Shown here piece after piece: positions 1 through 64,000 of a DNA stretch of 64,000 bases (its first letter is position 1; the number at the start of each line of letters is the position of its first letter). The position numbers were made by a program, and so were the translations under genes. The notes under the pieces were generated by a model. That model saw nothing but the letters and a program-made list of their open reading frames with translations. It was not told the DNA's origin and made no database searches. Source of the DNA: Persicirhabdus sediminis (GTDB taxonomy: Bacteria; Verrucomicrobiota; Verrucomicrobiia; Verrucomicrobiales; Akkermansiaceae); assembly GCF_016595495.1 (NCBI RefSeq), contig NZ_JAENIM010000044.1, positions 124,001-188,000 on the forward strand, in the 5' to 3' direction.

Positions 1-1
1 C

Positions 2-286
2 GTCTATCTGGTAGGTAGTCCACTCTTTGATAAAGTAACTGTCGATTTAGATCCTAACTATCATTCCGGGAAGCAGGTGGAAATCATTGCCCATAACAAC
101 TCAGCAGAAAACGTTTACGTGCAATCATTGAGTTTAAATGGCACTCCGATAGAAGCCGCCTGGCTGAGGCACGAGGATTTAATCAAAGGCGGTGTGCTAG
201 AATTTACTATGGGACCTGAGCCGAATAAAGACTGGGGCAGTGACCCAAGCCTGAGACCTCCATCACTCAGCCAGCCCAAAGAATAA
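2..286 (+). CDS. GH92 family alpha-mannosidase-like protein, C-terminal fragment
   Basis: The reading frame is open from base 2 and gives a 94-residue C-terminus; the rest lies before the window. It reads YLVGSPLFDKVTV, then IIAHNNSAENVYVQS, LNGTPIEAAW, HEDLIKGG and MGPEPNKDWG. This order matches the end of GH92 exo-acting alpha-mannosidases (Ca-dependent, usually secreted or periplasmic), where the last beta-sandwich carries the 'N-x-Y-I/V-Q-S', 'H-x-D-I/L-x-x-G-G' and 'P-N-x-x-W-G' motifs. The catalytic residues are outside the window, so activity cannot be judged. A GTG at 77 is internal and is not the start. It lies next to an AraC/GH29 pair, which fits a glycan-degradation locus. Confidence 0.8.
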   Translation, partial: VYLVGSPLFDKVTVDLDPNYHSGKQVEIIAHNNSAENVYVQSLSLNGTPIEAAWLRHEDLIKGGVLEFTMGPEPNKDWGSDPSLRPPSLSQPKE

Positions 287-347
287 ACCAAATTTCTCAG
301 CTAACTGGCTGATTTATCCCGTGAGCCAGCCAGCTGGAAGCACAGTT

Positions 348-1169
348 TTATTTCAACTGACTCGCCTCGCGGTAGCGGCTCGGCGGGTCACCATGCCATT
401 TTTTGAAGCAGCGTGAAAAATGAAAGCGGTCAGCAAAACCACATTGCATGGAGATCTGCTCAATCGTCGTATCGGTATGTTCTAGCAAATACTTCGCTTT
501 TTCTAGTCTCAGCGTGAGTAAAAATTGATGGGGAGTCGATCCTGTGCAGCGCTTGAATAAACGCAGAAATCCACCGCGAGATAAGTGACACATCGTCGCC
601 ATATCCTCTACGCTCAGTGGATCATGTGGATAGGCTTTCAGCTGGAAGACTAGTTTTTCAATCCGTGAGTCGTGATAGATCTGCATCAGATCGTCAGCTG
701 GAATTTTACTCAGCTGGTAGCCACAGAGTGAGAGAATTTTCATACTCAGCGGCGGTGAAAATGGTGATTGATTAGATTCTATCAAATCGCAGATGGTCTG
801 AATCTGCAGCGCCGAAAACTCATCCAGCTTAAATGCAAAGATATCTCGGTTACATTGGTGAAATGGCCGTCCCGCCAGAAAGTGCACATAAAGTTGTTTC
901 GGGTTCCCCGTTTGGTCAGTTAGAAAATTAGTGCCAGGAGCAATTAAATAGAGGTTTTTTGGATGAATCTCATGCCATACATTGCCAATGCAGACACGTC
1001 CGCCAGCATCGTGATTGTAATAAAGCCGCCACGTGCTGCTGAAGTACTGCACATTCTCCCAGTATCTACCAACATGCTGGCAGTGGCATTCCTCCAGCTG
1101 GATCGAGTGATCTGAAAGCTTACTGTCAGGAAGCGTGCCCCATTCATCTAGCATGTTACTTTTTGACAT
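348..1169 (-). CDS. AraC family transcriptional regulator
   Basis: A 273-residue protein with the AraC/XylS layout: an N-terminal sensing half (about 1-160, with cupin-like stretches such as LYLIAPGTNF) and a C-terminal pair of helix-turn-helix motifs (about 185-270). The first HTH is LSVEDMATMCHLSRGGFLRLFK; the second is TIEQISMQCGFADRFHFSRCFK, with the family's typical Gly-Phe and 'F-x-R-x-F-K-x-x-x-G-x-x-P' ending. The gene is divergent from the GH29 fucosidase with 73 bp between starts, so the likely role is sugar-responsive control of that enzyme. The ligand is unknown; fucose or a fucosylated glycan is only a guess from context. Confidence 0.88.
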   Translation of the reverse strand: MSKSNMLDEWGTLPDSKLSDHSIQLEECHCQHVGRYWENVQYFSSTWRLYYNHDAGGRVCIGNVWHEIHPKNLYLIAPGTNFLTDQTGNPKQLYVHFLAGRPFHQCNRDIFAFKLDEFSALQIQTICDLIESNQSPFSPPLSMKILSLCGYQLSKIPADDLMQIYHDSRIEKLVFQLKAYPHDPLSVEDMATMCHLSRGGFLRLFKRCTGSTPHQFLLTLRLEKAKYLLEHTDTTIEQISMQCGFADRFHFSRCFKKWHGDPPSRYREASQLK

Positions 1170-1181
1170 AAGATGGTGAAC

Positions 1182-1224
1182 TATTACTATATAGAATATC
1201 TAGCTACAAAGGTATTACTAATAT
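1182..1224. promoter_or_regulatory. Direct repeat TATTACTA in the AraC/GH29 divergent promoter
   Basis: TATTACTA occurs at 1182-1189 and again at 1213-1220 in the same orientation, 31 bp apart start to start, close to three helical turns. Both are followed by TAT-rich sequence. AraC-type activators usually bind direct repeats on one helix face, so this is a candidate operator for the regulator at 348-1169. This is inference from sequence only. Confidence 0.4.
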
Positions 1225-1242
1225 AGTTTAAAATTTATCGTT

Positions 1243-2784
1243 ATGAAAAAAGAGATAGTTTCAATAATAAATGGAGTAGGGATGATCGCCTTGAGCACTG
1301 GCGTCTCCTCGGCGCAAGAAACAAGCTATCAAGCTACTAACGAGTCATTGGTGAACTATCAAGTGCCTGAGTGGTACCAGGATGCAAAGTTTGGTATTTG
1401 GGCTCATTGGGGTGTTTATTCAGTACCAGCCTTTGGCGGCACTCATGCGGCGGAGTGGTACCCGCGCCACATGTACGATCAAACCAATGCTAACGGGCAT
1501 TACGAACACCATCAAAAGACCTACGGTGACAATACCGAGTTCGGATATAAGGATTTCATCCCAATGTTTAAAGCTGAGAAATTCGACGCTAACCAATGGA
1601 TGGATCTAGCTGAGAACGCCGGCGCTAAATTCTACACCGTGGTCTCCATGCACCACGATGGATTTGCCATGTACGACAGTGAGCATACCAAGTGGAATGC
1701 CGCCAAGATGGGTCCTAAGCGAGATCTCACTAAAGAGTTGATTGACGCTGCTAGAGCGCGTGGGCTGAGAACTGGTATCTCTAACCACTTCGCATTTAAC
1801 AATGCCTACTACGATCACATGTTCAAATTTGGCGGTGACTGGGCGGAAGAATATGAAGACCTCTACGGTCGCGGCAGCGAGAAGATGGATGAATGGGGCT
1901 TGAATCGCTGGTGGAATGTAACAACTGAGCTGGTAGATAAATATAGCCCAGACCTGTATTACTTCGACTGGGGCTGGAACAATATAGCGATAAGAGACCA
2001 CTTTGTTGGCCAGCCACAAAGGTTTGCCGCTTATTACTACAACCATGCGGTAAAGAACGGCCAAGGGAGCTACGGTGCTCCAGGTGTGGTGATGAATTTC
2101 AAAGGTAAAGTCTTACCAGTAGACGCTGCCGTTCAAGACTACGAGCGTGGTGGTAAAACTGAAGTTAGCCCAAATGTCTGGCAGTGTGATACTTCTATCA
2201 GCAAGCATTCATGGAGCTACTCAGTGCACGACGATTACTGGCCATCAGACGAGTTGGTAGACTCGCTCATCGATGTAGTTAGTAAAAATGGTGTGATGAT
2301 GCTCAACTTCGGCCCTAAGGCAGATGGTACTATTCCAGCTGAATACTCAGATAGACTGCTAGATATTGGTAGCTGGCTCAAACAAAATGGCGAATCCATC
2401 TATGCGACTCGACCATTTGATGTTTTCGGTGAAGGCCCAACTGTGCGTACCGCAGAAAACCGTCAGGAAATCCACCGCAATGGATATAACTACGGCAGCA
2501 AAGACATTCGCTTTACCCGCAGCAAAGATAACAAAGACCTTTTTGCTATTGCTCTCGGCTGGCCAGAAGACGGCAAGCTAACAGTAACAACACTTGGCAA
2601 AGGAAAGTTTGATCTTAGCGGGCTGAAAACTATCAATCTTGTAGGTTCAGATAGCCAGCTGTCATGGAGCCAAGATGAACAAGGCCTGCACATCACTTGC
2701 CCTGAAAAAGGTGAAGGCAAATTTGCTTACCCATTCAAGCTCAGCTTCGGAGCAGAAATTCCTAAGCTTCAAGCAGCGAAGTAA
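1243..2784 (+). CDS. Alpha-L-fucosidase, GH29, secreted
   Basis: A 513-residue protein with a signal peptide (1-25, ending SSAQE), then a GH29 barrel. Family landmarks are WYQDAKFGIWAHWGVYSVPAF near 43-63, MHHDGFAMYDS with K-W in the next stretch, and LYYFDWGWNN with Asp242 at the position of the catalytic nucleophile (usual context W/Y-F-D-G). The motif KNGVMMLNFGPKADGTIP near 350-365 is the typical GH29 end of the barrel, followed by a C-terminal beta domain. GH29 enzymes remove terminal alpha-L-fucose with retention. The acid/base Glu cannot be placed by eye. The divergent AraC gene suggests inducible expression, and the neighbouring sulfatases suggest fucose-containing sulfated glycans as possible substrates. 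Confidence 0.92.
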   Translation: MKKEIVSIINGVGMIALSTGVSSAQETSYQATNESLVNYQVPEWYQDAKFGIWAHWGVYSVPAFGGTHAAEWYPRHMYDQTNANGHYEHHQKTYGDNTEFGYKDFIPMFKAEKFDANQWMDLAENAGAKFYTVVSMHHDGFAMYDSEHTKWNAAKMGPKRDLTKELIDAARARGLRTGISNHFAFNNAYYDHMFKFGGDWAEEYEDLYGRGSEKMDEWGLNRWWNVTTELVDKYSPDLYYFDWGWNNIAIRDHFVGQPQRFAAYYYNHAVKNGQGSYGAPGVVMNFKGKVLPVDAAVQDYERGGKTEVSPNVWQCDTSISKHSWSYSVHDDYWPSDELVDSLIDVVSKNGVMMLNFGPKADGTIPAEYSDRLLDIGSWLKQNGESIYATRPFDVFGEGPTVRTAENRQEIHRNGYNYGSKDIRFTRSKDNKDLFAIALGWPEDGKLTVTTLGKGKFDLSGLKTINLVGSDSQLSWSQDEQGLHITCPEKGEGKFAYPFKLSFGAEIPKLQAAK

Positions 2785-2803
2785 GCTGCTAGCAATTTTG
2801 GCT

Positions 2804-2830
2804 GACTATCCGGCGCAGCGCCGGGTAGTC
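2804..2830. terminator. Hairpin terminator between GH29 and recQ genes
   Basis: GACTATCCGGCG and CGCCGGGTAGTC form a 12-bp stem with one G-T pair around a CAG loop, between the convergent ends of the GH29 and recQ genes. The T tract is short (CTACCTTTGCTTT), so it may serve both strands weakly. Confidence 0.6.
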
Positions 2831-2846
2831 TACCTTTGCTTTATTA

Positions 2847-4766
2847 TTAGATCTCGCCAGCTAGCTCCTCCATGACTTGGCGGAAGGGCAGGTGTTGGCA
2901 GGATTCCCATAGTGGGTTGCTGCGGATTCTGGCGGCGCTGCTAGCTGGGGATGATAGCCCGCAGAGAAAGCGAGCTGCCTGACGTGGGCTGGCGAGTGCT
3001 TGTGGATGTTGGGCGCGCAGTTCAGCTAGCTGGCTAAGTGTGTTAGCTGGTATTTCAGCTTGGCTTTCTAGCTCAGCTAGAGGCTCAGGAAAATGCCCGC
3101 GGCAGGGTGAGCAATGACCACAGGGTGGCCGCTCTTCGCCGAAGTAATCGAGGATTTTTTGAGTCAGACATTGATGGCTGGCGGCGTATTCCAACATCAT
3201 GTCGATGCGCTCGATTTCCTGGTTTTCGTGATCGAGGAATTGTTGGGCAATTTGCGCTTTCAGCTGGTCGCGATCAATTTCGTTAGGAAGCTTTTTGTAT
3301 AGCTGCCGGTACCCTTGTAGCTTGAGTTCGATGTGCCCTTGTTGGTGGCACCAGTCCATGGCGGCGAGTATGCGCTCGCGGTCACAGCTGAGTTTTTGCA
3401 TGGCTAGGCCAGTATCTAGCGTGAGCCAGGTTTTTGCTTTGCTAGCGCAGCTGAAGATGATTTTGAGAAATGCCTGACGGCGTTCGTCAACGCTACCAAG
3501 AATCTCGCTAGAGCTGCGTAGTGCCTTGAAGCTAATTTGCCCGTAGTAGGCACCCATGGCGCGGATGACGCCAGCGAGCTCTAGGCGGGTGAGCAGGGTA
3601 TTGACGACGAGGTTGCGGATGTCGTAGCGTCTTGCTAGATCGTGAATGGCGAGGTCAATTTCGTCGCCACCATCTAGCAGATAATCGATGAGGTCGTTAA
3701 CTGCTTGGGGATCTGGCGTATCGCCGTAGACGAAGTTTTCTAGCACAATGCGGTCGCTAGCGCAGACGAGCAGCTCACAGATGGCTGGCTCACCATCGCG
3801 GCCAGCGCGGCCAATTTCTTGCATGTAGGATTCAAACCCTTTGGCCATGTTGTAGTGATAGACGTAGCGGATGTTGGATTTATCTACCCCCATGCCAAAG
3901 GCGATGGTGGCGACAACAATACCGGTGTCGCTAGCCATGAATTGGTCTTGCACGCTGGCGCGCTGCTCAGCAGCCATGCCGGCGTGGTAGTGCTCAGCTG
4001 GGAGTCCGTGTTCACGCAGCATGGCGGCGACGCGTTCGGCGGTTTTTTGCAAAGTGACATAGACCACACATGGACCTTTTGGTCGCTGTTGGATGTTGTC
4101 TACCAGCTTCTTGTCACGGTCTGCATCATTACTGCAGGTGGTATTTTTTAAGCCTAAGTTAGGGCGGTAAAACCCTGTGTTGATGACGTGCTCTGGCTGG
4201 ATCTTGAACTCACGGGCCATGTCGTCGATGACTGGTGGCGTGGCGGTGGCGGTGAGCGCGAGTGTGCGCTCAACATTCAGCTGGCTAGCTGCCATGGCGA
4301 GTTTCAGGTAGTCGGGGCGAAAGTTGTGTCCCCACGAGGAAATACAGTGGGCTTCGTCAACCGCTAACAATGAAATGGTGATACCTTTGATTTGCGCAAG
4401 GAAGCGCTCGTTGCCGAGTCGCTCGGGAGCTACGTAGAGCAATTTCAGCTGGTTGGAGCGGATGTCTTGCAGCACTTGTTTGTATTCATCTTCGTCTAAT
4501 GATGAATCTAGCCGAGCGGCGGCGATACCACGTTTCTGCAGCGCGTCGATCTGATCTTTCATCAAAGCAATGAGCGGGGAAACGACAAGCGTTAGACCGT
4601 CAAAGCAGAGCGCTGGTAGCTGGTAGCACAGGCTTTTTCCCGAGCCAGTAGGAAAGATGGCGGCTGCGCTGTGACCATCTATCAATGCTTGCACCACAGC
4701 TTGTTGGCCGGGGCGAAATGATTCGTGGCCAAAGTGGGTTTTTAAAAGATCAGCTGGCTGAGACAT
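2847..4766 (-). CDS. recQ: ATP-dependent DNA helicase, RecQ family
   Basis: A 639-residue superfamily 2 helicase. Visible motifs: FRPGQ (17-21, RecQ motif 0), Walker A GSGKS (41-45), DEAH at 137-140 followed by CISSWGHNFRPDY, the aromatic-rich RecQ loop, then helicase-C motifs ATIAFGMGVDKSNIRYVYHY and QEIGRAGRDGEP. The C-terminal part has a winged-helix-like stretch and ends in a small Cys cluster, CGHCSPC near 550, that may be the zinc-binding site. No HRDC domain is obvious. The role is 3'-5' unwinding of recombination and replication intermediates. It starts 32 bp after the DUF3820 gene, so it is probably the last gene of a nudC-DUF3820-recQ operon. Confidence 0.9.
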   Translation of the reverse strand: MSQPADLLKTHFGHESFRPGQQAVVQALIDGHSAAAIFPTGSGKSLCYQLPALCFDGLTLVVSPLIALMKDQIDALQKRGIAAARLDSSLDEDEYKQVLQDIRSNQLKLLYVAPERLGNERFLAQIKGITISLLAVDEAHCISSWGHNFRPDYLKLAMAASQLNVERTLALTATATPPVIDDMAREFKIQPEHVINTGFYRPNLGLKNTTCSNDADRDKKLVDNIQQRPKGPCVVYVTLQKTAERVAAMLREHGLPAEHYHAGMAAEQRASVQDQFMASDTGIVVATIAFGMGVDKSNIRYVYHYNMAKGFESYMQEIGRAGRDGEPAICELLVCASDRIVLENFVYGDTPDPQAVNDLIDYLLDGGDEIDLAIHDLARRYDIRNLVVNTLLTRLELAGVIRAMGAYYGQISFKALRSSSEILGSVDERRQAFLKIIFSCASKAKTWLTLDTGLAMQKLSCDRERILAAMDWCHQQGHIELKLQGYRQLYKKLPNEIDRDQLKAQIAQQFLDHENQEIERIDMMLEYAASHQCLTQKILDYFGEERPPCGHCSPCRGHFPEPLAELESQAEIPANTLSQLAELRAQHPQALASPRQAARFLCGLSSPASSAARIRSNPLWESCQHLPFRQVMEELAGEI

Positions 4767-4798
4767 GGGTTAAATTTTCTATTAGAAGAGGATGTGAT

Positions 4799-5110
4799 TT
4801 AAAAGTCGAAACTTCCTTGTGATGGTTTTTTGCTGAGCCGGGTGCGCCCGCCATTGCGTTTACGCATGGGTTCGAAAAGCATGTCCATGCCAGTTTCTTT
4901 GAAAACACAGACGTGCTGCATGAGTTCGCCGAGGCGTCCTTTGGGGAATCCACGCTCAGCAAACCAGGCGAGGTATTCCGGTGGTAGATCGTAGATGGGC
5001 ACTCCGCGCGGGGGGTAATCTTTGGGGCCAAATTTGCCGAAGGGCATGTAGCAGTTAGAGATTTCTTCTAGCAAGTTGCGGAAATCATCGCGGTCAATTT
5101 CTGTGATCAT
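4799..5110 (-). CDS. DUF3820 family protein
   Basis: 103 residues from the ATG at 5110. This start overlaps the nudC stop as ATGA (5107-5110), a typical translational coupling; an upstream ATG at 5140 would add ten residues inside nudC and is less likely. The core MPFGKFGPKDY, IYDLPPEYLAWFAERGFPKGRLG matches DUF3820, whose members share 'M-P-F-G-K' and 'L-P-x-x-Y-L-x-W-F' motifs and are sometimes labelled quorum-sensing-regulated virulence factors by homology. The biochemical function is unknown. The C-terminus is basic and glycine-rich (RKRNGGRTRLSKK), which could contact nucleic acid. It sits between nudC and recQ in one operon. Confidence 0.8.
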   Translation of the reverse strand: MITEIDRDDFRNLLEEISNCYMPFGKFGPKDYPPRGVPIYDLPPEYLAWFAERGFPKGRLGELMQHVCVFKETGMDMLFEPMRKRNGGRTRLSKKPSQGSFDF

Positions 5111-6003
5111 GGCTGGGATGAGCTGGCTTCGTTGAGCCATGCGGTGATGAGCTGGTAGGAAATGGCTGCTGGGTTTGGCAGATCGACTTCTCCAGCTAGA
5201 ATTTGTTGGCGGGTGAACCAGCGGGCGTCTTCGATTTCAGCTGGGTTATAGTTGATTTGAGAATGGCTAGCGGTAGCGCGGAATCCGAGCATGAGTGAGT
5301 AGGGGAATAACCAGGATTGTGAATTTTGATAGATGACATTTTCTACCTGAATGCCAACTTCTTCATCGACCTCACGCGCCACGGCTTGCTCGGCTGTTTC
5401 TCCGGGTTCTACAAATCCAGCTAGGGTAGAGTACATGTTGTCTGGCCATCTGGAGGATCTTCCTAGCAGGCATTGGTCACCCTTAGTCACCAGCATGATG
5501 ACCGCAGGGTCCATGCTGGGAAAATACCTCTCGTCGCATTCATCGTTAGAGCATTGGCGCTGGTGGCCAGAGTCGCTGATAGTGGTCGGGCTGGCGCACA
5601 CACCACAGAATTGGTGGCGCTGGTGCCAGTGGCTGGAAAAACAAGCTAAGGCGGCGAGCTCGGCATCACCAGCTGGCAGCAGCGGGGCGATAGGTTTGAG
5701 CTCGGTGAATGTCGAGTTTGGGTGTGATTCTAGCAGTTTGTTAGCTTGCGCGTCACTCAGGCAAAATGAGAAATAAGGCTGCTGGCCGTCGAGACCGAGA
5801 AAGGTGAGTTGCTCGTCAGCTGGCTGGAAATCAGCTGGGCAGTTGATCAGCTGCGGAGCTGAGGGCAAATTTTCTACCCACACCTTATGCTGATAGATGG
5901 CGAGGATACGGGCATCTGGCTGCAGCTTGGCGTGCTGGAGTTGGTTTTGCTGGTTGCGCAGGTGGGTGGCGAAATTCCACGATTTTTTGAGCTGGCTTTG
6001 CAT
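5107..6003 (-). CDS. nudC: NAD+ diphosphatase NudC (Nudix hydrolase)
   Basis: 298 residues with the full NudC layout: an N-terminal domain (1-120), a four-Cys zinc ribbon (Cys133, 136, 151, 156), and a Nudix domain. The Nudix box spans 196-218 and begins GFVEPGETAEQAVARE, with REVDEEVG supplying the metal-binding glutamates. SQSWLFPYSLML matches the NudC-specific SQPWPFPxS signature. NudC hydrolyses NAD(H) to NMN(H) and AMP and can remove NAD caps from RNA. It is the first gene of the probable operon with DUF3820 and recQ. The Cys spacing and SQxWxFP motif separate it from other Nudix enzymes. Confidence 0.93.
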   Translation of the reverse strand: MQSQLKKSWNFATHLRNQQNQLQHAKLQPDARILAIYQHKVWVENLPSAPQLINCPADFQPADEQLTFLGLDGQQPYFSFCLSDAQANKLLESHPNSTFTELKPIAPLLPAGDAELAALACFSSHWHQRHQFCGVCASPTTISDSGHQRQCSNDECDERYFPSMDPAVIMLVTKGDQCLLGRSSRWPDNMYSTLAGFVEPGETAEQAVAREVDEEVGIQVENVIYQNSQSWLFPYSLMLGFRATASHSQINYNPAEIEDARWFTRQQILAGEVDLPNPAAISYQLITAWLNEASSSQP

Positions 6004-6131
6004 AGCTGGAGAATGCTGAGCATGGCGTTGCCTGGCGATTTCTGCAAGGGCAGATGCAGGTGAAGGAGTCGCCGGAAATCGTGCTATTAGCTTTTCACTT
6101 GGAAGACTTGCGAGCTATATAATGTATTATC

Positions 6132-7490
6132 ATGCATATGAAACAAAGTCTGATGCATACGAGACGAGCTTTGCTAGCCATGGTTTTGGCGCCCACATTT
6201 ATGGCTGTACATGGATCTGACGAAGAGCGGGTTCGGCCTAACGTAGTTTTGATCATGGCGGATGACCTTGGTTATGAATGCATCGGCGCGAATGGTGGCG
6301 TTTCCTATCAGACACCGAATATCGATAAGCTCGCGGATAGTGGTATGCGTTTTGATAGCTGCCACGCTCAGCCAGTGTGCACGCCGTCGCGTGTGAAAAT
6401 CATGACTGGTAAATCGAACGCGCGCAATTACGTGAAGTTTGCTCATCTGGACCGCAGCCAGCGGACATTTGCACACGAATTTCAAGACGCTGGTTATGTC
6501 ACTGCGGTAGTAGGTAAATGGCAGTTAGGGCATGAGGATGATTCGCCTATCCATTTTGGTTTTGATGAAGCCATGCTTTGGCAGCACCGTGAAGGTCGTA
6601 CATTGAAGGGGCAAAATGAGGATACACGTTTTGCAAACCCGTGGCTGCAGCAAACGCACCGAGATGAAAATGGCAAGGTGGTGACAGAGCTCAAGCAATA
6701 TACAGGTGGCCAATATGGCCCGCAGGTACTGGCTGATTACGCGTGTGATTTTATCGAGCGCAGCAAAGACAAGCCGTTTTTGTTATATTACCCGATGTTG
6801 CTAACGCATTGTCCGTTTGGGCCCACACCGGACTCCGCTGATTGGGATCCTAAGTCTAACGGCATCACCGAATACAAAGGGGATGCTAAATATTTCCCCG
6901 AGATGATGAGCTACACTGACAAGATTGTTGGTCAAGTGGTGGCCAAGCTGGAGGAAGCTGGAATCCGCGATAATACCTTGCTGATATTCACTGGTGACAA
7001 TGGCACGGATAATCCAGTGGTCTCGAAAATGCACAATGGCACAGAGGTGGTTGGTTCGAAGAGGAGAACCATTGATTGGGGAACAAATGTGCCATTCATT
7101 GCTAGCATGCCTAGCAAGATAAAATCACGTCAGGCTAATGATAACTTGATTGATTTTTCTGACATCTACCCAACGATCTGTGAGATGGCTGGGGTTGAGA
7201 TTAATGCCGATGGTAAGCTGGATGGCGTGAGTTTCTATCCACAGCTGATAGGCGAGGAAGGCAATGTGCGTGAATGGTTGTATTGTTTCTACGCACCCTC
7301 TGGTCCGAATGGGAAAATGAAGAAAATCTGGGCGCGAAACCATGATTACAAACTTTATGATGACGGGTCATTTTTCAATCTAGCTGAAGATGTAAAAGAA
7401 GTCTATCCGCTAGAGCTAGACGACATGACAGAAGTGCAGCGCGACGTGATGGAACAGCTGGGCAAGGTGATCGCGCAGTTCGAGCAATAG
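6132..7490 (+). CDS. Sulfatase (formylglycine-type), secreted
   Basis: 452 residues with an N-terminal signal-like segment (basic start, then LLAMVLAPTFMAVHG). Metal-binding Asp44-Asp45 lie in NVVLIMADDLGYE. The active-site motif is C83-T-P-S-R87 inside PVCTPSRVKIMTGK, the Cys-type motif converted to formylglycine. GKWQLGH and FTGDNGTDN supply other conserved sulfatase positions. It belongs to family S1; the substrate cannot be read from sequence. A second in-frame ATG lies at 6138. TATAAT at 6118-6123 is so close to the start that a very short or absent leader is possible. No formylglycine-generating enzyme is in the window. Confidence 0.9.
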   Translation: MHMKQSLMHTRRALLAMVLAPTFMAVHGSDEERVRPNVVLIMADDLGYECIGANGGVSYQTPNIDKLADSGMRFDSCHAQPVCTPSRVKIMTGKSNARNYVKFAHLDRSQRTFAHEFQDAGYVTAVVGKWQLGHEDDSPIHFGFDEAMLWQHREGRTLKGQNEDTRFANPWLQQTHRDENGKVVTELKQYTGGQYGPQVLADYACDFIERSKDKPFLLYYPMLLTHCPFGPTPDSADWDPKSNGITEYKGDAKYFPEMMSYTDKIVGQVVAKLEEAGIRDNTLLIFTGDNGTDNPVVSKMHNGTEVVGSKRRTIDWGTNVPFIASMPSKIKSRQANDNLIDFSDIYPTICEMAGVEINADGKLDGVSFYPQLIGEEGNVREWLYCFYAPSGPNGKMKKIWARNHDYKLYDDGSFFNLAEDVKEVYPLELDDMTEVQRDVMEQLGKVIAQFEQ

Positions 7491-7505
7491 ACATTTAGCT
7501 GAGTA

Positions 7506-7526
7506 GATGGCCAGCTGCTGGCCATC
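7506..7526. terminator. Perfect palindrome after sulfatase gene
   Basis: GATGGCCAGC/GCTGGCCATC is a perfect inverted repeat directly downstream of the sulfatase stop. It carries the recurrent CCAGCTG word but has no T tract, so terminator function is tentative. Confidence 0.45.
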
Positions 7527-7565
7527 GTGCTTGTCAGCTGGCGTGGTTGTTTTTAGGCTGCTGCT

Positions 7566-8162
7566 ATGAAGATAGATTTAGATGGCGAGCACGCGGGGCA
7601 AGCTTATGGCATTTTGTCAGCATTGATCACGCCGCGGCCGATTGCTTGGGTGACCACAGTGGATGAGGCTGGCTCGGTGAATGCGGCCCCGTTTTCATTT
7701 TTTAATGTATTTGGTTCACGCCCGCCGTTAGTGGTATTTGCTCCGGGCAATAAAGAGCCTGGGATTCCTAAAGATACAGCGCGCAATATCCGCCGCAGCC
7801 GCGAGTTTGTGGTGCATATGGTAGAGCGCCAGCTGGGCCAGCAGATGGTGGCTACGGCGGCGCCGCTAGACCACGGTGTGAGTGAGCTGGACGGGCTCGG
7901 GTTAGATTTGCTAGCTAGCGATTTGATAGATGTGCCACGTATTGCTCAGGCCTCGGTAGCGATGGAATGCCGCGAGCACTCGGTGGTGGAGGTGGGTCAG
8001 AACCGCTTAGTGATAGGCACCGTTCACTGCATTCACGTGCGCGATGGCTTGTTTGATCCGCAAACGATGCGTTTTAATGTGGATGCGTATGCGCCGATTG
8101 GTCGCATGGCTTCGCCGGATTGGTATTGTGGCACTGAAGATTTGTATGAAATAAAACGTTGA
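7566..8162 (+). CDS. Flavin reductase-like domain protein
   Basis: 198 residues matching the FMN-binding split-barrel (flavin reductase-like) fold: ALITPRPIAWVTTVDEAGSVNAAPFSFFNVFGSRPPLVVFAP near 17-58 is the characteristic flavin-contact region, with 'R-P-I-A-W-V-x-T' and 'N-x-A-P-F-S-F-F'. DTARNIRRSREFVVHMV follows as expected. Members bind FMN and either reduce flavin with NAD(P)H or act as unassigned flavoproteins. There is no signal peptide, so it is cytoplasmic. The partner enzyme is not evident; it is transcribed in the same direction as the upstream sulfatase but separated by 75 bp and a palindrome. Confidence 0.85.
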   Translation: MKIDLDGEHAGQAYGILSALITPRPIAWVTTVDEAGSVNAAPFSFFNVFGSRPPLVVFAPGNKEPGIPKDTARNIRRSREFVVHMVERQLGQQMVATAAPLDHGVSELDGLGLDLLASDLIDVPRIAQASVAMECREHSVVEVGQNRLVIGTVHCIHVRDGLFDPQTMRFNVDAYAPIGRMASPDWYCGTEDLYEIKR

Positions 8163-8286
8163 GTAGCCCAGCTCTCGCCATGGGCTAGTGGAAAATCCAG
8201 TTCACCATTCAGACGATTTATCGGCTCAAATGGTATAGCTCGGTTCAAGGTTGACATATGCTAGAGGATTTCGTTTCTCATTAGCC

Positions 8287-8829
8287 ATGAAGTATCAAGG
8301 ACTCATTGGAATGGCAGCAGTAAGCTTTTTGCTGGCCTCATGTGCTGGCACAGATGTGGAAACTCACGACGGCCAAGAGGTAGCAGAAGACCAGGCTGGA
8401 AGTGGTAAGCTGCGCCGTGGAGCTAACGTCTACGTCGCTCAGCCAGCTGACCGCGTAACGGCAAAATCTACCAACCCTAACTCAGGGCGCGCAACGGCAG
8501 CGGCTATCGCTAACGAGCTGAAGCCATTTGCTGGACGTGTGATGCGTGGCACGAGCGTGCAAATGCTAGATGTAGCACTGCATGATGCGCAGCAGAACGG
8601 TGCTGAGTATTTGATCTATCCATCTATCATCCGCTGGGATGACAAACGTACTGATTGGGGCGCTAACCGCAGTGCGGTGCAGGTTCAGCTGTCAGTTTAC
8701 GAGTCCGTTAGTGGCAAGCAGGTAGACGCCATGCTGTTGCAGGGGACAGGTAAGGTATTTGGAGATGAAGTGTCTCCAGAGAGTTTGCTGAAAGATCCTC
8801 TGCAGCGCTACTACAAGAGCGTTTATTAG
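8287..8829 (+). CDS. Putative lipoprotein, DUF4823-like
   Basis: 180 residues from the ATG at 8287, chosen because it gives a clean lipoprotein signal: a hydrophobic stretch ending LLAS-Cys (lipobox Cys near residue 19). A further-upstream in-frame start at 8251 would bury this signal. The mature part contains GRATAAAIANELKPFAGRV, AEYLIYPSIIRWDDKRTDWGANRSAVQVQLSVYE and a conserved-looking end DPLQRYY. The pattern resembles DUF4823 lipoproteins, whose role is unknown. It is probably anchored to the outer or inner membrane facing the periplasm. It is followed by a strong terminator. Confidence 0.75.
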   Translation: MKYQGLIGMAAVSFLLASCAGTDVETHDGQEVAEDQAGSGKLRRGANVYVAQPADRVTAKSTNPNSGRATAAAIANELKPFAGRVMRGTSVQMLDVALHDAQQNGAEYLIYPSIIRWDDKRTDWGANRSAVQVQLSVYESVSGKQVDAMLLQGTGKVFGDEVSPESLLKDPLQRYYKSVY

Positions 8830-8868
8830 GCTTCGACTCAGCGTCTAGCTGAGGGACAATTTTTTGAT

Positions 8869-8902
8869 AAAGCCCGATCGCTATTATGCGGTTGGGCTTT
8901 TC
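8869..8902 (+). terminator. Rho-independent terminator after lipoprotein gene
   Basis: AAGCCCGATCG pairs with CGGTTGGGCTT (two G-T pairs) around an 8-base loop, followed by TTTTCTATTT. Confidence 0.75.
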
Positions 8903-8955
8903 TATTTCCAGCTGGCGCGGCGATGATAGATTGAGTCAGCTAGATTTAGAAAAAA

Positions 8956-8993
8956 ATCCCGCCAGCTGGACGATGGGTCACAGCTGGCGGGAT
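8956..8993 (-). terminator. Rho-independent terminator of the GH123-like gene
   Basis: ATCCCGCCAGCTG and CAGCTGGCGGGAT form a perfect 13-bp stem. On the reverse strand it is followed by a run of T (complement of AAAAAAA at 8950-8956). The arms contain the CCAGCTGG word. Confidence 0.8.
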
Positions 8994-9011
8994 GATTGAT
9001 TTTTAAGAAAA

Positions 9012-11777
9012 CTATTTCTGTTTGATGATCAGCAACTTGCCGCGACCGTAGGGGATGTTGATAGCGTCGTTAGGCTGATAGCTGGCGGCATCTTGCAGGT
9101 AGAATGGGGTATTGCATTCTTTGCGGTTCACCTCTTTCTTTTTCTCGAAGTGGTGGTTTTGTTTGGCGTATTCGCCGATTTCAGGTGCTTCGATGGTAAC
9201 CTGTTTTGGATCGAGTCCGAGTGCTTTCCAGTCGATGTCCAGGGTGGTGGATTCATCTTCTTCACTCCAGTTGCCCAGCGCGATGAGCGCGGCGCCATCT
9301 TTGAGGTAGGCGGTGGCATAGATTTTGTCGTTGCTAGATTTTACCGGGCAATCAGCACGCCACCAGCCAAACATTTCGCTGCCGATGATGCCAAACTCGT
9401 CCCAGACTTTCCAGACGTCGCGCGGTTCGCCGTGCCAGCCGAGTCGGTTCGTCATGCCAAAGACCATGCCGCGGCCAGGGTTGCCGCCGCCACGGAGCAT
9501 TTCGCCGGCGAGACCGAGGTGGGTGCCGGAGATTTCGATGAGGTAGTTGTCGGCATCTGCATGGTAGCGGTAGCCTTCGCCGGGCCAGACGCGGTCGTAA
9601 TACGGCATGCGGTAGAGCGAGTTGAGCATGGCGCTGTTATAGCCAGACGGAATGCTGTAGCTGCCGCGCCACAGGTGCATGTCGATGCGTGAGTCAGGGT
9701 TGTTAGCCAGCAGCAGGCGGCGCACGCGCTGGAGGGTTTTGCGATCCAGCGTGGTGCCGTCGATGTAGATGCCGTCGATGTTAGCTTCTTTGATGAGATA
9801 GTTGAGCCCCTCGATGTAGAAGTTGTCGAGACGTGAATCCGGCGTGGTGATGATGGATAGATCGAGCAGACCGTTGTAGGGCCCGCGCAGTGTTTCGCGC
9901 CATGCCGGGATGAATCCATCGCCGATGGTGCCAAGCAGCCACTCGTGTGGACCATTGCGGTTGGTGCCGGTGCGCACGTCTTTGGCGGCTGTTGGGCCCG
10001 GCAGAATGATTTCGCCATTCATGCTGTGGAAGGCGAACAGCTCAGGCATGTTGTTAGTGATCTCACGGGTGGTGTAGTAGAGCTTCACCTTGATGCCGGC
10101 TGCGTGAGCTTTTTTGACGTATTCTTTGAGGTGCGGGAGCGACGCGTCAAAGTACGGGTAGTTGATGGTTGGGTTCTCCAGCTTGTTGTGGTGGATGTTG
10201 CGCACGTTCACACCAGCTTCTTTCATCTGCTCGATGGTCCAGTCGTTAGATCTAATGCCGGGACCGGTGTGGTAGTAGCGGGTGGAGAAATGTTTGTCGG
10301 TATCGACGGTGTGGAACGGCGTTAGGTTCATGTCGAACTGATAGAGCAGTTCTTTACCAGCTTTCATGGAACGCGGTCCGCTGTAGGCTGTGATGTTGAT
10401 TTTATCGCCCTTGCGCTGCATGGTGATGCCGCCTTTGCCATCGTTGCTCCATGACTCGGGCATGACGAGTTTCTGGAGTTTGAAATAGATGTTAGGCAGT
10501 GAGGCGCGGAAGTTTTGATCTTTCAGCTGGAGGCGGAATCCGGCGTTGACGTGGCCAATCCAGAAGCTGTCTTGATTGTATCTAGGATCCCATTTCCAGT
10601 TGATGTCTTCATTGACGCGCTTGCCCTCGAAGGTGAGCCCGTTCATGTAGGTTGGTTTGCTAGCATCAGTGCTGGTTTCTAAGCGGATGTCTTCAATTTG
10701 CAGATCGCGGGTGGCGGTGATGTAATTTTTGCAGCGGAGGAAGCCATCGAATTCCATGAAGGCTTCGGTGCGCAGTTTGATGCCGTCGCCAGCTGAGCTT
10801 GCGGTCCATTCGATGCGCCCCTGTTTGTCTTTGGTGAAATCTAATGACTCTGGCTGAAGTTTGATTTCGCCGTCTTTGGTGGCGATGACAAAATGGAATG
10901 GGGATGAGAGGAAGGAAGTGGCTTGTTTGCCAATCTTGATGTTGCCCTCGGTGAAGTAGGAATCAAATCCAGCTGGTAGGCCGTTTTCTCCCAGGGTGAG
11001 TGATTTACCTAGCAGGTCGATGCGTTTGTCTTTTCTAACTAGCGGTGTGTAGGGTGCAAAAACGTCGTCGTCATCGTGAGCGAGCGTGGAGTCTAACCAG
11101 CGAAGTCGGGAGAGACGTCTGGAGTCGCTATCACCGTGGTCTTCAAGGACGTCGCCTTTGACGTCGATGTTGAGCTGGACGGGGAATTTGTATTTGCCGC
11201 CGGAGATGACGAGCTGGCCGGTGTAGCTGCCAATGGTCTGGTCTTTTGGCAGATCGATGCCAAACCAGAGTGCTTGTAGCCCGCCTTTGGCAACGGTGAT
11301 GTCTTTGGTGAATTTTTCGCCATCGAGGTTGGTGCCGCCTAGGCTGATGCAGCGGAATTTGTTGGCGGTGATTTTGCTGTCACCACTTGATAGGTCTTCG
11401 AAGCTCGCTTGCAGCGGGCCGATTTCATCGCCGACGGCGACGACGCCCACCTGGAAGACGTAGAATTCGCCGGGCTGGGCGACTCCTGAGAAGCTATCTA
11501 GCTGCTTATGTCCATCAGCCAGCCAGTGTTTTGGCGTGCCGATGAATGGGCGGATTCCATTGCTGCGGTCTTCGCCGAATGTGAGGATGGGACGTTGCAG
11601 TTTGGCGCTGAATTTTTCCAGCTCAGCGGGGCTGGCGACATCGATCATGATGGAGTTTTCGATGGCTTGCTGCTGCGCGCGCATGTCGTCAACGGGAACA
11701 TTTTCCATGTCCTCGGCGTAGCTTAGCGAGCTGGCGCAGAGGGTGATGGTAAAGAGTTTGAGGTGTGCTTGTGTCAT
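9012..11777 (-). CDS. Secreted GH123-like (DUF6067-type) glycoside hydrolase-like protein
   Basis: 921 residues from the ATG at 11777, which gives a clean signal peptide (MTQAHLKLFTITLCASSLSYA); an upstream TTG at 11801 is a weaker choice. The N-terminal half looks like a beta-sandwich region (GEFYVFQVGVVAV, GLQALWFGIDLPKDQTIGSY). The C-terminal half resembles a TIM-barrel hydrolase: ARRWL-type turns, HAAGIKVKLYYTTREITN, ANIDGIYIDGTTLDRKTL and DMHLWRGSY. This order resembles large proteins annotated DUF6067 or GH123 N-terminal-like in Verrucomicrobia and Planctomycetes. Acidic residues in IDGIYIDG are candidates for substrate contacts. Substrate is unknown, and the family call is from memory of motifs. 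Confidence 0.65.
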   Translation of the reverse strand: MTQAHLKLFTITLCASSLSYAEDMENVPVDDMRAQQQAIENSIMIDVASPAELEKFSAKLQRPILTFGEDRSNGIRPFIGTPKHWLADGHKQLDSFSGVAQPGEFYVFQVGVVAVGDEIGPLQASFEDLSSGDSKITANKFRCISLGGTNLDGEKFTKDITVAKGGLQALWFGIDLPKDQTIGSYTGQLVISGGKYKFPVQLNIDVKGDVLEDHGDSDSRRLSRLRWLDSTLAHDDDDVFAPYTPLVRKDKRIDLLGKSLTLGENGLPAGFDSYFTEGNIKIGKQATSFLSSPFHFVIATKDGEIKLQPESLDFTKDKQGRIEWTASSAGDGIKLRTEAFMEFDGFLRCKNYITATRDLQIEDIRLETSTDASKPTYMNGLTFEGKRVNEDINWKWDPRYNQDSFWIGHVNAGFRLQLKDQNFRASLPNIYFKLQKLVMPESWSNDGKGGITMQRKGDKINITAYSGPRSMKAGKELLYQFDMNLTPFHTVDTDKHFSTRYYHTGPGIRSNDWTIEQMKEAGVNVRNIHHNKLENPTINYPYFDASLPHLKEYVKKAHAAGIKVKLYYTTREITNNMPELFAFHSMNGEIILPGPTAAKDVRTGTNRNGPHEWLLGTIGDGFIPAWRETLRGPYNGLLDLSIITTPDSRLDNFYIEGLNYLIKEANIDGIYIDGTTLDRKTLQRVRRLLLANNPDSRIDMHLWRGSYSIPSGYNSAMLNSLYRMPYYDRVWPGEGYRYHADADNYLIEISGTHLGLAGEMLRGGGNPGRGMVFGMTNRLGWHGEPRDVWKVWDEFGIIGSEMFGWWRADCPVKSSNDKIYATAYLKDGAALIALGNWSEEDESTTLDIDWKALGLDPKQVTIEAPEIGEYAKQNHHFEKKKEVNRKECNTPFYLQDAASYQPNDAINIPYGRGKLLIIKQK

Positions 11778-11958
11778 GGTGAAATAGATGGTGTGGGCCA
11801 AGTGATCCCGCTTTTAGCATATTTGCTGAGCTTCTTTAATCAGACAAGTCGGAGAAAATTTAACATGTCGAATATGAATTTAACTTTCATTTGTGAAAAC
11901 AAAATGACGACCTGTGGCGGGGCATTATTTTTTACCAGCTAGCTGGAAAAACAAAAAA

Positions 11959-11984
11959 GCCCTACCTCTAGCTGGAGGTAGGGC
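11959..11984 (-). terminator. Rho-independent terminator of the DUF481 gene
   Basis: GCCCTACCTC and GAGGTAGGGC form a 10-bp perfect stem around TAGCTG. The reverse strand continues into a T run (complement of AAAAAA at 11952-11957). Confidence 0.85.
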
Positions 11985-12007
11985 GGAGTGAAACGTAGTT
12001 AGGTTTC

Positions 12008-12754
12008 TTAGAACTTATATGAGAGTCCGGTGATGAGCTTGAGGTCGTTGCGCTCGCTGCCGGCAGCTGGTTGATTTTCAAATTTGTTTTCGAAAGCAAA
12101 CTTGAGGCTCATGGTTTCGGTGATGGCGGTTTCGATGCCGAGGTCGAATACCCAGTGGTAGTCATCGAAATCATCGAGGCGAGGAGTGATGACAAAGTTT
12201 TGCGTTAGTTTGGTAGCATCGCTGAACTTGTGGCTGAAGTGCTCACCGACAACGCCGTTAGCGTAGGTGTCTTGCACGCCGCCTTTGTCTTCGGTAGTGA
12301 CACCCAAACCAGCTTCGAATGACAGCTCGGTGGTATCATTTTTGATCACATAGTATCCGAGTGTGGCGTTGAGTGAGACACGGTAGTCGATGTCGGCGAA
12401 CTCGTCGTGGCGCGCAATGAGGCTGAGTTTGCTGTACATTTTCTCACTGTGCAGTCGCTGCCATGATGAGTTGAAAAGAAATTCATTTTGGTTTCTTGAA
12501 CCATTTTCTTCACCAAATGCATAGGAGGCATCGAGTGCGTAGGTATCGAACTCTTCCTTTTTGATGGTGTTGTAGCCAGCCTTGATGAGCAGGTTGTCAG
12601 TGTTGCCTTTAGCTAGTGAGAGGCCAAGGTCGACGCTGTTTTCCCACTTTGGAGTTGCGGCGCTTTCTTCTTTAACTGATTCTTCAGCAAAGGATTGGCC
12701 GACGGTTGCGCTGGCTGTGAGCACAGCGGCTAGGATGAATTTGGTGTTAGTCAT
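12008..12754 (-). CDS. DUF481 outer-membrane beta-barrel protein (YdiY-like)
   Basis: 248 residues with a signal peptide (1-23, ending SFAEE). The mature part shows alternating amphipathic strands typical of DUF481 barrels: WENSVDLGLSLAKGNTDNLLIKAGYNT at the start (the family's 'G-N-T-x-x' motif), YALDASYAFGEENG, SRNQNEFLFNSSWQRL, and a final aromatic residue (GLSYKF) as in many outer-membrane proteins. The family resembles E. coli YdiY. The role is unknown; it is likely a small structural or salt-induced barrel. The gene is monocistronic, with its own terminator at 11959-11984. Confidence 0.8.
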   Translation of the reverse strand: MTNTKFILAAVLTASATVGQSFAEESVKEESAATPKWENSVDLGLSLAKGNTDNLLIKAGYNTIKKEEFDTYALDASYAFGEENGSRNQNEFLFNSSWQRLHSEKMYSKLSLIARHDEFADIDYRVSLNATLGYYVIKNDTTELSFEAGLGVTTEDKGGVQDTYANGVVGEHFSHKFSDATKLTQNFVITPRLDDFDDYHWVFDLGIETAITETMSLKFAFENKFENQPAAGSERNDLKLITGLSYKF

Positions 12755-12929
12755 TGGGTGTTGTTTGGTAGGTCTTGTGAGGGGTGATTAGAGGTGAGGG
12801 GGAAGGTTGTGTTTTTAGTGCGTTAGAGGACTATTGCAAGCGCAGGAGAAAAAAAATCGCAATTAGAAGCAGACCAGTCTTTACAAGTGAGCATTTGTCG
12901 CGACACTCCTCCAAATTTAGCAACGCGCG

Positions 12930-15900
12930 ATGCCAAAGGACACAAGTATCAAAAAAATCCTACTGATAGGAGCGGGCCCAATTGTAATTGGGCAGGGATG
13001 TGAGTTTGACTATTCAGGTGTACAAGCCTGTAAGGCGCTGGCCGAGGAAGGTTTTGAGGTGGTATTGGTTAATTCCAATCCAGCCACCATCATGACTGAC
13101 CCGGAGTTCGCCGATAGAACTTACGTGGAGCCAATTACTCCAGAGTGTATTGAAAGAATCATCATTAAAGAGAAGCCGGACGCATTGCTGCCGACTCTCG
13201 GTGGTCAGACTGCTCTGAATGCGGCTATGGATTTATTTAAATCCGGCACACTAGACAAACATAACGTGAAGATGATCGGCGCCAATGCCGATGCCATCGA
13301 TAAAGGTGAAGATCGCCTGCGTTTCAAGGAAGCCATGCTGGAGATCGGCCTAGACGTTCCTCAGTCTGGGGTAGCTCACAACATGGAAGACGCTCGTAAG
13401 ATTGCCGAGGAAATTGGCACCTTACCACTGATCATTCGCCCAGCGTTTACGCTTGGTGGATCTGGTGGTGGTATTGCTTACAACAAAGAAGAATTTGAAA
13501 CCATCGTCACACGTGGTCTCGATCTTTCTCCAGTGACTGAAGTGCTCATCGAAGAGAGCCTTCTCGGCTGGAAAGAATACGAGATGGAAGTGATGCGTGA
13601 CCGCGCTGATAACTGCGTGGTGATCTGTTCGATCGAAAACCTCGATCCTATGGGTGTGCACACTGGTGACTCTATCACTGTAGCTCCTGCTCAGACACTT
13701 ACTGACCGTGAGTACCAAATCATGCGCGATGCTTCATTCGCTGTGATTCGTGAAATTGGTGTGGAGACTGGTGGTTCAAACATCCAGTTCTCAGTAGATC
13801 CTAAGACTGGCCGCTGCATCGTTATCGAGATGAACCCACGGGTTTCTCGTTCATCAGCGCTGGCATCTAAAGCGACTGGTTTCCCAATCGCTAAGATTGC
13901 TGCTAAGCTGGCTGTTGGTTACACACTCGACGAGCTGCGTAACGACATCACTAAGGAAACTCCAGCTAGCTTCGAGCCGACTATCGATTACGTGGTCACT
14001 AAGGTTCCTCGCTTTACTTTCGAGAAATTCCCAACTGCAGATCCAGTACTAACGACTCAGATGAAATCTGTCGGCGAAGCGATGAGCATCGGCCGCACAT
14101 TCAAAGAGTCCATGCAGAAAGCACTGCGCTCACTAGAAACTGGCCGCTTTGGATTTGGCCACGACGGCAAAGGCCATCAAACACCTAGCTACGAAGACAT
14201 CGAGCGAAAACTGCACGTTCCTAACGCAGAGCGTATCTTCTGGCTGTGCACCGCCTTCAAACAAGGTTGGACAGTGGATGAAATCTTTGACGCCACCGCT
14301 ATTGATTACTGGTTCCTCGAGCACCTCAGCGAGGTGGTAGAAGAAGGCAAGCAGCTCGCGACTATGGACCTGCGTAAGGCCAAGCGCCTCGGCTTCTCTG
14401 ACTTCCAGATCGCCCACGCTCGTGGTTGCAGCCAAGACGAAGTACGCGCTGAGCGCAAAGCAGCTGGCATCATTCCTACTTACCGCTTGGTAGATACCTG
14501 CGCGGCCGAGTTTGAAGCAGCTACTCCATATTTCTACTCTAGCTACGGTGACGAAAACGAAGCTCGCGAGAGTGATAAGAAGAAAATCATCATCCTCGGT
14601 GGTGGCCCTAACCGCATCGGTCAGGGCATCGAGTTTGACTACTGCTGTGTTCACGCAGTATTCGCGCTCAAAGAGCTCGGCTATGAAACTATCATGGTCA
14701 ACTCTAACCCAGAGACCGTTTCTACTGACTACGATACTTCTGACAAGCTGTTCTTCGAGCCGCTTACATTAGAAGACGTGCTCAACATCTGCGACCAAGA
14801 GAAACCTGACGGTGTGATCGTGCAGTTTGGTGGCCAAACGCCACTCAACCTCGCTGCCGACCTCAAGCGTCACGGCGTACCTATCATCGGTACTTCTCCA
14901 GAAAGCATCGACCTCGCAGAAGATCGTAAGCATTTCTCAGCACTGCTAGACAAGATTGGTCTTAAGCAAGCTGAAGCTCGCACCGCTACTAACGAAGAAG
15001 AAGCACTGCAGGCAGCTAGCGAAATCGGCTACCCAGTATTGGTTCGTCCGTCATTCGTTCTCGGTGGTCGCGCTATGATGATCGTCTACGCAGATGATGA
15101 ACTGCGCCGCTACATGCGTGAAGCCGTTGATGCATCTCCAGAGCGTCCAGTTCTGGTAGACCGCTTCCTCGACGGTGCCACAGAAGTAGACGTCGACTGT
15201 ATCGCCGATGGCGAAACTGCCGTTGTTGGAGCGATCATGCAGCACATCGAGCAAGCTGGTATTCACTCAGGTGACTCCGCATGCATGATTCCTGCCTTCA
15301 GCCTCAGCGAGCAGATCCAAGAGCAAATCACCATCGCTGCTAAGAACCTCGCCATCGAGTTAGATGTGCGCGGTCTGATGAACATCCAGTTCGCAGTGAA
15401 AGACGAAGAACTCTACGTCATCGAAGTGAACCCACGTGCATCACGCACCGTGCCATTCGTTTCTAAATCTATCGGCATCTCACTGGCCAAGCTCGCAGCT
15501 AAGGTCATGGTGGGTGAAAAACTTGTTGATCTCGGATTTACTGAAACCATCATTCCACCACACTTCTCGGTAAAAGAAGCTGTGTTCCCATGGCCTCGTT
15601 TCCCTGGTATCGACATCGTGCTCGGACCAGAAATGCGCTCCACAGGTGAAGTGATGGGCATCGACGCCGATCCTGGCCTCGCATACGCAAAGGCTCAGAT
15701 CAGTGCTTTCAACCCACTTCCAACAGGCGGTAAAGTATTCCTATCCGTTAATGATAGAGATAAAGATCGCGCTGTGCCAATCGCTCGCGATCTGGTTGAG
15801 CTCGGCTTCGAAATCCAAGCTACTGGCGGGACATACAAGCGCCTCAAGGCGGAAGGAATTCCAGCTACTCGCCTGTACAAGCTGGCTGAGCAGAAGCGTC

Positions 15901-16130
15901 CTAACGTGATCGACATGATGAAGAACGGCGAAATCGACTTCATCATCAACACACCTAGCAGCCACGAAGCGAAGATCGACGAAGTTGCCATCCGCAGCGG
16001 CGCGGTGACACACAAAGTGTCTCACTGCACAAACCTATCTGCAGCTGAAGCAAGTGTGAAAGCCATCCGCTCACTGCAAACTAAAGAGTTCACTGTAACT
16101 CCACTGCAAGACTTCCACCCACAGGTGTAA
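12930..16130 (+). CDS. carB: Carbamoyl-phosphate synthase large subunit CarB
   Basis: 1066 residues, the usual full length. It has two homologous halves: the first begins [23 protein letters not shown] and the second, near residue 556, [17 protein letters not shown]. Each has an ATP-grasp domain ([10 protein letters not shown] and [29 protein letters not shown] and [18 protein letters not shown]). The last 130 residues form the allosteric MGS-like domain ([18 protein letters not shown]). With the small subunit it makes carbamoyl phosphate from glutamine, bicarbonate and two ATP for pyrimidines and arginine. carA is not adjacent, so the subunits are encoded apart. A strong terminator follows. 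Codon use is regular and suggests high expression. Confidence 0.97.
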
Positions 16131-16164
16131 GACTCTAGCAGTACATCGCATTACTAAATTCTAA

Positions 16165-16196
16165 AGCGTCTCGGGAGCCCCCGAGGCGCTTTTTGT
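16165..16196 (+). terminator. Rho-independent terminator of carB
   Basis: AGCGTCTCGGG and CCCGAGGCGCT form an 11-bp stem with one G-T pair around AGC, then TTTTTG. Confidence 0.88.
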
Positions 16197-16244
16197 ATCT
16201 AATGCCATGCCGACGATTTAACTGGCTGAGCGGCATAAGCAGTT

Positions 16245-16805
16245 CTAGCTAGCTGGGCTTAGCTGAGTGAGCTCTAGCTCAGCATTACGTGGGGCTTCAA
16301 AGAGGGTTTCCGTTTCATATCTAGCTGATTTCCATTTGATGATGCCAGCGATGATGATGATACAGGGAAGAACCCAATATGCTTCTGGCAGATTGTAGAT
16401 ATCCGCAAAAACGGCATAGGCAATGAAGATGAGTAGATAGGTGCAATTGAGAATCCTGCGCACCGACTTTGGCGCTGGATTTGCCGTGACGATCTGGTAG
16501 CGACCTATCAGGTGATGAAGCTGATAAATGCTACAAATCAAATGGACATGCTTGATTTTTGAGATTTCAATTTCGACCCGATACCGCTGGCCGTTAACTT
16601 CGATGAGATGGTGGCTTTTTTTTCTGAAGCTACGGATTTTAGAAATGAGCTTGCTGTTACAATAGATCAATTCGGTGCCAGTTATCCATGATCCCGTGAT
16701 TATCATTTGCGCACCATTCAGCTCAAATTCAAAGGCTAACATGCGCATGATGACTTCGTCAGAAGAGCTCCGCGGTGTTTGATAGGGGGAATTACTGTCA
16801 CTCAT
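16245..16805 (-). CDS. Hypothetical membrane protein with two C-terminal TM helices
   Basis: 186 residues, not recognised. The first 115 residues are hydrophilic to mixed beta-like with no signal peptide (MIITGSWITGTELIYCN, HHLIEVNGQRYRVEIEIS). Two hydrophobic helices follow: about 121-137 (CTYLLIFIAYAVFADIY) and 143-158 (YWVLPCIIIIAGIIKW). A short acidic cytoplasmic or periplasmic tail ends the protein. The arrangement suggests a small inner-membrane protein with an N-terminal soluble domain. It sits between carB and a TPR gene on the reverse strand. A 5' gap of 87 bp to the TPR gene makes co-transcription possible. Confidence 0.6.
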   Translation of the reverse strand: MSDSNSPYQTPRSSSDEVIMRMLAFEFELNGAQMIITGSWITGTELIYCNSKLISKIRSFRKKSHHLIEVNGQRYRVEIEISKIKHVHLICSIYQLHHLIGRYQIVTANPAPKSVRRILNCTYLLIFIAYAVFADIYNLPEAYWVLPCIIIIAGIIKWKSARYETETLFEAPRNAELELTQLSPAS

Positions 16806-16892
16806 TCGTTAGGCCGTGAATCTATAATTTACCTAATGTTAGTGTCAATAGCACCGATGTTAATCGGGACAATCGATTGTTCCTTTATGCCA

Positions 16893-17753
16893 TCATCGAC
16901 TCTCCTCTAGCTGGATGCTTAGCTCTTGAACCTGCCGCTCTATCTCTTGGCCAATGGATTGCATGTGGGGCCTCTGCTGTTGGTTAGCTGGCAATTTCTG
17001 CCAGAGTGTCAGTGCTTGTTGATAGGCCTGTAGTGATGCGGCTAGCTGTTTATTTTCCAGCCACATTTCAGCTTCGAGAATCTTCCACCGGTAGGCGAGC
17101 GCGGGAGTTTGTTTGGCCAGAGAGTCTAGCACCGCAAGGCCATTTTCTGGCTGCTGCACGCTGAAATAAAACCGACTCTGCGCCTCTAGCAGTGAAGGCA
17201 CGGGTCCTTTGTTTTTGATGCCTAACTGGAATGCCTGCTCCGCCAGCTGCGGGTCATTATTTTGTAATGCCAGCTGGCTCAAACGGGTGTAGTTAGGCAG
17301 CGCGTGTTGCGGTGCCAGCTGCATGTATTTTTGCAGATGGTCAATGGCTTTAGCGTAGTCGTGATCTTGTTCGGCGAGCTGGCTGAGAACTTGATGTGGG
17401 CGCGCTAGTGTGGCACAGCGGTCGAGCGCCAGTTGCATGAATTTTTCAGCCGCAGCCAGCTGCTGGCAGGTGAATGAGATTTCCCCTCTGAGCAGAGGGA
17501 TGGCTGCGCTGTCTGGGGCAAATCTCTCAGCCAGCTTGAGGTCTAAGGATGCCGCGAGGTAGTTCTCATGTTGGATATTGAGCTCGGCGCGATCGAGGTA
17601 CAGCTGCGGCATCTCTGGGTTTTGTGTGATTTGCTGGCTGATAACATCTATACGTTCGTGCAAATCGCCATGCGCCCAGCTGGGGAGGGTGCTCGCCAAT
17701 AGGCTAGCTATTGAGAGCCAGTATCTTAGCGTTGATGTTAGCGAGGTGATCAT
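16893..17753 (-). CDS. Secreted tetratricopeptide-repeat protein
   Basis: 286 residues with a signal peptide (about 1-27, LASTLPSWAHG) and helical repeats afterwards. TPR-like units are visible as PQLYLDRAELNIQHENYLAASLDL, AIPLLRGEISFTCQQLAAAEKFM, PHQVLSQLAEQDHDYAKAIDHL and PNYTRLSQLALQNNDPQLAEQAF. The end is a charged helix with Gln-rich stretches. TPR proteins usually act as scaffolds. The role is unknown. It is divergent from the sulfatase at 17876 with 122 bp between starts, which is a weak link to glycan use. Confidence 0.72.
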   Translation of the reverse strand: MITSLTSTLRYWLSIASLLASTLPSWAHGDLHERIDVISQQITQNPEMPQLYLDRAELNIQHENYLAASLDLKLAERFAPDSAAIPLLRGEISFTCQQLAAAEKFMQLALDRCATLARPHQVLSQLAEQDHDYAKAIDHLQKYMQLAPQHALPNYTRLSQLALQNNDPQLAEQAFQLGIKNKGPVPSLLEAQSRFYFSVQQPENGLAVLDSLAKQTPALAYRWKILEAEMWLENKQLAASLQAYQQALTLWQKLPANQQQRPHMQSIGQEIERQVQELSIQLEESR

Positions 17754-17875
17754 GTTGAGCGGCGGCGTGATTGATTTGCTGCTGAAGTTGATTTAAATGA
17801 TTAACCGATATATAGGTAGTACGAATTGTCCTGATTTGGAAAATCAGCTCGTAAACATCTTATACATACAAAACT

Positions 17876-19321
17876 ATGACCGGACGAATGACGATAAAAA
17901 CTAAAGTAGCGAGTTTATTTGGAGCTGCAATCACAGGCATAACTAGCCTAGCTGCAGCTGAGCAGCCTACCAACTTCATTATTGTCCTAGTGGATGACAT
18001 GGGCTGGGGTGATGTTGGTTATCAAGGCGCGAATGATTTTCTAACGCCAAATATTGACCAGCTAGCAGCTGATGGCGTGCAGTTCTCACAAGGATACGTG
18101 ACCTCATCAGTTTGTGGTCCATCACGCTGCGGATTGATTACTGGCCGCTACCAAGACCGTTTTGGTGTCTGTGGTAACTGGGGAGCATTTTCTAAAGACG
18201 GATTCCCCGTCGACCAGCCAATGGCTTCTGATTTGTTCAAACAAGCTGGTTATAAGACTGGTGTGATCGGCAAATGGCACTTTGGATTTGCCGACGAAAA
18301 ATACCGTCCGGAAAACCGTAGCTGGGATTATTTTTACGGGTTCTACGTCGGCGGTCACGATTTCTACCGTGCGGATCATCCATACACTTCTAAAAAGAAA
18401 GACTTCTGGCCAATCATGCGCAATACCGAAGAAGTTGACTATAAGACAGGTGATTATTTGACTGAGAAATTTACCGAAGAAGCCGTTAGCTTTATTGATA
18501 GAAATAAGGATGAGCCATTTTTCCTCTATGTGGCCTACAATGCGGTGCACTTCCCGTGGCAGGTGCCAGATAGCTATCTCGATCGCATCGACGCTGAGCG
18601 CGATATTGACCTCAAATACCGCCGCATTCTAGCTGGCATGGTGCTCGCCGTGGATGACGGTGTGGGCGCGATTAATCAAGCGCTGGCGCGCAATGGCATT
18701 GCAGATAATACCGCAGTGATTTTCCTAGCAGACAACGGCAGCCCAGCTGGTGTAGGCGGCTGGGATAAATCTAACCTAGGTGAATACAAGATGTCTTCTA
18801 AGGGGCCATTCAAAGGCTTCAAAGGCGATACTTACGAAGGCGGCATCCGTGTGCCATTTGCTATGAAGTGGCCAGGTCAGATCAAGCCGGGCACCAAGTA
18901 CGAAGAGCCAGTGATTTCTATCGACCTCGTGCCAACCATGATGAAGCACATCGGTGTGGCGACACCTGAAACTGGTTTCGACGGCAAAAACATCCTGCCT
19001 TACATCCAGGGGAAAAAAGAAGGCAAACCACACGAAACTCTCTATTTCCGCTACATGAATGACTACGCCATCCGCCACGGTGACTGGAAACTAACATGGA
19101 ACTCGAAAGAGGTAGAAGAGCGCAACGGTGATCGTAAGAAAATCCCATCAAAAGATGTTAGGTCTCGCCTGTTCAACCTAGCCGAGGACATCGGCGAACA
19201 GAACGACCTCTCAGAGCAGTTCCCTGAGAAGAAAAAGATGCTACAGAAAATGTTCGACGACTGGGACGGCGAAATGCCTCAGGATGTCGGACTTTTCCCA
19301 AAACCATTCACAAGAAAATAA
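17876..19321 (+). CDS. Sulfatase (formylglycine-type), secreted
   Basis: 481 residues with a signal peptide (1-29, ITSLAAAEQ); a second ATG at 17888 would trim four residues. Metal-binding Asp40-Asp41 occur in IIVLVDDMGWGDVGY. The active-site motif is C80-G-P-S-R84 in SVCGPSRCGLITGRYQDRFG. Further landmarks are GKWHFG, VAYNAVHFPWQVP and FLADNGSP. The motif set is close to S1 family sulfatases found in marine sulfated-polysaccharide loci. Substrate is unknown. It is followed by a terminator and then by a second sulfatase in the same direction. Both are separate units rather than a tight operon. Confidence 0.92.
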   Translation: MTGRMTIKTKVASLFGAAITGITSLAAAEQPTNFIIVLVDDMGWGDVGYQGANDFLTPNIDQLAADGVQFSQGYVTSSVCGPSRCGLITGRYQDRFGVCGNWGAFSKDGFPVDQPMASDLFKQAGYKTGVIGKWHFGFADEKYRPENRSWDYFYGFYVGGHDFYRADHPYTSKKKDFWPIMRNTEEVDYKTGDYLTEKFTEEAVSFIDRNKDEPFFLYVAYNAVHFPWQVPDSYLDRIDAERDIDLKYRRILAGMVLAVDDGVGAINQALARNGIADNTAVIFLADNGSPAGVGGWDKSNLGEYKMSSKGPFKGFKGDTYEGGIRVPFAMKWPGQIKPGTKYEEPVISIDLVPTMMKHIGVATPETGFDGKNILPYIQGKKEGKPHETLYFRYMNDYAIRHGDWKLTWNSKEVEERNGDRKKIPSKDVRSRLFNLAEDIGEQNDLSEQFPEKKKMLQKMFDDWDGEMPQDVGLFPKPFTRK

Positions 19322-19351
19322 TAACAGATTTATACGATCGATTAATTCTGT

Positions 19352-19386
19352 TAACTCCTTCGAGCCTAGCTTGGAGGAGTTTTTCT
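19352..19386 (+). terminator. Rho-independent terminator between two sulfatase genes
   Basis: AACTCCTTC pairs with GGAGGAGTT around a 12-base loop, followed by TTTTCTTTTTC. Confidence 0.75.
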
Positions 19387-19526
19387 TTTTCAGTGAATTA
19401 GGTTTCTTTAGTTGTGTATGAAAAAATAATTGGACTCTAAGTGAAATGTGATTAGATTGGCCACATGTTTCAAACAAACGGGCGGGATACCCGTTGCCCG
19501 AAGTTTGAGATAACTAACGCATAACA

Positions 19527-21095
19527 ATGAAAACGATAACAAAAAAAAGCTTAGTGGCCTGGTCTATGGCTGCGCTTTGTTCGCTGGCCTCCCTCACAGG
19601 CGAAGAGAAAAAACCAAACATCCTAGTTATCTGGGGTGACGATGTTGGTCAGTCTAACCTCAGTGCCTACACCATGGGCGTGATGGGCTACAAGACACCA
19701 AACATCGACAAGATTGCCAAAGAAGGTGTTATTTTTACAGATTACTACGGTGAGCAGAGCTGTACTGCAGGCCGCTCGTCATTCATCATGGGCCAGAGCG
19801 TATTCCGCACCGGTCTATCAAAGGTAGGTCTTCCGGGTGCCAAAGAAGGCATGCAGATTGAAGATCCAACAATCGCAGGGATGCTCAAAGACCTCGGCTA
19901 CGCCACTGGTCAATTTGGTAAAAACCACCTCGGTGACCGCGACGAACATCTTCCAACAAACCACGGCTTTGATGAGTTCTTCGGTAACCTCTATCACCTC
20001 AACGCAGAAGAGGAGCCAGAAAACGAAGATTATCCAAAAGATCCTGAGTTCCGCAAAAAGTTTGGCCCACGTGGTGTGATCAAATCATCAGCTGATGGTA
20101 AAATTGAAGACACTGGCCCACTTACCAAAAAGCGCATGGAAACCGTCGATGACGAAACTTCTGATGCCGCTATCGATTTCATTCGCCGCAACCACAAAGC
20201 TGGCAAGCCATGGTTTGTCTGGTGGAGCGGTACTCGCATGCACTTCCGTACTCACGTATCTGAAACCGTACGCGCTGAAGTGGCTAAGCAATACCCACAC
20301 GCCGATGAATACCAAGCCGGTATGGTTGAGCACGACATGCACATTGGTAAATTCCTCGCTCTGCTAGACGAGCTCGGCATTGCTGACAATACCATCATTC
20401 ACTACTCCACAGATAACGGCCCTCACTACAATACCTGGCCTGATGCTGCTGCCACTCCATTCCGTGGTGAGAAAAATACTAACTGGGAGGGCGGATGGCG
20501 CGTTCCTTGTGTGATGCGCTGGCCTGGACATATTCAGCCAGGATCTATCTCTAACGAGATCGTTCACCACATGGACATGCTGCCTACATTCCTCGCTGCA
20601 GCTGGTAACAAAACTGTCAAAGAAGACCTGAAAAAAGGTTTAACTAACAAGGCTATGGGTCGTGACTACAAAGTGCACCTCGATGGCTACGACATCAGCG
20701 AGCACCTTGCTGACACCAGCAAGCCAAGCCCACGTAAGGAAATCTTCTACTTCTCTGATGACGGTGATCTGACTGCACTTCGTTATTCAGACTGGAAGTT
20801 TATCTTCATGGAGCAGAAAACTCAAGGCACCTTCCGTGTCTGGATGGATCCATTTGTACCACTGCGTGTGCCTATGATCTTCAACCTTCGTCGCGACCCA
20901 TACGAGCGCGCTGAAGAAACATCTAATACCTATTACGACTGGATGCTAGACCGCGCATACATGCTGGTTCCTGCTCAAGCCTACGTGGGTCAGTTCCTTG
21001 GCACATTCAAGGAATTCCCTCCTCGCCAGGAAGCTGCTAGCTTCTCACTGGACAAGGTGATGGAGAAAATGAGCGAAAATAACGGCTCTAAGTAA
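19527..21095 (+). CDS. Sulfatase with C-x-A-x-R active site, secreted
   Basis: 522 residues with a signal peptide (1-24, CSLASLTGEE). Metal-binding Asp38-Asp39 are in ILVIWGDDVGQSN. The formylglycine motif is C79-T-A-G-R83 (EQSCTAGRSSFIMGQ) instead of the usual C-x-P-S-R; Ala is accepted at this position by modifying enzymes, so it is probably active. Other landmarks are GKNHLGD, STDNGPHYNTWP and a late KFIFMEQ. This SCTAGRSSF type is a recognisable sulfatase subgroup also found in Planctomycetes. Substrate is unknown. Asn-rich and Lys-rich N-terminus and codon use match its neighbours. Confidence 0.9.
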   Translation: MKTITKKSLVAWSMAALCSLASLTGEEKKPNILVIWGDDVGQSNLSAYTMGVMGYKTPNIDKIAKEGVIFTDYYGEQSCTAGRSSFIMGQSVFRTGLSKVGLPGAKEGMQIEDPTIAGMLKDLGYATGQFGKNHLGDRDEHLPTNHGFDEFFGNLYHLNAEEEPENEDYPKDPEFRKKFGPRGVIKSSADGKIEDTGPLTKKRMETVDDETSDAAIDFIRRNHKAGKPWFVWWSGTRMHFRTHVSETVRAEVAKQYPHADEYQAGMVEHDMHIGKFLALLDELGIADNTIIHYSTDNGPHYNTWPDAAATPFRGEKNTNWEGGWRVPCVMRWPGHIQPGSISNEIVHHMDMLPTFLAAAGNKTVKEDLKKGLTNKAMGRDYKVHLDGYDISEHLADTSKPSPRKEIFYFSDDGDLTALRYSDWKFIFMEQKTQGTFRVWMDPFVPLRVPMIFNLRRDPYERAEETSNTYYDWMLDRAYMLVPAQAYVGQFLGTFKEFPPRQEAASFSLDKVMEKMSENNGSK

Positions 21096-21125
21096 TTTCC
21101 TAACTTAATAAAGAGTTAGCTACTG

Positions 21126-21157
21126 ACAGGGCACTGGCTTCCAGTGTCCTGTTTTTG
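21126..21157 (+). terminator. Rho-independent terminator of sulfatase gene
   Basis: ACAGGGCACTGG and CCAGTGTCCTGT form a 12-bp stem with one G-T pair and a CTT loop, then TTTTTG. Confidence 0.88.
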
Positions 21158-21211
21158 ATTTATGATAGACCAACCAGCTGGCTGACCCAACTGGTTAACG
21201 ATTAGAAAAGA

Positions 21212-22168
21212 ATGACCGCGCACGAATCTATTCAGCAAATACAGGCATCAATGAATGCAGCTGTAATTGGCCAAGAGGCTGTTGTTGAGCATTTAGTAAT
21301 TGCCTTATTAGCTAAGGGCAATGTGCTCATGGAAGGCCTACCCGGAACGGCAAAAACACGATCAATCAAGACATTGTCTCAGCTGGTAAAAAGCGATTTC
21401 AGCCGTGTTCAGTTTACCCCAGATTTGCTGCCTTCAGACGTTACAGGCTCAGAGATCTACCGTGAGCAGACTGCTAGCTTTGAGTTCCAGCCAGGACCCA
21501 TTTTTGGCAATCTGATTCTAGCAGATGAAATCAACCGCGCGCCAGCTAAGGTGCAGGCGGCATTGCTAGAGGCGATGGAAGAACAGCAAGTCACCGTAGC
21601 TGGCAAAACCCACAAACTTCCCGAGCTATTTCTAGTGCTCGCTACGCAAAACCCAATTGAACAAGAGGGGACCTACCCGCTGCCTGAAGCGCAGATGGAT
21701 AGATTCATGCTCTACCTAGCAGTGCCATACCCGCAGGCCGCTAACGAGTTGGAAATCCTCCGCCTTGTGCGCGCTGAAAACACAGGTTCAGCCGAGCAAG
21801 CGCCAGCCATTTCTCAAGATCTTATTTTCACAGCTCGTACCGAAGTAGATGCTATTCACGTGGCGGAAGCGGTGGAGCAATACATGGTCGACCTCGTTAT
21901 CGCCACTCGTGAGCCAGCTCGTTATGGTGGTGAGTTAGAAGAGTGGGTTGAGGTGGGTGCAAGCCCACGCGCCACCATTGCGCTCGATGCCGCATCGCGT
22001 GCCAGAGCATGGCTGCACGGTCGAGATTACGTTTCTCCTGAAGATGTGCAAGCCATCGCGCCAGCATGCCTAGGCCACCGTGTGCACCTTAGCTACACCG
22101 CCGAGGCCGCAGGCATCAGCCGTGCCGATGTGATTAGTAAGGTGCTAGAGAGCGTTGCAGTGGCGTAG
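21212..22168 (+). CDS. MoxR family AAA+ ATPase (Bat operon)
   Basis: 318 residues. Walker A is GLPGTAKT (42-49), Walker B LILADEINRA (101-110), followed by sensor 1 ATQNPIEQEGTYPLPEAQMDRFM and a C-terminal lid with the helical SPRATIALDAASRARAWL stretch. MoxR ATPases act as chaperones, usually with VWA-domain partners, to mature or insert metal cofactors or assemble envelope complexes. It is the first gene of a seven-gene unit with DUF58, DUF4381, two VWA proteins, a TPR protein and BatD. The genes overlap or nearly abut, which is the standard Bat (Bacteroides aerotolerance) order. Confidence 0.94.
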   Translation: MTAHESIQQIQASMNAAVIGQEAVVEHLVIALLAKGNVLMEGLPGTAKTRSIKTLSQLVKSDFSRVQFTPDLLPSDVTGSEIYREQTASFEFQPGPIFGNLILADEINRAPAKVQAALLEAMEEQQVTVAGKTHKLPELFLVLATQNPIEQEGTYPLPEAQMDRFMLYLAVPYPQAANELEILRLVRAENTGSAEQAPAISQDLIFTARTEVDAIHVAEAVEQYMVDLVIATREPARYGGELEEWVEVGASPRATIALDAASRARAWLHGRDYVSPEDVQAIAPACLGHRVHLSYTAEAAGISRADVISKVLESVAVA

Positions 22169-22177
22169 TTAGAATTA

Positions 22178-23116
22178 ATGAAACATCACTCTACAGAGGA
22201 ATCTAGCCGTGTTTATGCCAGCTTTGACGAGCTGGTAGAGCTGCAGTACCAGGGGCGTAAAATCTCCCTATTGCCGCGTCAGCCGGTCAGCAGTCTACTC
22301 AGTGGCCGCCATGCCTCGCGCCTTCGTGGACGTGGCTTGAGCTTTGAGGAATTGCGAGCGTATCGGCCCGGTGACGATATTCGCACGATGGATTGGCGAG
22401 CTACGGCTAGACTGAAGAAACCGCAAGTTAGAGTGTATAGCGAAGAGCGCGAGCGACCAGTGATTTTGGCGGTTGATATGCGCAGTAATATGCTTTTTGG
22501 CAGCCGCCATAGCAGCAAAGCGCGCGCTGGCGCCAAGCTAGCCGCTCTAGCAGCGTGGGCTACCTTAGCTGGAGGCGACCGTGTGGGCGCGGTGATCTTT
22601 GGCGACGACGAGAAGGTGGAAATCAAACCACAACGTAGCCGCGCTAATGTGCTGAGAATCTGCCACGAGCTGGTGCGCATGAATAAAAAACTAAGTAGCG
22701 AGGCGCAAAGTGATACGGCACCAAGTAGCCAGCTGAATACGGCCCTGCGACGCGCCTCTCGGCTAGCAAAGCACGACCATTTGCTCATCTTGATCACGGA
22801 CTATGAGGGTGATGATGAGGACACTCGCCGCATTGCTACCAAGCTAGCTAGCCATAATGACGTTCTAGCAGCTCTGGTATATGATCCGCTAGGCATCCAG
22901 CTGCCGCGTGGTCCGCAGATGGAAGTGAGTGATGGTACGCAGCGGGTGATCATTCCCGATGAAACTACATTCCATCAGCGATTCCAGCTGGCATTTGAAT
23001 CCAGAATTGCCGAACTGAAAAACAATCTGAAAGCGATCAAAATCCCTATTTTACCTATCTGCACTCACGACTCAGTGACCGAGCAGGTGATGAAAGCACT
23101 GGGGCGACGAGTATGA
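22178..23116 (+). CDS. DUF58 domain protein (Bat operon)
   Basis: 312 residues. The DUF58 core is clear: YRPGDDIRTMDWRATARLKKPQVRVYSEER near 64-94, preceded by GRHASRLRGRGLSFEELR and followed by VILAVDMRSNMLFGS, which occupies the place of a VWA-like first strand. The C-terminal part looks like an alpha/beta VWA fold (HDHLLILITDYEGDDEDT). DUF58 proteins partner with MoxR ATPases in putative envelope chaperone systems. It begins 9 bp after MoxR and overlaps the next gene by ATGA, so it is co-translated. Confidence 0.92.
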   Translation: MKHHSTEESSRVYASFDELVELQYQGRKISLLPRQPVSSLLSGRHASRLRGRGLSFEELRAYRPGDDIRTMDWRATARLKKPQVRVYSEERERPVILAVDMRSNMLFGSRHSSKARAGAKLAALAAWATLAGGDRVGAVIFGDDEKVEIKPQRSRANVLRICHELVRMNKKLSSEAQSDTAPSSQLNTALRRASRLAKHDHLLILITDYEGDDEDTRRIATKLASHNDVLAALVYDPLGIQLPRGPQMEVSDGTQRVIIPDETTFHQRFQLAFESRIAELKNNLKAIKIPILPICTHDSVTEQVMKALGRRV

Positions 23117-23613
23117 GTGAAGCATTAACAGACGAGCAGTTGGGTGATCTTGATAGACTGCGTGATATCGTGGTCTCCGACCCAGTATCGTGGTGGCCGC
23201 TGGCACCTGCATGGTACGTCGTGATTGCCATCGTTATGTTGTTAGCGGGTGTAGTTAGCTGGAAGTTTTGGCAAAAATGGCGGGCGAATGCATTTCGCCG
23301 AGCCGCTCTCGCTGAAGTGGAAGCTGCTGCAAATTCTGCCAATGGACTGAGTGTGCCCCAGCTGGCTGAGATTTTCAAACGCTGTGCACTGACGACATAC
23401 CCACGCGAGCAAGTAGCTGCGCTGAGTGGTGACGGCTGGGTGGGTTGGTTAGACGATAAATATTCTGAGCCAATGCCTGAGCTGCTAGCGCAGGCAATGC
23501 GCGAGGGACTGTATGCTAGACAGCAAAAGGAAGTTAGCCATGAAATGCTAGATTATAGCCGTCAATGGATCTCTGGCCACCGTGCCTATTCACCTCCAAC
23601 GCCAAAGAATTAG
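23113..23613 (+). CDS. DUF4381 domain membrane protein (Bat operon)
   Basis: 166 residues. It overlaps the DUF58 stop by ATGA. A single TM helix lies near 37-54 (YVVIAIVMLLAGVVSWKFW), followed by a basic helix and a soluble helical domain with QLAEIFKRCALTTYPREQVAALSGDGWVGWLD. This fits DUF4381, the small protein found between DUF58 and VWA genes in Bat operons; its function is unknown. The conserved 'L-x-x-x-L-K-R-x-A-L-x-x-Y-P-R' core and 'G-x-x-W-x-x-x-L-D' motif are visible. It is probably an inner-membrane component with a cytoplasmic domain. Confidence 0.87.
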   Translation: MSEALTDEQLGDLDRLRDIVVSDPVSWWPLAPAWYVVIAIVMLLAGVVSWKFWQKWRANAFRRAALAEVEAAANSANGLSVPQLAEIFKRCALTTYPREQVAALSGDGWVGWLDDKYSEPMPELLAQAMREGLYARQQKEVSHEMLDYSRQWISGHRAYSPPTPKN

Positions 23614-23615
23614 AG

Positions 23616-24653
23616 ATGTTTGTTTTTGCCCATAGCTGGATTTTTCTCCTAGCCCCTCTACCATTGTTAATATGGTTTTTGGTGCCACCGCGGCGTATTC
23701 AACGGCCAGTATTACGTGTGCCATTTTTGTATCGTGTGCAACAATCATTAGATGAGCAGTCTAAGTTTACACGAGCTCGCCAGCGCACTGTGCCCTTGGC
23801 CATCAAGATGGTAGTTTATTTGCTAATTATTACCTCGCTGGCTCGTCCGCAGTGGCTGGATCCGCCAGTGAGCCGTGAGCTGCCATCGCGCGATTTGTTA
23901 CTTTTAGTCGATCTATCAGGTTCGATGGAGCAGAAAGATTTTACCAATTCAGCGGGTGAACAAGTAGACAGGCTGACTGCGGTGAAAGAAGTATTGGGTG
24001 ATTTTTTGCTCAAGCGAGATGGTGACCGAGTTGGGCTAGTTGTCTTTGGTAATGGAGCGTTTTTGCAGGCCCCCTTTACCACTGACTTACAGTTATGCCA
24101 CCAGCTGCTAGAAGAAACTGAAGTGCGCATGGCTGGGCCAAAAACTACCTTAGGTGATGCGATTGGGCTTGGCGTCCATTTATTTGATCAAAGCGAAGCG
24201 CCAGCGAAGACGATCATTGCGCTGACGGACGGCAATGATACCGCCAGCCAAGTGCCGCCAGTAGAAGCGGCAAAAGTCGCCCGCGATCGTGATATCACTA
24301 TTTACACAGTGGCTATGGGTGACCCTGAGACTGTTGGAGAAGAGAAGCTCGATGTTGATTCGCTCAAACAAGTCGCGGCTGAAACGCAGGGTGAGTTTTT
24401 CCTCGCTCTCAACCACAGCGAGCTGCAAAATATTTACACGAAGTTAGATGAAATTGAGACACGCGAGGTGAAAGTAGAAAGTTACCGTCCGCGTATCGAT
24501 CTCTTTTATTGGCCTTTGTTAGCGGCATTTTTGATCAGCTTGCTAGATAGAGCCATTCAGCTATGGCGGAGCCGACGTCATGTTTTCGAGCCTGCTGAGG
24601 ATGTGCGCCTGCACGTCAGTCCGGTGAATTTTGATTTGGAGGTAAAATCATGA
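23616..24653 (+). CDS. VWA domain protein, BatA-like
   Basis: 345 residues from the ATG at 23616, which lies 2 bp after the DUF4381 stop and gives the expected N-terminal TM pair; an upstream in-frame ATG at 23565 sits inside the previous gene. TM helices: WIFLLAPLPLLIWFLV and VVYLLIITSLA. The VWA domain has an intact MIDAS site (DLSGS in LLLLVDLSGSMEQKDF, then T in LGDAIGLG region and D in IIALTDGNDT). A C-terminal TM (YWPLLAAFLISLLDRAI) follows. BatA-type proteins are inner-membrane with the VWA domain in the periplasm or cytoplasm depending on topology. Confidence 0.9.
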   Translation: MFVFAHSWIFLLAPLPLLIWFLVPPRRIQRPVLRVPFLYRVQQSLDEQSKFTRARQRTVPLAIKMVVYLLIITSLARPQWLDPPVSRELPSRDLLLLVDLSGSMEQKDFTNSAGEQVDRLTAVKEVLGDFLLKRDGDRVGLVVFGNGAFLQAPFTTDLQLCHQLLEETEVRMAGPKTTLGDAIGLGVHLFDQSEAPAKTIIALTDGNDTASQVPPVEAAKVARDRDITIYTVAMGDPETVGEEKLDVDSLKQVAAETQGEFFLALNHSELQNIYTKLDEIETREVKVESYRPRIDLFYWPLLAAFLISLLDRAIQLWRSRRHVFEPAEDVRLHVSPVNFDLEVKS

Positions 24654-25588
24654 TAGATAGCGCATTAGCTTTTCATTTTATCCGTCCGTGGTTCTTTTTG
24701 CTGTTGCCTGTCGCGGCTGTTGTTTGGTGGCTACTGAGCCAGCTGGACGATCCGCTGAGACCATGGCGGCGGGTGATGGACGCAGAGTTGCTACAAGCGG
24801 TAACGATGGGTAATGACGGATTTCGTCTGCGCTATCGGATGTTGTTAGCTCTGGTTTGGTTGCTGATGGTGGTAGCCATTGCGGGTCCAACATGGAAACC
24901 TGAGCCAACGCCATTTTCACAAGATACCGCGGCTGTGATGCTTTTGCTGAAGGCTGATAAGACGATGGATCTCACTGATCTATCACCGTCGCGGATGGAG
25001 TTAGCTCGGCTCAAGGCGCGTGACTTTGCTAGCGCGCGAGCTGGCCAGCCACTCGGTTTGATTGCCTATGCGGGCTCGTCTCATTTGGTTCTACCAGCTA
25101 CCCGCGATACGGATGTGGTGGCGGACATGGCGGCGGAAATTAGCCCAGCGATCATGCCAGCTGAAGGTGACGATTTGTTAGCTGCTATCCAGTTAGCGGA
25201 TAATACTTTAGGTCAGGCGAGTGGCTCAGTGGTGATCATTGCAGATACGGTGGATACGACTCAGTTAGTGGCGATGAAAGAGTTTGTCAAATCGTCCAAG
25301 TTGTCGATTTTCATCCTCGCGATTGCGCGCCAAGACACACCAGAGGCGGAGTCATTAGAGGCGGCAGCTAAAGCATTGGCAGCTGAGCTGGAGTATTTCG
25401 ACCCAGCAGGCGGTGAGGTGAAAAAGTTAGTCAAGACGAGCGCAAAACCACCCGTATCAGCGGCTGGGGAAAATGAATCGATTCGTTGGTCTGAAGCGGG
25501 TTGGTATCTAGTCTGGCCGATTTGTTTGCTGAGTTTGTTAGCGTTTTGGCGTGAAAAAGACATCGAAAGTGAGGAGGTGGAAGGGTGA
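24650..25588 (+). CDS. VWA domain protein, BatB-like, degenerate MIDAS
   Basis: 312 residues; its ATG overlaps the BatA stop (ATGA). TM helices: FFLLLPVAAVVWWLL and LLALVWLLMVVAIAG, with a final one near YLVWPICLLSLLAFW. The VWA segment aligns with BatB (DLSPSRMELARLKARDF), but the MIDAS motif D-x-S-x-S is replaced by K101-A-D103-K-T105, so the first Asp and both Ser are changed. Metal-ion-dependent adhesion through this site is therefore unlikely. It may work as a structural partner of the intact BatA. Operon position between BatA and the TPR gene matches BatB. Confidence 0.86.
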   Translation: MIDSALAFHFIRPWFFLLLPVAAVVWWLLSQLDDPLRPWRRVMDAELLQAVTMGNDGFRLRYRMLLALVWLLMVVAIAGPTWKPEPTPFSQDTAAVMLLLKADKTMDLTDLSPSRMELARLKARDFASARAGQPLGLIAYAGSSHLVLPATRDTDVVADMAAEISPAIMPAEGDDLLAAIQLADNTLGQASGSVVIIADTVDTTQLVAMKEFVKSSKLSIFILAIARQDTPEAESLEAAAKALAAELEYFDPAGGEVKKLVKTSAKPPVSAAGENESIRWSEAGWYLVWPICLLSLLAFWREKDIESEEVEG

Positions 25589-26190
25589 AATTTACAAGCA
25601 TTATTGTTGGGTTCACGTTGGCGACTAGCTGGTGGTTTACCCCTGAGCAAGCTGGCCAGCGGATGATGAAAAAAGGTGATTTTCAGCAGGCTGCTGAGCA
25701 GTTCATTGATCCAATGCGCAAGGGAGAAGCTTTATTTCGCGCGGGCGAGTTTGAGGCTGCCGAGCAGTCATTTGCTAGGGTTCCTAGCGCCGCAGGTGAA
25801 TATAACCGAGGTAATTGTCTGGTGATGTTAGGTAAGTATGAATCTGCTGCCGAGCGCTACCAACGGGCTCTCGAGCTGAAGCCAGATTGGCATGACGCCC
25901 AAGTGAATTTAGAAGTCGCTGAGGCGCGTGCTAGGCTGAACAAGAAAGAGGGTGGCGAGATGACTGATGGCAAGCTGGAGGCAGATGAATACGTCTTTGA
26001 TAACAACAAAGGTAAGGGCAGCGATGATGAACAGCAGGAGGCTGGCAAGGAGATGACTGACGCTGAGGTGCAAGCGCTATGGATGCGTAAAGTGCAGACT
26101 AAACCCGCACAGTTTTTGAAGTCCAAATTTGCCTATCAACACGCAATGGGCACGAGTAAACCTGCAAGTGGAAAGGAGCAGGTAAAATGA
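25585..26190 (+). CDS. TPR protein, BatC/BatE-like
   Basis: 201 residues starting at a GTG that overlaps the previous stop (GTGA) with a strong GAGGAGGTGG upstream. An N-terminal hydrophobic segment (SIIVGFTLATSWWF) may be a signal or anchor. TPR units are visible: GDFQQAAEQFIDPMRKGEALFRAGEFEAAEQSF and YNRGNCLVMLGKYESAAERYQRALELKPDW. The C-terminus is acidic and Lys-rich, low complexity (KGKGSDDEQQEAGKEMTDAEV). In Bat operons the TPR protein binds the VWA partners. It overlaps BatD (ATGA). Confidence 0.86.
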   Translation: MKFTSIIVGFTLATSWWFTPEQAGQRMMKKGDFQQAAEQFIDPMRKGEALFRAGEFEAAEQSFARVPSAAGEYNRGNCLVMLGKYESAAERYQRALELKPDWHDAQVNLEVAEARARLNKKEGGEMTDGKLEADEYVFDNNKGKGSDDEQQEAGKEMTDAEVQALWMRKVQTKPAQFLKSKFAYQHAMGTSKPASGKEQVK

Positions 26191-27437
26191 GTGTTAGGTT
26201 ATGGTTTTCTAGCGGGCTAGTTTGTTTGTTAGCTTCTGTGGCGAGTGCCGATGAAGTCGCTAAGCTGGAACTAAAAAAATCAGAGGTTTGGGTTGGTGAA
26301 GGATTACCTTTCGCTGTGACACTCTATTCGCCAGGCAGTTTTGTTGGTGTCGCGAATATTCAAATCGCAGATTTGCCCAAAAGCGTGGTGGTAAAAATGG
26401 GCAGCCCAGTGGTTTCTAGCGAAACGCGCGATGGCGTGGAATATTTTGTTCAGCATCACGATTACGAGCTCTTCACGCAGCAAAGCGGTCAGCTTGAGCT
26501 CCCAGCGGTGAAAGTCAGCTTTGAGGCGAAGCAAGGGTACACGGGCGATGCCAAGAAATTGACGGGGCAAACAGACCCAGCGAAATTTGTTAGCAACCGA
26601 CCAGATGGCGCCAATGCTGGCGAATTTGTTCTTGTTAGCGAGAATTTATCGATCAGCCAGACGTGGTCAGCTGACGGCAGTGATGTCATCGAGCTGAACT
26701 CAGGTGAATTGATAGAACGTCGCATTGAGAGAAAATCAGCTGGTGTGCCGGCGATGATGATGCCACCTGTGGAGCCAGCTGAGATGGCTGGGGTGAGAAT
26801 CTATCAATCACCAGCTGAGGTGGGCGATAAGGTAGACCGCGGTGAGTTGAGCGGCTCGCGGGTGGATGTGGTGAAATACCAATTCAGCCACGGCGGAAGC
26901 TATGAATTGCCTGAGCTGAATTTCCGTTGGTGGGACCCGAGCTCAAATAGCTGGCAGAGTAAATCTCTAGCAGGAGTGACGGTGAAGGTGACGGGGCAGT
27001 CATTAGCCGAGAGCGAGCTAGCAGGTATGGTTGAAGTCTCTGGACTGTGGAAGTACTGGCCAGCTGCGGTGCTGTTGCTTGTTGCGGCTGGTGGGGGATT
27101 TTTCTTCCGCCGTGAGCTGCAGAAAACCTATCATGATTGGCAGAACGCGCGTCGCGATTTAGAAGACGAAGCTGCTAGAGCATTGATTTTAGCGTGCCGA
27201 AATGATCAGGCGGATGAGGCCTATCAGGTCTGGCTAGATTGGGTGAAATTTTCTCCTAGCTGGCGTGATGATAGCCAGCTGGAAATGGCGCACGACGAGC
27301 TGTGCGAATGTTTATACGGAGGCAAATCCACCAGCTGGAATGGCAGCCAGCTGGCAGAGGCGCTTGAGCATTTCCGCAATCAACCAGAAAAAAACCGTCG
27401 AGCTCAGCAGCAAGATTTGCAAGCGCTGAACCCTTGA
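26187..27437 (+). CDS. BatD-like (oxygen tolerance) protein
   Basis: 416 residues with a signal peptide (1-22, LASVASADE), a long periplasmic region of beta-sandwich character (WVGEGLPFAVTLYSPGSFVGVANIQI, KYQFSHGGSYELPELNFRWWDP) and a TM helix near 288-306 (YWPAAVLLLVAAGGGFFF). A basic cytoplasmic tail of helices follows (RRELQKTYHDWQNARRDLEDEAARALILACR). This is the BatD layout: periplasmic beta domains plus a single TM anchor. It is the last gene of the Bat operon; a convergent metalloprotease gene lies 15 bp away. Confidence 0.87.
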   Translation: MSVRLWFSSGLVCLLASVASADEVAKLELKKSEVWVGEGLPFAVTLYSPGSFVGVANIQIADLPKSVVVKMGSPVVSSETRDGVEYFVQHHDYELFTQQSGQLELPAVKVSFEAKQGYTGDAKKLTGQTDPAKFVSNRPDGANAGEFVLVSENLSISQTWSADGSDVIELNSGELIERRIERKSAGVPAMMMPPVEPAEMAGVRIYQSPAEVGDKVDRGELSGSRVDVVKYQFSHGGSYELPELNFRWWDPSSNSWQSKSLAGVTVKVTGQSLAESELAGMVEVSGLWKYWPAAVLLLVAAGGGFFFRRELQKTYHDWQNARRDLEDEAARALILACRNDQADEAYQVWLDWVKFSPSWRDDSQLEMAHDELCECLYGGKSTSWNGSQLAEALEHFRNQPEKNRRAQQQDLQALNP

Positions 27438-27452
27438 TTCATGCCGATGTAC

Positions 27453-28649
27453 TTAGTGTCCGGCGCAGCAGTTGTTTACCTCTCTCGCTGGCTTGGTGAC
27501 GATTTCGCCTGAGTTCTCATCTTCTGCATTATTGAGGGATCTAGCTACAGCTAGATTAGACGGCTGAGCAAAGATGAGGTCAGCTACTTCAAATTGATAG
27601 AATGCTTTGTCTTGCAGAGGGGCGGGGTCGGTCCAGCTTTGGCTCTGGGCATTGCCGTTGAATACTGAGCTGCCAGCTGGGAAGGTCACTAGATCTTGAC
27701 TGCGCTTCATTTGGTAGGATTTGAAAGACACGGAATTCCAGCTAAATGAGGCTTCAGTTGGGTTTAGCGAATTGATAGACCATGATTCTGGCGGGCTAAT
27801 TTTCCAGCCAATATCTACCAATGCTGCTAGATCTAAATCTGTGATGACATCAAAATTTGAGCCCGTATCAGTGGTTGAGGAATTCATGATTGCCGGACGA
27901 CTTTGACCGTGAGTGGCTGAGAAGACGCCAAATAATGAGCTGTTAGTTCCGCTGCCGAAGTGGCCATAATCAGCTGGAGGCGCACTGCCATAGCTATTGC
28001 TAGCAGCTGGTCCATTGAATACACCGTTGCTGATAAGATTGTCCCATGAGTCTGCTGATCCTAGACCTAGCACGTGGCCAATTTCGTGGATGGCGATGGT
28101 GACAAACTCTGAGCCCGTCTGGTTTTGGCTCAGTGAAAAGTTCCACTCACGCGGAGTGGAATCTGGCTTGATCGTATCAAACATGACAATGCCTCCCCAT
28201 GGTGCGTACTCGGTGCGTAGCGATGAGGTGGTGATTTCAGCTCCAGGTTTGCCGCGGCCGAAGATGTGTTTTTTCCATGATTCCACATTATGGTAGGCGA
28301 TGCTGCCGGTGCTGGCTTGTCCGGCTGTGGAGCCATCTAGGTCTTTTCCTCCCACATAGATGATGATGGTGTTAGCTGGGATGGATGGATTTTCTAGAAC
28401 GATGGAATCTCCGGTAAGTGGATCTGCAAAGGTGATGCGCCAGATGTAGCTAGGAAATAAGCTTGGATCAATCGCTGCGAGTTCGTCGGTGATAATTTCT
28501 CCGTAGAAGTCGGCAACAGCCTCGATGGCGTCGCGTTTTTCTTGGGTATCGAAGAAGTTAGTGGTGTCGTAGGTGTAGTCGATGACGATATCGATAGCGG
28601 CAGCTGGTATGGTCAGCCCGAGTAGAGTAAAAAGAGTAGGACGCAACAT
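27453..28649 (-). CDS. Secreted zinc metalloprotease-like protein
   Basis: 398 residues with a signal peptide (1-18, LGLTIPAAAID). The zinc motif is H188-E-I-G-H192 with VLGLGSADSW after it, as in metzincin-like proteases. The third ligand expected at the eleventh motif position is Ser, so another residue must serve or zinc binding is altered; HEIGHVLGxG(T/S)xxSW is a subgroup pattern seen in some secreted bacterial proteins. The C-terminal ~110 residues (ESWSINSLNPTEASFSWNSVSFKSYQMKRS) look like a beta-sandwich (fibronectin-like) domain. The tail ends NNCCAGH. The substrate is unknown. It is convergent with BatD. Confidence 0.75.
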   Translation of the reverse strand: MLRPTLFTLLGLTIPAAAIDIVIDYTYDTTNFFDTQEKRDAIEAVADFYGEIITDELAAIDPSLFPSYIWRITFADPLTGDSIVLENPSIPANTIIIYVGGKDLDGSTAGQASTGSIAYHNVESWKKHIFGRGKPGAEITTSSLRTEYAPWGGIVMFDTIKPDSTPREWNFSLSQNQTGSEFVTIAIHEIGHVLGLGSADSWDNLISNGVFNGPAASNSYGSAPPADYGHFGSGTNSSLFGVFSATHGQSRPAIMNSSTTDTGSNFDVITDLDLAALVDIGWKISPPESWSINSLNPTEASFSWNSVSFKSYQMKRSQDLVTFPAGSSVFNGNAQSQSWTDPAPLQDKAFYQFEVADLIFAQPSNLAVARSLNNAEDENSGEIVTKPAREVNNCCAGH

Positions 28650-28729
28650 GTGTCTGATGGATTGGGTTTCTAGCTACGGGGATGCCAGACACATTAAACG
28701 ATTAATTAATATCCGTCATTACAAAAAAA

Positions 28730-28756
28730 AGCGCTCACCGAAAACCGGTGAGCGCT
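28730..28756 (-). terminator. Rho-independent terminator of superoxide dismutase gene
   Basis: AGCGCTCACCG and CGGTGAGCGCT form an 11-bp perfect stem with a short AAAAC loop. On the reverse strand a T run follows (complement of the A run at 28722-28730). Confidence 0.9.
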
Positions 28757-28787
28757 GAGTAAATTAGAAAATGACTAACTAGAAGTG

Positions 28788-29447
<660 letters not shown>

Positions 29448-29479
29448 GTTGTTATTGTTTTTTGAATGGTTGTCATTTG

Positions 29480-29506
29480 GCATGGAAAGTTATACCTTCC
29501 GTGCCG
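29480..29506. promoter_or_regulatory. Inverted repeat upstream of superoxide dismutase
   Basis: GGCATGGAAAG and CCTTCCGTGCC form an imperfect 11-bp inverted repeat with a 5-base spacer just upstream of the 29447 start. It could be an operator or a 5'-UTR hairpin; no identity is assigned. Confidence 0.35.
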
Positions 29507-29574
29507 CGTCGAGCTGAATATGGATACGTTTAGCCGACTTCGCAAGTAACAACTTTTGTCATCAAATAGAGACT

Positions 29575-31143
29575 ATGGATAACATATTTAATATCATTGC
29601 CCTCGTTTTTGGAGCTATCCTCGGCGGTAGCATTATGTGGGGAATTTATTCACCACGAATTAAAGCCGCTGAGATGATTGGCGATGAACGTCTTGACTCA
29701 GAAACGGCTAGGGCTAGAGATCTAGATCAGAGGTTGAAGCTGAGCAATGACGAGCTCCAAGAACTGCGCGCCAAGGAGCAAGATCTCATGAACAGCAAGA
29801 CTGAGCTAGAAACTCAGCTGCGTGAAGTAATCAGGTCTGCAGAGGAAAAACAAGCATTGCTAGACAGTGCAGAGGCTCGCTTTAGTGATGCCTTCAAAGC
29901 GCTTTCCGCAGATGCTCTGAGATCTAGCCAAGAGCAATTCCTTCAGCTCGCGGGCAAAACATTACAAAATCAGCAGCAGCAGGCAGTGGGTGAGTTAGAT
30001 CAACGCCGTGTCGCCATGGAGCAGATGGTGAAGCCAGTGGCTGAATCACTCAATAAAGTGTGTGGCCAGATCAGCCAGCTAGAAAAATCCCGCGAAGGCG
30101 CCTATGCCGCGATCAAAGAACAAGTGCAGTACATGGCTCAAACCCAACGTGGGCTGGCTCAAGAAACCAATAAGTTAGTAAGTGCACTGCGTCAGCCTAC
30201 CGGTCGTGGGCAGTGGGGGGAAATGCAGCTGCGCCGTGTAGTGGAGATGGCTGGCATGCAGGAGTACTGTGATTTTGAAACACAAACATCAACGACAGAT
30301 GAAGATGGCAAGCGCCTGCGCCCAGACATGATCGTCCGCCTACCTGCTGGACAGCAGATCATTGTCGACTCCAAAGCACCAATGGATGCCTACCTTAGCG
30401 CCGTTGAAGCTGAGGACGATGGCCAGCGCGAAGCTGAGCTCATTCGCCATGCTCGTCAGGTCAATACCCACATCAACCAGCTGGGTAGCAAAAACTATCA
30501 GGAGCAGTTTGAACAAACTCCTGAGTTTGTTGTGCTCTTCCTGCCTAGCGAAGCATTCTTCTCAGCCGCTCTAGCACAAGATCCTAGCTTGATAGAAAAA
30601 GGCGTCGACCAAGGTGTTATTCTAGCAACTCCTACAACATTGATTGCGCTACTGCGCGCCGCTGCTTATGGCTGGCGTCAGGAGGCATTAACAGAAAATG
30701 CTAAAGAGATTTCTAGCGTTGGCCAGGAGCTGTACAAGCGACTTAGTGCCTTTGGTGGTCACGTGCAAAAACTTGGCCGCAGCTTGAACTCAGCGGTTGG
30801 TGATTATAACAAAGCAGTTGGTTCGTTAGAATCTCGTGTCTATTCTAGCGCTCGCAGATTTGAAGTTCTAGGTGCGGCAGCTGAATCGCAGAGCCTGCCA
30901 GAAGCTAGCCCAATAGAAACGCTGCCGCGCACGCTGAAGTCTGAATACATGCAGTCTGACGCCGCGCTGATGCCTCCAGAAGGCGGAGATTTTGCTATCA
31001 CTCCTGAGGAGATCGAAGCCTCTAGCTCAGTGGACTTTGATTCCTTCTCTGCCGATGATTTGGAGAGCGGTATCGAGGGGTTCACCGCTCTACCAGCTGA
31101 CCAAGAAGCTCAGCCTGAAGAAGAGCTGGAAACAGCTAACTAA
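29575..31143 (+). CDS. rmuC: DNA recombination protein RmuC
   Basis: 522 residues. An N-terminal TM helix (IIALVFGAILGGSIMWGIY, 6-24) is followed by a coiled coil (about 30-130: ERLDSETARARDLDQRLKLSN, then heptad-rich stretches) and the RmuC core: GRGQWGEMQLRRVVEMAGM, LRPDMIVRLPAGQQIIVDSKAPMDAYL near 245-275, VVLFLPSEAFFSAAL and GVILATPTTLIALLRAAAYGWRQE. RmuC is a membrane-anchored nuclease-like protein that limits DNA inversions. The C-terminal ~90 residues are acidic and low complexity, longer than in E. coli. A terminator follows. Confidence 0.93.
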   Translation: MDNIFNIIALVFGAILGGSIMWGIYSPRIKAAEMIGDERLDSETARARDLDQRLKLSNDELQELRAKEQDLMNSKTELETQLREVIRSAEEKQALLDSAEARFSDAFKALSADALRSSQEQFLQLAGKTLQNQQQQAVGELDQRRVAMEQMVKPVAESLNKVCGQISQLEKSREGAYAAIKEQVQYMAQTQRGLAQETNKLVSALRQPTGRGQWGEMQLRRVVEMAGMQEYCDFETQTSTTDEDGKRLRPDMIVRLPAGQQIIVDSKAPMDAYLSAVEAEDDGQREAELIRHARQVNTHINQLGSKNYQEQFEQTPEFVVLFLPSEAFFSAALAQDPSLIEKGVDQGVILATPTTLIALLRAAAYGWRQEALTENAKEISSVGQELYKRLSAFGGHVQKLGRSLNSAVGDYNKAVGSLESRVYSSARRFEVLGAAAESQSLPEASPIETLPRTLKSEYMQSDAALMPPEGGDFAITPEEIEASSSVDFDSFSADDLESGIEGFTALPADQEAQPEEELETAN

Positions 31144-31173
31144 GGGCTGCTAGTCATTTCAAACCATTTTACA

Positions 31174-31206
31174 AAAGCCGGTGGGGGGTTCCCGCCGGTT
31201 TTTTTA
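31174..31206 (+). terminator. Rho-independent terminator of rmuC
   Basis: AGCCGGTGGG and CCCGCCGGTT pair (with G-T pairs) around GGGTT, followed by TTTTTT. Confidence 0.82.
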
Positions 31207-31507
31207 TGGCATGCAATTTTTGAGATATAAATTTTGTCATATCATCTAAAACGAACAAGTTAGATTTATCTAGCTGGCAAACAATCAATTTGATTGATTG
31301 ATCAGTATAACAGGTTAGATGTGAACTACTTCACATATCTTGTGAGGAATGTGGTGGGGTTCTGTTATCTGATAGATTTAGAAAAAACCTTTTGCGCTGC
31401 CAAATCCTGCTCGCGCAAGCAAAATGAATGTCATATAGATTATAGGGTTATTAAACAACGTGTAATGAAAATCATATCCCCATGAAATTCAACATATATA
31501 TAACCCA
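31207..31507. other. AT-rich intergenic region, no gene seen
   Basis: About 300 bp between the rmuC terminator and the PEP-CTERM gene. It contains a short reading frame (31294-31485) that lacks a recognisable family and is in an AT-rich, probably regulatory region. A CRP-type palindrome lies at 31320-31335. Confidence 0.6.
31320..31335. promoter_or_regulatory. CRP-type palindrome TGTGA-N6-TCACA
   Basis: TGTGAACTACTTCACA matches the CRP/FNR-family consensus TGTGA-N6-TCACA exactly; with flanking bases it extends to ATGTGAA-CTAC-TTCACAT. It lies about 170 bp upstream of the PEP-CTERM gene. The cognate regulator is not in the window. Confidence 0.45.
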
Positions 31508-32224
31508 ATGAAGATGATAGATAACATGAAATTGACCGCGTTCTCACTCGGCATGATAGCGCTTTGTAGCACCCATACAGAGGCGGCAGTCACCATTGTT
31601 GATGAGGATTTTACTCATCCTGATTGGATCATATTCGCCGGAGGCAGCCTGCCTTCTGATAATAACTCGGTGACACTTGGAGACTCAGTGCTAGATAATG
31701 GACAGACTTATAACGGCTGGAGTTTTGTAGCGTCTAATTCATACTCTGATTCTTTGGGCTTTATTAATGGCAGTGGTGAGAATGGTCACTTTAAGTTTCA
31801 TAATACCCAGAATGCTGCAGGGAATTACGCTGTAGGCTTAGCCAATAACGCCATGATGATGACCAATATGGATATGAGTTTGATTGGCAGTCAGCCAGTT
31901 AACATTACCATTGATTTCTTTACCATGTCTGGGGCTTTTGGTCCTAACGATTCTATCACTTATGGTTTTGCCGATGGTGATGGCAATTGGCTCGCAAGTG
32001 AGAGTTTTAATCTCGAAGGGATGGAGGACTATTCAGGTCAGTTAGTGATAAAGGATTTTGATTTATCGGCCCTCGGTGACGACGTGAATTTTGCCATTCA
32101 AAAGGATGGTTATGGCGGAGCTATCGGCATCAATGGCATCACCATTAGTATTCCTGAGCCTTCATCTGTATTGTTGCTCAGTCTGGCTGGAGTAGTTGGA
32201 GTGATGCGCCGCAGACGCGCATAA
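31508..32224 (+). CDS. PEP-CTERM sorting-domain protein
   Basis: 238 residues with a signal peptide (about 1-26, ALCSTHTEAA), a beta-rich secreted body of Asn, Gly and Asp (WIIFAGGSLPSDNNSVTLGDSV, NITIDFFTMSGAFGPNDSITYGFADGDGNW) and a C-terminal sorting signal: PEP-SS, a hydrophobic helix (VLLLSLAGVVGVM) and RRRRA. PEP-CTERM proteins are recognised by an exosortase and linked to exopolysaccharide-associated envelope sorting. The exosortase is not in the window. The body resembles a jelly-roll/lectin-like domain, but no family is assigned. A terminator follows. Confidence 0.88.
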   Translation: MKMIDNMKLTAFSLGMIALCSTHTEAAVTIVDEDFTHPDWIIFAGGSLPSDNNSVTLGDSVLDNGQTYNGWSFVASNSYSDSLGFINGSGENGHFKFHNTQNAAGNYAVGLANNAMMMTNMDMSLIGSQPVNITIDFFTMSGAFGPNDSITYGFADGDGNWLASESFNLEGMEDYSGQLVIKDFDLSALGDDVNFAIQKDGYGGAIGINGITISIPEPSSVLLLSLAGVVGVMRRRRA

Positions 32225-32244
32225 GCTTATCCTAGTTTATTTTC

Positions 32245-32280
32245 TAAGCCCACCTTCTCATCGAGGTGGGCTTATTTTCT
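32245..32280 (+). terminator. Rho-independent terminator of PEP-CTERM gene
   Basis: TAAGCCCACCT and AGGTGGGCTTA form an 11-bp perfect stem around TCTCATCG, then TTTTCT. Confidence 0.88.
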
Positions 32281-32373
32281 CTGATTTGTAATTGTTAGTT
32301 AACCTGTTTTGTATATCCTTGGTTGAGCTAGCTCGGTTGGGTATTTTCAGCTAGCTATGAGCTATCTAATTTC

Positions 32374-33774
32374 ATGCAGGAAGAATCTAATGCAGCGCCG
32401 GTTATACGCAGGCTAACAATTTTACAAATGCTGAGCATAGGCATGCTCAGTGGTGGCTATGCTGCCATGCAAAGCAACTGGGGCCAGCTAATCACTAATA
32501 GCGTGAATAGCCTGACAGTAGCTAGCTCAGCGTTAACTTTAGGTCTCCTGATGTTAGTTCCCCGACTAGCTGAGGCCCTAGCTCCTATCCTAGTGGCCTA
32601 TATTTCTGATAATCGTCGTCAGGGGCAGGGGAGAAGAATGCCTCTAATTAGAAATTTAGGCCTGCTAGGTTTGATTGCTTTTGCCGCCATCTGGTGGGTT
32701 CCTGGCATATTTTCCAAGATGTTACTGGTATGTGTCATCGCTATAGCCACGGGAGGTGTGCAGGTGATGGCGGGTGCTTTACAGCTGGAAATTTCGACGG
32801 ACTACCGTGAACGGACCAAGGTCTTTGCGATTGCTAGTTTGGGCAATGGTCTGATTGCTTGGTTAGCTCCTATGCTGCTAGGTTTGGGCATTGGACAGGC
32901 CGCGAATGCTAGCCAAGTACCGCCCGAGCAGATGGCCTATAGCGCATTGGTGTCAGCATTGGTATTTGCCGGTATTCTACTCTGGTGTACACGCACGGTA
33001 CCTGAACCACAATTTCCAGCAGTTAGTCGTCAGCCGAGAATCTCGTTTTGGCGTCATCTGGCGCTTGTTCTCAAGCATGCTAGGATGTGGCAGTTAGCTA
33101 TCATCTCGGGCTTGCTTTCTTTTGGATTTTCGGTGACAGCCATGCTCACCTATTATCTCAATTTTCATAATTTGTTTGCTGGCGATGCGCAAAAGGCAAT
33201 GGGAACGATAGGTATCTTTGGCAGTGCGTGGTCAATTTCTGGTTTGTTAGCCATTATCCCCTTGTTGTTCTTTGCTAAATTTTTGGATAAAAGACAGTTG
33301 ATGCTGGGATCTATGCTGCTGATGACTATTGGCTTGCTGATCCGCTTCTTCTGTTATCAGCCAGCGATGCCGTACTTGCAGTTATTGCCCTTGGTGCTGA
33401 TTTCGGTTGGCATGGTGTGTTTTTATCTGGTAGGCACTTCAATTCTAGCAGACTTATGTGATGAAGATGATTTGCGCCATGATAGACGCGCTGAGGCGAT
33501 GCACTATTGGGCTTATTTTCTGCCTATTAAGCTGATGACTGGCCTCGCGTCGTTAGCGGTGGCGTGGATTCTGGGAATTGTCGCTTATGATGCTGAGATG
33601 CCTGCAGATCAATTAGCCGCAGCACTAACAAAGATGAAGTGGCTGGAGTTGATTGTGCCTTTGATAGGCATCACGCTAGCTGGTTTTGTGTTGGTGAAAT
33701 TCAGACATTCGCAATCAGCCAGCTGTGAGGTGAGACGGCAAATTGACGAACGCAACCAGCTGCGTGAGAGTTAG
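32374..33774 (+). CDS. GPH/MFS-type sugar transporter
   Basis: 466 residues with about 12 hydrophobic helices and a short hydrophilic N-terminus. Features fit glycoside-pentoside-hexuronide:cation symporters (MelB type): a loop with YISDNRRQGQGRRMPLIRN near 80-95 and, in the second half, SILADLCDEDDLRHDRRAEAMHYWAYFLPIK, comparable to the family's D-x-x-D-x-x-x-x-x-x-R-R-E-G-x-x-Y motif. Such symporters import sugars or glycosides with Na+ or H+. It is next to a PfkB-type sugar kinase (convergent, 10 bp apart), which fits import followed by phosphorylation. Substrate is unknown. Confidence 0.82.
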   Translation: MQEESNAAPVIRRLTILQMLSIGMLSGGYAAMQSNWGQLITNSVNSLTVASSALTLGLLMLVPRLAEALAPILVAYISDNRRQGQGRRMPLIRNLGLLGLIAFAAIWWVPGIFSKMLLVCVIAIATGGVQVMAGALQLEISTDYRERTKVFAIASLGNGLIAWLAPMLLGLGIGQAANASQVPPEQMAYSALVSALVFAGILLWCTRTVPEPQFPAVSRQPRISFWRHLALVLKHARMWQLAIISGLLSFGFSVTAMLTYYLNFHNLFAGDAQKAMGTIGIFGSAWSISGLLAIIPLLFFAKFLDKRQLMLGSMLLMTIGLLIRFFCYQPAMPYLQLLPLVLISVGMVCFYLVGTSILADLCDEDDLRHDRRAEAMHYWAYFLPIKLMTGLASLAVAWILGIVAYDAEMPADQLAAALTKMKWLELIVPLIGITLAGFVLVKFRHSQSASCEVRRQIDERNQLRES

Positions 33775-33784
33775 TTTAACTTTT

Positions 33785-34756
33785 TCAGCTAGCTGGAGTG
33801 GCTGGCTCAGCTAGTGGGCTCGTAGTGGTGAGTGGCTCGATGAGCTCAGCTGGGATGATTGGCACTGCGGCTTTTTGGCCGCACACGTAGCCTGCAACTT
33901 TGTTAGCTAGTCTGTTGGATTCGACGAGCTCGAGTCCTCGCAGGCGTGCGATGACGGCGGTGGCGGTGAATGAATCCCCGGCGCCAACGGTACTGACCAC
34001 TTCGACTGATTGGTCTGCGCGGCTGAAATTGTAGCTTGTACGCTCAAAGAGCCAGGCTCCATCAGCACCCCCAGTTAGGATGGCAAATTGCAGATCATTG
34101 CGGCGCATAATGGTGAGCATGAAGTCTTCCATGTTGCCTCTGATTTTGAGCATTTTGGCGAGTATTTCTAATTCCTCGAGGTTGAGTTTGATGGCATTAC
34201 AGGCATCTAGTGATTTTTGAATTACCTCTTTGTTATAAAAATCTTGTCGCAAGTTCACATCAAACAATTTCATACAATGCTTTGGTGTGAATGAGAGAAA
34301 CTCAAAGATGGCTGCGGCTGATTTCTCGCTCCTCTGGGCGAGCGAACCAAAACAAACGGCATCTAGCTGGCTGGCTATTTTGATGATGTTAGCGTCTAGC
34401 TGGATGTGATCCCAGGCTACATTGTTGGCAAATTCATAGCTGGCCACGCCGTCGTTATCTAGGGAGATTTGTACTTGGCCCGTAGGGTGCTGAGTGTCGC
34501 AGTGCACGCCATCTAGCTGGACGTGATGTTCGTTGAGGAATTGGCATGCTTGTTGGCCAAGGGCATCGCTGCCTACTGAGCTGATGAGGTAGCTGTGGGC
34601 ACCGAGTGCGCTGGCGTGGCAGGCAAAGTTAGCAGGTGCACCGCCAAAAGTCCGCTGGTCGTGATAGACGTCCCAGAGGACTTCTCCAATGGCGGCGATG
34701 GTTAGCTGATGGTCGCTTTTATGCATAATCGTTTTAGTTATAATGGGTGAAGACAT
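33785..34756 (-). CDS. PfkB-family carbohydrate kinase (fructokinase-like)
   Basis: 323 residues; an internal ATG at 34726 would trim ten residues and neither start has a clear Shine-Dalgarno. The ribokinase fold is evident: AIGEVLWDVYHDQRTFGGAPANFACHASALG (sugar-binding Gly-Gly region), a D-V-N-L-R stretch (KLFDVNLRQDFY) and the anion-hole/catalytic motif STVGAGDSFTATAV near 270-284, where Asp is the base. The closest functional type is fructokinase or a related hexokinase. It is convergent with the sugar transporter and divergent from the esterase gene at 34832. Confidence 0.87.
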   Translation of the reverse strand: MSSPIITKTIMHKSDHQLTIAAIGEVLWDVYHDQRTFGGAPANFACHASALGAHSYLISSVGSDALGQQACQFLNEHHVQLDGVHCDTQHPTGQVQISLDNDGVASYEFANNVAWDHIQLDANIIKIASQLDAVCFGSLAQRSEKSAAAIFEFLSFTPKHCMKLFDVNLRQDFYNKEVIQKSLDACNAIKLNLEELEILAKMLKIRGNMEDFMLTIMRRNDLQFAILTGGADGAWLFERTSYNFSRADQSVEVVSTVGAGDSFTATAVIARLRGLELVESNRLANKVAGYVCGQKAAVPIIPAELIEPLTTTSPLAEPATPAS

Positions 34757-34831
34757 GTCATTGGTGCGACATGGGGAAATGTAACTTGCATTGTTAGCTC
34801 ACAATGGCGAGGATGACCAATACGAATTTAC

Positions 34832-36223
34832 ATGAAGATGAAAAAAACGCTATTGATAATCAGTTACTTGTCGTCACTAGGCAGTCTTTTTGCCGATGTG
34901 AAGTTGGCACCGATCTTTGCAGATCATATGGTCCTGCAGCGCGACATGCCTGTTCCAATTTGGGGCACCGCTGATGCGGATGAAAAGGTCGAGGTCAGTT
35001 TTGCTGGCCAGACATTGGCTACCCAAGCCGATGCTGAGGGCAATTGGAAGGTAAAATTTGAACCATTAGAAAGCAGCAAAGTGGGGGCAGATTTGCGAGT
35101 CGCTGGTAGTAATACCATTACCTTGAAAAACGTTGTTGTGGGAGAAGTTTGGTTATGTAGCGGGCAGTCGAACATGGCTGGGCGTTTCAATGAACAAAAG
35201 GGCCGGCGCATGGATCCGGCGGTGTTTGAGAGCGACGTCAGCGGGCTGCGATTCCTCACTCGTCAGGGGTGGCGTGAGCTCAATGAGCGGTCGCAAAGCC
35301 AGATCTCTGCGGTGGCCTTTTACTTTGCCTACGAGCTCTATCAGCAGCTCGATGTGCCAGTAGGTTTGCTTCAGCGTTATAACTCAGCGACTCCCATCCA
35401 GGCGTGGATGCCAAAAGAAAAAGCCGAAGAGATTCGCCAAGAGTTAGGGATCCCAGCTGGCTGGAACGACGTGCATGAAATCCGCAATCCCGGCGTGCAG
35501 TTTGAGGATAAAATTGCCGACATCATCCCCGTCGCTATGCGTGGCGTGATCTGGTATCAGGGGGAGCGCAATGCTAAAGCAAAAACGGGCTGGGAATATG
35601 ATAGGTTGTTAGCATTTCACATTAAGACGTGGCGCGATCTATGGGCCGTGAAAGCAGGTGGGGCAAAACGCGATTTTCCCTTCTACTACGTGCAGGTGCC
35701 TACCCAGGAAACGCCCGTGGATGCCGAGTGGCCGTGGCTGCGAGATCGCATGCGCCGCGCTCTAGATTTGTCGCCTAACACCGGCATGGCTGTCTTTTAC
35801 GATTACGGCCCGAGCTTGCATCCCGACAACAAAGAGCCAGCTGGCCAGCGGCTAGCGCTGTGGGCATTGGCTAATGATTACGGCAAAGATATCGTCTACA
35901 GCGGTCCGCTGCTAGATGAGGTGAAATACGCCGACGGCAAGGCGATTCTCAGCTTTAAACATGTTGGCGGTGGGTTAAAAAATAAGTCAGGAGAGAAGCA
36001 GCTGAAGTTTTTTGAGATTGCTGGGCCAGATGGCAACTATCAGCCAGCTCTAGCTGAAATTGTTGGTGATACGGTGGTTGTGTCTAACGAGTCGATTACT
36101 GAGCCAGCTAATGTTCGCTACCTATTTCGCAAGCCATCACCCGATGCTGAGCTCAGCCTGATCAATGCCGCAGGCTTACCTGCCTCATCATTCATGACTG
36201 ATGATAACAAACCTGCTAGGTAG
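34832..36223 (+). CDS. Sialate O-acetylesterase-like (SASA-type) esterase, secreted
   Basis: 463 residues with a signal peptide (about 1-21, SLGSLFADV). The start LAPIFADHMVLQRDMPVPIWG is typical of 9-O-acetylesterase-type proteins. The nucleophile motif CSGQSNM (Ser near residue 113) and VIWYQGERNA (the second block) are present, with the late SGNH-like D-x-x-H-P-x-N stretch (SLHPDNKEPAGQRLA). Such enzymes remove O-acetyl groups from sialic acid or from plant or algal glycans. The gene is shorter than many two-domain members, ending after a beta-like tail. Acting in the periplasm or outside, it could prepare acetylated glycans for the local hydrolases. Exact substrate is unknown. Confidence 0.85.
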   Translation: MKMKKTLLIISYLSSLGSLFADVKLAPIFADHMVLQRDMPVPIWGTADADEKVEVSFAGQTLATQADAEGNWKVKFEPLESSKVGADLRVAGSNTITLKNVVVGEVWLCSGQSNMAGRFNEQKGRRMDPAVFESDVSGLRFLTRQGWRELNERSQSQISAVAFYFAYELYQQLDVPVGLLQRYNSATPIQAWMPKEKAEEIRQELGIPAGWNDVHEIRNPGVQFEDKIADIIPVAMRGVIWYQGERNAKAKTGWEYDRLLAFHIKTWRDLWAVKAGGAKRDFPFYYVQVPTQETPVDAEWPWLRDRMRRALDLSPNTGMAVFYDYGPSLHPDNKEPAGQRLALWALANDYGKDIVYSGPLLDEVKYADGKAILSFKHVGGGLKNKSGEKQLKFFEIAGPDGNYQPALAEIVGDTVVVSNESITEPANVRYLFRKPSPDAELSLINAAGLPASSFMTDDNKPAR

Positions 36224-36299
36224 CGATTTGAAATAAGATCAAGTCTAACAAGTTGGAGTATTATTGTTTCCAGCTGGTGAGCTTTGTGGGTTGATGGGA

Positions 36300-37481
36300 T
36301 TATTTGATGAATGCAGGCAGGATGTTTTTTGGTGTGGAGGCGAGCATTTTGCCCATGCCTTTGTTATGGGCGGTGGTGACGATGATGAGGTCGAGCTCAG
36401 GCAGGATGAGGATGAACTGGCCACCGGCGCCGCGACCGGAGATGCAGTTGTAGGTTTTGTCGCCAACTTGCATGTCTGACCCCCACCAGAAGTAGCCGTA
36501 ATGGGCGGCGCCGCTGGGGTTGGTATGGATGCGGCTGGTGGCTTGTTTGATAAATTCAGCGGGGATGAGCTGCTGGCCATTCCATTTGCCCTGGTTGAGG
36601 ATGAGCATGCCAAATTTGAGCATGTCGCGTGAGCGCATGCTACTGCCGGCGGCGGATTTGGGCAGTCCGCTGAGGTCTTGTTGCCAGCTGAATGTGGTGA
36701 TGCCGAGTTTGCCAAGTAGCTCGGATTGAATGAATTCATTGGCGCTGCCGGGCACGCTAGCTTCGACGACTTGCATGGTGATGGACGGGTCGGCGCCTTG
36801 GTATTTGTATTCTTGCTGGCCTGGCTGGATGGGCTCGGTGAGCTCGAGGTAAGTTTGGATTTGCCCTTGGCCACGGAGTTTTTCTGGGTTTTTGCGCACG
36901 GTGGCTGCGGCGGATTTTTTATCTACGCGGATGCCTGAGTGCATGTTCATGGCCTGGGCGAGGGTGATCTTGTCGGCTCCTTCAGCCAGCTGGCTGCGGT
37001 CGATTTCGCTGAGTAAATCAACGACGGGTTTGTCGATGTCCTGCATGGAAAAATGCCCCAGCTGGATGGCGCGACCGAGCGCCAGAGCGGTGTATGACTT
37101 GGTGATGGACATCTGATAGTGTGGGTAGTTGGCGCGGCCACGACGGTAGTAGGATTCAAAGAGCAATTTGCCATTTTGATAAATAAGCAAGCTATCCGTA
37201 GTATCGTGGTCACCTGCGGCAATCTCATGGGCATACTTTAGAATCATGTCCTTGTTGCCACCGTCGACGCCGAGTTGGCCGACGGCAATGCCATCATTCA
37301 TGTCCTTCGGCTGGCTGCTGATGAAGGCTTTTTCTAGATAGGGGATCTTGGCCTCCTTGGCGTGGGAAATATCCGCTGCATTGAGGTCGGTAAGCTCTGG
37401 AGCTAGACCATTGCTTTCTTCAGCTGGGCATAGTGACTGAATGAGAATGATGGCAATGGAGAGCAGCGTTGGATGTTTCAT
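36300..37481 (-). CDS. Serine hydrolase, beta-lactamase class C/PBP-type fold
   Basis: 393 residues with a signal peptide (1-20, LIQSLCPAEE). Catalytic S-x-x-K is S125-I-T-K128 in YQMSITKSYTALALG, with the fold's later tyrosine motif in the YKYQGADP region and LMPKGRG-like C-terminal turns (GRGAGGQFILILPELDLIIVTTAHN). It belongs to the beta-lactamase/esterase superfamily of class C type, with D-peptidase, esterase or lactamase activities. The function cannot be assigned from sequence. It is convergent with the esterase gene and opposite to it in strand. Confidence 0.85.
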   Translation of the reverse strand: MKHPTLLSIAIILIQSLCPAEESNGLAPELTDLNAADISHAKEAKIPYLEKAFISSQPKDMNDGIAVGQLGVDGGNKDMILKYAHEIAAGDHDTTDSLLIYQNGKLLFESYYRRGRANYPHYQMSITKSYTALALGRAIQLGHFSMQDIDKPVVDLLSEIDRSQLAEGADKITLAQAMNMHSGIRVDKKSAAATVRKNPEKLRGQGQIQTYLELTEPIQPGQQEYKYQGADPSITMQVVEASVPGSANEFIQSELLGKLGITTFSWQQDLSGLPKSAAGSSMRSRDMLKFGMLILNQGKWNGQQLIPAEFIKQATSRIHTNPSGAAHYGYFWWGSDMQVGDKTYNCISGRGAGGQFILILPELDLIIVTTAHNKGMGKMLASTPKNILPAFIK

Positions 37482-37823
37482 GAGATGTGTATGACTTGTA
37501 TAAGATTAACTAGTTGTATCTAGTACTATGGATCTGGCGAGGTAATTGATGCTTATGGTAACGTGAAGTTTGTCTAATTTAACACGGTTAACTTGTCCGA
37601 CGGAACGCGTGTTTAATGCATTAGCTTTATTGAGGGGTGTACAAATCGATCATTTTGCATTATATGTGGATGCCTAAATGGAAAATCCGCGGTCACCCGA
37701 AACCAGTTGTTTTCCCTTAGTAGCACCCCCCGTTGAAACCTCCGGAAATTTCCCCTGCTGCCCCGTGATTCTATAAGAATCTAATGCTAAGTTAGATAAA
37801 TTAAACAGACAAAGAGAACGACC
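37482..37823. other. Intergenic region, no gene seen
   Basis: About 340 bp upstream of the repeat protein gene. It has a short inverted repeat TTAAC-ACG-GTTAA at 37579-37591. A long reverse-strand frame crossing into the next gene (37674-38336) is a frame shadow of the repeat. Confidence 0.6.
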
Positions 37824-38678
37824 ATGAATCAGCTGGAAAGTGCCAATGATCAAGAACAAGCTCACCGCGATGCGTTGATCGCAGCGAGGGAGCGTGTCAG
37901 CACGCCGGAAGAACAAGCCAATGCAATTGGCTTGAGCTTTGAGGAGCAAATCCGGCAATGGAAAAAGAGCAAGCAGGAGGCTGCTCAGGCAGCTCAAGCG
38001 AGTGAGCAAGCGGCAGTAGTAGCGGAAGCCAAAGCTGTCATCCAACCTGCTGCAGAAGCACCAGCGAAGGTAGAAAATCCGCCAGTAGCTGAAGTGGTGA
38101 AACCAGTTGTCGAGGAAGTGAAGCCAGTAGCTGAAGTGGCGCAACCGGTTGTCGAGCAAGTGAAACCAGTAGCTGAAGTGGCGAAACCGGTTGTCGAGGA
38201 AGTGAAACCAGTAGCTGAAGTGGCGAAACCGGTTGTCGAGGAAGTGAAACCAGTAGCTGAAGTGGCGAAACCGGTTGTCGAGGAAGAAAAGCCAGCTGCT
38301 GAGGAAGAAAAACCAGCCGAAGCTGCAGGTGGCCAAAGTTTGCTAGAACAGTTTTTAAGTGCATCTAAAGCACGCGCCGAACAAGGAGAGTCAGCTGACC
38401 TGTCTAGCTTGACAGGAACTCAGGCGATCAATGTAGAAAGCTCACCGTCACGCCCACTTGCCTCGCAGACGACGGCGCAAGTTCGCCCGCTCACAGGGGC
38501 TCAGCAGGCAGCCATGGCACGTGCGCACGCAGCACAAGTACGCTCTGCTAGAATTGATGTGAAACCACATCACGGCGCTAATTTACCTGCATCCGCCCGC
38601 CCACAAAGAGAGGCTAGACCTTCCGTTTCAGTGAGCGAGCATTTGAAAAAGTTCTCCCCACCACCACAAGCAGAATAG
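37824..38678 (+). CDS. Charged repeat protein, Val/Pro/Glu/Lys-rich
   Basis: 284 residues with no signal peptide or TM. After an acidic N-terminal helical region (1-90) comes a 14-residue repeat of the type KPVAEVAKPVVEEV, in about five near-perfect copies (38094-38300 in DNA, 42-bp unit). The repeat alternates charged and Val/Pro residues, predicting an extended, flexible chain. The C-terminal part is Ala, Arg and Ser-rich (VRPLTGAQQAAMARAHAAQVRSARIDVKPHHG). No family is recognised. Low-complexity linkers of this sort occur in TonB-like and surface proteins, but without a membrane anchor its location is unclear. A terminator follows. Confidence 0.7.
   Translation: MNQLESANDQEQAHRDALIAARERVSTPEEQANAIGLSFEEQIRQWKKSKQEAAQAAQASEQAAVVAEAKAVIQPAAEAPAKVENPPVAEVVKPVVEEVKPVAEVAQPVVEQVKPVAEVAKPVVEEVKPVAEVAKPVVEEVKPVAEVAKPVVEEEKPAAEEEKPAEAAGGQSLLEQFLSASKARAEQGESADLSSLTGTQAINVESSPSRPLASQTTAQVRPLTGAQQAAMARAHAAQVRSARIDVKPHHGANLPASARPQREARPSVSVSEHLKKFSPPPQAE
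38094..38300 (+). repeat. 42-bp tandem repeat inside coding sequence
   Basis: About five copies of a 42-bp unit encoding KPVAEVAKPVVEEV. Copies 2-4 are almost identical in DNA, so expansion is recent or gene conversion is active; the copy number may vary between strains. Confidence 0.8.
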
Positions 38679-38692
38679 CTTGGTGTGAGCAT

Positions 38693-38734
38693 CATCCAGC
38701 CAGCTAGACGTCTAGCTAGCTGGATGTTTTTTTT
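38693..38734 (+). terminator. Rho-independent terminator built from the CAGCTAG/CAGCTGG words
   Basis: CATCCAGCCAGCTAGA and TCTAGCTAGCTGGATG form a 16-bp stem (one mismatch) with a CG loop, then eight T. It ends the repeat-protein gene and abuts the reverse-strand barrel gene. Confidence 0.88.
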
Positions 38735-39480
38735 TAGTATTTAAAGCGAATGCCAATGCCGCCGCCCCAGTCGTAAGGTCGGTCTGAGCCGAGGCCAACT
38801 AACAAATCGCAATACACTGCGGCTTTTTCGCTGACATGTCTGCCTAGCTGGAGCTCAGCAGTGGCTGGCATGTGCTGGTTGTTATCCCACTCGATGGGCA
38901 ACTTAGCATCCAGCTTGGCCCACATTTTTTGTGGCAATGGCTGCAGCGCGATGAGGCGAAATGCAGTGGTATTGACGTCATCACCGCTGTAGCTGGTGAA
39001 GTGCTGAACCAATGGAATGAGGCTAGTATTGCTAGGTAGATTCATCGAGATACCGAGGAATGGAGCTAGCTGGTCTGAGCCGCTGCCAATGCCCTTGCTT
39101 TGATCGCCAAAGTCAATGATCCAGTCGAGTCCTGCAGCCATGCGGTAGCCAGTTTCTCCCCATTTGCCATCTTGGCCAAAGTAGATCGCCTTGAGCGTCA
39201 TGGACTCCCAGCCTGAGGCATGTTTGCCGGTGGTATTGGTTTCCCAATAGTGGAGTTCGTATTTGATCTTCAGCTTGTCGTTAGCCATGAACGCGCCGTC
39301 GATAAAATAGTCATTGATGTGATCGCCAGACTCGAGGCTGAGGTACTGCCAGCGCACATCTGTATTGCGTGATTTTGATAGCGGGTTGCTAGGGTTTTCC
39401 GCTTCTGAGCTTTCCGCTAGAGCCAGCTGGGCGGGGGCGAGTGAAAGCGTAAGTAGGGATGTTAGCAGTGATCTTTGCAT
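38734..39480 (-). CDS. Outer-membrane barrel protein (transporter-like), cassette A
   Basis: 248 residues with a signal peptide (1-22, APAQLALAES). The mature part is rich in amphipathic beta strands (RWQYLSLESGDHINDYFIDGAF, GSGSDQLAPFLGISMNLPSNTSLIPLVQHFTSYSG) and ends in an aromatic residue (GIGIRFKY). The pattern resembles the outer-membrane family annotated as neuromedin U or MetA-pathway-of-phenol-degradation-type transporters. It shares the reverse strand with the cassette A sulfatase, 53 bp upstream. A palindromic hairpin separates the two, so it may be partly independent. The cargo is unknown. Confidence 0.68.
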   Translation of the reverse strand: MQRSLLTSLLTLSLAPAQLALAESSEAENPSNPLSKSRNTDVRWQYLSLESGDHINDYFIDGAFMANDKLKIKYELHYWETNTTGKHASGWESMTLKAIYFGQDGKWGETGYRMAAGLDWIIDFGDQSKGIGSGSDQLAPFLGISMNLPSNTSLIPLVQHFTSYSGDDVNTTAFRLIALQPLPQKMWAKLDAKLPIEWDNNQHMPATAELQLGRHVSEKAAVYCDLLVGLGSDRPYDWGGGIGIRFKY

Positions 39481-39490
39481 GATGAAAAAT

Positions 39491-39518
39491 GGAGCCAGAT
39501 CCAGCTGGATCTGACTCC
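39491..39518. terminator. Palindromic hairpin between barrel and sulfatase genes
   Basis: AGATCCAG/CTGGATCT is a perfect 16-bp palindrome, extended by GGAGYC arms to 28 bp. It lies between the cassette A sulfatase stop and the next gene. T tract is lacking, so termination is partial at best. Confidence 0.5.
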
Positions 39519-39532
39519 ATAGTTAGATTAGC

Positions 39533-41191
39533 TTATTGCCAAGAAGTGAATGTTTTCACTGCCTCGATAGATTCTGGGCGCAGGTTCTCGATGCCCTCGT
39601 AGGGAGCGCCTTTGCCCAGCTTGTTGTGTGGGTATTTTTTAATCGTCATCATGTGGCGCTTGACCATGTCTTGGAAGCTGGCGCCAGACCACAGAGCCAT
39701 ACCGATGTGGGAGTTCTCCTCACGTGGATCACGGTACAGGTTGTACACAGGTGCCGCTGCTCCAGGCACGCCAGGCGCAGGAAGGTGCATCTTGAACTCG
39801 TTCTTTACCACTGAGCGTAATAGATCATTTTCGTAGATGTAGACGTAGTCGCGGCGTCCGTTGTGTTCGCCTTCTAGCAACAGGGCAGTTTGGTCAATGC
39901 CATCAATCACGCGGTCGCGTGGGATGTAGTCGGTAGCTTGAGCCACTCTAGCAAAGGTGGTGAAGAGGTCGGATACAAAAACCATATCGCCAGCGGCAGA
40001 GCCAGCTTCTACGACGCCGGGCCAGCGGACAAAGGCATCGACGCGCACGCCGCCTTCGAGGTGGTTAGTTTTGCCGCCACGATAGATCAACTCTGATAGA
40101 CCGGAGGTGCCCGCGTAGTGGTACATCAACCCGTTGTCCGCCATGAGCACGACGATGGTATTGTCGCTGATGCCGAGCTCGTCCACCTTGGTGAAAATTT
40201 CGCCGAGGAAATCGTCAATCTTCTGTAGTTTCTCAGCGTGGAAGCCACCATTGAGCGTGGTATTTTCCTCGCCGTCATTGACGAAGTTGAGCGGCCACAG
40301 CGGCCAGTATTGCAGGAAGAATGGTTTGTCTTCTTTGGCTAACTTATCTAGCTGATCGAGAGTTTGCTTCTGGTAGCGGTAGTTCATTTTGACGTAATGA
40401 TCTTGCGTCCATTCTTCTCCCGGCTGCAGGTCTACTTCTTTGGCTTTGCCGCCAGCTACCGCTTCCACACCAGTGACTAGGCCTGTTGGACGGAATTTGC
40501 TATCGAGGTCAAACTCGGATGTTTGCGTGTGTGGTGCAAAGCCAAACATGTTGTTAGCATCGGCACATTCTTTAGTCATTAGAGACAGCTGCACTTGCTG
40601 GTGCAGCGGGAAAACCGCGTAGTCAAAACCTTGATTGTGCGGGTAAGCTTGCTCGATGTCTCCTTGGTGCCACTTGCCGACGTGCGCCGTATTGTAGCCA
40701 GCTTGTTTGAGCACCTCAGCAATCGTCACTTCATTTTCTGGTAGGCCTTCGCCCACTAAGGCCACTTTGACCTCTTTGATGCCAGAGCGCACCGCGTAGC
40801 GTCCCGTGAGGAAGGCAGCGCGAGTAGGTGTGCATGATGGCTCGGTGTACATGCGCATCAGCGACATGCCTTCGTTAGCAAACTTGTTGATGCTCGGCGT
40901 CTTGATGCCCATGACGTAGTTCATGGCGCGGTTGCCCATTTGCCCAAAGCTCACATCATCGATGAGAACGTAGAGAATGTTAGGTCGTTTGCCGTCATTC
41001 TTTTCTCTGATGTTAGCTAGTTTGGCTTCGATCTCTTTATCTTGAGCCGCCCATTTTTGTGCGTGCTGTTTTTTGACAAATTCGAATTCACCGTCGTGAA
41101 TGATAGGTTTTTCTTCAGCGTGAGCTGAGATGATGCCCGCGGCGATGACGCCGATGGGAGCTAGGTATTTGAATAGGGAGTGGTGTTTCAT
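39533..41191 (-). CDS. Arylsulfatase-type sulfatase with N-terminal extension, cassette A
   Basis: 552 residues with a signal peptide (1-25, ISAHAEEKP). Between it and the sulfatase fold is a ~40-residue helical extension (IIHDGEFEFVKKQHAQKW, then AAQDKEIEAKLANIREK) shared with the 45418 sulfatase. Metal-binding Asp78-Asp79 are in ILYVLIDDVSFG. The active site is C120-T-P-T-R124 (EPSCTPTRAAFLTGRYAVR). VGKWHQGD and VLMADNGLMYHYAG follow. The ending LRPESIEAVKTF also matches the paralogue. It belongs to S1; the substrate is unknown. It is expressed with the barrel at 41238 under a divergent AraC gene. Confidence 0.92.
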   Translation of the reverse strand: MKHHSLFKYLAPIGVIAAGIISAHAEEKPIIHDGEFEFVKKQHAQKWAAQDKEIEAKLANIREKNDGKRPNILYVLIDDVSFGQMGNRAMNYVMGIKTPSINKFANEGMSLMRMYTEPSCTPTRAAFLTGRYAVRSGIKEVKVALVGEGLPENEVTIAEVLKQAGYNTAHVGKWHQGDIEQAYPHNQGFDYAVFPLHQQVQLSLMTKECADANNMFGFAPHTQTSEFDLDSKFRPTGLVTGVEAVAGGKAKEVDLQPGEEWTQDHYVKMNYRYQKQTLDQLDKLAKEDKPFFLQYWPLWPLNFVNDGEENTTLNGGFHAEKLQKIDDFLGEIFTKVDELGISDNTIVVLMADNGLMYHYAGTSGLSELIYRGGKTNHLEGGVRVDAFVRWPGVVEAGSAAGDMVFVSDLFTTFARVAQATDYIPRDRVIDGIDQTALLLEGEHNGRRDYVYIYENDLLRSVVKNEFKMHLPAPGVPGAAAPVYNLYRDPREENSHIGMALWSGASFQDMVKRHMMTIKKYPHNKLGKGAPYEGIENLRPESIEAVKTFTSWQ

Positions 41192-41237
41192 GTTACGTTG
41201 TTTGTTATGTGAAAATGTTTCAGCTGGATAAGCTTGT

Positions 41238-42053
41238 TTACCAAGAATAGGTGACGCCGAGCATTGGTCCGCTCATGGTGACGTCGTAGACAAAGTCGTC
41301 TTCAGAATAGTCGATGCCAATGCCACGATAGGCTAGGCCAAGGTCCCAGCAGTCGTTGATGCTGTAGCCTAGCAATGCCATGGCTTCCCAGTTGAAGTCT
41401 GAAGAAACGCCAAAACCGCCAACTTCTCCAACCGCTCGGAGAAACCATTTTTCGCTGAGCTGGTGGCTAATACGAAGGCCAATCACAGGATCAAACCAGC
41501 CTTCAGTATTACGTTGTTCGATGTTAGCTAGGCCATTGAGCTCTAGCTGAGTATCAACATAGTTGTAGCTGATGCCACCGTAGGCATCGATGCTTGTTGT
41601 TTGCTTATCGTAGAAGCGGTAGTAAGCAAGCGCTTTGGCGCGAACTGTCTCTAGAGTGAGTTCTGAGCTTTCTAAAACCGGACCAGGTGTAGGTAAGTCA
41701 GCATTGCCTTTGAGCTTGAGCCAGAGGCCGTCTAATGCAAATCCCCATTTGCCTTTACGTGCCTCAAAGTAGGCAGCTCCGCCGATTTCTAATTTATCAG
41801 CGATGTCGCTAAAGGCGGCATCAACGCCAATGTTTTGACCGCCGAGCCCAACCGTTCCTTCTAAGCCTGCCATGAGAAGATATGGAGAAATCGAGAATTC
41901 CCATTGGTCAGCAGGTGGAGCTGTGGCGATGGTTATATCATCGGAGACTGAGTAATTTTCTCCAGCTAGTACGCTAGATGTCATAGTTAGAGCGAGGCTG
42001 CTGAGGGCCGCTAGAGGGAGCAATTTTTTTGTGAGAGTAGTTTGTGTTGCCAT
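41238..42053 (-). CDS. Outer-membrane barrel protein, cassette A
   Basis: 271 residues with a signal peptide (1-29, TSSVLAGEN). Strand pattern: WEFSISPYLLMAGLEGTVGLGGQN, GKWGFALDGLWLKLKGNADLPT, IDAYGGISYNYVDTQLEL, WDLGLAYRGIGIDYSEDDFVY, and a final aromatic residue (GVTYSW). This fits an outer-membrane porin-like barrel of the OmpA/porin-like superfamily. It is the first gene of the reverse-strand group in cassette A, downstream of the divergent regulator at 42248. It may import the sulfated substrate. No closer family is recognised. Confidence 0.72.
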   Translation of the reverse strand: MATQTTLTKKLLPLAALSSLALTMTSSVLAGENYSVSDDITIATAPPADQWEFSISPYLLMAGLEGTVGLGGQNIGVDAAFSDIADKLEIGGAAYFEARKGKWGFALDGLWLKLKGNADLPTPGPVLESSELTLETVRAKALAYYRFYDKQTTSIDAYGGISYNYVDTQLELNGLANIEQRNTEGWFDPVIGLRISHQLSEKWFLRAVGEVGGFGVSSDFNWEAMALLGYSINDCWDLGLAYRGIGIDYSEDDFVYDVTMSGPMLGVTYSW

Positions 42054-42247
42054 TGGCTAGTTAGTTAGGTGAGCTGTTTTTATTTATAACTGATGACGTG
42101 ATAGTCAAACGGAGTCGTTTTGCAGTTTGCGAAAAAGGGATAGAGGGCTTATAAATATTTTGTTCATAGGGGATTATCGCGAATACCAACGTTTGCTCGG
42201 GGCTCGTCTCACATGGCTAGAATTATCGATCAGATTATAGGCAAATC

Positions 42248-43216
42248 ATGAGCAAGCTAGTAAAAAACGGTAGCAGAGAAATATCTATGTCTAGGCTGAG
42301 AGTTGATGCTCAATGCGTTGATTCTCTACGTGAGAAAGTCTGTGCTTGGGATTTGGATTTCATGCAGTTAGAAAAAGGCGGGCTTGCTGCTACCATAGAG
42401 CAAGCGGCGCTTGCTCGCTTGTTAATGACTCGCGGCCAGTTTTCACGTAAGCTAGAACAACGTGGTGGATCGCCAGTTGGCTACCGGACATTTGGTTTCT
42501 CTCTGAATCCAGAGTCGCCTTTTTCATGGCGGGGCCACTCTGTTGAGGCTAACAAAGTGCTCTTGTTTCCACAAAATGGCGAGTTGTATGCTGTGTCTGA
42601 GCCGGGGTTTCACGTGATGACGGTGTCTGTGCCAGAGGCGTATTTTGATGCTTATTTAGACAAGAATTTTTCTTTGCTAGATCAGCAGCGGCTGAAGCGC
42701 CAGGAGGTATTTGAATGTTCAGATAGAGCAATGAACCAGCTGAGGCAGACATTTTCTTATGCCTTGCGTGGTGAGGAGCTAGCGCCAGCTCAGACTGGCT
42801 GGTTAGAGAGTGAAATGATGACAGCGCTGTTTGGCGCCTGCATAGAGGGGCAAGACCTTGTTTCTCTGCGAGCTGGTAGAAGGCAAAAACTGGTACTAGC
42901 GGCGACGGAATCTATCGAGCAGATGGGTGGGCACAAACTGAATATCTGTGAGCTGAGTACTGAGCTGGGAGTGAGTGTACGCACGCTGGAGTATGCATTT
43001 AGAGATCACTATCAGCTGGGGCCAAAAGCCTACTCGATTGCTTATCGAATGGCGCAAGTTAGGCGTGAGCTGCTGAGAATGGACGGAGCGCATGGAGGCG
43101 TCGCCGCGGTAGCCTCAGCGTGGGGGTTTAAGCATTTGGGGAAATTTTCCGCCAGCTACAGACAGTTTTTTGGTGAGCTGCCATCACAGACACTAGCTGA
43201 GCGACATGGGGCCTAG
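42248..43216 (+). CDS. AraC-type regulator, cassette A
   Basis: 322 residues. The C-terminal region (about 215-320) has two HTH motifs: LNICELSTELGVSVRTLEYAFRDHYQ and VAAVASAWGFKHLGKFSASYRQFFGELPSQTL. The N-terminal 200 residues contain a paralogue-shared core: GYRTFGFSL, FSWRGHSVEANKVLLFPQNGELYAVS. The same core occurs in the regulator at 47195. It is divergent from the reverse-strand barrel/sulfatase group, 194 bp away. This fits activation by a ligand, possibly the desulfated product or substrate. The N-terminal fold is not the common cupin of AraC. Confidence 0.86.
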   Translation: MSKLVKNGSREISMSRLRVDAQCVDSLREKVCAWDLDFMQLEKGGLAATIEQAALARLLMTRGQFSRKLEQRGGSPVGYRTFGFSLNPESPFSWRGHSVEANKVLLFPQNGELYAVSEPGFHVMTVSVPEAYFDAYLDKNFSLLDQQRLKRQEVFECSDRAMNQLRQTFSYALRGEELAPAQTGWLESEMMTALFGACIEGQDLVSLRAGRRQKLVLAATESIEQMGGHKLNICELSTELGVSVRTLEYAFRDHYQLGPKAYSIAYRMAQVRRELLRMDGAHGGVAAVASAWGFKHLGKFSASYRQFFGELPSQTLAERHGA

Positions 43217-43295
43217 CTGGCTTAGAGCAGCGTGCCGCTCGGCTTTAGTCTGCTGGGGGGCTGACGGCTATTTTTGGATCTAGAAATGGCAAGAT

Positions 43296-44072
43296 CTATG
43301 ACTTAGGGAACATGAACTGCAACTGTAGACGGAAGGTGTAATCACCGTAGTCTTCAGGCTTTTCGATATTGTAGTAGATCTGCGCGTTTAGGTTCACTGG
43401 TTGCTTGCCCCAGCGCATGATTTTACCGATACCGCCGCCAATAGGTACCACCCAGCGATCGCTAGAGTCGGCATTCCAGTTAGCCGTGATGATGGGAGCT
43501 GAGACTAGGTACCAGCCGTTGTCCATGTTGTAGTTTACAAAGATTTGTGAGTAGAAGCTATTGAGTTGGTCGGTATCATCAAAGCCCCAAGTGTTGCTGG
43601 CAAGTCCACCAGCTACCCATTTGTCTTTGATGTAGACACCGACAGCTGAGATGCCGCCACCCCATTGGTCGAGGCCTAGGTTGTTAGTTGCTGTCGGCAT
43701 GTAGAGAGTTGGGCCTACTCCCCAGGTGATGTAGTTAACGGGCTCTTGGGGTGAGAACCAGCCGGTAAATGATGTGTCGCCTAGCCCATTGATATTGCCG
43801 CTGCCAACGGGATCTGGCGCGCTTACCACAGGTAGAATGGTGCGTGTGATCAAGTTCCAGTCCTCGGATAGCGTAAATGGTAGCACAGGCTGGATGTTCA
43901 GCGAGTTACTGACGTCACCACCTCGATTACCAAAAGTCGTATTATTTTGAAATGGTAGACTGATCATTGAGGCTAGCGGGTTCTGCGCCGCTGCCGCTAG
44001 ATCATCGCTCTGGGCATAGCTAGGAGAGCAGAGGCTAAGGAGCGATAATAGAGAAAAAATGGACTTTTTCAT
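43296..44072 (-). CDS. Outer-membrane transporter-like barrel, cassette B
   Basis: 258 residues with a signal peptide (1-20, LCSPSYAQS). The start LAAAAQNPLASMISLPFQNNTTFGNRGGDVSN and LNIQPVLPFTLSEDWNLITRTILPVV recalls the outer-membrane proteins annotated neuromedin U or phenol-degradation transporter. Later strands: GLGDTSFTGWFSP, WGVGPTLYMPTATNNLGLDQWGGGISAVGVY, RWGKQPVNLNAQIYYN. It resembles the barrel at 38734 in type. It is the last gene of the reverse-strand group after the substrate-binding protein. Hydrophobic or aromatic cargo is known for some family members; here it is inferred only. Confidence 0.75.
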   Translation of the reverse strand: MKKSIFSLLSLLSLCSPSYAQSDDLAAAAQNPLASMISLPFQNNTTFGNRGGDVSNSLNIQPVLPFTLSEDWNLITRTILPVVSAPDPVGSGNINGLGDTSFTGWFSPQEPVNYITWGVGPTLYMPTATNNLGLDQWGGGISAVGVYIKDKWVAGGLASNTWGFDDTDQLNSFYSQIFVNYNMDNGWYLVSAPIITANWNADSSDRWVVPIGGGIGKIMRWGKQPVNLNAQIYYNIEKPEDYGDYTFRLQLQFMFPKS

Positions 44073-44163
44073 TGTTGTTAGTGTGTGTTGTTTTGTGTGT
44101 TAATGATGATTAGAGATGGGGGGAGAAAAAATCACCAGAGAGAGTGTGTGATGTAGTCACTCA

Positions 44164-45258
44164 TTAGACCTTTTCTGATAGACTTAACGAAGCCGGGTGA
44201 AACAGCTGGTCGATTTCTAGCTTATGCTTAGCTAATCCCTGTTCGTGAGAGTATTGGAACAGGGCATTGAGCGTTTTCTTGTTTGGCTCAATTCCGTATG
44301 GCCACCAATTCTCACCCATAAGGTCGATAGTATTTTCTACTTCTTGATTGGCCCAAGGCAGAGAATTAAAAATCCAAGCATTCTCCTTCAAGTGGTTCAA
44401 ACATAGAGTTTTTGATTCGCAGTAGGCATCAAAGATTGCTTGTGCGAGCCATGGCTGAGCATTGATCAGTGACTTCTTGATAGCCACTGCATGCATGATT
44501 GGAAAGATACCGGTTTCTTTAAAGTAGGCTTGCTCGGTGGCCCGGAAATCTGGAAATAATCTGGAGACGAGAGGGTTTCCATCGATATAGGCCTGCGGCT
44601 CTACGGCGTGGAAAAGAGCATCGACATCTCCATCCACAAGCATTTGAGATTCATCTTTGCCCTCTGGCCCACTAGCAACTTTGAGCCCATCAGGAATCAT
44701 GAGCTCTTGTTTTGAAACTGTACCAGTAGCTCCGGCGGATGAGTCTTTTGAGGAGACTACCCATTCAACGTCTTGTGGGGAAATTCCATATTGATGTTGT
44801 AAGATTCCGCGAATCCAAGTTAGCGAAGTGGATGAAAAACCGGGCGTGGCAATGCGCCTACCCTTGAGGTCTTCAGGTTTCTTGATGCCAGCATCCGTAC
44901 GAATGAAAATACTCTTGTGTCGAAAGGTTCTAACGGGAAATATAGGTAATAAAGTATAATCTCTGAAGCCTTCATTCGCATAGGCTAACATGAATGGATG
45001 TAAGCCGATTTCGGTTACCTCTCTGGAGGCCTTACCAGAGAAGACGTCGGTATTCATCTCACCGATTCGCCCACGCTCAAAGCTGTAATCACAGCCATCA
45101 ATGCTCACTTTACCTTCAGCTAAAGCGGCCACCCGATCAAAATCATAGCCAGCAATTTTAAGCTTCATCTTTGATTTGGTACTATTAGATGCTCTGAGGA
45201 TGTTAGGGGAGAGCGCGGCTGACAGCCCGAGTAGGCTGAGGAAATGACGACGATACAT
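44164..45258 (-). CDS. Periplasmic substrate-binding protein, dihydroxyphthalate decarboxylase-like family, cassette B
   Basis: 364 residues with a signal-type N-terminus (YRRHFLSLLGLSAALSPN). KLKIAGYDFDRVAALAEGKVSIDG, then EVTEIGLHPFMLAYANEGFRDYTLLPIFPVRTFRHKSIFIRTDAG near 75-120, IATPGFSSTSLTWIRGILQ, VVSSKDSSAG and the DALFHAVEPQAYIDGNPLV region match the type-2 periplasmic-binding fold family that includes 4,5-dihydroxyphthalate decarboxylase homologues and NMT1/THI5-like proteins. Members here are usually substrate-binding proteins of uncertain ligand. No ABC permease or ATPase gene is nearby, so its partner is elsewhere or absent. It lies between the cassette B barrel and sulfatase genes. 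Confidence 0.82.
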   Translation of the reverse strand: MYRRHFLSLLGLSAALSPNILRASNSTKSKMKLKIAGYDFDRVAALAEGKVSIDGCDYSFERGRIGEMNTDVFSGKASREVTEIGLHPFMLAYANEGFRDYTLLPIFPVRTFRHKSIFIRTDAGIKKPEDLKGRRIATPGFSSTSLTWIRGILQHQYGISPQDVEWVVSSKDSSAGATGTVSKQELMIPDGLKVASGPEGKDESQMLVDGDVDALFHAVEPQAYIDGNPLVSRLFPDFRATEQAYFKETGIFPIMHAVAIKKSLINAQPWLAQAIFDAYCESKTLCLNHLKENAWIFNSLPWANQEVENTIDLMGENWWPYGIEPNKKTLNALFQYSHEQGLAKHKLEIDQLFHPASLSLSEKV

Positions 45259-45304
45259 GACGATTAGTTAGGTAGGAGTGGAGAGTGAAATAAAAGAGAG
45301 AAAA

Positions 45305-45339
45305 ACTAAGGATAGCTCACATCTGGAGCTATCCTTAGT
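45305..45339 (-). terminator. Strong hairpin terminator after cassette B sulfatase
   Basis: ACTAAGGATAGCTC and GAGCTATCCTTAGT form a perfect 14-bp stem, with a T run on the reverse strand (AAAAA at 45301-45305). It separates the sulfatase from the substrate-binding protein gene. Confidence 0.82.
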
Positions 45340-45367
45340 ATAGAATTTAGATAGATTGATCTAAATA

Positions 45368-45393
45368 AGGGCTCTAAAGAGAACTGAGCCCTA
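45368..45393. terminator. Second hairpin after cassette B sulfatase
   Basis: AGGGCTC and GAGCCCT form a 7-bp stem around an 11-base loop, just after the sulfatase stop. On the forward strand it is followed by ATTTT. Confidence 0.5.
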
Positions 45394-45417
45394 TTTTGAG
45401 AGGTGAGAGATTACTAC

Positions 45418-47073
45418 TTACTTACCTGTCTCCATGGTTTTGCGGACAGTTTCCTGATATTGGATACTCTCAGGGCGCAGGTTAGTAATACCTGTGAATG
45501 GAACTCCGTGACGAGTTGGTGTGAATGGGTACTTCTCGTTCATTTGGTCATGACGTTTCTTCACCATATCAAATGGTCCCCATGCCCAAAGCATTTGAGC
45601 CATCATTCCGCGCTCTTCACGTGGATCCTGATACAGATTGTAGAAATCATTTTTCACCAGACCTGGACGTCCGCCGAGCCAAACACGCTTGAATTGCTGC
45701 TTAATGGTAGCTGCGTGAATTGGACCTGTATAGATGTGATAATAATCACGACGGCTCTGACCGTCTCCGTATAGCAGTACTGCAGTTTGGTCGATACCGT
45801 CGATAATTCGGTCGGTAGGAATGTGCTCTTTCGCTCCAGCGAGGTTTGCGAAGGTTGTGAACAAATCATGCACTGCAAAGATATCCCCAACAATGGTGCC
45901 AGGTTCAATCACGCCTGGCCACTGTGCGAATGCGGCAACACGAACACCACCTTCACGATAGTCACCTTTACCTCCATTGAATACGTTAGGATACATAGCT
46001 CCTGGCGCTTCGGTCATTGGACCGTTGTCAGCCATTGCGATCACTAGAGTATTTTCGGCAATGCCTTGCTTTTCAAGTTCCTCTAGAATTTCACCGATAT
46101 GGCGATCTAGACGCTCCATGTTCTGAGCAAATGGTGTACTGTTACTTGTAGTGATCTCCTGACCTTGGGTATTGAGATCGTAGACATGTGGCCAATAAGC
46201 TAGGTAAAATGGCTTATCGTCATTAGCTTTGCGTTTAATGAAGTCGAGCGCCTTCTCTTGATGGATCTCGATGAGTTTACGGTAGTTCTCCAGTGTGCCT
46301 TCAAGAGTGGTTGGCAATGTTTCACGCGCTTGCTCACCTTTTTTCCCTTCAATATCCATGATGTAGCCGTAGGGACGCCAAGTAGAATCAACGAGGTACT
46401 TTTTCTCGGTCATCTCTGGTGTGTAGCCATTGGTCATAGCGCCCGCTTCACCAGTACGGTGCCAAAAGATCGGTGGGAACTGATTGTAGAGTGAAAATTG
46501 TGCTTCGTCGAAGCCTTGGTTGTGCATGTACGCTTCCTCAATGTCACCTTGGTGAGCTTTGGCGAAAAATGCGGTGCTATAACCAGCCTCAGAGAGCACT
46601 TCGGCGATAGTCACTTCTTCAGCTGGTAGACCAGAGCCCTCTGGGGGGAACGCTACTGTGTACATACCACTGCGAACTGCCAGTCGACCTGTGAGAGCCG
46701 CTGCGCGTGTAGGCGTACAAGATGGCTCGGTATACATGCGAGTGAAAGTAATGCCTTCTTGTCCCATTTTATTGAGAACTGGAGTATCAAACCCACGAAT
46801 CTTGTTAAAAACCGGAATTCCCACTTCACCAAATGAAGTATCATCCCACATGATGTGGATAATGTTAGGCTTTTTACCGTGTTTCTTTTCTAGCTCAGCT
46901 AGTTTTTTAGAAATTTCAGCATCTTGTTTAGCCCACTGTTCACCAAATTCTTCTTGGAGAATATTTTGTTCAGCATCATGAATGATGGCAAGTTCAGCCG
47001 CCATACCTGTCGTTAGTATGCCTGCAGACATTCCTAAGGCTACAGTAGCTGTTGTTAATGTGTGTTTTGTCAT
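45418..47073 (-). CDS. Arylsulfatase-type sulfatase with N-terminal extension, cassette B
   Basis: 551 residues with a signal peptide (about 1-26, TTGMAAELA). The ~40-residue N-terminal extension (IIHDAEQNILQEEFGEQWAK, QDAEISKKLAELEKKHGKKP) parallels that in the 39533 paralogue. Metal Asp77-Asp78 are in HIMWDDTSFG. The active site is C119-T-P-T-R123 (EPSCTPTRAAALTGRLAVR). AKAHQGD, MADNGPM and NLRPESIQYQE also correspond. It belongs to S1. The nearest paralogue is in the same window, so the cassette was duplicated. The substrate is unknown. Confidence 0.92.
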   Translation of the reverse strand: MTKHTLTTATVALGMSAGILTTGMAAELAIIHDAEQNILQEEFGEQWAKQDAEISKKLAELEKKHGKKPNIIHIMWDDTSFGEVGIPVFNKIRGFDTPVLNKMGQEGITFTRMYTEPSCTPTRAAALTGRLAVRSGMYTVAFPPEGSGLPAEEVTIAEVLSEAGYSTAFFAKAHQGDIEEAYMHNQGFDEAQFSLYNQFPPIFWHRTGEAGAMTNGYTPEMTEKKYLVDSTWRPYGYIMDIEGKKGEQARETLPTTLEGTLENYRKLIEIHQEKALDFIKRKANDDKPFYLAYWPHVYDLNTQGQEITTSNSTPFAQNMERLDRHIGEILEELEKQGIAENTLVIAMADNGPMTEAPGAMYPNVFNGGKGDYREGGVRVAAFAQWPGVIEPGTIVGDIFAVHDLFTTFANLAGAKEHIPTDRIIDGIDQTAVLLYGDGQSRRDYYHIYTGPIHAATIKQQFKRVWLGGRPGLVKNDFYNLYQDPREERGMMAQMLWAWGPFDMVKKRHDQMNEKYPFTPTRHGVPFTGITNLRPESIQYQETVRKTMETGK

Positions 47074-47194
47074 TGCGTTAATGTTTATTGTTAATCAATG
47101 GCTCGATGGAAACATACATTTCTATCAACCAAAGAATTGGATTTTACAGTGTCGCTTGTTAGCGTTTTAATCAAACAGATATTTTTGCGAATTT

Positions 47195-48175
47195 ATGATA
47201 ACGACCCTGACTTCTCCACTAGCTGAGTTCTTGTCGCCAACTAGATTTAGGGTAGCCTATCAACTAGATGGGATAGATGCGTTTTCAGAGTTTGTTCAAG
47301 ATTGGAACCTAAGTTTTAGCCAGCTCAGTTTGGGTCGGCTTAGGGGTTCAATTACGCAGCTTGGGCTGGGGGAAGTTCAGCTAGGTTATGGCAAGTTCAC
47401 TCAACGTTTGGAGCAGCACGGTGCTCCTCCAGCTGGCTATCGTACATTTGGCATTCCGCTACATCAGGATGCGCTCTTTTTTTGGCGTGGGCATGTGATC
47501 ACCGGGAATGCTGTTTATATCTTTCCCCAAAATGGTGAGCTCTTCTCAATCTCTAACCCTGACTTTGAGGTGATGAATATTTCAATTGATCCAGTCCTGC
47601 TAGAGCGGACTTTGGCAGATATGGGTTTGGATAAATTAGAAAATCTACTCAAAACTAAAGAAGTGATTCGCATTCCCTCTAATTTGATGAAGGGGTTGCG
47701 CAGCCTGTATACTGGTCTAGCGAGGACAATGCTGACAGAATCAACTTACCAAGACTATGGGATGAAGTTGGATCTGGTGGGCCAATTGTTGTCAGCCTGT
47801 GCCGAGGGGGCTGGAGTGCAGCCACTCTCAGGATCTCATAAGAGGACGCAGGCGGTCAAACGAGCTAGGGACATGATCCATTCATGCTGCCAACAGGGCC
47901 TTAGTATCGTTGAGCTTTGTAAAAGCTCTGAGGTCAGCCAGCGCACACTTGAATACGGTTTTCATGAACTGTACCAAATGACTCCGAAGGCGTACCAAAA
48001 AGCGATCATGATGAGTGCGGTGCGCAAAGAGATACTGGCTAAACCTGATGCCAAGGAGCGGACAATTACAGCCATTGCAAAAGCCTATGGGGTCCGGCAT
48101 CTAGGTAAATTCTCAGCGGACTATAAGAGTTATTTTGGAGAGCTACCGTCACAGACTTTGGTGAGGGCCAGCTAA
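47195..48175 (+). CDS. AraC-type regulator, cassette B
   Basis: 326 residues, a paralogue of the regulator at 42248. Shared N-terminal core: GYRTFGIPL, FFWRGHVITGNAVYIFPQNGELFSIS (compare GYRTFGFSL and FSWRGHSVEANKVLLFPQNGELYAVS). The C-terminal HTH pair is LSIVELCKSSEVSQRTLEYGFHELYQ and AIAKAYGVRHLGKFSADYKSYFGELPSQTL. It is divergent from the sulfatase with 121 bp between starts. The two regulators are likely to respond to related ligands and control their own cassettes. The ligand is unknown. Confidence 0.86.
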   Translation: MITTLTSPLAEFLSPTRFRVAYQLDGIDAFSEFVQDWNLSFSQLSLGRLRGSITQLGLGEVQLGYGKFTQRLEQHGAPPAGYRTFGIPLHQDALFFWRGHVITGNAVYIFPQNGELFSISNPDFEVMNISIDPVLLERTLADMGLDKLENLLKTKEVIRIPSNLMKGLRSLYTGLARTMLTESTYQDYGMKLDLVGQLLSACAEGAGVQPLSGSHKRTQAVKRARDMIHSCCQQGLSIVELCKSSEVSQRTLEYGFHELYQMTPKAYQKAIMMSAVRKEILAKPDAKERTITAIAKAYGVRHLGKFSADYKSYFGELPSQTLVRAS

Positions 48176-48253
48176 GCCTGTTTTTAGTGGCTGTGGACAG
48201 GATACCAGCTTATCCACTCGACAACTGGCCATTGCTGATTATTTTGCCCGCGC

Positions 48254-49408
48254 GTGAGTTTTGTAGATACATTTGAGCGAGGTGAGATGTCGCCATTGCT
48301 ACGTCGGTTTGAATCATTGATTGGCGAGAAATCTCCAGCTGAGCTGGAGGCGATGGCGGCGGAGAGCCAGCGGCTGACCCAGCAGCATTTTGGCCGAACG
48401 ATGCGTCTATTTGCGCCGCTGTATGTATCTAATGAATGCGTGAATAACTGCAGCTATTGTGGGTTCTCGCGCGATAATCCTATCTTGCGCACCACGCTGA
48501 CGGTGGAGCAAGTGGTGCAGGAGGCACGTCACCTGCATGGTTTGGGTTTTCGCAATATTTTGCTCGTGGCGGGTGAGCACCCGAAGTTTGTCTCCGACGG
48601 CTACCTGCAGGAGTGCATTGATGCGATTAAAGATTTCATCCCAACGATTGGCATCGAAGTGGGGCCGATGGAAGATCACCAATACGGTGAGCTGGTGGAC
48701 CACGGCGCTGAGGGATTGGTGGTTTATCAGGAAACTTACGACCGCGAGGTGTATGAAAAATTGCACACGGCGGGGCCAAAAAAGAATTTCAACTGGCGGC
48801 TAGAATGCCCAGAGCGTGCGTATGCTGGCGGGTTTCGTCGCATTGGCATTGGCGCCTTATTTGGGCTGGCTAGCTGGCGTAATGAGGCGATGGCCTTGGC
48901 GCGCCATCTGGAGTATTTGTACAAACATTGCTGGAAGGCATCGTTTACGATTTCTTTCCCCCGCATGCGCCCGTATGCGGGAAATTACCAGTATACGCCG
49001 AATCCAGATTTGTTCCTCGACGATCGAATGTTCGTGCAGCTGATGTTTGCTTTCCGCATTTGTTTTCCGATGGTGGGCGTGGTGGTGAGTACCCGTGAGC
49101 CAGCTGCGATGCGCAATGCTATCATGCAGTTGGGGCCTACGCAGATGTCTGCTGAGGCGAAGACAAACCCAGGTGGATATACTGGCGCTGGCGCGGATGA
49201 TTTGCACCTCACTGTGCGTGGCAAACGCAAGGAGCTGGAGGAAAAATCTGCCTGTAGCCAGTCGACTGAGCAATTTACCATCGACGATACGCGATCAGCC
49301 GCTAGCATGGCCGCAGAGCTTAGGAATCAAGCCTACGAACCGGTCTGGAAAGATTGGGATAAAGCGATTCTTGAGAACTCACCAAAAGCGAAAGAAATTT
49401 CATCATGA
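48254..49408 (+). CDS. thiH: 2-iminoacetate synthase ThiH (radical SAM)
   Basis: 384 residues from a GTG start. The radical SAM cluster motif is C62-x3-C66-x2-C69 (ECVNNCSYCGFSRDN). GFRNILLVAGEHPKFV, GLVVYQETYDREVYEKLH and RIGIGALFGLASWRNE are typical ThiH stretches. It cleaves tyrosine to 2-iminoacetate and p-cresol for thiazole synthesis. The stop overlaps thiS by ATGA. thiG, thiF and thiC are not in this window. No TPP riboswitch is seen in the 78-bp upstream gap. Confidence 0.95.
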   Translation: MSFVDTFERGEMSPLLRRFESLIGEKSPAELEAMAAESQRLTQQHFGRTMRLFAPLYVSNECVNNCSYCGFSRDNPILRTTLTVEQVVQEARHLHGLGFRNILLVAGEHPKFVSDGYLQECIDAIKDFIPTIGIEVGPMEDHQYGELVDHGAEGLVVYQETYDREVYEKLHTAGPKKNFNWRLECPERAYAGGFRRIGIGALFGLASWRNEAMALARHLEYLYKHCWKASFTISFPRMRPYAGNYQYTPNPDLFLDDRMFVQLMFAFRICFPMVGVVVSTREPAAMRNAIMQLGPTQMSAEAKTNPGGYTGAGADDLHLTVRGKRKELEEKSACSQSTEQFTIDDTRSAASMAAELRNQAYEPVWKDWDKAILENSPKAKEISS

Positions 49409-49608
49409 CCATCCAGCTTAACGGCAAAGCTCACTCACTTGACGAACAAACCAGCTCGGTATCCGATCTGCTCGCATCGCTTGGATTAGCTGGAAAGCCA
49501 GTAGTGGTCGAACTCGACAAAGTAGCCCTATTTCCGCGCCAATACGCGGAGAGTCAGCTAGTTGAGGGGTCCTGTGTTGAAGTGATTTCCATAGCGGCGG
49601 GTGGCTAA
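49405..49608 (+). CDS. thiS: Sulfur carrier protein ThiS
   Basis: 67 residues, a ubiquitin-like carrier ending in the required Gly-Gly (SIAAGG). The start IQLNGKAHSLDEQTSSVSDLLASLGL and PVVVELDKVALFPRQYAESQL are typical of ThiS. Its C-terminal glycine is adenylated and thiocarboxylated to supply sulfur for the thiazole. Its start overlaps thiH. A gene this short at an ATGA overlap with thiH is diagnostic. Confidence 0.92.
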   Translation: MTIQLNGKAHSLDEQTSSVSDLLASLGLAGKPVVVELDKVALFPRQYAESQLVEGSCVEVISIAAGG

Positions 49609-49793
49609 GTAAAAAAATTTAGTATTCAATTGCTGATTTCTTGACTATGCCCCTTGTCGAAATACAAGAAACCGCGTGCGGTTGCGTTAATGATTTAGCG
49701 TGCTAAGATGCGGCCACCGGCCCCCGCACGGGAGCCAACAAACCAAACCATAAAGAGATTAGATCGCAGCTAATTGACAACGAAAACGAATCT

Positions 49794-51236
49794 ATGAGTA
49801 GTACCACAACATGGCCTAAAATTATCCAAGGCGGCATGGGCATCGGCGTTTCCAACTGGGTGCTTGCGCGCGCTGTATCGATGAAAGGCCAGCTTGGCGT
49901 GGTCTCCGGCACCGCAGTAGACTCGTTAATCGCACGCCGTCTGCAAGATGGCGATCCGGAAGGACACGTGCGCCGCGCGATCTCGCATTTCCCATGGACA
50001 GACATGGGCAAGCGCATCCTTGATAAGTACTTTGTAGAAGGCGGCAAGCCAGCTGACAAAAAGTACAAACTTATCCCAATGGCGACGCAGAAGCTGAAGA
50101 CCGCCACCGCGGAGATGCTGATCGTATCCAACTTTGTGGAAGTTTTCCTCGCCAAAGAAGGCCACGACGGCGTCGTTGGTATCAACTACCTGGAGAAAAT
50201 CCAGCTGCCTACCATGCCCTCCATTCTTGGAGCTATGATGGCTGGCGTAAACTACGTGCTGATGGGCGCGGGTATCCCTACAGGCATCCCTGGCATCCTT
50301 GACGGACTCGCTAAATGGCAACCCGTCAAACTCAAACTCAACGTGGAAGAAAACCCAGAGCAGCTGGATTTCTACCAAGATTTCGACCCCGCTGAATACG
50401 GTGAAATGCCAGAAGGCGGCATCGGTCGCCCACTTTTCCTTGGCATCATTTCTTCAGAAATCGTTGCCAAAACCATGGAGCGACGCGCTACTGGTGAAGT
50501 CAACGGATACATCATCGAAAACCACACCGCCGGCGGCCACAACGCCCCGCCACGTCGTGTGCGTGGAGCTGATCCAGACGCGCCACCAGCTTATACCGAA
50601 AAAGACATTCCCAACGTCGGTAAAGTAGCTGCCATCGGCAAACCATTCTACCTCGCTGGTGGATTTGGTTGCCCAGAAAAACTTCAAGAAGCCATCGACA
50701 TGGGCGCCCAAGGCATCCAAGTCGGTACCACCTTCGCTTACTGCGATGAATCTGGCATCACCCGCGAGATCAAAGACGAAGTGCTAGACCGCTGCGCCAA
50801 CGGCACACTCAACATCGTCACCGCATTCAAAGCCTCACCAACTGGCTATCCATTCAAGCTCATCGAGCTGGACGAAGAAAATGACGTACCAAGCCGCCGC
50901 AAGCGTATCTGCGACCTTGGTTACCTGCGTCACATGTACCTAAAGGACGACGGCAACCTCGGTTACCGCTGCCCAGCTGAACCAGTCAAAGACTTCGTGC
51001 GCAAAGGCGGTACTGAAGAAGGTACCAACTGCAAACAATGTCTGTGCAACGGCCTCATGGGCACCATTGGCCACGGTCAGGTGCGCGACTTCGGCGAAGA
51101 GCCAGCCATCGTCACGACAGGTGAAGATTTCTCTGTGATCAAAAAGCTCATCGAGCCAGGCAAGCTAGTTTACCACGCATCTGACGTCGTCGACTACTTC
51201 CTCACCGGCAACTACAAAAAAGCCGAGCAAGTTTAA
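49794..51236 (+). CDS. Nitronate monooxygenase-like flavoprotein
   Basis: 480 residues of the nitronate monooxygenase/FabK FMN TIM-barrel superfamily: IIQGGMGIGVSNWVLARAVSMKGQLGVVSG at the start, GVNYVLMGAGIPTGIPG near 145-160, IIENHTAGGHNAPPR (FMN region), FYLAGGFGCPEKLQEAIDMGAQGIQVGTTFAY. The C-terminal part has Cys residues (NCKQCLCNGLMGTIG) that could bind metal. It is longer than the usual ~350-residue NMO by a C-terminal extension, as in a verrucomicrobial subgroup. Substrate is unproven. Codon use suggests high expression. The tandem repeats follow its stop. Confidence 0.83.
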   Translation: MSSTTTWPKIIQGGMGIGVSNWVLARAVSMKGQLGVVSGTAVDSLIARRLQDGDPEGHVRRAISHFPWTDMGKRILDKYFVEGGKPADKKYKLIPMATQKLKTATAEMLIVSNFVEVFLAKEGHDGVVGINYLEKIQLPTMPSILGAMMAGVNYVLMGAGIPTGIPGILDGLAKWQPVKLKLNVEENPEQLDFYQDFDPAEYGEMPEGGIGRPLFLGIISSEIVAKTMERRATGEVNGYIIENHTAGGHNAPPRRVRGADPDAPPAYTEKDIPNVGKVAAIGKPFYLAGGFGCPEKLQEAIDMGAQGIQVGTTFAYCDESGITREIKDEVLDRCANGTLNIVTAFKASPTGYPFKLIELDEENDVPSRRKRICDLGYLRHMYLKDDGNLGYRCPAEPVKDFVRKGGTEEGTNCKQCLCNGLMGTIGHGQVRDFGEEPAIVTTGEDFSVIKKLIEPGKLVYHASDVVDYFLTGNYKKAEQV

Positions 51237-51262
51237 AGAGTGAAGAGAAAATAGAGAAGAGT

Positions 51263-52376
51263 GAATTCCAGCTAGCGGAAACCATAGGCCAGCTGGAGCC
51301 ACCTCCTCAACCTAGCTAGTGGGGGGAAATTTCCAGCTAGCTGAAAGCAATCAGAGCGTCTATTCTAGGCGCTCTTTTTTATTGCTCGTGAGCTGGCTAG
51401 CTGTGGGATTTGTGAGTCTCTAGCTGAGCGCATATCCTAGCGCATTGAGGTTATGATTTGGGTTAGACCCGCTTGTCTTTCCTCCTGCCGAAGGCATGGT
51501 TAAATGCCAGCCCCGTGCGATGGCGCAGCCATCCCACGGGGAGAGAAATATCACGGAATCGCGTGCTGAAAGTACGCCGTGCTTGATTAGAATTCCAGCT
51601 AGCTGAAACAATAAGCCAGCTGGATGCTCCTCATCAACCTAGCTAGTGGGAAAATTCCCAGCTAGCTGAAAGCAATCAGAGCGTCTATTCTAGGCGCTCT
51701 TTTTTATTGCTCGTGAGCTGGCGAGCTGTGGGTTTGTGATTCTCTGGCTGATGCATATCCTAGCGCATTGAGGTCATCATTTGGGCTAGACCCGCTTGTC
51801 CTTCCTCCTGCCGAAGGCATGGTTAAATGCCAGCCCCGTGCGATGGCGCAGCCATCCCACGGGGAGAGAAATACCACGGAATTGCGTGCTGAAAGTACGC
51901 CGTGCTTGATTAGAATTCCAGCTAGCGGAAACAATAAGCCAGCTGGAGCCACCTCCTCAATCTAGCTAGAGGGAAAATTTCCAGTTAGCTGAAAGCAATC
52001 AGAGCGTCTATTCTAGGCGCTCTTTTTTATTGCTCGTGAGCTGGCGAGCTGTGGGTTTGTGATTCTCTGGCTGATGCATATCCTAGCGCATTGAGGTCAT
52101 CATTTGGGCTAGGACCGCTTGTCCTTCCTCCTGCCGAAGGTATGGTTAAATGCCAGCCCCGTGCGATGGCGCAGCCATCCCACGGGGAGAAAAATACTAC
52201 GGAATCGCGTGCTGAAAGTACGCCATGCTTGATTAGAATTCCAGCTAGCGGAAACAATAAGCCAGCTGGATCCACCTCCTCAATCTAGCTAGAGGGAAAA
52301 TTTCCAGCTAGCTGAAAGCAATCAGAGCGTCTATTCTAGGCGCTCTTTTTTATTGCTCGTGAGCTGGCGAGCTGTG
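51263..52376. repeat. Tandem repeat, about 3.4 copies of a 323-327 bp unit
   Basis: A GAATTCCAGCTAG start recurs at 51263, 51590, 51913 and 52236; another marker (GAAAGCAATCAGAGCG) recurs at 51343, 51668, 51991 and 52314. Each unit carries a terminator-like hairpin (AGAGCG/CGCTCT followed by T6), several CAGCTAG and CCAGCTGG words, and a 31-bp near-palindrome with CCCCGTG and CACGGGG arms (51511-51541, 51834-51864, 52157-52187). Small frames recur on both strands in each copy, but the differences between copies mostly change amino acids, so coding is doubtful. Confidence 0.92.
51353..51380 (+). terminator. Terminator hairpin, first of four copies
   Basis: AGAGCG/CGCTCT stem around TCTATTCTAGG, then TTTTTT, downstream of the flavoprotein gene. 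Copies recur near 51678, 52001 and 52324 in the tandem repeat. Confidence 0.75.
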
Positions 52377-52482
52377 GGTCTTCTGGACATTATGGCTCTG
52401 GCTAATTTCTTTCTAGCTAGCCAAAGTGGAGCAGTCGTTAGTTTGCCGTTGCATCCTAATCTAATCTAGTGAAGCTGGCGGC

Positions 52483-53478
52483 ATGAAATGGTGGCAAAAG
52501 AAATGGGTGAAGTCGATCTTCCGCATCGCACTGGCATTGATCATCCTGTTTTGTGGCATCTGGTTATACATTGCTCAGCCGAGCTTCTCTAGCAACGACC
52601 CTAGCGAACGCACTGCCGATCCAGCTAGCCTGCGCCAACACGTCGATTATCTCGTCACTGATTGTTACCCGCGCACTGCGGTGAAAGGTGGCAAGCTGGC
52701 CAAAGCAGCCGACTACATTGAGGCGCAATTTCGCCAATTCAGCCAGCGTGTTGAGTCGCAGGAATACACCATTTACGACTGGGAAGAGCACCGTAATATC
52801 ATCGCCAGCTTTGGCCCAGCTGAGGGGAAAAAATTGATCATTGGCGCGCACTACGACGCCCACGATCATACCCCAGGTGCCGACGATAATGCCAGTGGCG
52901 TGGCGGGATTGCTAGAGCTGGCGCGGTTGTTGGAAAATGAATCCTTAGACATGCAGATCCAGCTGATAGCTTACTCTAGCGAAGAACCACCATATTTCCG
53001 CAGCAAGGACATGGGCAGTAGAGTGCACGCCGCTAGCCTAGAAGATCAAAAAGATGACATTACCGGTGTCATCGTGCTCGAGATGATTGGTTATTTTGAC
53101 GATAGCTTTGGCTCGCAGAGCTACCCGCTGTACACGCTGCACGCTTTCTATCCATCGCGTGGCAACTTCATCACCGTGGTGGGCAATCTGTCTCAGCGCG
53201 CATTCACCAAGCAGGTCAAGGTGGGCATGAAAGGGGCCACTGAGATGCCGGTCTATTCGATCAATGCACCCAAAGCGATGCCGGGTATCGACTTCTCAGA
53301 TCACGCCAGCTACTGGCAGCATGAAATGACCGCGGTGATGGTCACCGATACCGCTTTCTATCGAAATCCCCATTACCACGAAGAGACTGATACGCTGGAC
53401 CAGCTAGACTTCGAGCGCATGGCCCAAGTGGTCACCGGCGTGCACGCTGCCGCGCTGAAAATCGCCAACGGCAAGTAG
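52483..53478 (+). CDS. M28-family zinc aminopeptidase, membrane-anchored
   Basis: 331 residues. An N-terminal uncleaved TM (FRIALALIILFCGIWLYI, 13-30) is followed by the M28 core. Zinc-site residues: H123 and D125 in GAHYDAHDH, D134 in PGADDNASG, E167-E168 in YSSEEPPYF, and a late His in FSDHASYW. These match the co-catalytic di-zinc site of M28 peptidases. Its catalytic domain is likely periplasmic. The role is probably peptide degradation or glutaminyl cyclase-like processing; this cannot be separated by sequence. A hairpin terminator follows. Confidence 0.88.
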   Translation: MKWWQKKWVKSIFRIALALIILFCGIWLYIAQPSFSSNDPSERTADPASLRQHVDYLVTDCYPRTAVKGGKLAKAADYIEAQFRQFSQRVESQEYTIYDWEEHRNIIASFGPAEGKKLIIGAHYDAHDHTPGADDNASGVAGLLELARLLENESLDMQIQLIAYSSEEPPYFRSKDMGSRVHAASLEDQKDDITGVIVLEMIGYFDDSFGSQSYPLYTLHAFYPSRGNFITVVGNLSQRAFTKQVKVGMKGATEMPVYSINAPKAMPGIDFSDHASYWQHEMTAVMVTDTAFYRNPHYHEETDTLDQLDFERMAQVVTGVHAAALKIANGK

Positions 53479-53518
53479 CTGGGGCATTTGTAGATTTCTT
53501 AGAATGATCGATCTCAAA

Positions 53519-53567
53519 CCAGCTAGCCGGAATGCACAAAAGCCATTCCAGCTGGCTGGATTTTTCT
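53519..53567 (+). terminator. Terminator after M28 peptidase, built from CCAGCTGG-type arms
   Basis: CCAGCTAGCCGGAATG and CATTCCAGCTGGCTGG pair (two mismatches) around CACAAAAGC, followed by ATTTTTCTT. Confidence 0.8.
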
Positions 53568-53699
53568 TGTACCTACGGCTGCAGCCAGTTGGGTGAATGA
53601 TGGCAAACTAATGTGCCCATTAATTTGACAACTGGCGAATGCTCGTTAATTTGGATTATTCATTTGGCCAAAGCATTCTGGCCATAGCTCAAAAAGATC

Positions 53700-53915
53700 A
53701 TGGATTCGCTCACGAAAATCAAAATTGTACTCACGCTATCATTTTTCATGTCACTGGCAGGCATCGCCCTGATGAAGGTGACTGACGCGAGCTACTTTGG
53801 ATTGGCCTTGAGCGGTGTATTCTTGAGCTTCATCACCGCCTACGGGTACATTTCGCGCCCACAGCAGCAGCCAGCTCGCCAGGAAGCAAAGGCGCCGCGT
53901 CGCCGTGATGACTAA
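53700..53915 (+). CDS. Small hypothetical membrane protein
   Basis: 71 residues with two TM helices (IKIVLTLSFFMSLAGIALM and YFGLALSGVFLSFITAYGYI) and a hydrophilic Gln- and Arg-rich tail (RPQQQPARQEAKAPRRRDD). It starts 132 bp after the peptidase terminator region. Its length and composition suggest a small inner-membrane protein. No family is recognised. Confidence 0.6.
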   Translation: MDSLTKIKIVLTLSFFMSLAGIALMKVTDASYFGLALSGVFLSFITAYGYISRPQQQPARQEAKAPRRRDD

Positions 53916-53938
53916 GACCCTTTTTTCATAACAATAAG

Positions 53939-53973
53939 AAAGCCAGCTGGATGCATGTCCAGCTGGCTTTTTA
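53939..53973 (+). terminator. Terminator hairpin with CCAGCTGG arms
   Basis: AAGCCAGCTGGA and TCCAGCTGGCTT form a perfect 12-bp stem around TGCATG, then TTTA. It lies between two small genes that point toward each other. Confidence 0.82.
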
Positions 53974-53995
53974 CTTTTCCCGGGCTAGCGGAAAA

Positions 53996-54247
53996 TTACT
54001 TTTGATTTTCTTTAGCGAGGATCTTGTCGATCTTCTCGATGAACCCCCACGGGCAGCGGCCACGTTGGTATTTGTTCCACAGCATGTCGCGGATTTCTTG
54101 CCATTCTTCTGGCTGGATTGGATCGGACTGCGTCCACTCGTCTTCGCCGCGCATTTGCGTGGCATAGGTCCAGCGGCCACCGTGATGGGTGGCTCGGAAG
54201 AATTTGGTTCCCTCCTCAGTTTCCTCGCGCCATGTGTGCTTTTGCAT
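53996..54247 (-). CDS. Small hypothetical protein divergent from comF
   Basis: 83 residues from the ATG at 54247 (MQKHTWREETEEG). An upstream in-frame start at 54442 would overlap comF and is rejected. The protein is Trp-rich (WREE, RWTYATQ, EWTQSDPIQPEEWQEIRDMLW, CPWGFIEKIDKIL), cytosolic, with a helical C-terminus. Its Trp/Glu pattern looks like a conserved domain, but no family is recognised. It shares a divergent promoter region with comF. Confidence 0.6.
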   Translation of the reverse strand: MQKHTWREETEEGTKFFRATHHGGRWTYATQMRGEDEWTQSDPIQPEEWQEIRDMLWNKYQRGRCPWGFIEKIDKILAKENQK

Positions 54248-54314
54248 GAGCACTGTATAAACTGCATTGGCTGAGGAAACAATCGCAATTTGGCAAACGA
54301 AAATCCACTCGATT

Positions 54315-55073
54315 ATGCCCCGTCCTGTGGCATATTGGCGGGTGATGTGGCGTGAGAAATTCATGCATAGCCTGTACCCACCAGTGTGTTTGGCCTGCCA
54401 CTGGCCATTGGTCGGGCGCCGTGCATTATGTGCTAGCTGCAATGATCAACTGACACGCACTCAGCCGCCAAGCTGCGCGACTTGCAGCGAAACATTCTCC
54501 GGTGAGATCAATGTGGCATCATTTGATTGCCCGAACTGTCGCGATCAAGAATTTGCCTTTTCCTTTAACCGATCGGTCTGTGTGGGCGACGAGCTGGCGC
54601 GCAAAATGGTCCACGGGCTGAAATATAAAGGACAACTGTGGATGGGCGTGGAAATGGCTATTTTGCTCGCTGAAGCGCTGTGGGATACACGCTTTGATGC
54701 CAGCTGGCGGCAGGCGATTGTGGTGCCGGTGCCACTGCACTGGCGGCGGCAAGTCTACCGGCATTTTAACCAAGCCGACGAGCTGGCGCGTCCCGTGGCA
54801 CGGAGGCTTGGGCTGACGTATCTACAGGCGCTGCGGCGCATTCGCTATACCACCACGCAGACGCTGCTCAGCCGTGCGCAGCGGCAGAAAAACCTACGCA
54901 ATGCCTTCATCGTGCCACCACGGCTGCGGCGGTCTAGCCAGCTGGAGGGGAAAAAGATCATTCTGGTGGATGATGTTTTTACCACTGGCTCGACGGTGAA
55001 CGAGTGCGCGCGCATATTGAAAAAACAAGCCGCCGTGGAGGAAGTTGCCGTGATTACCTTCATGCGCGCATAG
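54315..55073 (+). CDS. ComF family phosphoribosyltransferase-like protein
   Basis: 252 residues from the ATG at 54315. An earlier ATG at 54267 leaves only 20 bp between divergent starts, so I prefer 54315. The N-terminal zinc-ribbon has CLACHWPL, CASCNDQ, CATCSE and CPNCRDQ pairs. PVPLHWRRQVYRHFNQADELARPVA is the ComF signature, and the PRPP loop is IILVDDVFTTGSTV. ComF proteins are linked to DNA uptake and recombination (the late competence gene comFC). The presence of a ComF-like protein is relevant to the repeated word noted elsewhere in this window, but many non-competent bacteria have it. Confidence 0.92.
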   Translation: MPRPVAYWRVMWREKFMHSLYPPVCLACHWPLVGRRALCASCNDQLTRTQPPSCATCSETFSGEINVASFDCPNCRDQEFAFSFNRSVCVGDELARKMVHGLKYKGQLWMGVEMAILLAEALWDTRFDASWRQAIVVPVPLHWRRQVYRHFNQADELARPVARRLGLTYLQALRRIRYTTTQTLLSRAQRQKNLRNAFIVPPRLRRSSQLEGKKIILVDDVFTTGSTVNECARILKKQAAVEEVAVITFMRA

Positions 55074-55135
55074 CGGGTGGATTCTAACCACTAACTTGCA
55101 TTTACTATTGGCCATTCGCTGGCTACATTTCTGCC

Positions 55136-55939
55136 ATGCAAATATCTAGCGACTTGATGAATGCCTGTGGCCAGCTGATGCGCCGCGTGGGGGAATTTCA
55201 GATGCAGCACTTCCGCGCCATGCCAGCTGGATCGAGCTCTAGCAAATCACTGCGCGAGACGGTTTCATTTGTTGATGTGGAGAGCGAGCGCATGCTCATT
55301 GACGGGCTCACGCCCTTAGTTGATGGCGCTGGATTTTTTGGCGAAGAAAGCGGCCAGTCAGGATCGCAGCAGCTGGTGTGGATTATTGATCCGCTAGATG
55401 GCACCACTAACTTCCTCAGCGGGCTGGATCATTTCTCTATCTCGGTGGCGCTGGTGAGTGATGGCCAGCCATTGCTCGGTCTGGTTTTCAAACCCTACAC
55501 CGGAGATCTTTACTCCGCCATGCGTGGGCAGGGCGCTTATTTTAATGGCAAGCTGCAGCAGCTTGCGCAGCCGGATTTGCCTATCAACGAAGCGCTATTC
55601 ATGACCGGGTTTCCTTACCGATCTGCCGATCTAGCAGAGTCGTTTTTTCAAACGGCTCCCGAGGTGCTCACGCTAGGCCTGGGCATTCGCCGCTCAGGCA
55701 GCGCCGCGCTAGATCTAGCCAATCTGGGCATGGGCTGGATTCAGGGGTTCTGGGAAAGCGACTTGCAGCCGTACGACTGCGCCGCTGGTTTGCTCATCAT
55801 GGAGGAAAATGGCATCGTCTGCTTTAACGCCGCCGGCCAGCCATTTGATATGATGAAAGATCGGATTATTGTAGCTGGCCTAACGAATGTGCAACCCGCT
55901 TTGCTAGACATCGTTGCCCGCCATTACGGCGATGCTTAG
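55136..55939 (+). CDS. Inositol monophosphatase family protein (SuhB-like)
   Basis: 267 residues. Metal-binding motifs are E70-E71 (FFGEESG), D85-P-L-D88-G-T (VWIIDPLDGTTNF), and a late Asp in PYDCAAGLLIMEENG. The fold and motif spacing match lithium-sensitive inositol phosphatases such as SuhB. In bacteria the substrate may be inositol phosphate, NADP or PAP. No signal peptide. It lies 62 bp after comF. Confidence 0.9.
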   Translation: MQISSDLMNACGQLMRRVGEFQMQHFRAMPAGSSSSKSLRETVSFVDVESERMLIDGLTPLVDGAGFFGEESGQSGSQQLVWIIDPLDGTTNFLSGLDHFSISVALVSDGQPLLGLVFKPYTGDLYSAMRGQGAYFNGKLQQLAQPDLPINEALFMTGFPYRSADLAESFFQTAPEVLTLGLGIRRSGSAALDLANLGMGWIQGFWESDLQPYDCAAGLLIMEENGIVCFNAAGQPFDMMKDRIIVAGLTNVQPALLDIVARHYGDA

Positions 55940-56043
55940 CCACTGATTTGCAGTCCGCTCGCAGCTGGCTGGAGGGTGAAACACTCGTTGTGGCTGCTAG
56001 AGCGAAAGCTTGCGCCAGTGGGACTCTCGCGGTACTTTGCCGC

Positions 56044-56388
56044 ATGGAAAAAACAATTTGCCCACTGTGTGAGATGGACGATGTACTCGACCATGCGGAT
56101 AAATACGAATGCATGGTTTGCGGCCACGAGTGGGAAAAAGAAGAAGCCGAGGAAGATGATGCGCCAGAAGAACGCATCGTCAAAGACGCCTACGGCAATG
56201 TGCTCGAGTCCGGTGACATCGTGCAGATGATCAAAGACATCAAGCTCAAGGGATCGTCTAACGTGCTCAAGAGCGGCACCAAGTCACGCCCAATCCGCAT
56301 TGTCGACGGCGACCATGAAATCGACTGCAAAATGAATGGCATCGCCATCGCGCTGAAAGCGTGTTTTGTCAAAAAAGTTCAAAGTTAG
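56044..56388 (+). CDS. yjdM: YjdM/PhnA-type zinc-ribbon protein
   Basis: 114 residues from the ATG at 56044; an upstream TTG/CTG frame to 55948 is not needed. Zinc-binding Cys6, Cys9 (CPLC), Cys23 and Cys26 (CMVC). VKDAYGNVLESGDIVQMIKDIKLKGSSNVLKSGTK and DGDHEIDCKMNGIAIALKACFVKK match YjdM (formerly PhnA). The function is unknown; it is not needed for phosphonate use. The hairpin array starts directly after its stop. Confidence 0.93.
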   Translation: MEKTICPLCEMDDVLDHADKYECMVCGHEWEKEEAEEDDAPEERIVKDAYGNVLESGDIVQMIKDIKLKGSSNVLKSGTKSRPIRIVDGDHEIDCKMNGIAIALKACFVKKVQS

Positions 56389-56404
56389 GAAGCTGCGGGT
56401 AGTG

Positions 56405-57935
56405 GGTTCGGCCTGCGGCCTAAGGTGCGCTCCGCTGCAGGTACGGCCTGCGGCCTAAGGTCCGGGCTTCGCCCTAAGGTGCGCTGCGCTGCAAGTACGG
56501 GCTTCGCCTTGGAAGTTCTATCAAGTGTGCGGCATCTAGAGTGCGCGTGCTTTAGCACCGCTTTCAGCTGGCGAGACGGCTCCAGCTTTCTAAGGTTCGG
56601 GCTGCGCCCTGCAGGTGCGCTCCGCTGCAGGTACGGCCTGCGGCCTGCAAGTTCTCCCGCATTCGCGGGATGCAGGTGCGGACTTCGCCTTGGAAGTTCT
56701 ATCAAGCGTGCGGCATCTAGAGTGCGCGTGCTTTAGCACCGCTTTCAGCTGGCGAGACGGCTCCAGCTTTCTAAGGTACGGGCTGCGCCCTGAAGGTGCG
56801 CTGCGCTGCAGGTGCGGCCTGCGTCCTGCAGGTTCTCCCGCATTCGCGGGATGCAGGTGCGGACTTCGCCTTGGAAGTTCTATCAAGCGTGCGGCATCTA
56901 GAGTGCGAGTGCTTTAGCACCGCTTTCAGCTGGTGAGACGGCTCCAGCTAGCACTCTACGTTCTAAGGTGCGGGCAGAAGGTACGGGCTTCGCCCTAAGG
57001 TGCGCTGCGCTGCAGGTACGGCCTTCGGCCTAAGGTCCGGGCTGTGCCCTGAAGGTGCGCTCCGCTGCAAGTACGGCCTGCGTCCTGCAGGTTCTCCCGC
57101 ATTCGCGGGATGCAGGTACGGGCTTCGCCTTGGAAGCTCTATCAAGTGTGCGGCATCTAGAGTGCGCGTGCTTTAGCACCGCTTTTAGCTGGCGAGACGG
57201 CTCCAGCTTTCTAAGGTACGGGCTGTGCCCTAAAGTCCGCTGCGCTGCAAGTACGGGCTTCGCCCTAAGGTGCGCTGCGCTGCAGGTACGGCCTGCGGCC
57301 TAAGGTACGGGCTGTGCCCTGAAGGTGCGCTGCGCTGCAGGTGCGGACTTCGTCCTGCAAGTTCTCCCGCATTCGCGGGATGCAGGTACGGGCTTCGCCT
57401 TGGATGCTCTATCAAGTGTGCGGCATCTAGAGTGCGCGTGCTTTAGCACCGCTTTCAGCTGGCGAGACGGCTCCAGCTAGCTCTCTACGTTCTAAGGTGT
57501 TGCGGGCAGAAGGTACGGGCTGTGCCCTGCAGGTGCGCTGCGCTGCAAGTACGGCCTGCGGCCTAAGGTACGGGCTTCGCCCTAAGGTGCGCTGCGCTGC
57601 AAGTACGGCCTGCGGCCTAAGGTTCGGGCTGTGCCCTAAAGTCCGCTGCGCTGCAAGTACGGCCTGCGGCCTAAGGTGCGGGCCTCGCCCTGAAGGTGCG
57701 CTGCGCTGCAAGTACGGCCTGCGGCCTAAGGTACGGGCTTCGCCCTGAAGGTGCGCTACGCTGCAAGTACGGCCTGCGGCCTAAGGTACGGGCTTCGCCC
57801 TGAAGGTGCGCTGCGCTGCAAGTACGGCCTGCGGCCTAAGGTACGGGCTTCGCCCTGAAGGTGCGCTCCGCTGCAAGTACGGCCTGCGTCCTGCAGGTTC
57901 TCCCGCATTCGCGGGATGCAGGTACGGTCTAGCGG
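56405..57935. repeat. Dense array of mini-hairpins with triplet loops
   Basis: The array is a run of small palindromes: GGCC-TGC-GGCC, GGGC-TTC-GCCC (or TGT loop), GCG-CTG-CGC (or CTC loop), separated by short spacers such as TAAGGTAC and TGCAAGTAC. Larger blocks repeat within it: a TCTATCAAG...AGCT block (56517, 56698, 56879, 57138, 57408), which itself folds as GTGC-TTTA-GCAC and AGCTGG...CCAGCT, and TCCCGC-ATTC-GCGGGA blocks (56652, 56840, 57092, 57361, 57898 approx.). Long frames on both strands lack family signal and are artefacts of repetition. Confidence 0.92.
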
Positions 57936-57949
57936 TCTAAGGGTACACA

Positions 57950-58130
57950 GCGCTCTATGGTTTTGGCGTCTATCGCCTGATACTAACGCCGCAGGCGTAT
58001 CACAGCCTAGCCTTGGGTAAGGCAGCCCAGAATGGGCAACGCAACCCAAGGGAAAGCGCAGCGCAAAAGGCACTCTGAAAGAGTGCGTCAGCCGAGCGGT
58101 GAGGGAGTTAGTGAAGATTAGATACCTTCT
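57950..58130. repeat. Block of larger nested palindromes next to the hairpin array
   Basis: Stem-loops include CCTTGGGT...ACCCAAGG (about 58008-58050) enclosing GCCCA-GAAT-GGGC, CGCC-GCA-GGCG, GGCG-TCTAT-CGCC and GCACTC-TGAA-GAGTGC. It is non-coding by appearance and sits between the array and the convergent ribH gene. Confidence 0.7.
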
Positions 58131-58161
58131 CGCTGCCGCCTAGACATTCGACCTATTTAGC

Positions 58162-58599
58162 TCAAATGCTCCTCAGCGTATTGATAAAACTGAGCGCTGA
58201 GCTGGCGACTTCTTTGCCTTTCACCTTGAGGTGTTGGGCAAAGAAATCGATGTGATCTTGATGTTGGTGGAAATGGTGTGGGGTAAGCACTGCAGAGAAT
58301 ACCGGCACGCCAGTATCTAGCTGGATGCGCATGAATCCATCAATCACAGCCTGAGTGACAAACTCGTGTCGATAGACACCAGCATCTATCATCAGGCCAA
58401 AGGCGATGACGCCATCGTAGCGGCCAGTTTCAGCCAGCTTTTTGGCCATCAGAGGAAGTTCGAGACAGCCGGGAACTTTGAAATAGTCGACTTGTTGATC
58501 GGTATTGATTCCCTGAGCAGAGAGTTCGGTGAGGCAGCAATCTCTGGCTGCATCTAGCAGCTCAGCCTGCCATGAGGCGCTGATGATGGCGAGTTTCAT
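58162..58599 (-). CDS. ribH: 6,7-dimethyl-8-ribityllumazine synthase, type II (RibH2-like)
   Basis: 145 residues. ASWQAELLDAARDCCL at the start, VPGCLELPLMAKKLAETGRYDGVIAFG, DAGVYRHEFVTQAVIDGFMRIQLDTGVPVFSAVLTPHHFHQHQDHIDFF match lumazine synthases. The Y-R-H-E/D-F-V and LTPHHFH stretches resemble the type II (RibH2) enzymes known from Brucella and Mesorhizobium rather than the common RibH1. It catalyses condensation of the ribitylaminouracil with a butanone phosphate in riboflavin synthesis. No other rib genes lie nearby. Start ATG 58599 has 9 bp to the BatD-like gene's end. Confidence 0.88.
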   Translation of the reverse strand: MKLAIISASWQAELLDAARDCCLTELSAQGINTDQQVDYFKVPGCLELPLMAKKLAETGRYDGVIAFGLMIDAGVYRHEFVTQAVIDGFMRIQLDTGVPVFSAVLTPHHFHQHQDHIDFFAQHLKVKGKEVASSALSFINTLRSI

Positions 58600-58608
58600 G
58601 GGAAATAG

Positions 58609-61068
58609 TTAGTTTGAAGTTGATTCTAGCATGAGCAGTTGGTCAGCTGGAATCCAGCCAATTTCGCCATTCGCCAGTTCCACATAATTCCATTCACCGC
58701 GCTGGGTGATGATTTTCACTAAGCTGGCAGCCGGCGCGTCAATCTGCGTACGTGCCGATTGGGCAAAGGGCTGGCTAAATAGACTGGCTGTATCTGCCAA
58801 AATGGCTTGCTCAGAATAGCGAGCTAGCTGGTGGTCGTCTGGGAAATAATGGTAGCTAGCTGCTGCGGCCACTGCGATGGACGGGCACAGGATCATCAGC
58901 GCCAGACAGGTATTGGTTTTCCAGCCGCCAGGACGGTAAGCAAAACGAATGAAGGCCGCAATCGCGGTGAGCCAAACCATGGCAATAGTTAGGGCGAGGT
59001 AAACCTGTGGGGTGAGCCGAGTGAGCTCGTTAGTAAATGCGTGGTGGCTGGGCACGATGGCTTCTTGTTGGTGCTCGAGGTACTTCAGGTTGTGCCTCGC
59101 TTCGCGGTAGTTAGGGGCGATGTGTAGTGCGCGTCGCCACGCCAGCGCTGCCTGAGCTGGTTGCTCTAACCTGTAGTGGATGTTGCCAATTTTATAATAA
59201 AGCGATGCCAGTTCAGCGGGTTTGTTAGTTTCAGCAAGCTGCTGTTTGGCGGTCTCTAGCGCTTGGTTGAATTGTTTTTCTTGGTAGCTAGTATCGATGG
59301 TATTTTCACTAGCTTGCAGCTGTGGCTGGCTGATACCGAAGGCAAATAAAATGGCGCCGGCGATGAGCCCGCGCTGAATGGCACGGTTGATCGTTTTGAT
59401 GATTTGGCCTTTTTTGGCGGCGTCTACTGGCTGATCTTCTTGCTCTAGCTGGAAGCATAGCAGGTCGCGCTGTTGGATGATTTCAGCCAGCTCTTGGTTA
59501 GCTTCCTCAGCTAGCTGCTTTGCATCTACCTTGGTTTCGATGATGCGGGCGGCCTCGCGGTACAGCTCGGCTTGCTTATTCAGCTTGCCTAGCTGGCGCA
59601 TGTTTTTTTGCAGCGCTCTGGCTTCGCTTTGGTTGAGCTGGTACTGTTGGTATTTTCTAGCGGCGATGCCGGCGGCAAGTACGAGCACGACAAGCAGTGG
59701 CGCGATGTTCCACCACCAGCGCGGCTGGATGATGAGCGGGGCGCTGGCGGAGATGCTGAGGATGTCGCGTAACTCACTGGCTGGCGTGCTAAGATCGCCA
59801 GTTGGTACAACGATCTGTGGCGCTTCGCCGAGTAATGAAATAGGAATTTCTGGCGCTAAGGCAGTGTGATAGTTTTTTGTTTCTGGATCAAAATAATGCA
59901 GCTGATAGGCGGGGATGGATTTGACTAACTCTAGCGGACGCATCAGCTGGCGGAACTGGCTGTGACCATCTAGCTGGCGGCGTTCTTGGTTGCGCTGGGT
60001 GCGTGAGCTATCGATGACATTCCAGCTCTCACCGTCGAGTTGCTCTGGGCATTTGATTGAGTCTAGGTTGCCTTCACCGCTGACGATGATGTCTACGGCA
60101 ACGGTGGCATCGCTGTTATAGACTTGCTTGGGGGTGCTGGTCTCGATGGAAAATCGGCCAACGGCACCGCTGAAACCATCTGGTGCGCCAGCTGGAAGTG
60201 GCAGCACGGTGAACTCTAATGGATCGAGAGCGTATTCGTTAGTGACCTCTGTGCTGCGCAAAAAACCTCGCCCGTCTCTGTAGCGGTGACGGGTGATGAC
60301 CTTGAGCTCGGATGGCCCAAAGGTGGCCTTGCCCGGCTGGATGCCTTGCACGTTAGTGTGAAACTCTATGGTATTGTAACGTTCATTGTCGTAGATCAGC
60401 TCACTGATTTCTGACTGGCGAGATTGGCTGAAGCGCCATGCGGCACAGTTTTGTTTTTCGCCGGTTGGTGGCTCCAGTGCTGCCATGCGCAGGCTGCTAG
60501 GTTTGTAGAGCTTGAATGTTAGTGGTGAATACTCGCCTTGGTAGAGTTCGTCTTTATCCAGAAACATGCCCGCCAAGATGGCTGGACCATCTGCTGGGGT
60601 AGGGAAGGAGACCAGCTCTGAGCCATCGTGAACGGTGAAGTTGATAGATGGTGTGGCTAATACCTGACCGGTGCTCTGCAGCTGGAAAGGTGGTAGCGTA
60701 TAGTCTCCCGGTTCAACCGCAGATATAGTGTAGACGAGGTAGTGGGTGGTGGTGAATCCGCCAAAACCGCCTGAGGTCTGGGTGCCTACGTGTTGGAAGT
60801 TGATGGCTAGGCCGTCGACTTGTGGTGTGGCTGGACGACTTTGCAGGCGGCCATTTTGCACGCTGAGAAATAGATAGGCGCGCTCCCCGGGAATGAGGTG
60901 TTTTGTTGTTAGGTTGGCGGTGGCAAATGGCTGTCTATCTTTGGCCACGGCGCCAGCAGCTAGGATGAGGCTGATTGCGCAGATTATCAGCGTTGCTAGC
61001 TGGCTGGAAAATGGCGACAGCTGGTAATGGTTAGCCTTGGCTGGTGTGTGTGCGGAAATCAATGACAT
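58609..61068 (-). CDS. BatD-like protein fused to TPR and SH3 domains
   Basis: 819 residues. After a signal/anchor (about 24-42, LATLIICAISLILAAGAVA), a BatD-type periplasmic beta region runs to about 440 (FATANLTTKHLIPGERAYLFLSVQN). TM segments follow near 453-472 and 567-580, then a TPR pair (SLYYKIGNIHYRLEQPAQAALAWRRALHIAPNY), two more TM helices (about 690-740), and an SH3b-like end (IITQRGEWNYVELANGEIGWIPADQLLML). This combines BatD and BatE functions in one chain. It is encoded 48 bp after the VWA gene. Confidence 0.85.
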   Translation of the reverse strand: MSLISAHTPAKANHYQLSPFSSQLATLIICAISLILAAGAVAKDRQPFATANLTTKHLIPGERAYLFLSVQNGRLQSRPATPQVDGLAINFQHVGTQTSGGFGGFTTTHYLVYTISAVEPGDYTLPPFQLQSTGQVLATPSINFTVHDGSELVSFPTPADGPAILAGMFLDKDELYQGEYSPLTFKLYKPSSLRMAALEPPTGEKQNCAAWRFSQSRQSEISELIYDNERYNTIEFHTNVQGIQPGKATFGPSELKVITRHRYRDGRGFLRSTEVTNEYALDPLEFTVLPLPAGAPDGFSGAVGRFSIETSTPKQVYNSDATVAVDIIVSGEGNLDSIKCPEQLDGESWNVIDSSRTQRNQERRQLDGHSQFRQLMRPLELVKSIPAYQLHYFDPETKNYHTALAPEIPISLLGEAPQIVVPTGDLSTPASELRDILSISASAPLIIQPRWWWNIAPLLVVLVLAAGIAARKYQQYQLNQSEARALQKNMRQLGKLNKQAELYREAARIIETKVDAKQLAEEANQELAEIIQQRDLLCFQLEQEDQPVDAAKKGQIIKTINRAIQRGLIAGAILFAFGISQPQLQASENTIDTSYQEKQFNQALETAKQQLAETNKPAELASLYYKIGNIHYRLEQPAQAALAWRRALHIAPNYREARHNLKYLEHQQEAIVPSHHAFTNELTRLTPQVYLALTIAMVWLTAIAAFIRFAYRPGGWKTNTCLALMILCPSIAVAAAASYHYFPDDHQLARYSEQAILADTASLFSQPFAQSARTQIDAPAASLVKIITQRGEWNYVELANGEIGWIPADQLLMLESTSN

Positions 61069-61116
61069 AGCATTTTGTAAAAAAAAATAATGGATGGCTG
61101 GAGCCGGCTGGTTATT

Positions 61117-63438
61117 TTACCAGTCTTGTTTTGGCTGGCGCTGCCATCGGTTGCGTCGTCTGATAGGTTTGGTTTCTAAATCAGAGTTGGCCTCGAGTAT
61201 TTGCCGAGCATGCTCGCGGGCGGCTTCCATTTCTTGCTCAGAGAGCTGGCGCGCCTCCATGCCTTGCTGACCGTCTTGTTGTTGGCCTTCTTGCCCTTCT
61301 CCCTGCTGCTCTTGGCCTTGTTGGTTTTGTTGTTGCCCCTCTTGTCCTTCTTGTTGCTGGCCGTCTTGTTGTTGTCCCTCTTGGTCTTCTTGCTGATCGC
61401 CCTCTTGGCCTTCTTGTTGATCTTGATTCTGTTGATCTTGATTCTGCTGATCTTGATTCTGCTGATCTTGGTTCTGCTGATCTTGATTCTGTTGATCCTG
61501 ATTCTGCTGATCTTGGTTCTGCTGATCCTGATTCTGTTGATCTTGATTCTGCTGATCTTGGTTCTGCTGATCTTGATTCTGCTGATCTTGGTTCTGCTGA
61601 TCTTGGTTCTGTTGATCTTGGTTCTGTTGATCTTGGTTCTGTTGATCTTGATCCTGCTGATCTTGAGGGTTTTCCATCTCCTCTTGAACCTTGGTATTTT
61701 TAAGCAACTGCAGCCATTTTTCTACCTCTTTGGCATTGGTGGCAGCGGCGCTGTGGCTGGCATTTAGCTGGCTGGATTGTTGGTATTGCTGCAGCGCGCT
61801 CTCCCATAGGCCGATGAGCTCTTTGGTGCCTTCGCCCTTGTTGTCCTTAGCATCTTTGGTGACAAATTCAGTGAATGCTTCAGCTGGTTTGCTGAGGTCT
61901 TTGACGCCAATCCTCTGCCACCCCTGAAGGAAGAGTGTATTGCCGAGGTTGTAATAAGATTCGGATTGCAGCTGATTATTCTGGCTGAGCAGTGATCTGG
62001 AAAATGAATCTGCGGCGGATCGTAAGTCGCCTAACTTGTAGTGAGCTGTACCCTCGGCAAAATCAATCTGCGCACGGCGCTCGGCGTTGCCTAAGTCGTT
62101 AGCTTCAGCTAGCAGGCTGAGCGCTAGCTGGTAGTCTTGTTTTTCTAATGCGGCTTTGGCGGCGACGACTTTTCCCGCAGCATGGGCCGGCTGGCTAGTG
62201 GCTGCTAGGGTGATGCCTGCTATAGCCAAGGCGCTGAGAATTGGCTTTTTGTTAGCTTTTCTGGCTGGCTGGGCTGGTGCGTCTGGCTGGCCGCGACGCG
62301 CGAAGCTCATAGTGGCGAGCACGGAGAGGAAAAGCAGGATGACGGCGGGCAGCAATGCCCATTGGTAGCGCTCTAGCGGGATGGTGCGCACACGGTCTTT
62401 TTCTTCTTCGGCATCAATGGCGGAGATTGCCTGAGTGATTTGTTTTACCGTATCTGCAGTGGCTCCCATGAATGGTCCACCAGAGGCGGCGGCGAGTTCA
62501 TTGAGTGGGCTAACTTCCATTTTACTGAGTACTGTCTGGCCACGGAAATCGCGGAATTTACCATCGCGCTGGCGCGGATCAGGAATGATGCCACCGCGCT
62601 CGGTGCCTACAGCCACGCTGCAGATGAGGTGTGAGCTCTCGCGGATTTGTTTGATGGTGGAGTCGATGTTTTCTGAGTAATCTTCCCCGTCGCCAATGAT
62701 GACAAGCGCATTGCGCGAGTGGCCGGATTTTTTAAAACTATCCATCGCCATTTCTACCATGCGGTCCATGTTGCTGCCGCCCATCGGGATGTAGTCGGTA
62801 TCTAGCTGGCTGATGGTTTCGCGCACCGCATTGTGGTCGATAGTGAGCGGCGCAATGATCATGGACTCGCCAGCGTAGACCATCACGCCAACACGATCTT
62901 GTGGGCTGGCGGCTAGAAGTTCTAGGGCGATGGCTTTGGCGGCTTCCAAACGATTTGGCGAAACATCTTCCACGAGCATGGACCGCGATGTGTCGATGCT
63001 GATCATGATGTTGCGCGAGCGCGTGGTAGATGTGACTTCCTCGTGACCGTGGAATGGGCGTGCCATCGTTAGGCAGAGCAGGGCAAATCCACATAGCGCA
63101 AGGGTGAATGCTAACCATTTCATGAAGGGGGGCCGGCGTTTGACCAAACGGTCACGTAGACGCGGGGCGACGAGTGAGAGCCAGGCTTTGCTTTGTTTGC
63201 GCGCAGCGATGACCGCGACCACGATGATCAGTGGTATGGCTGCTAGCGCGATAAACCAATTGGGCTCGGCGAATTGTATATAGGTGCTATCGATGGGCGG
63301 AAAATAGAACCCATTTGGCAAAATGCCAAAGGAGAAATTTGTTTTGCTAGATATTTTCTTCACCACGGCTAGCTGGAGGCGCTGAGCGGTGCGGCTAATG
63401 AGTTGACCAGAGCTGGTGTGAGGGCTAGTTTCGCCCAC
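61117..63438 (-). CDS. VWA-TPR protein (BatB/BatC-like) with Gln-Asp-Asn-rich repeat
   Basis: 773 residues from a GTG start that is uncertain; the VWA membrane protein may begin further in, near FAEPNWFIALAAI (56-68). TM helices: about 58-78 and 109-126. The VWA domain has an intact MIDAS motif D149-T-S151-R-S153. TM near 360-378; TPR region follows (LEKQDYQLALSLLAEAND, QIDFAEGTAHYKLGDLRSAADSF, YYNLGNTLFLQG). Then comes a 15-bp coding repeat giving NQDQQ units (about 61419-61662) and a Gln/Glu/Gly-rich tail. It combines BatB and BatC types. It is opposite the acyltransferase gene. Confidence 0.85.
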   Translation of the reverse strand: MGETSPHTSSGQLISRTAQRLQLAVVKKISSKTNFSFGILPNGFYFPPIDSTYIQFAEPNWFIALAAIPLIIVVAVIAARKQSKAWLSLVAPRLRDRLVKRRPPFMKWLAFTLALCGFALLCLTMARPFHGHEEVTSTTRSRNIMISIDTSRSMLVEDVSPNRLEAAKAIALELLAASPQDRVGVMVYAGESMIIAPLTIDHNAVRETISQLDTDYIPMGGSNMDRMVEMAMDSFKKSGHSRNALVIIGDGEDYSENIDSTIKQIRESSHLICSVAVGTERGGIIPDPRQRDGKFRDFRGQTVLSKMEVSPLNELAAASGGPFMGATADTVKQITQAISAIDAEEEKDRVRTIPLERYQWALLPAVILLFLSVLATMSFARRGQPDAPAQPARKANKKPILSALAIAGITLAATSQPAHAAGKVVAAKAALEKQDYQLALSLLAEANDLGNAERRAQIDFAEGTAHYKLGDLRSAADSFSRSLLSQNNQLQSESYYNLGNTLFLQGWQRIGVKDLSKPAEAFTEFVTKDAKDNKGEGTKELIGLWESALQQYQQSSQLNASHSAAATNAKEVEKWLQLLKNTKVQEEMENPQDQQDQDQQNQDQQNQDQQNQDQQNQDQQNQDQQNQDQQNQDQQNQDQQNQDQQNQDQQNQDQQNQDQQNQDQQNQDQQNQDQQEGQEGDQQEDQEGQQQDGQQQEGQEGQQQNQQGQEQQGEGQEGQQQDGQQGMEARQLSEQEMEAAREHARQILEANSDLETKPIRRRNRWQRQPKQDW
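61419..61662 (-). repeat. 15-bp coding minisatellite (NQDQQ units)
   Basis: GATC recurs exactly every 15 bp about 17 times, with the unit GATCTTGATTCTGCT on the forward strand and small variants. It encodes a polar, flexible linker in the VWA-TPR protein. Copy number probably varies. Confidence 0.9.
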
Positions 63439-63479
63439 CTGTCAGCCGGCCCATACAGCTGGCAGGCAACTAGCTGAAA

Positions 63480-64000
63480 ATGATAGAAATACCAACACAT
63501 ACCAAGGGGGGGAGAAAGATCTCGTGGCCGAAGCGACAAAGGCTGAAGGGCGAATGGCTAGGGCTTCATGCGCTGGTAGCTATCGGTGGAGCATTGCCAT
63601 TTTGGGCGCTCAAACCAGTGGCTGATTTCCTCGGAGGCATTGGTTATCGTGTGGATCGCCGGGGCCGTGAGCGTGCGCTGGAAAACCTGCAAGTCGCCTT
63701 TGCCAATCGTTTTGATGAAAACGAACGTAAAGATATGATTTTGCGCAGTTACCGCGAGTTTGCGCTGACCTTTTTGCAGCTGTTTTGGTCGCCTAATGTG
63801 ACCCACGAGAATTATCAAAAATACATCGATATCGAACTGGAAGATGAAGCGGCGACACAAAAGGCGCTAGATGAAGGGGCCATCTGGATGACCCCGCATT
63901 ACGCTAACTTTGAGTGGACGGCTCTGGCAGCATCTTGCATGGGAGCCAAACTAACGATCATTGCGGAGGATTTTAAAAACCCTAGCCTGACAGATATTTT
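63480..64000 (+). CDS. Lysophospholipid/lipid A acyltransferase, N-terminal part
   Basis: The first 173 residues of a protein that continues beyond the window, from ATG at 63480. There is a hydrophobic segment (ALVAIGGALPFWALKPVADFL), then RRGRERALENLQVAFANRFDENERKDMILRSYREFALTFLQLF and TPHYANFEW, which matches the catalytic HxxxxE-type motif of LpxL/HtrB-type acyltransferases (usual H-x-G-N-W-E). Such enzymes add secondary acyl chains to lipid A or related lipids. Completeness cannot be judged. Confidence 0.85.
   Translation, partial: MIEIPTHTKGGRKISWPKRQRLKGEWLGLHALVAIGGALPFWALKPVADFLGGIGYRVDRRGRERALENLQVAFANRFDENERKDMILRSYREFALTFLQLFWSPNVTHENYQKYIDIELEDEAATQKALDEGAIWMTPHYANFEWTALAASCMGAKLTIIAEDFKNPSLTDI

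Follow-up and report, generated by a model that had tools for sequence, protein, structure and literature searches.

REP/RAYT systems (REPtrons) consist of short dispersed palindromes and of a RAYT gene flanked by inverted copies of them, and tandem clusters of REPs with variable composition are on record (PMC3733652). In BIMEs and REPINs the REPs are paired in inverted orientation (PMC3686654, PMC8266576), and in TIRtrons/TIRYTs the flanks of a Y1 transposase gene carry inverted repeats that are palindromic (PMC3733652).

Here we describe a mosaic array of mini-palindromes from Persicirhabdus sediminis, found at positions 56405-57935 (plus strand) of the window, that is, of the whole stretch of 64,000 nucleotides that was analysed. 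As in REPtrons, its palindromes are short and dispersed in the genome, and one of them occurs as inverted copies on both sides of a RAYT gene; however, this REP block is mostly AGAG-tagged, and the triplet-loop modules that surround it, which form the main component of the array, differ from REPs in being tagged with GTNC, in their 2-4 bp stems and exchangeable payloads, and in that no RAYT of their own is among the genes examined. Several palindrome types are combined in tandem as in BIMEs and REPINs, but whereas these contain inverted REP pairs, all modules of the array (53/53) face the same way. The likeness to TIRtrons/TIRYTs lies in six IS200-like Y1 genes of this genome that are palindrome-flanked, one of the flank elements having a relative beside the array, although none of the genes of this type that were examined belongs to the triplet-module family. 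Double-hairpin elements, which form small palindrome clusters in organelle genomes, may resemble the array visually. Taken as a whole, the array is probably an accumulation of palindromic DNA repeats that are non-autonomous and of the REP kind, and neither a gene nor a folded RNA.

Organisation of the array

The array starts 17 bp after the end of yjdM (56044-56388, plus strand; zinc ribbon/PhnA domain; NCBIfam TIGR00686, 112.4 bits; Pfam PF03831, 87.1 bits) and sits inside the 1773-bp gap (56388 to 58162) between this gene and the convergent ribH (58162-58599, minus strand; NCBIfam NF009084, 191 bits for a cut-off of 160), which encodes a lumazine synthase that we take to be reminiscent of the type II enzymes. 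None of the three ribH genes closest to it (51-57% identity) has a yjdM within about 1.5 kb, the distance in the window itself being larger. Among 57 other genomes, just 3 contain such close relatives of ribH, the matches elsewhere being weak, and a second, weakly similar match (24% identity) is present in the same genome at G000:C21:167718.

Cutting at the linkers parses the array almost completely into modules, each made of a near-constant linker and an exchangeable mini-palindrome, so that the constant linkers noticed in the initial annotation are real. A regular expression delimits 53 such modules arranged head to tail, all of them, as well as all five REP blocks, on the plus strand. The linker reads T(A/GA/GC)A(A/G)GTN, after which the payload starts with C, and CT ends most modules; module lengths are mostly 15, 16, 19, 20, 25 and 81-92 bp. 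The payloads are GGGC-TTC-GCCC, GGCC-TGC-GGCC, GC-TNC-GC and variants, TCCCGC-ATTC-GCGGGA (first copy at 56655-56670, plus strand; further copies at 56836-56851, 57095-57110, 57365-57380 and 57901-57916) and five long GTGC-TTTA-GCAC blocks (TCTAGAGTGCGCGTGCTTTAGCACCGCTTT; 56535-56564, 56716-56745, 56897-56926, 57156-57185 and 57426-57455, all on the plus strand). Higher-order units are superimposed on this pattern: a 55-bp unit is repeated 7.0 times at 57510-57892 (plus strand; Tandem Repeats Finder, 93% matches) and carries the payloads GGGC-TTC-GCCC, GC-TNC-GC and GGCC-TGC-GGCC, and longer units of 181 and 270 bp take in the REP blocks. The module anatomy is thus one of tandem growth by whole modules. 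Beside the array, a multi-hairpin element (57986-58095, plus strand, ends set by eye) can be aligned to sequence flanking an IS200-like transposase gene (L065).

Two other classes of repeat were considered and rejected. A protein-coding repeat was discarded as the longest open stretch of the array reaches 117 codons for a median of 172 in mononucleotide shuffles, which agrees with the initial view that the long frames are a by-product, and the 55-bp period, not being a multiple of 3, also counts against coding. The locus is likewise no CRISPR array, as had been recognised from the start: unique spacers are lacking, and the sequence between linkers is itself repeated.

Hairpin content

The hairpin words first read from the sequence, and their positions, were confirmed: GGGCTTCGCCC occurs 7 times (shuffle mean 0.05), GTGCTTTAGCAC 5 times and TCCCGCATTCGCGGGA 5 times as exact copies, all of them inside the array and far above shuffled expectation, although for TCCCGCATTCGCGGGA one in 100 shuffles also reached 5 when 3 mismatches were allowed. 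The word that had been read as GCG-CTG-CGC is present but ambiguous, its variants CACTTCGT (5 instances) and CGTTACAC (1 instance) fitting GC-TNC-GC better.

Compared with 200 dinucleotide shuffles, perfect hairpins with a 3-nt loop are in excess in the array, both for stems of at least 3 bp (69 vs 33.0, maximum 49) and for stems of at least 4 bp (31 vs 9.5, maximum 19), and with stems of at least 5 bp there are none (2.8 in shuffles). Hairpins with a 4-nt loop and a stem of at least 4 bp show no excess as a class (10 vs 9.1), the ten in the array being two words found five times each. Together, perfect hairpins with a stem of at least 4 bp and a loop of 3 or 4 nt account for 31% of the bases (13.7% in shuffles, maximum 21%). 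The statement that nearly every stretch is palindromic was therefore right about the excess of triplet loops and too strong about coverage.

The TTTA block is a REP

The core of the GTGC-TTTA-GCAC block occurs at 41 places in the 4.17-Mb genome (34 exact and 7 with one mismatch), the backwards control giving 0. Alignment of 39 of the 41 copies delimits about 30 conserved bases with sharp ends and mostly unrelated flanks; the stem is imperfect and bulged. Nine of the 41 copies surround a single RAYT gene (L025), five in plus orientation on one side and four inverted (minus) on the other, and these nine fall inside two different tandem repeats. The gene (positions 4589-5137 of L025, minus strand) scores 78.1 bits with the NCBIfam model REP_Tyr_transpos (NF047646), just below its cut-off of 80, and 23.8 bits with Pfam Y1_Tnp (cut-off 23). 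Its product is similar to the TnpArep structure (PDB 4er8; E 4.8e-4), and its translation holds HYH and, in LAYINQNPVKHG, a tyrosine, within the region aligned to 4er8, the correspondence being one of region and not of individual residues. Since inverted REP copies flank a RAYT gene, the criterion commonly applied assigns the TTTA block a transposase partner; it is a REP whose cognate RAYT, of the Y1/HUH single-strand transposase kind, lies elsewhere in the genome, where the initial annotation had suggested looking for one. The accompanying remark that the locus follows no known REP layout consequently holds for the triplet-loop part only, and not for this block.

A second RAYT-like gene (L108:2972-3523; G000:C46:47977-48504), 59% identical to the first, scores 75.2 bits with the NCBIfam model, again under the cut-off, and possesses REPs of its own, built on the same plan, GGAG-tagged and repeated on both sides. 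This second gene is missed by Pfam Y1_Tnp. Inverted repeats with GAGTGCGG were found at this gene and at 5 of the 7 RAYT loci examined in other genomes, the remaining 2 showing no inverted repeats by a 14-base exact test, and the REP end CGCT is also present in L108, L101, L102 and L104. The GTAG/GGAG tetranucleotide expected beside the stem was not found in the TTTA block, where the 5' tag is mostly AGAG and sometimes AGAC or TGAG; GGAG occurs in the L108 REP and in three relatives (L104, L105 and L107), and the AGAG is likely a derived tag. The experimentally studied REP of Marinomonas, REP_Mb, also has a TTTA loop (PMC8266576), from which we claim no kinship.

The triplet-loop modules

A module scan of 32 stretches (the window and L009-L039) retrieved 220 instances, among which 71 payloads are distinct. 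Because one mononucleotide shuffle of 52 stretches (403 kb) still gave 20 matches, against 222 in the real sequences, a good part of the payloads seen once are expected to be chance. Among the 12-nt payloads (94 instances, 27 distinct), the loop is T-N-C in 84 of 94, N being any base, and the stems change compensatorily: 92 of 108 stem cells are paired, for 79.4 with shuffled arms, and none of 2000 shuffles reached 92, with the proviso that the rows are related. The 8-nt payloads (71 instances, 10 distinct) have a T-N-C loop in 68 of 71, and their pairing is not significant by the same kind of test (273 of 2000 shuffles reach the observed value).

A T-N-C loop on the plus strand is a G-N-A loop on the minus strand, closed by C-G. 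DNA mini-hairpins with GNA or GNNA loops and at least two G-C pairs are extraordinarily stable, GCGAAGC melting at 78 °C (PMC4686876). Across the whole genome, GGSC-N3-GSCC was found at 273 sites (48 for the backwards control, tandem copies each counted), and a GNA loop is present on one strand in 108 of these 273 (40%) as opposed to 5 of the 48 control sites (10%). A DNA folding model gave both hairpin strands the same value, -2.4 kcal/mol; as the model does not separate the strands, the argument from GNA stability rests on the published measurements. No literature treating REPs together with GNA loops was found in our searches, and those for the word GGCTTCGCC, for RAYT/REPIN, for palindromes of Verrucomicrobia and for REPs with rRNA operons returned, among the papers listed, nothing nearer than PMC3733652.

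With up to 2 mismatches, the module pattern matches 43 times in this genome (control 0), and a BLAST search with the array retrieved 60 places in it, the array included; together with the 41 REP-core places, these counts bear out the proposal of a proliferating palindrome family. No BLAST match of the array was obtained in 37 other genomes and no exact match in viral contigs, and a second genome of the genus did not turn up in the genome searches. The pattern matches at most twice in each of 386 other genomes of the phylum, and those listed among the 18 with 1-2 matches all have 1-2 mismatches and do not exceed the backwards control. GGSCGNAGSCC mostly stays close to its control, or under it, in 57 relatives, the largest excess with at least 20 sites being that of G053 (92 vs 35) and the counts of G038 (8 vs 1) being small. 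The tag of these modules is (A/G)GTN followed by C, and not GTAG or GGAG. The triplet-loop modules thus form a separate, lineage-specific family that seems to be confined to this genome.

Array loci differ by whole modules

Besides the window, 20 other loci of this genome carry arrays, with different flanks and different module orders. Six of them (L012, L014, L017, L018, L020 and L022) are homologous arrays located behind rRNA operons: Rfam recognises a 5S rRNA in L017 and L022, and an identical terminator lies close to a contig end in the other four. The six have the terminator and the first modules in common; further on they diverge in units of whole modules, and matching positions vary in payload and in the middle base of the loop. 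The notion of a recombination hotspot is to this extent, and in part, supported.

A link between module orientation and replication strand was also considered and rejected: orientation agrees with GC skew at 13 of 18 loci, and at 7 of 12 once the six homologous arrays are left aside.

Y1 transposase genes and neighbouring palindromes

Pfam Y1_Tnp (PF01797) has 25 matches in this genome. No triplet-module array was found around them, around the second RAYT-like gene or at L109, where two isolated, chance-like matches were the only ones; the scan needs two linkers and misses a lone module, and some genes lie at contig ends with one flank absent. As judged by eye, palindromes stand on either side of six single IS200-like Y1 genes; at several of these genes they are in tandem, and several have C(GNA)G loops. 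Among hairpins with a 3-nt loop and a stem of at least 5 bp, the share with a GNA/TNC loop, each tandem copy being counted, is 56 of 99 at these six loci, 97 of 414 for the window together with the array loci L009-L039, 20 of 112 where the Y1 genes are long (about 400 aa) and 9 of 65 in the non-array part of the window.

The long Y1 proteins of about 400 aa belong to two multi-copy families (L068-L081, L098 and L099). In each family one member was scanned, and it aligns to the C-terminal half of the RAYT model with a score under the cut-off; one family is often preceded by AAAAGATGCACGGCATTTTT palindromes, similar ones being present beside the arrays of L010, L026 and L031.

The Rfam family RF01687 (Acido-Lenti-1) is marked as probably RNA in Table 1 of PMC2864571. 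It has at least 73 matches in this genome and, under strict filters, matches in at least 38 of the 58 genomes searched, this one included. Among the matches listed, 23 of 150 lie within 2 kb of the best 96 listed Y1 genes, for 0.54 expected randomly; these involve 15 Y1 genes in 11 genomes, tandem copies being counted each. In L063, the family corresponds to inverted palindromes that flank an IS200-like gene on either side (1272-1317, 1520-1565 and 2526-2571, minus strand; 3461-3506, plus strand), and it is also present in L009, L011 and L013. At least here, RF01687 is probably a transposase-end palindrome rather than a free-standing RNA.

Origin of the array

If the array is an accumulation of REP-kind repeats, copies probably landed between two convergent genes, where they would be harmless, and the array was then likely lengthened and reshuffled as whole modules were gained and lost at linkers that are nearly identical, be it by slippage, by unequal exchange or by Y1-mediated cutting and joining of single-stranded hairpins. 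The hairpins would act as single-stranded DNA, a Y1 transposase may move the triplet-loop modules in trans, and any effect on the transcription of yjdM or ribH would be secondary. Action of a Y1 enzyme in trans on these modules is plausible given their hairpin style, their mixing with REP and IS200-flank elements and the single-stranded substrates of Y1 enzymes. In Escherichia coli, TnpA_REP cuts at a CT located 5' or 3' of the REP (PMC8266576); the CT module ends fit cutting of this type and prove nothing. Points against a REP-type reading are that no owner gene of the modules was found among those examined, that they have no GTAG tag and no clear strand bias, that they follow each other head to tail, and that the parts of the array that were folded do no better than shuffles.

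A bolder and more doubtful version, which we put forward tentatively, would make the triplet modules a distinct class of bacterial repeat, in which a fixed GTN linker serves as exchange site, swappable hairpins are selected for C(GNA)G, and a Y1 enzyme recuts them in trans. The single strand would be exposed during replication or by cruciform extrusion, and then cut and rejoined module by module. Two observations go half-way towards this version, namely that N is any base with the flanking T and C mostly kept, and that C(GNA)G is common around the six IS200-like genes. Through the GNA signature, the d(GCGNAGC) mini-hairpin, a curiosity of biophysics, is connected to repeats that have multiplied in a natural genome; the signature also points to a recognition feature of single-strand transposases that can be put to the test.

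The strongest competitor, though an unlikely one, is a minisatellite in which slippage and unequal exchange are the only forces, the palindromes are incidental and the triplet part has no transposase. The head-to-tail order and the higher-order units of 55, 181 and 270 bp speak for it, as does the fact that no Y1 gene carrying triplet modules was found, and slippage and unequal exchange at the linkers could indeed account for array growth. Nevertheless, the family is found at many loci with different flanks, and slippage alone predicts neither this dispersal nor the compensatory stems of the 12-nt payloads and their conserved T-N-C loops.

We regard as improbable that the array is a structured or regulatory RNA, or a two-way terminator or 3'-end stabiliser of yjdM and ribH, maintained by selection. 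Roles of the terminator or stabiliser type have been hypothesised for REPs (PMC3733652), the array does lie between two convergent genes, and 9 of the 21 array loci are found just 3' of rRNA, tRNA or tmRNA genes (L015, L019 and L031 for tRNA or tmRNA), a raw count in which six are homologous copies. Convergent context is, however, not in excess: the 21 loci comprise 10 codirectional, 3 convergent, 2 divergent and 6 undetermined cases by a crude ORF caller (one "gene" in L022 overlaps the 5S rRNA). A 431-nt part of the array, taken as RNA from the plus strand, folds worse than its shuffles (z +2.47), no Rfam family matches in the window at gathering scores, no promoter-like site was found in the array region, and promoter and terminator scans remain at chance level. 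The structured RNA suggested in the initial annotation is not supported by these results. C(GNA)G is a DNA stability motif and, to our knowledge, not an RNA one. A global fold of the DNA was rejected as well, a 110-nt part (both strands) and the 431-nt part (minus strand) folding no better than shuffles.

That the array is an assembly artefact, by chimerism or wrong expansion of a repeat, is very improbable: the assembly comprises 47 contigs, five of these stop near an array at an rRNA operon, and a run of N interrupts another array (L010), but the array of the window is internal to a 236-kb contig, and arrays with differing module orders exist at many loci whose flanks differ. The copy number assembled for the window may nevertheless be inexact.

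Returning to the accumulation of REP-kind repeats, the window and the 20 other loci, six of them homologous, provide a natural series of modular palindrome arrays within one genome. The same genome encodes two RAYT-like and many other Y1 proteins, and hence offers material on the birth, tagging and recombination of REP-like repeats.

Other repeats in the window

Several further repeats are present in the window. Tandem repeats at 38082-38314 (42 bp) and 61317-61666 (15, 24 and 39 bp) have periods that are multiples of 3 and are possibly genic. At 51263-52379, a 323-bp unit repeated 3.4 times contains CTGCCGAAGGCA and CCCCGTGCGATGGCGCAGCCATCCCACGGGG palindromes, similar ones being found in L024. 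The word CAGCTAGCTG occurs 8 times in the window, for 0.17 in shuffles, and CCAGCTAG is 20-fold over-represented (50 sites vs 2.5 shuffled) and is frequent in other fetched stretches too.
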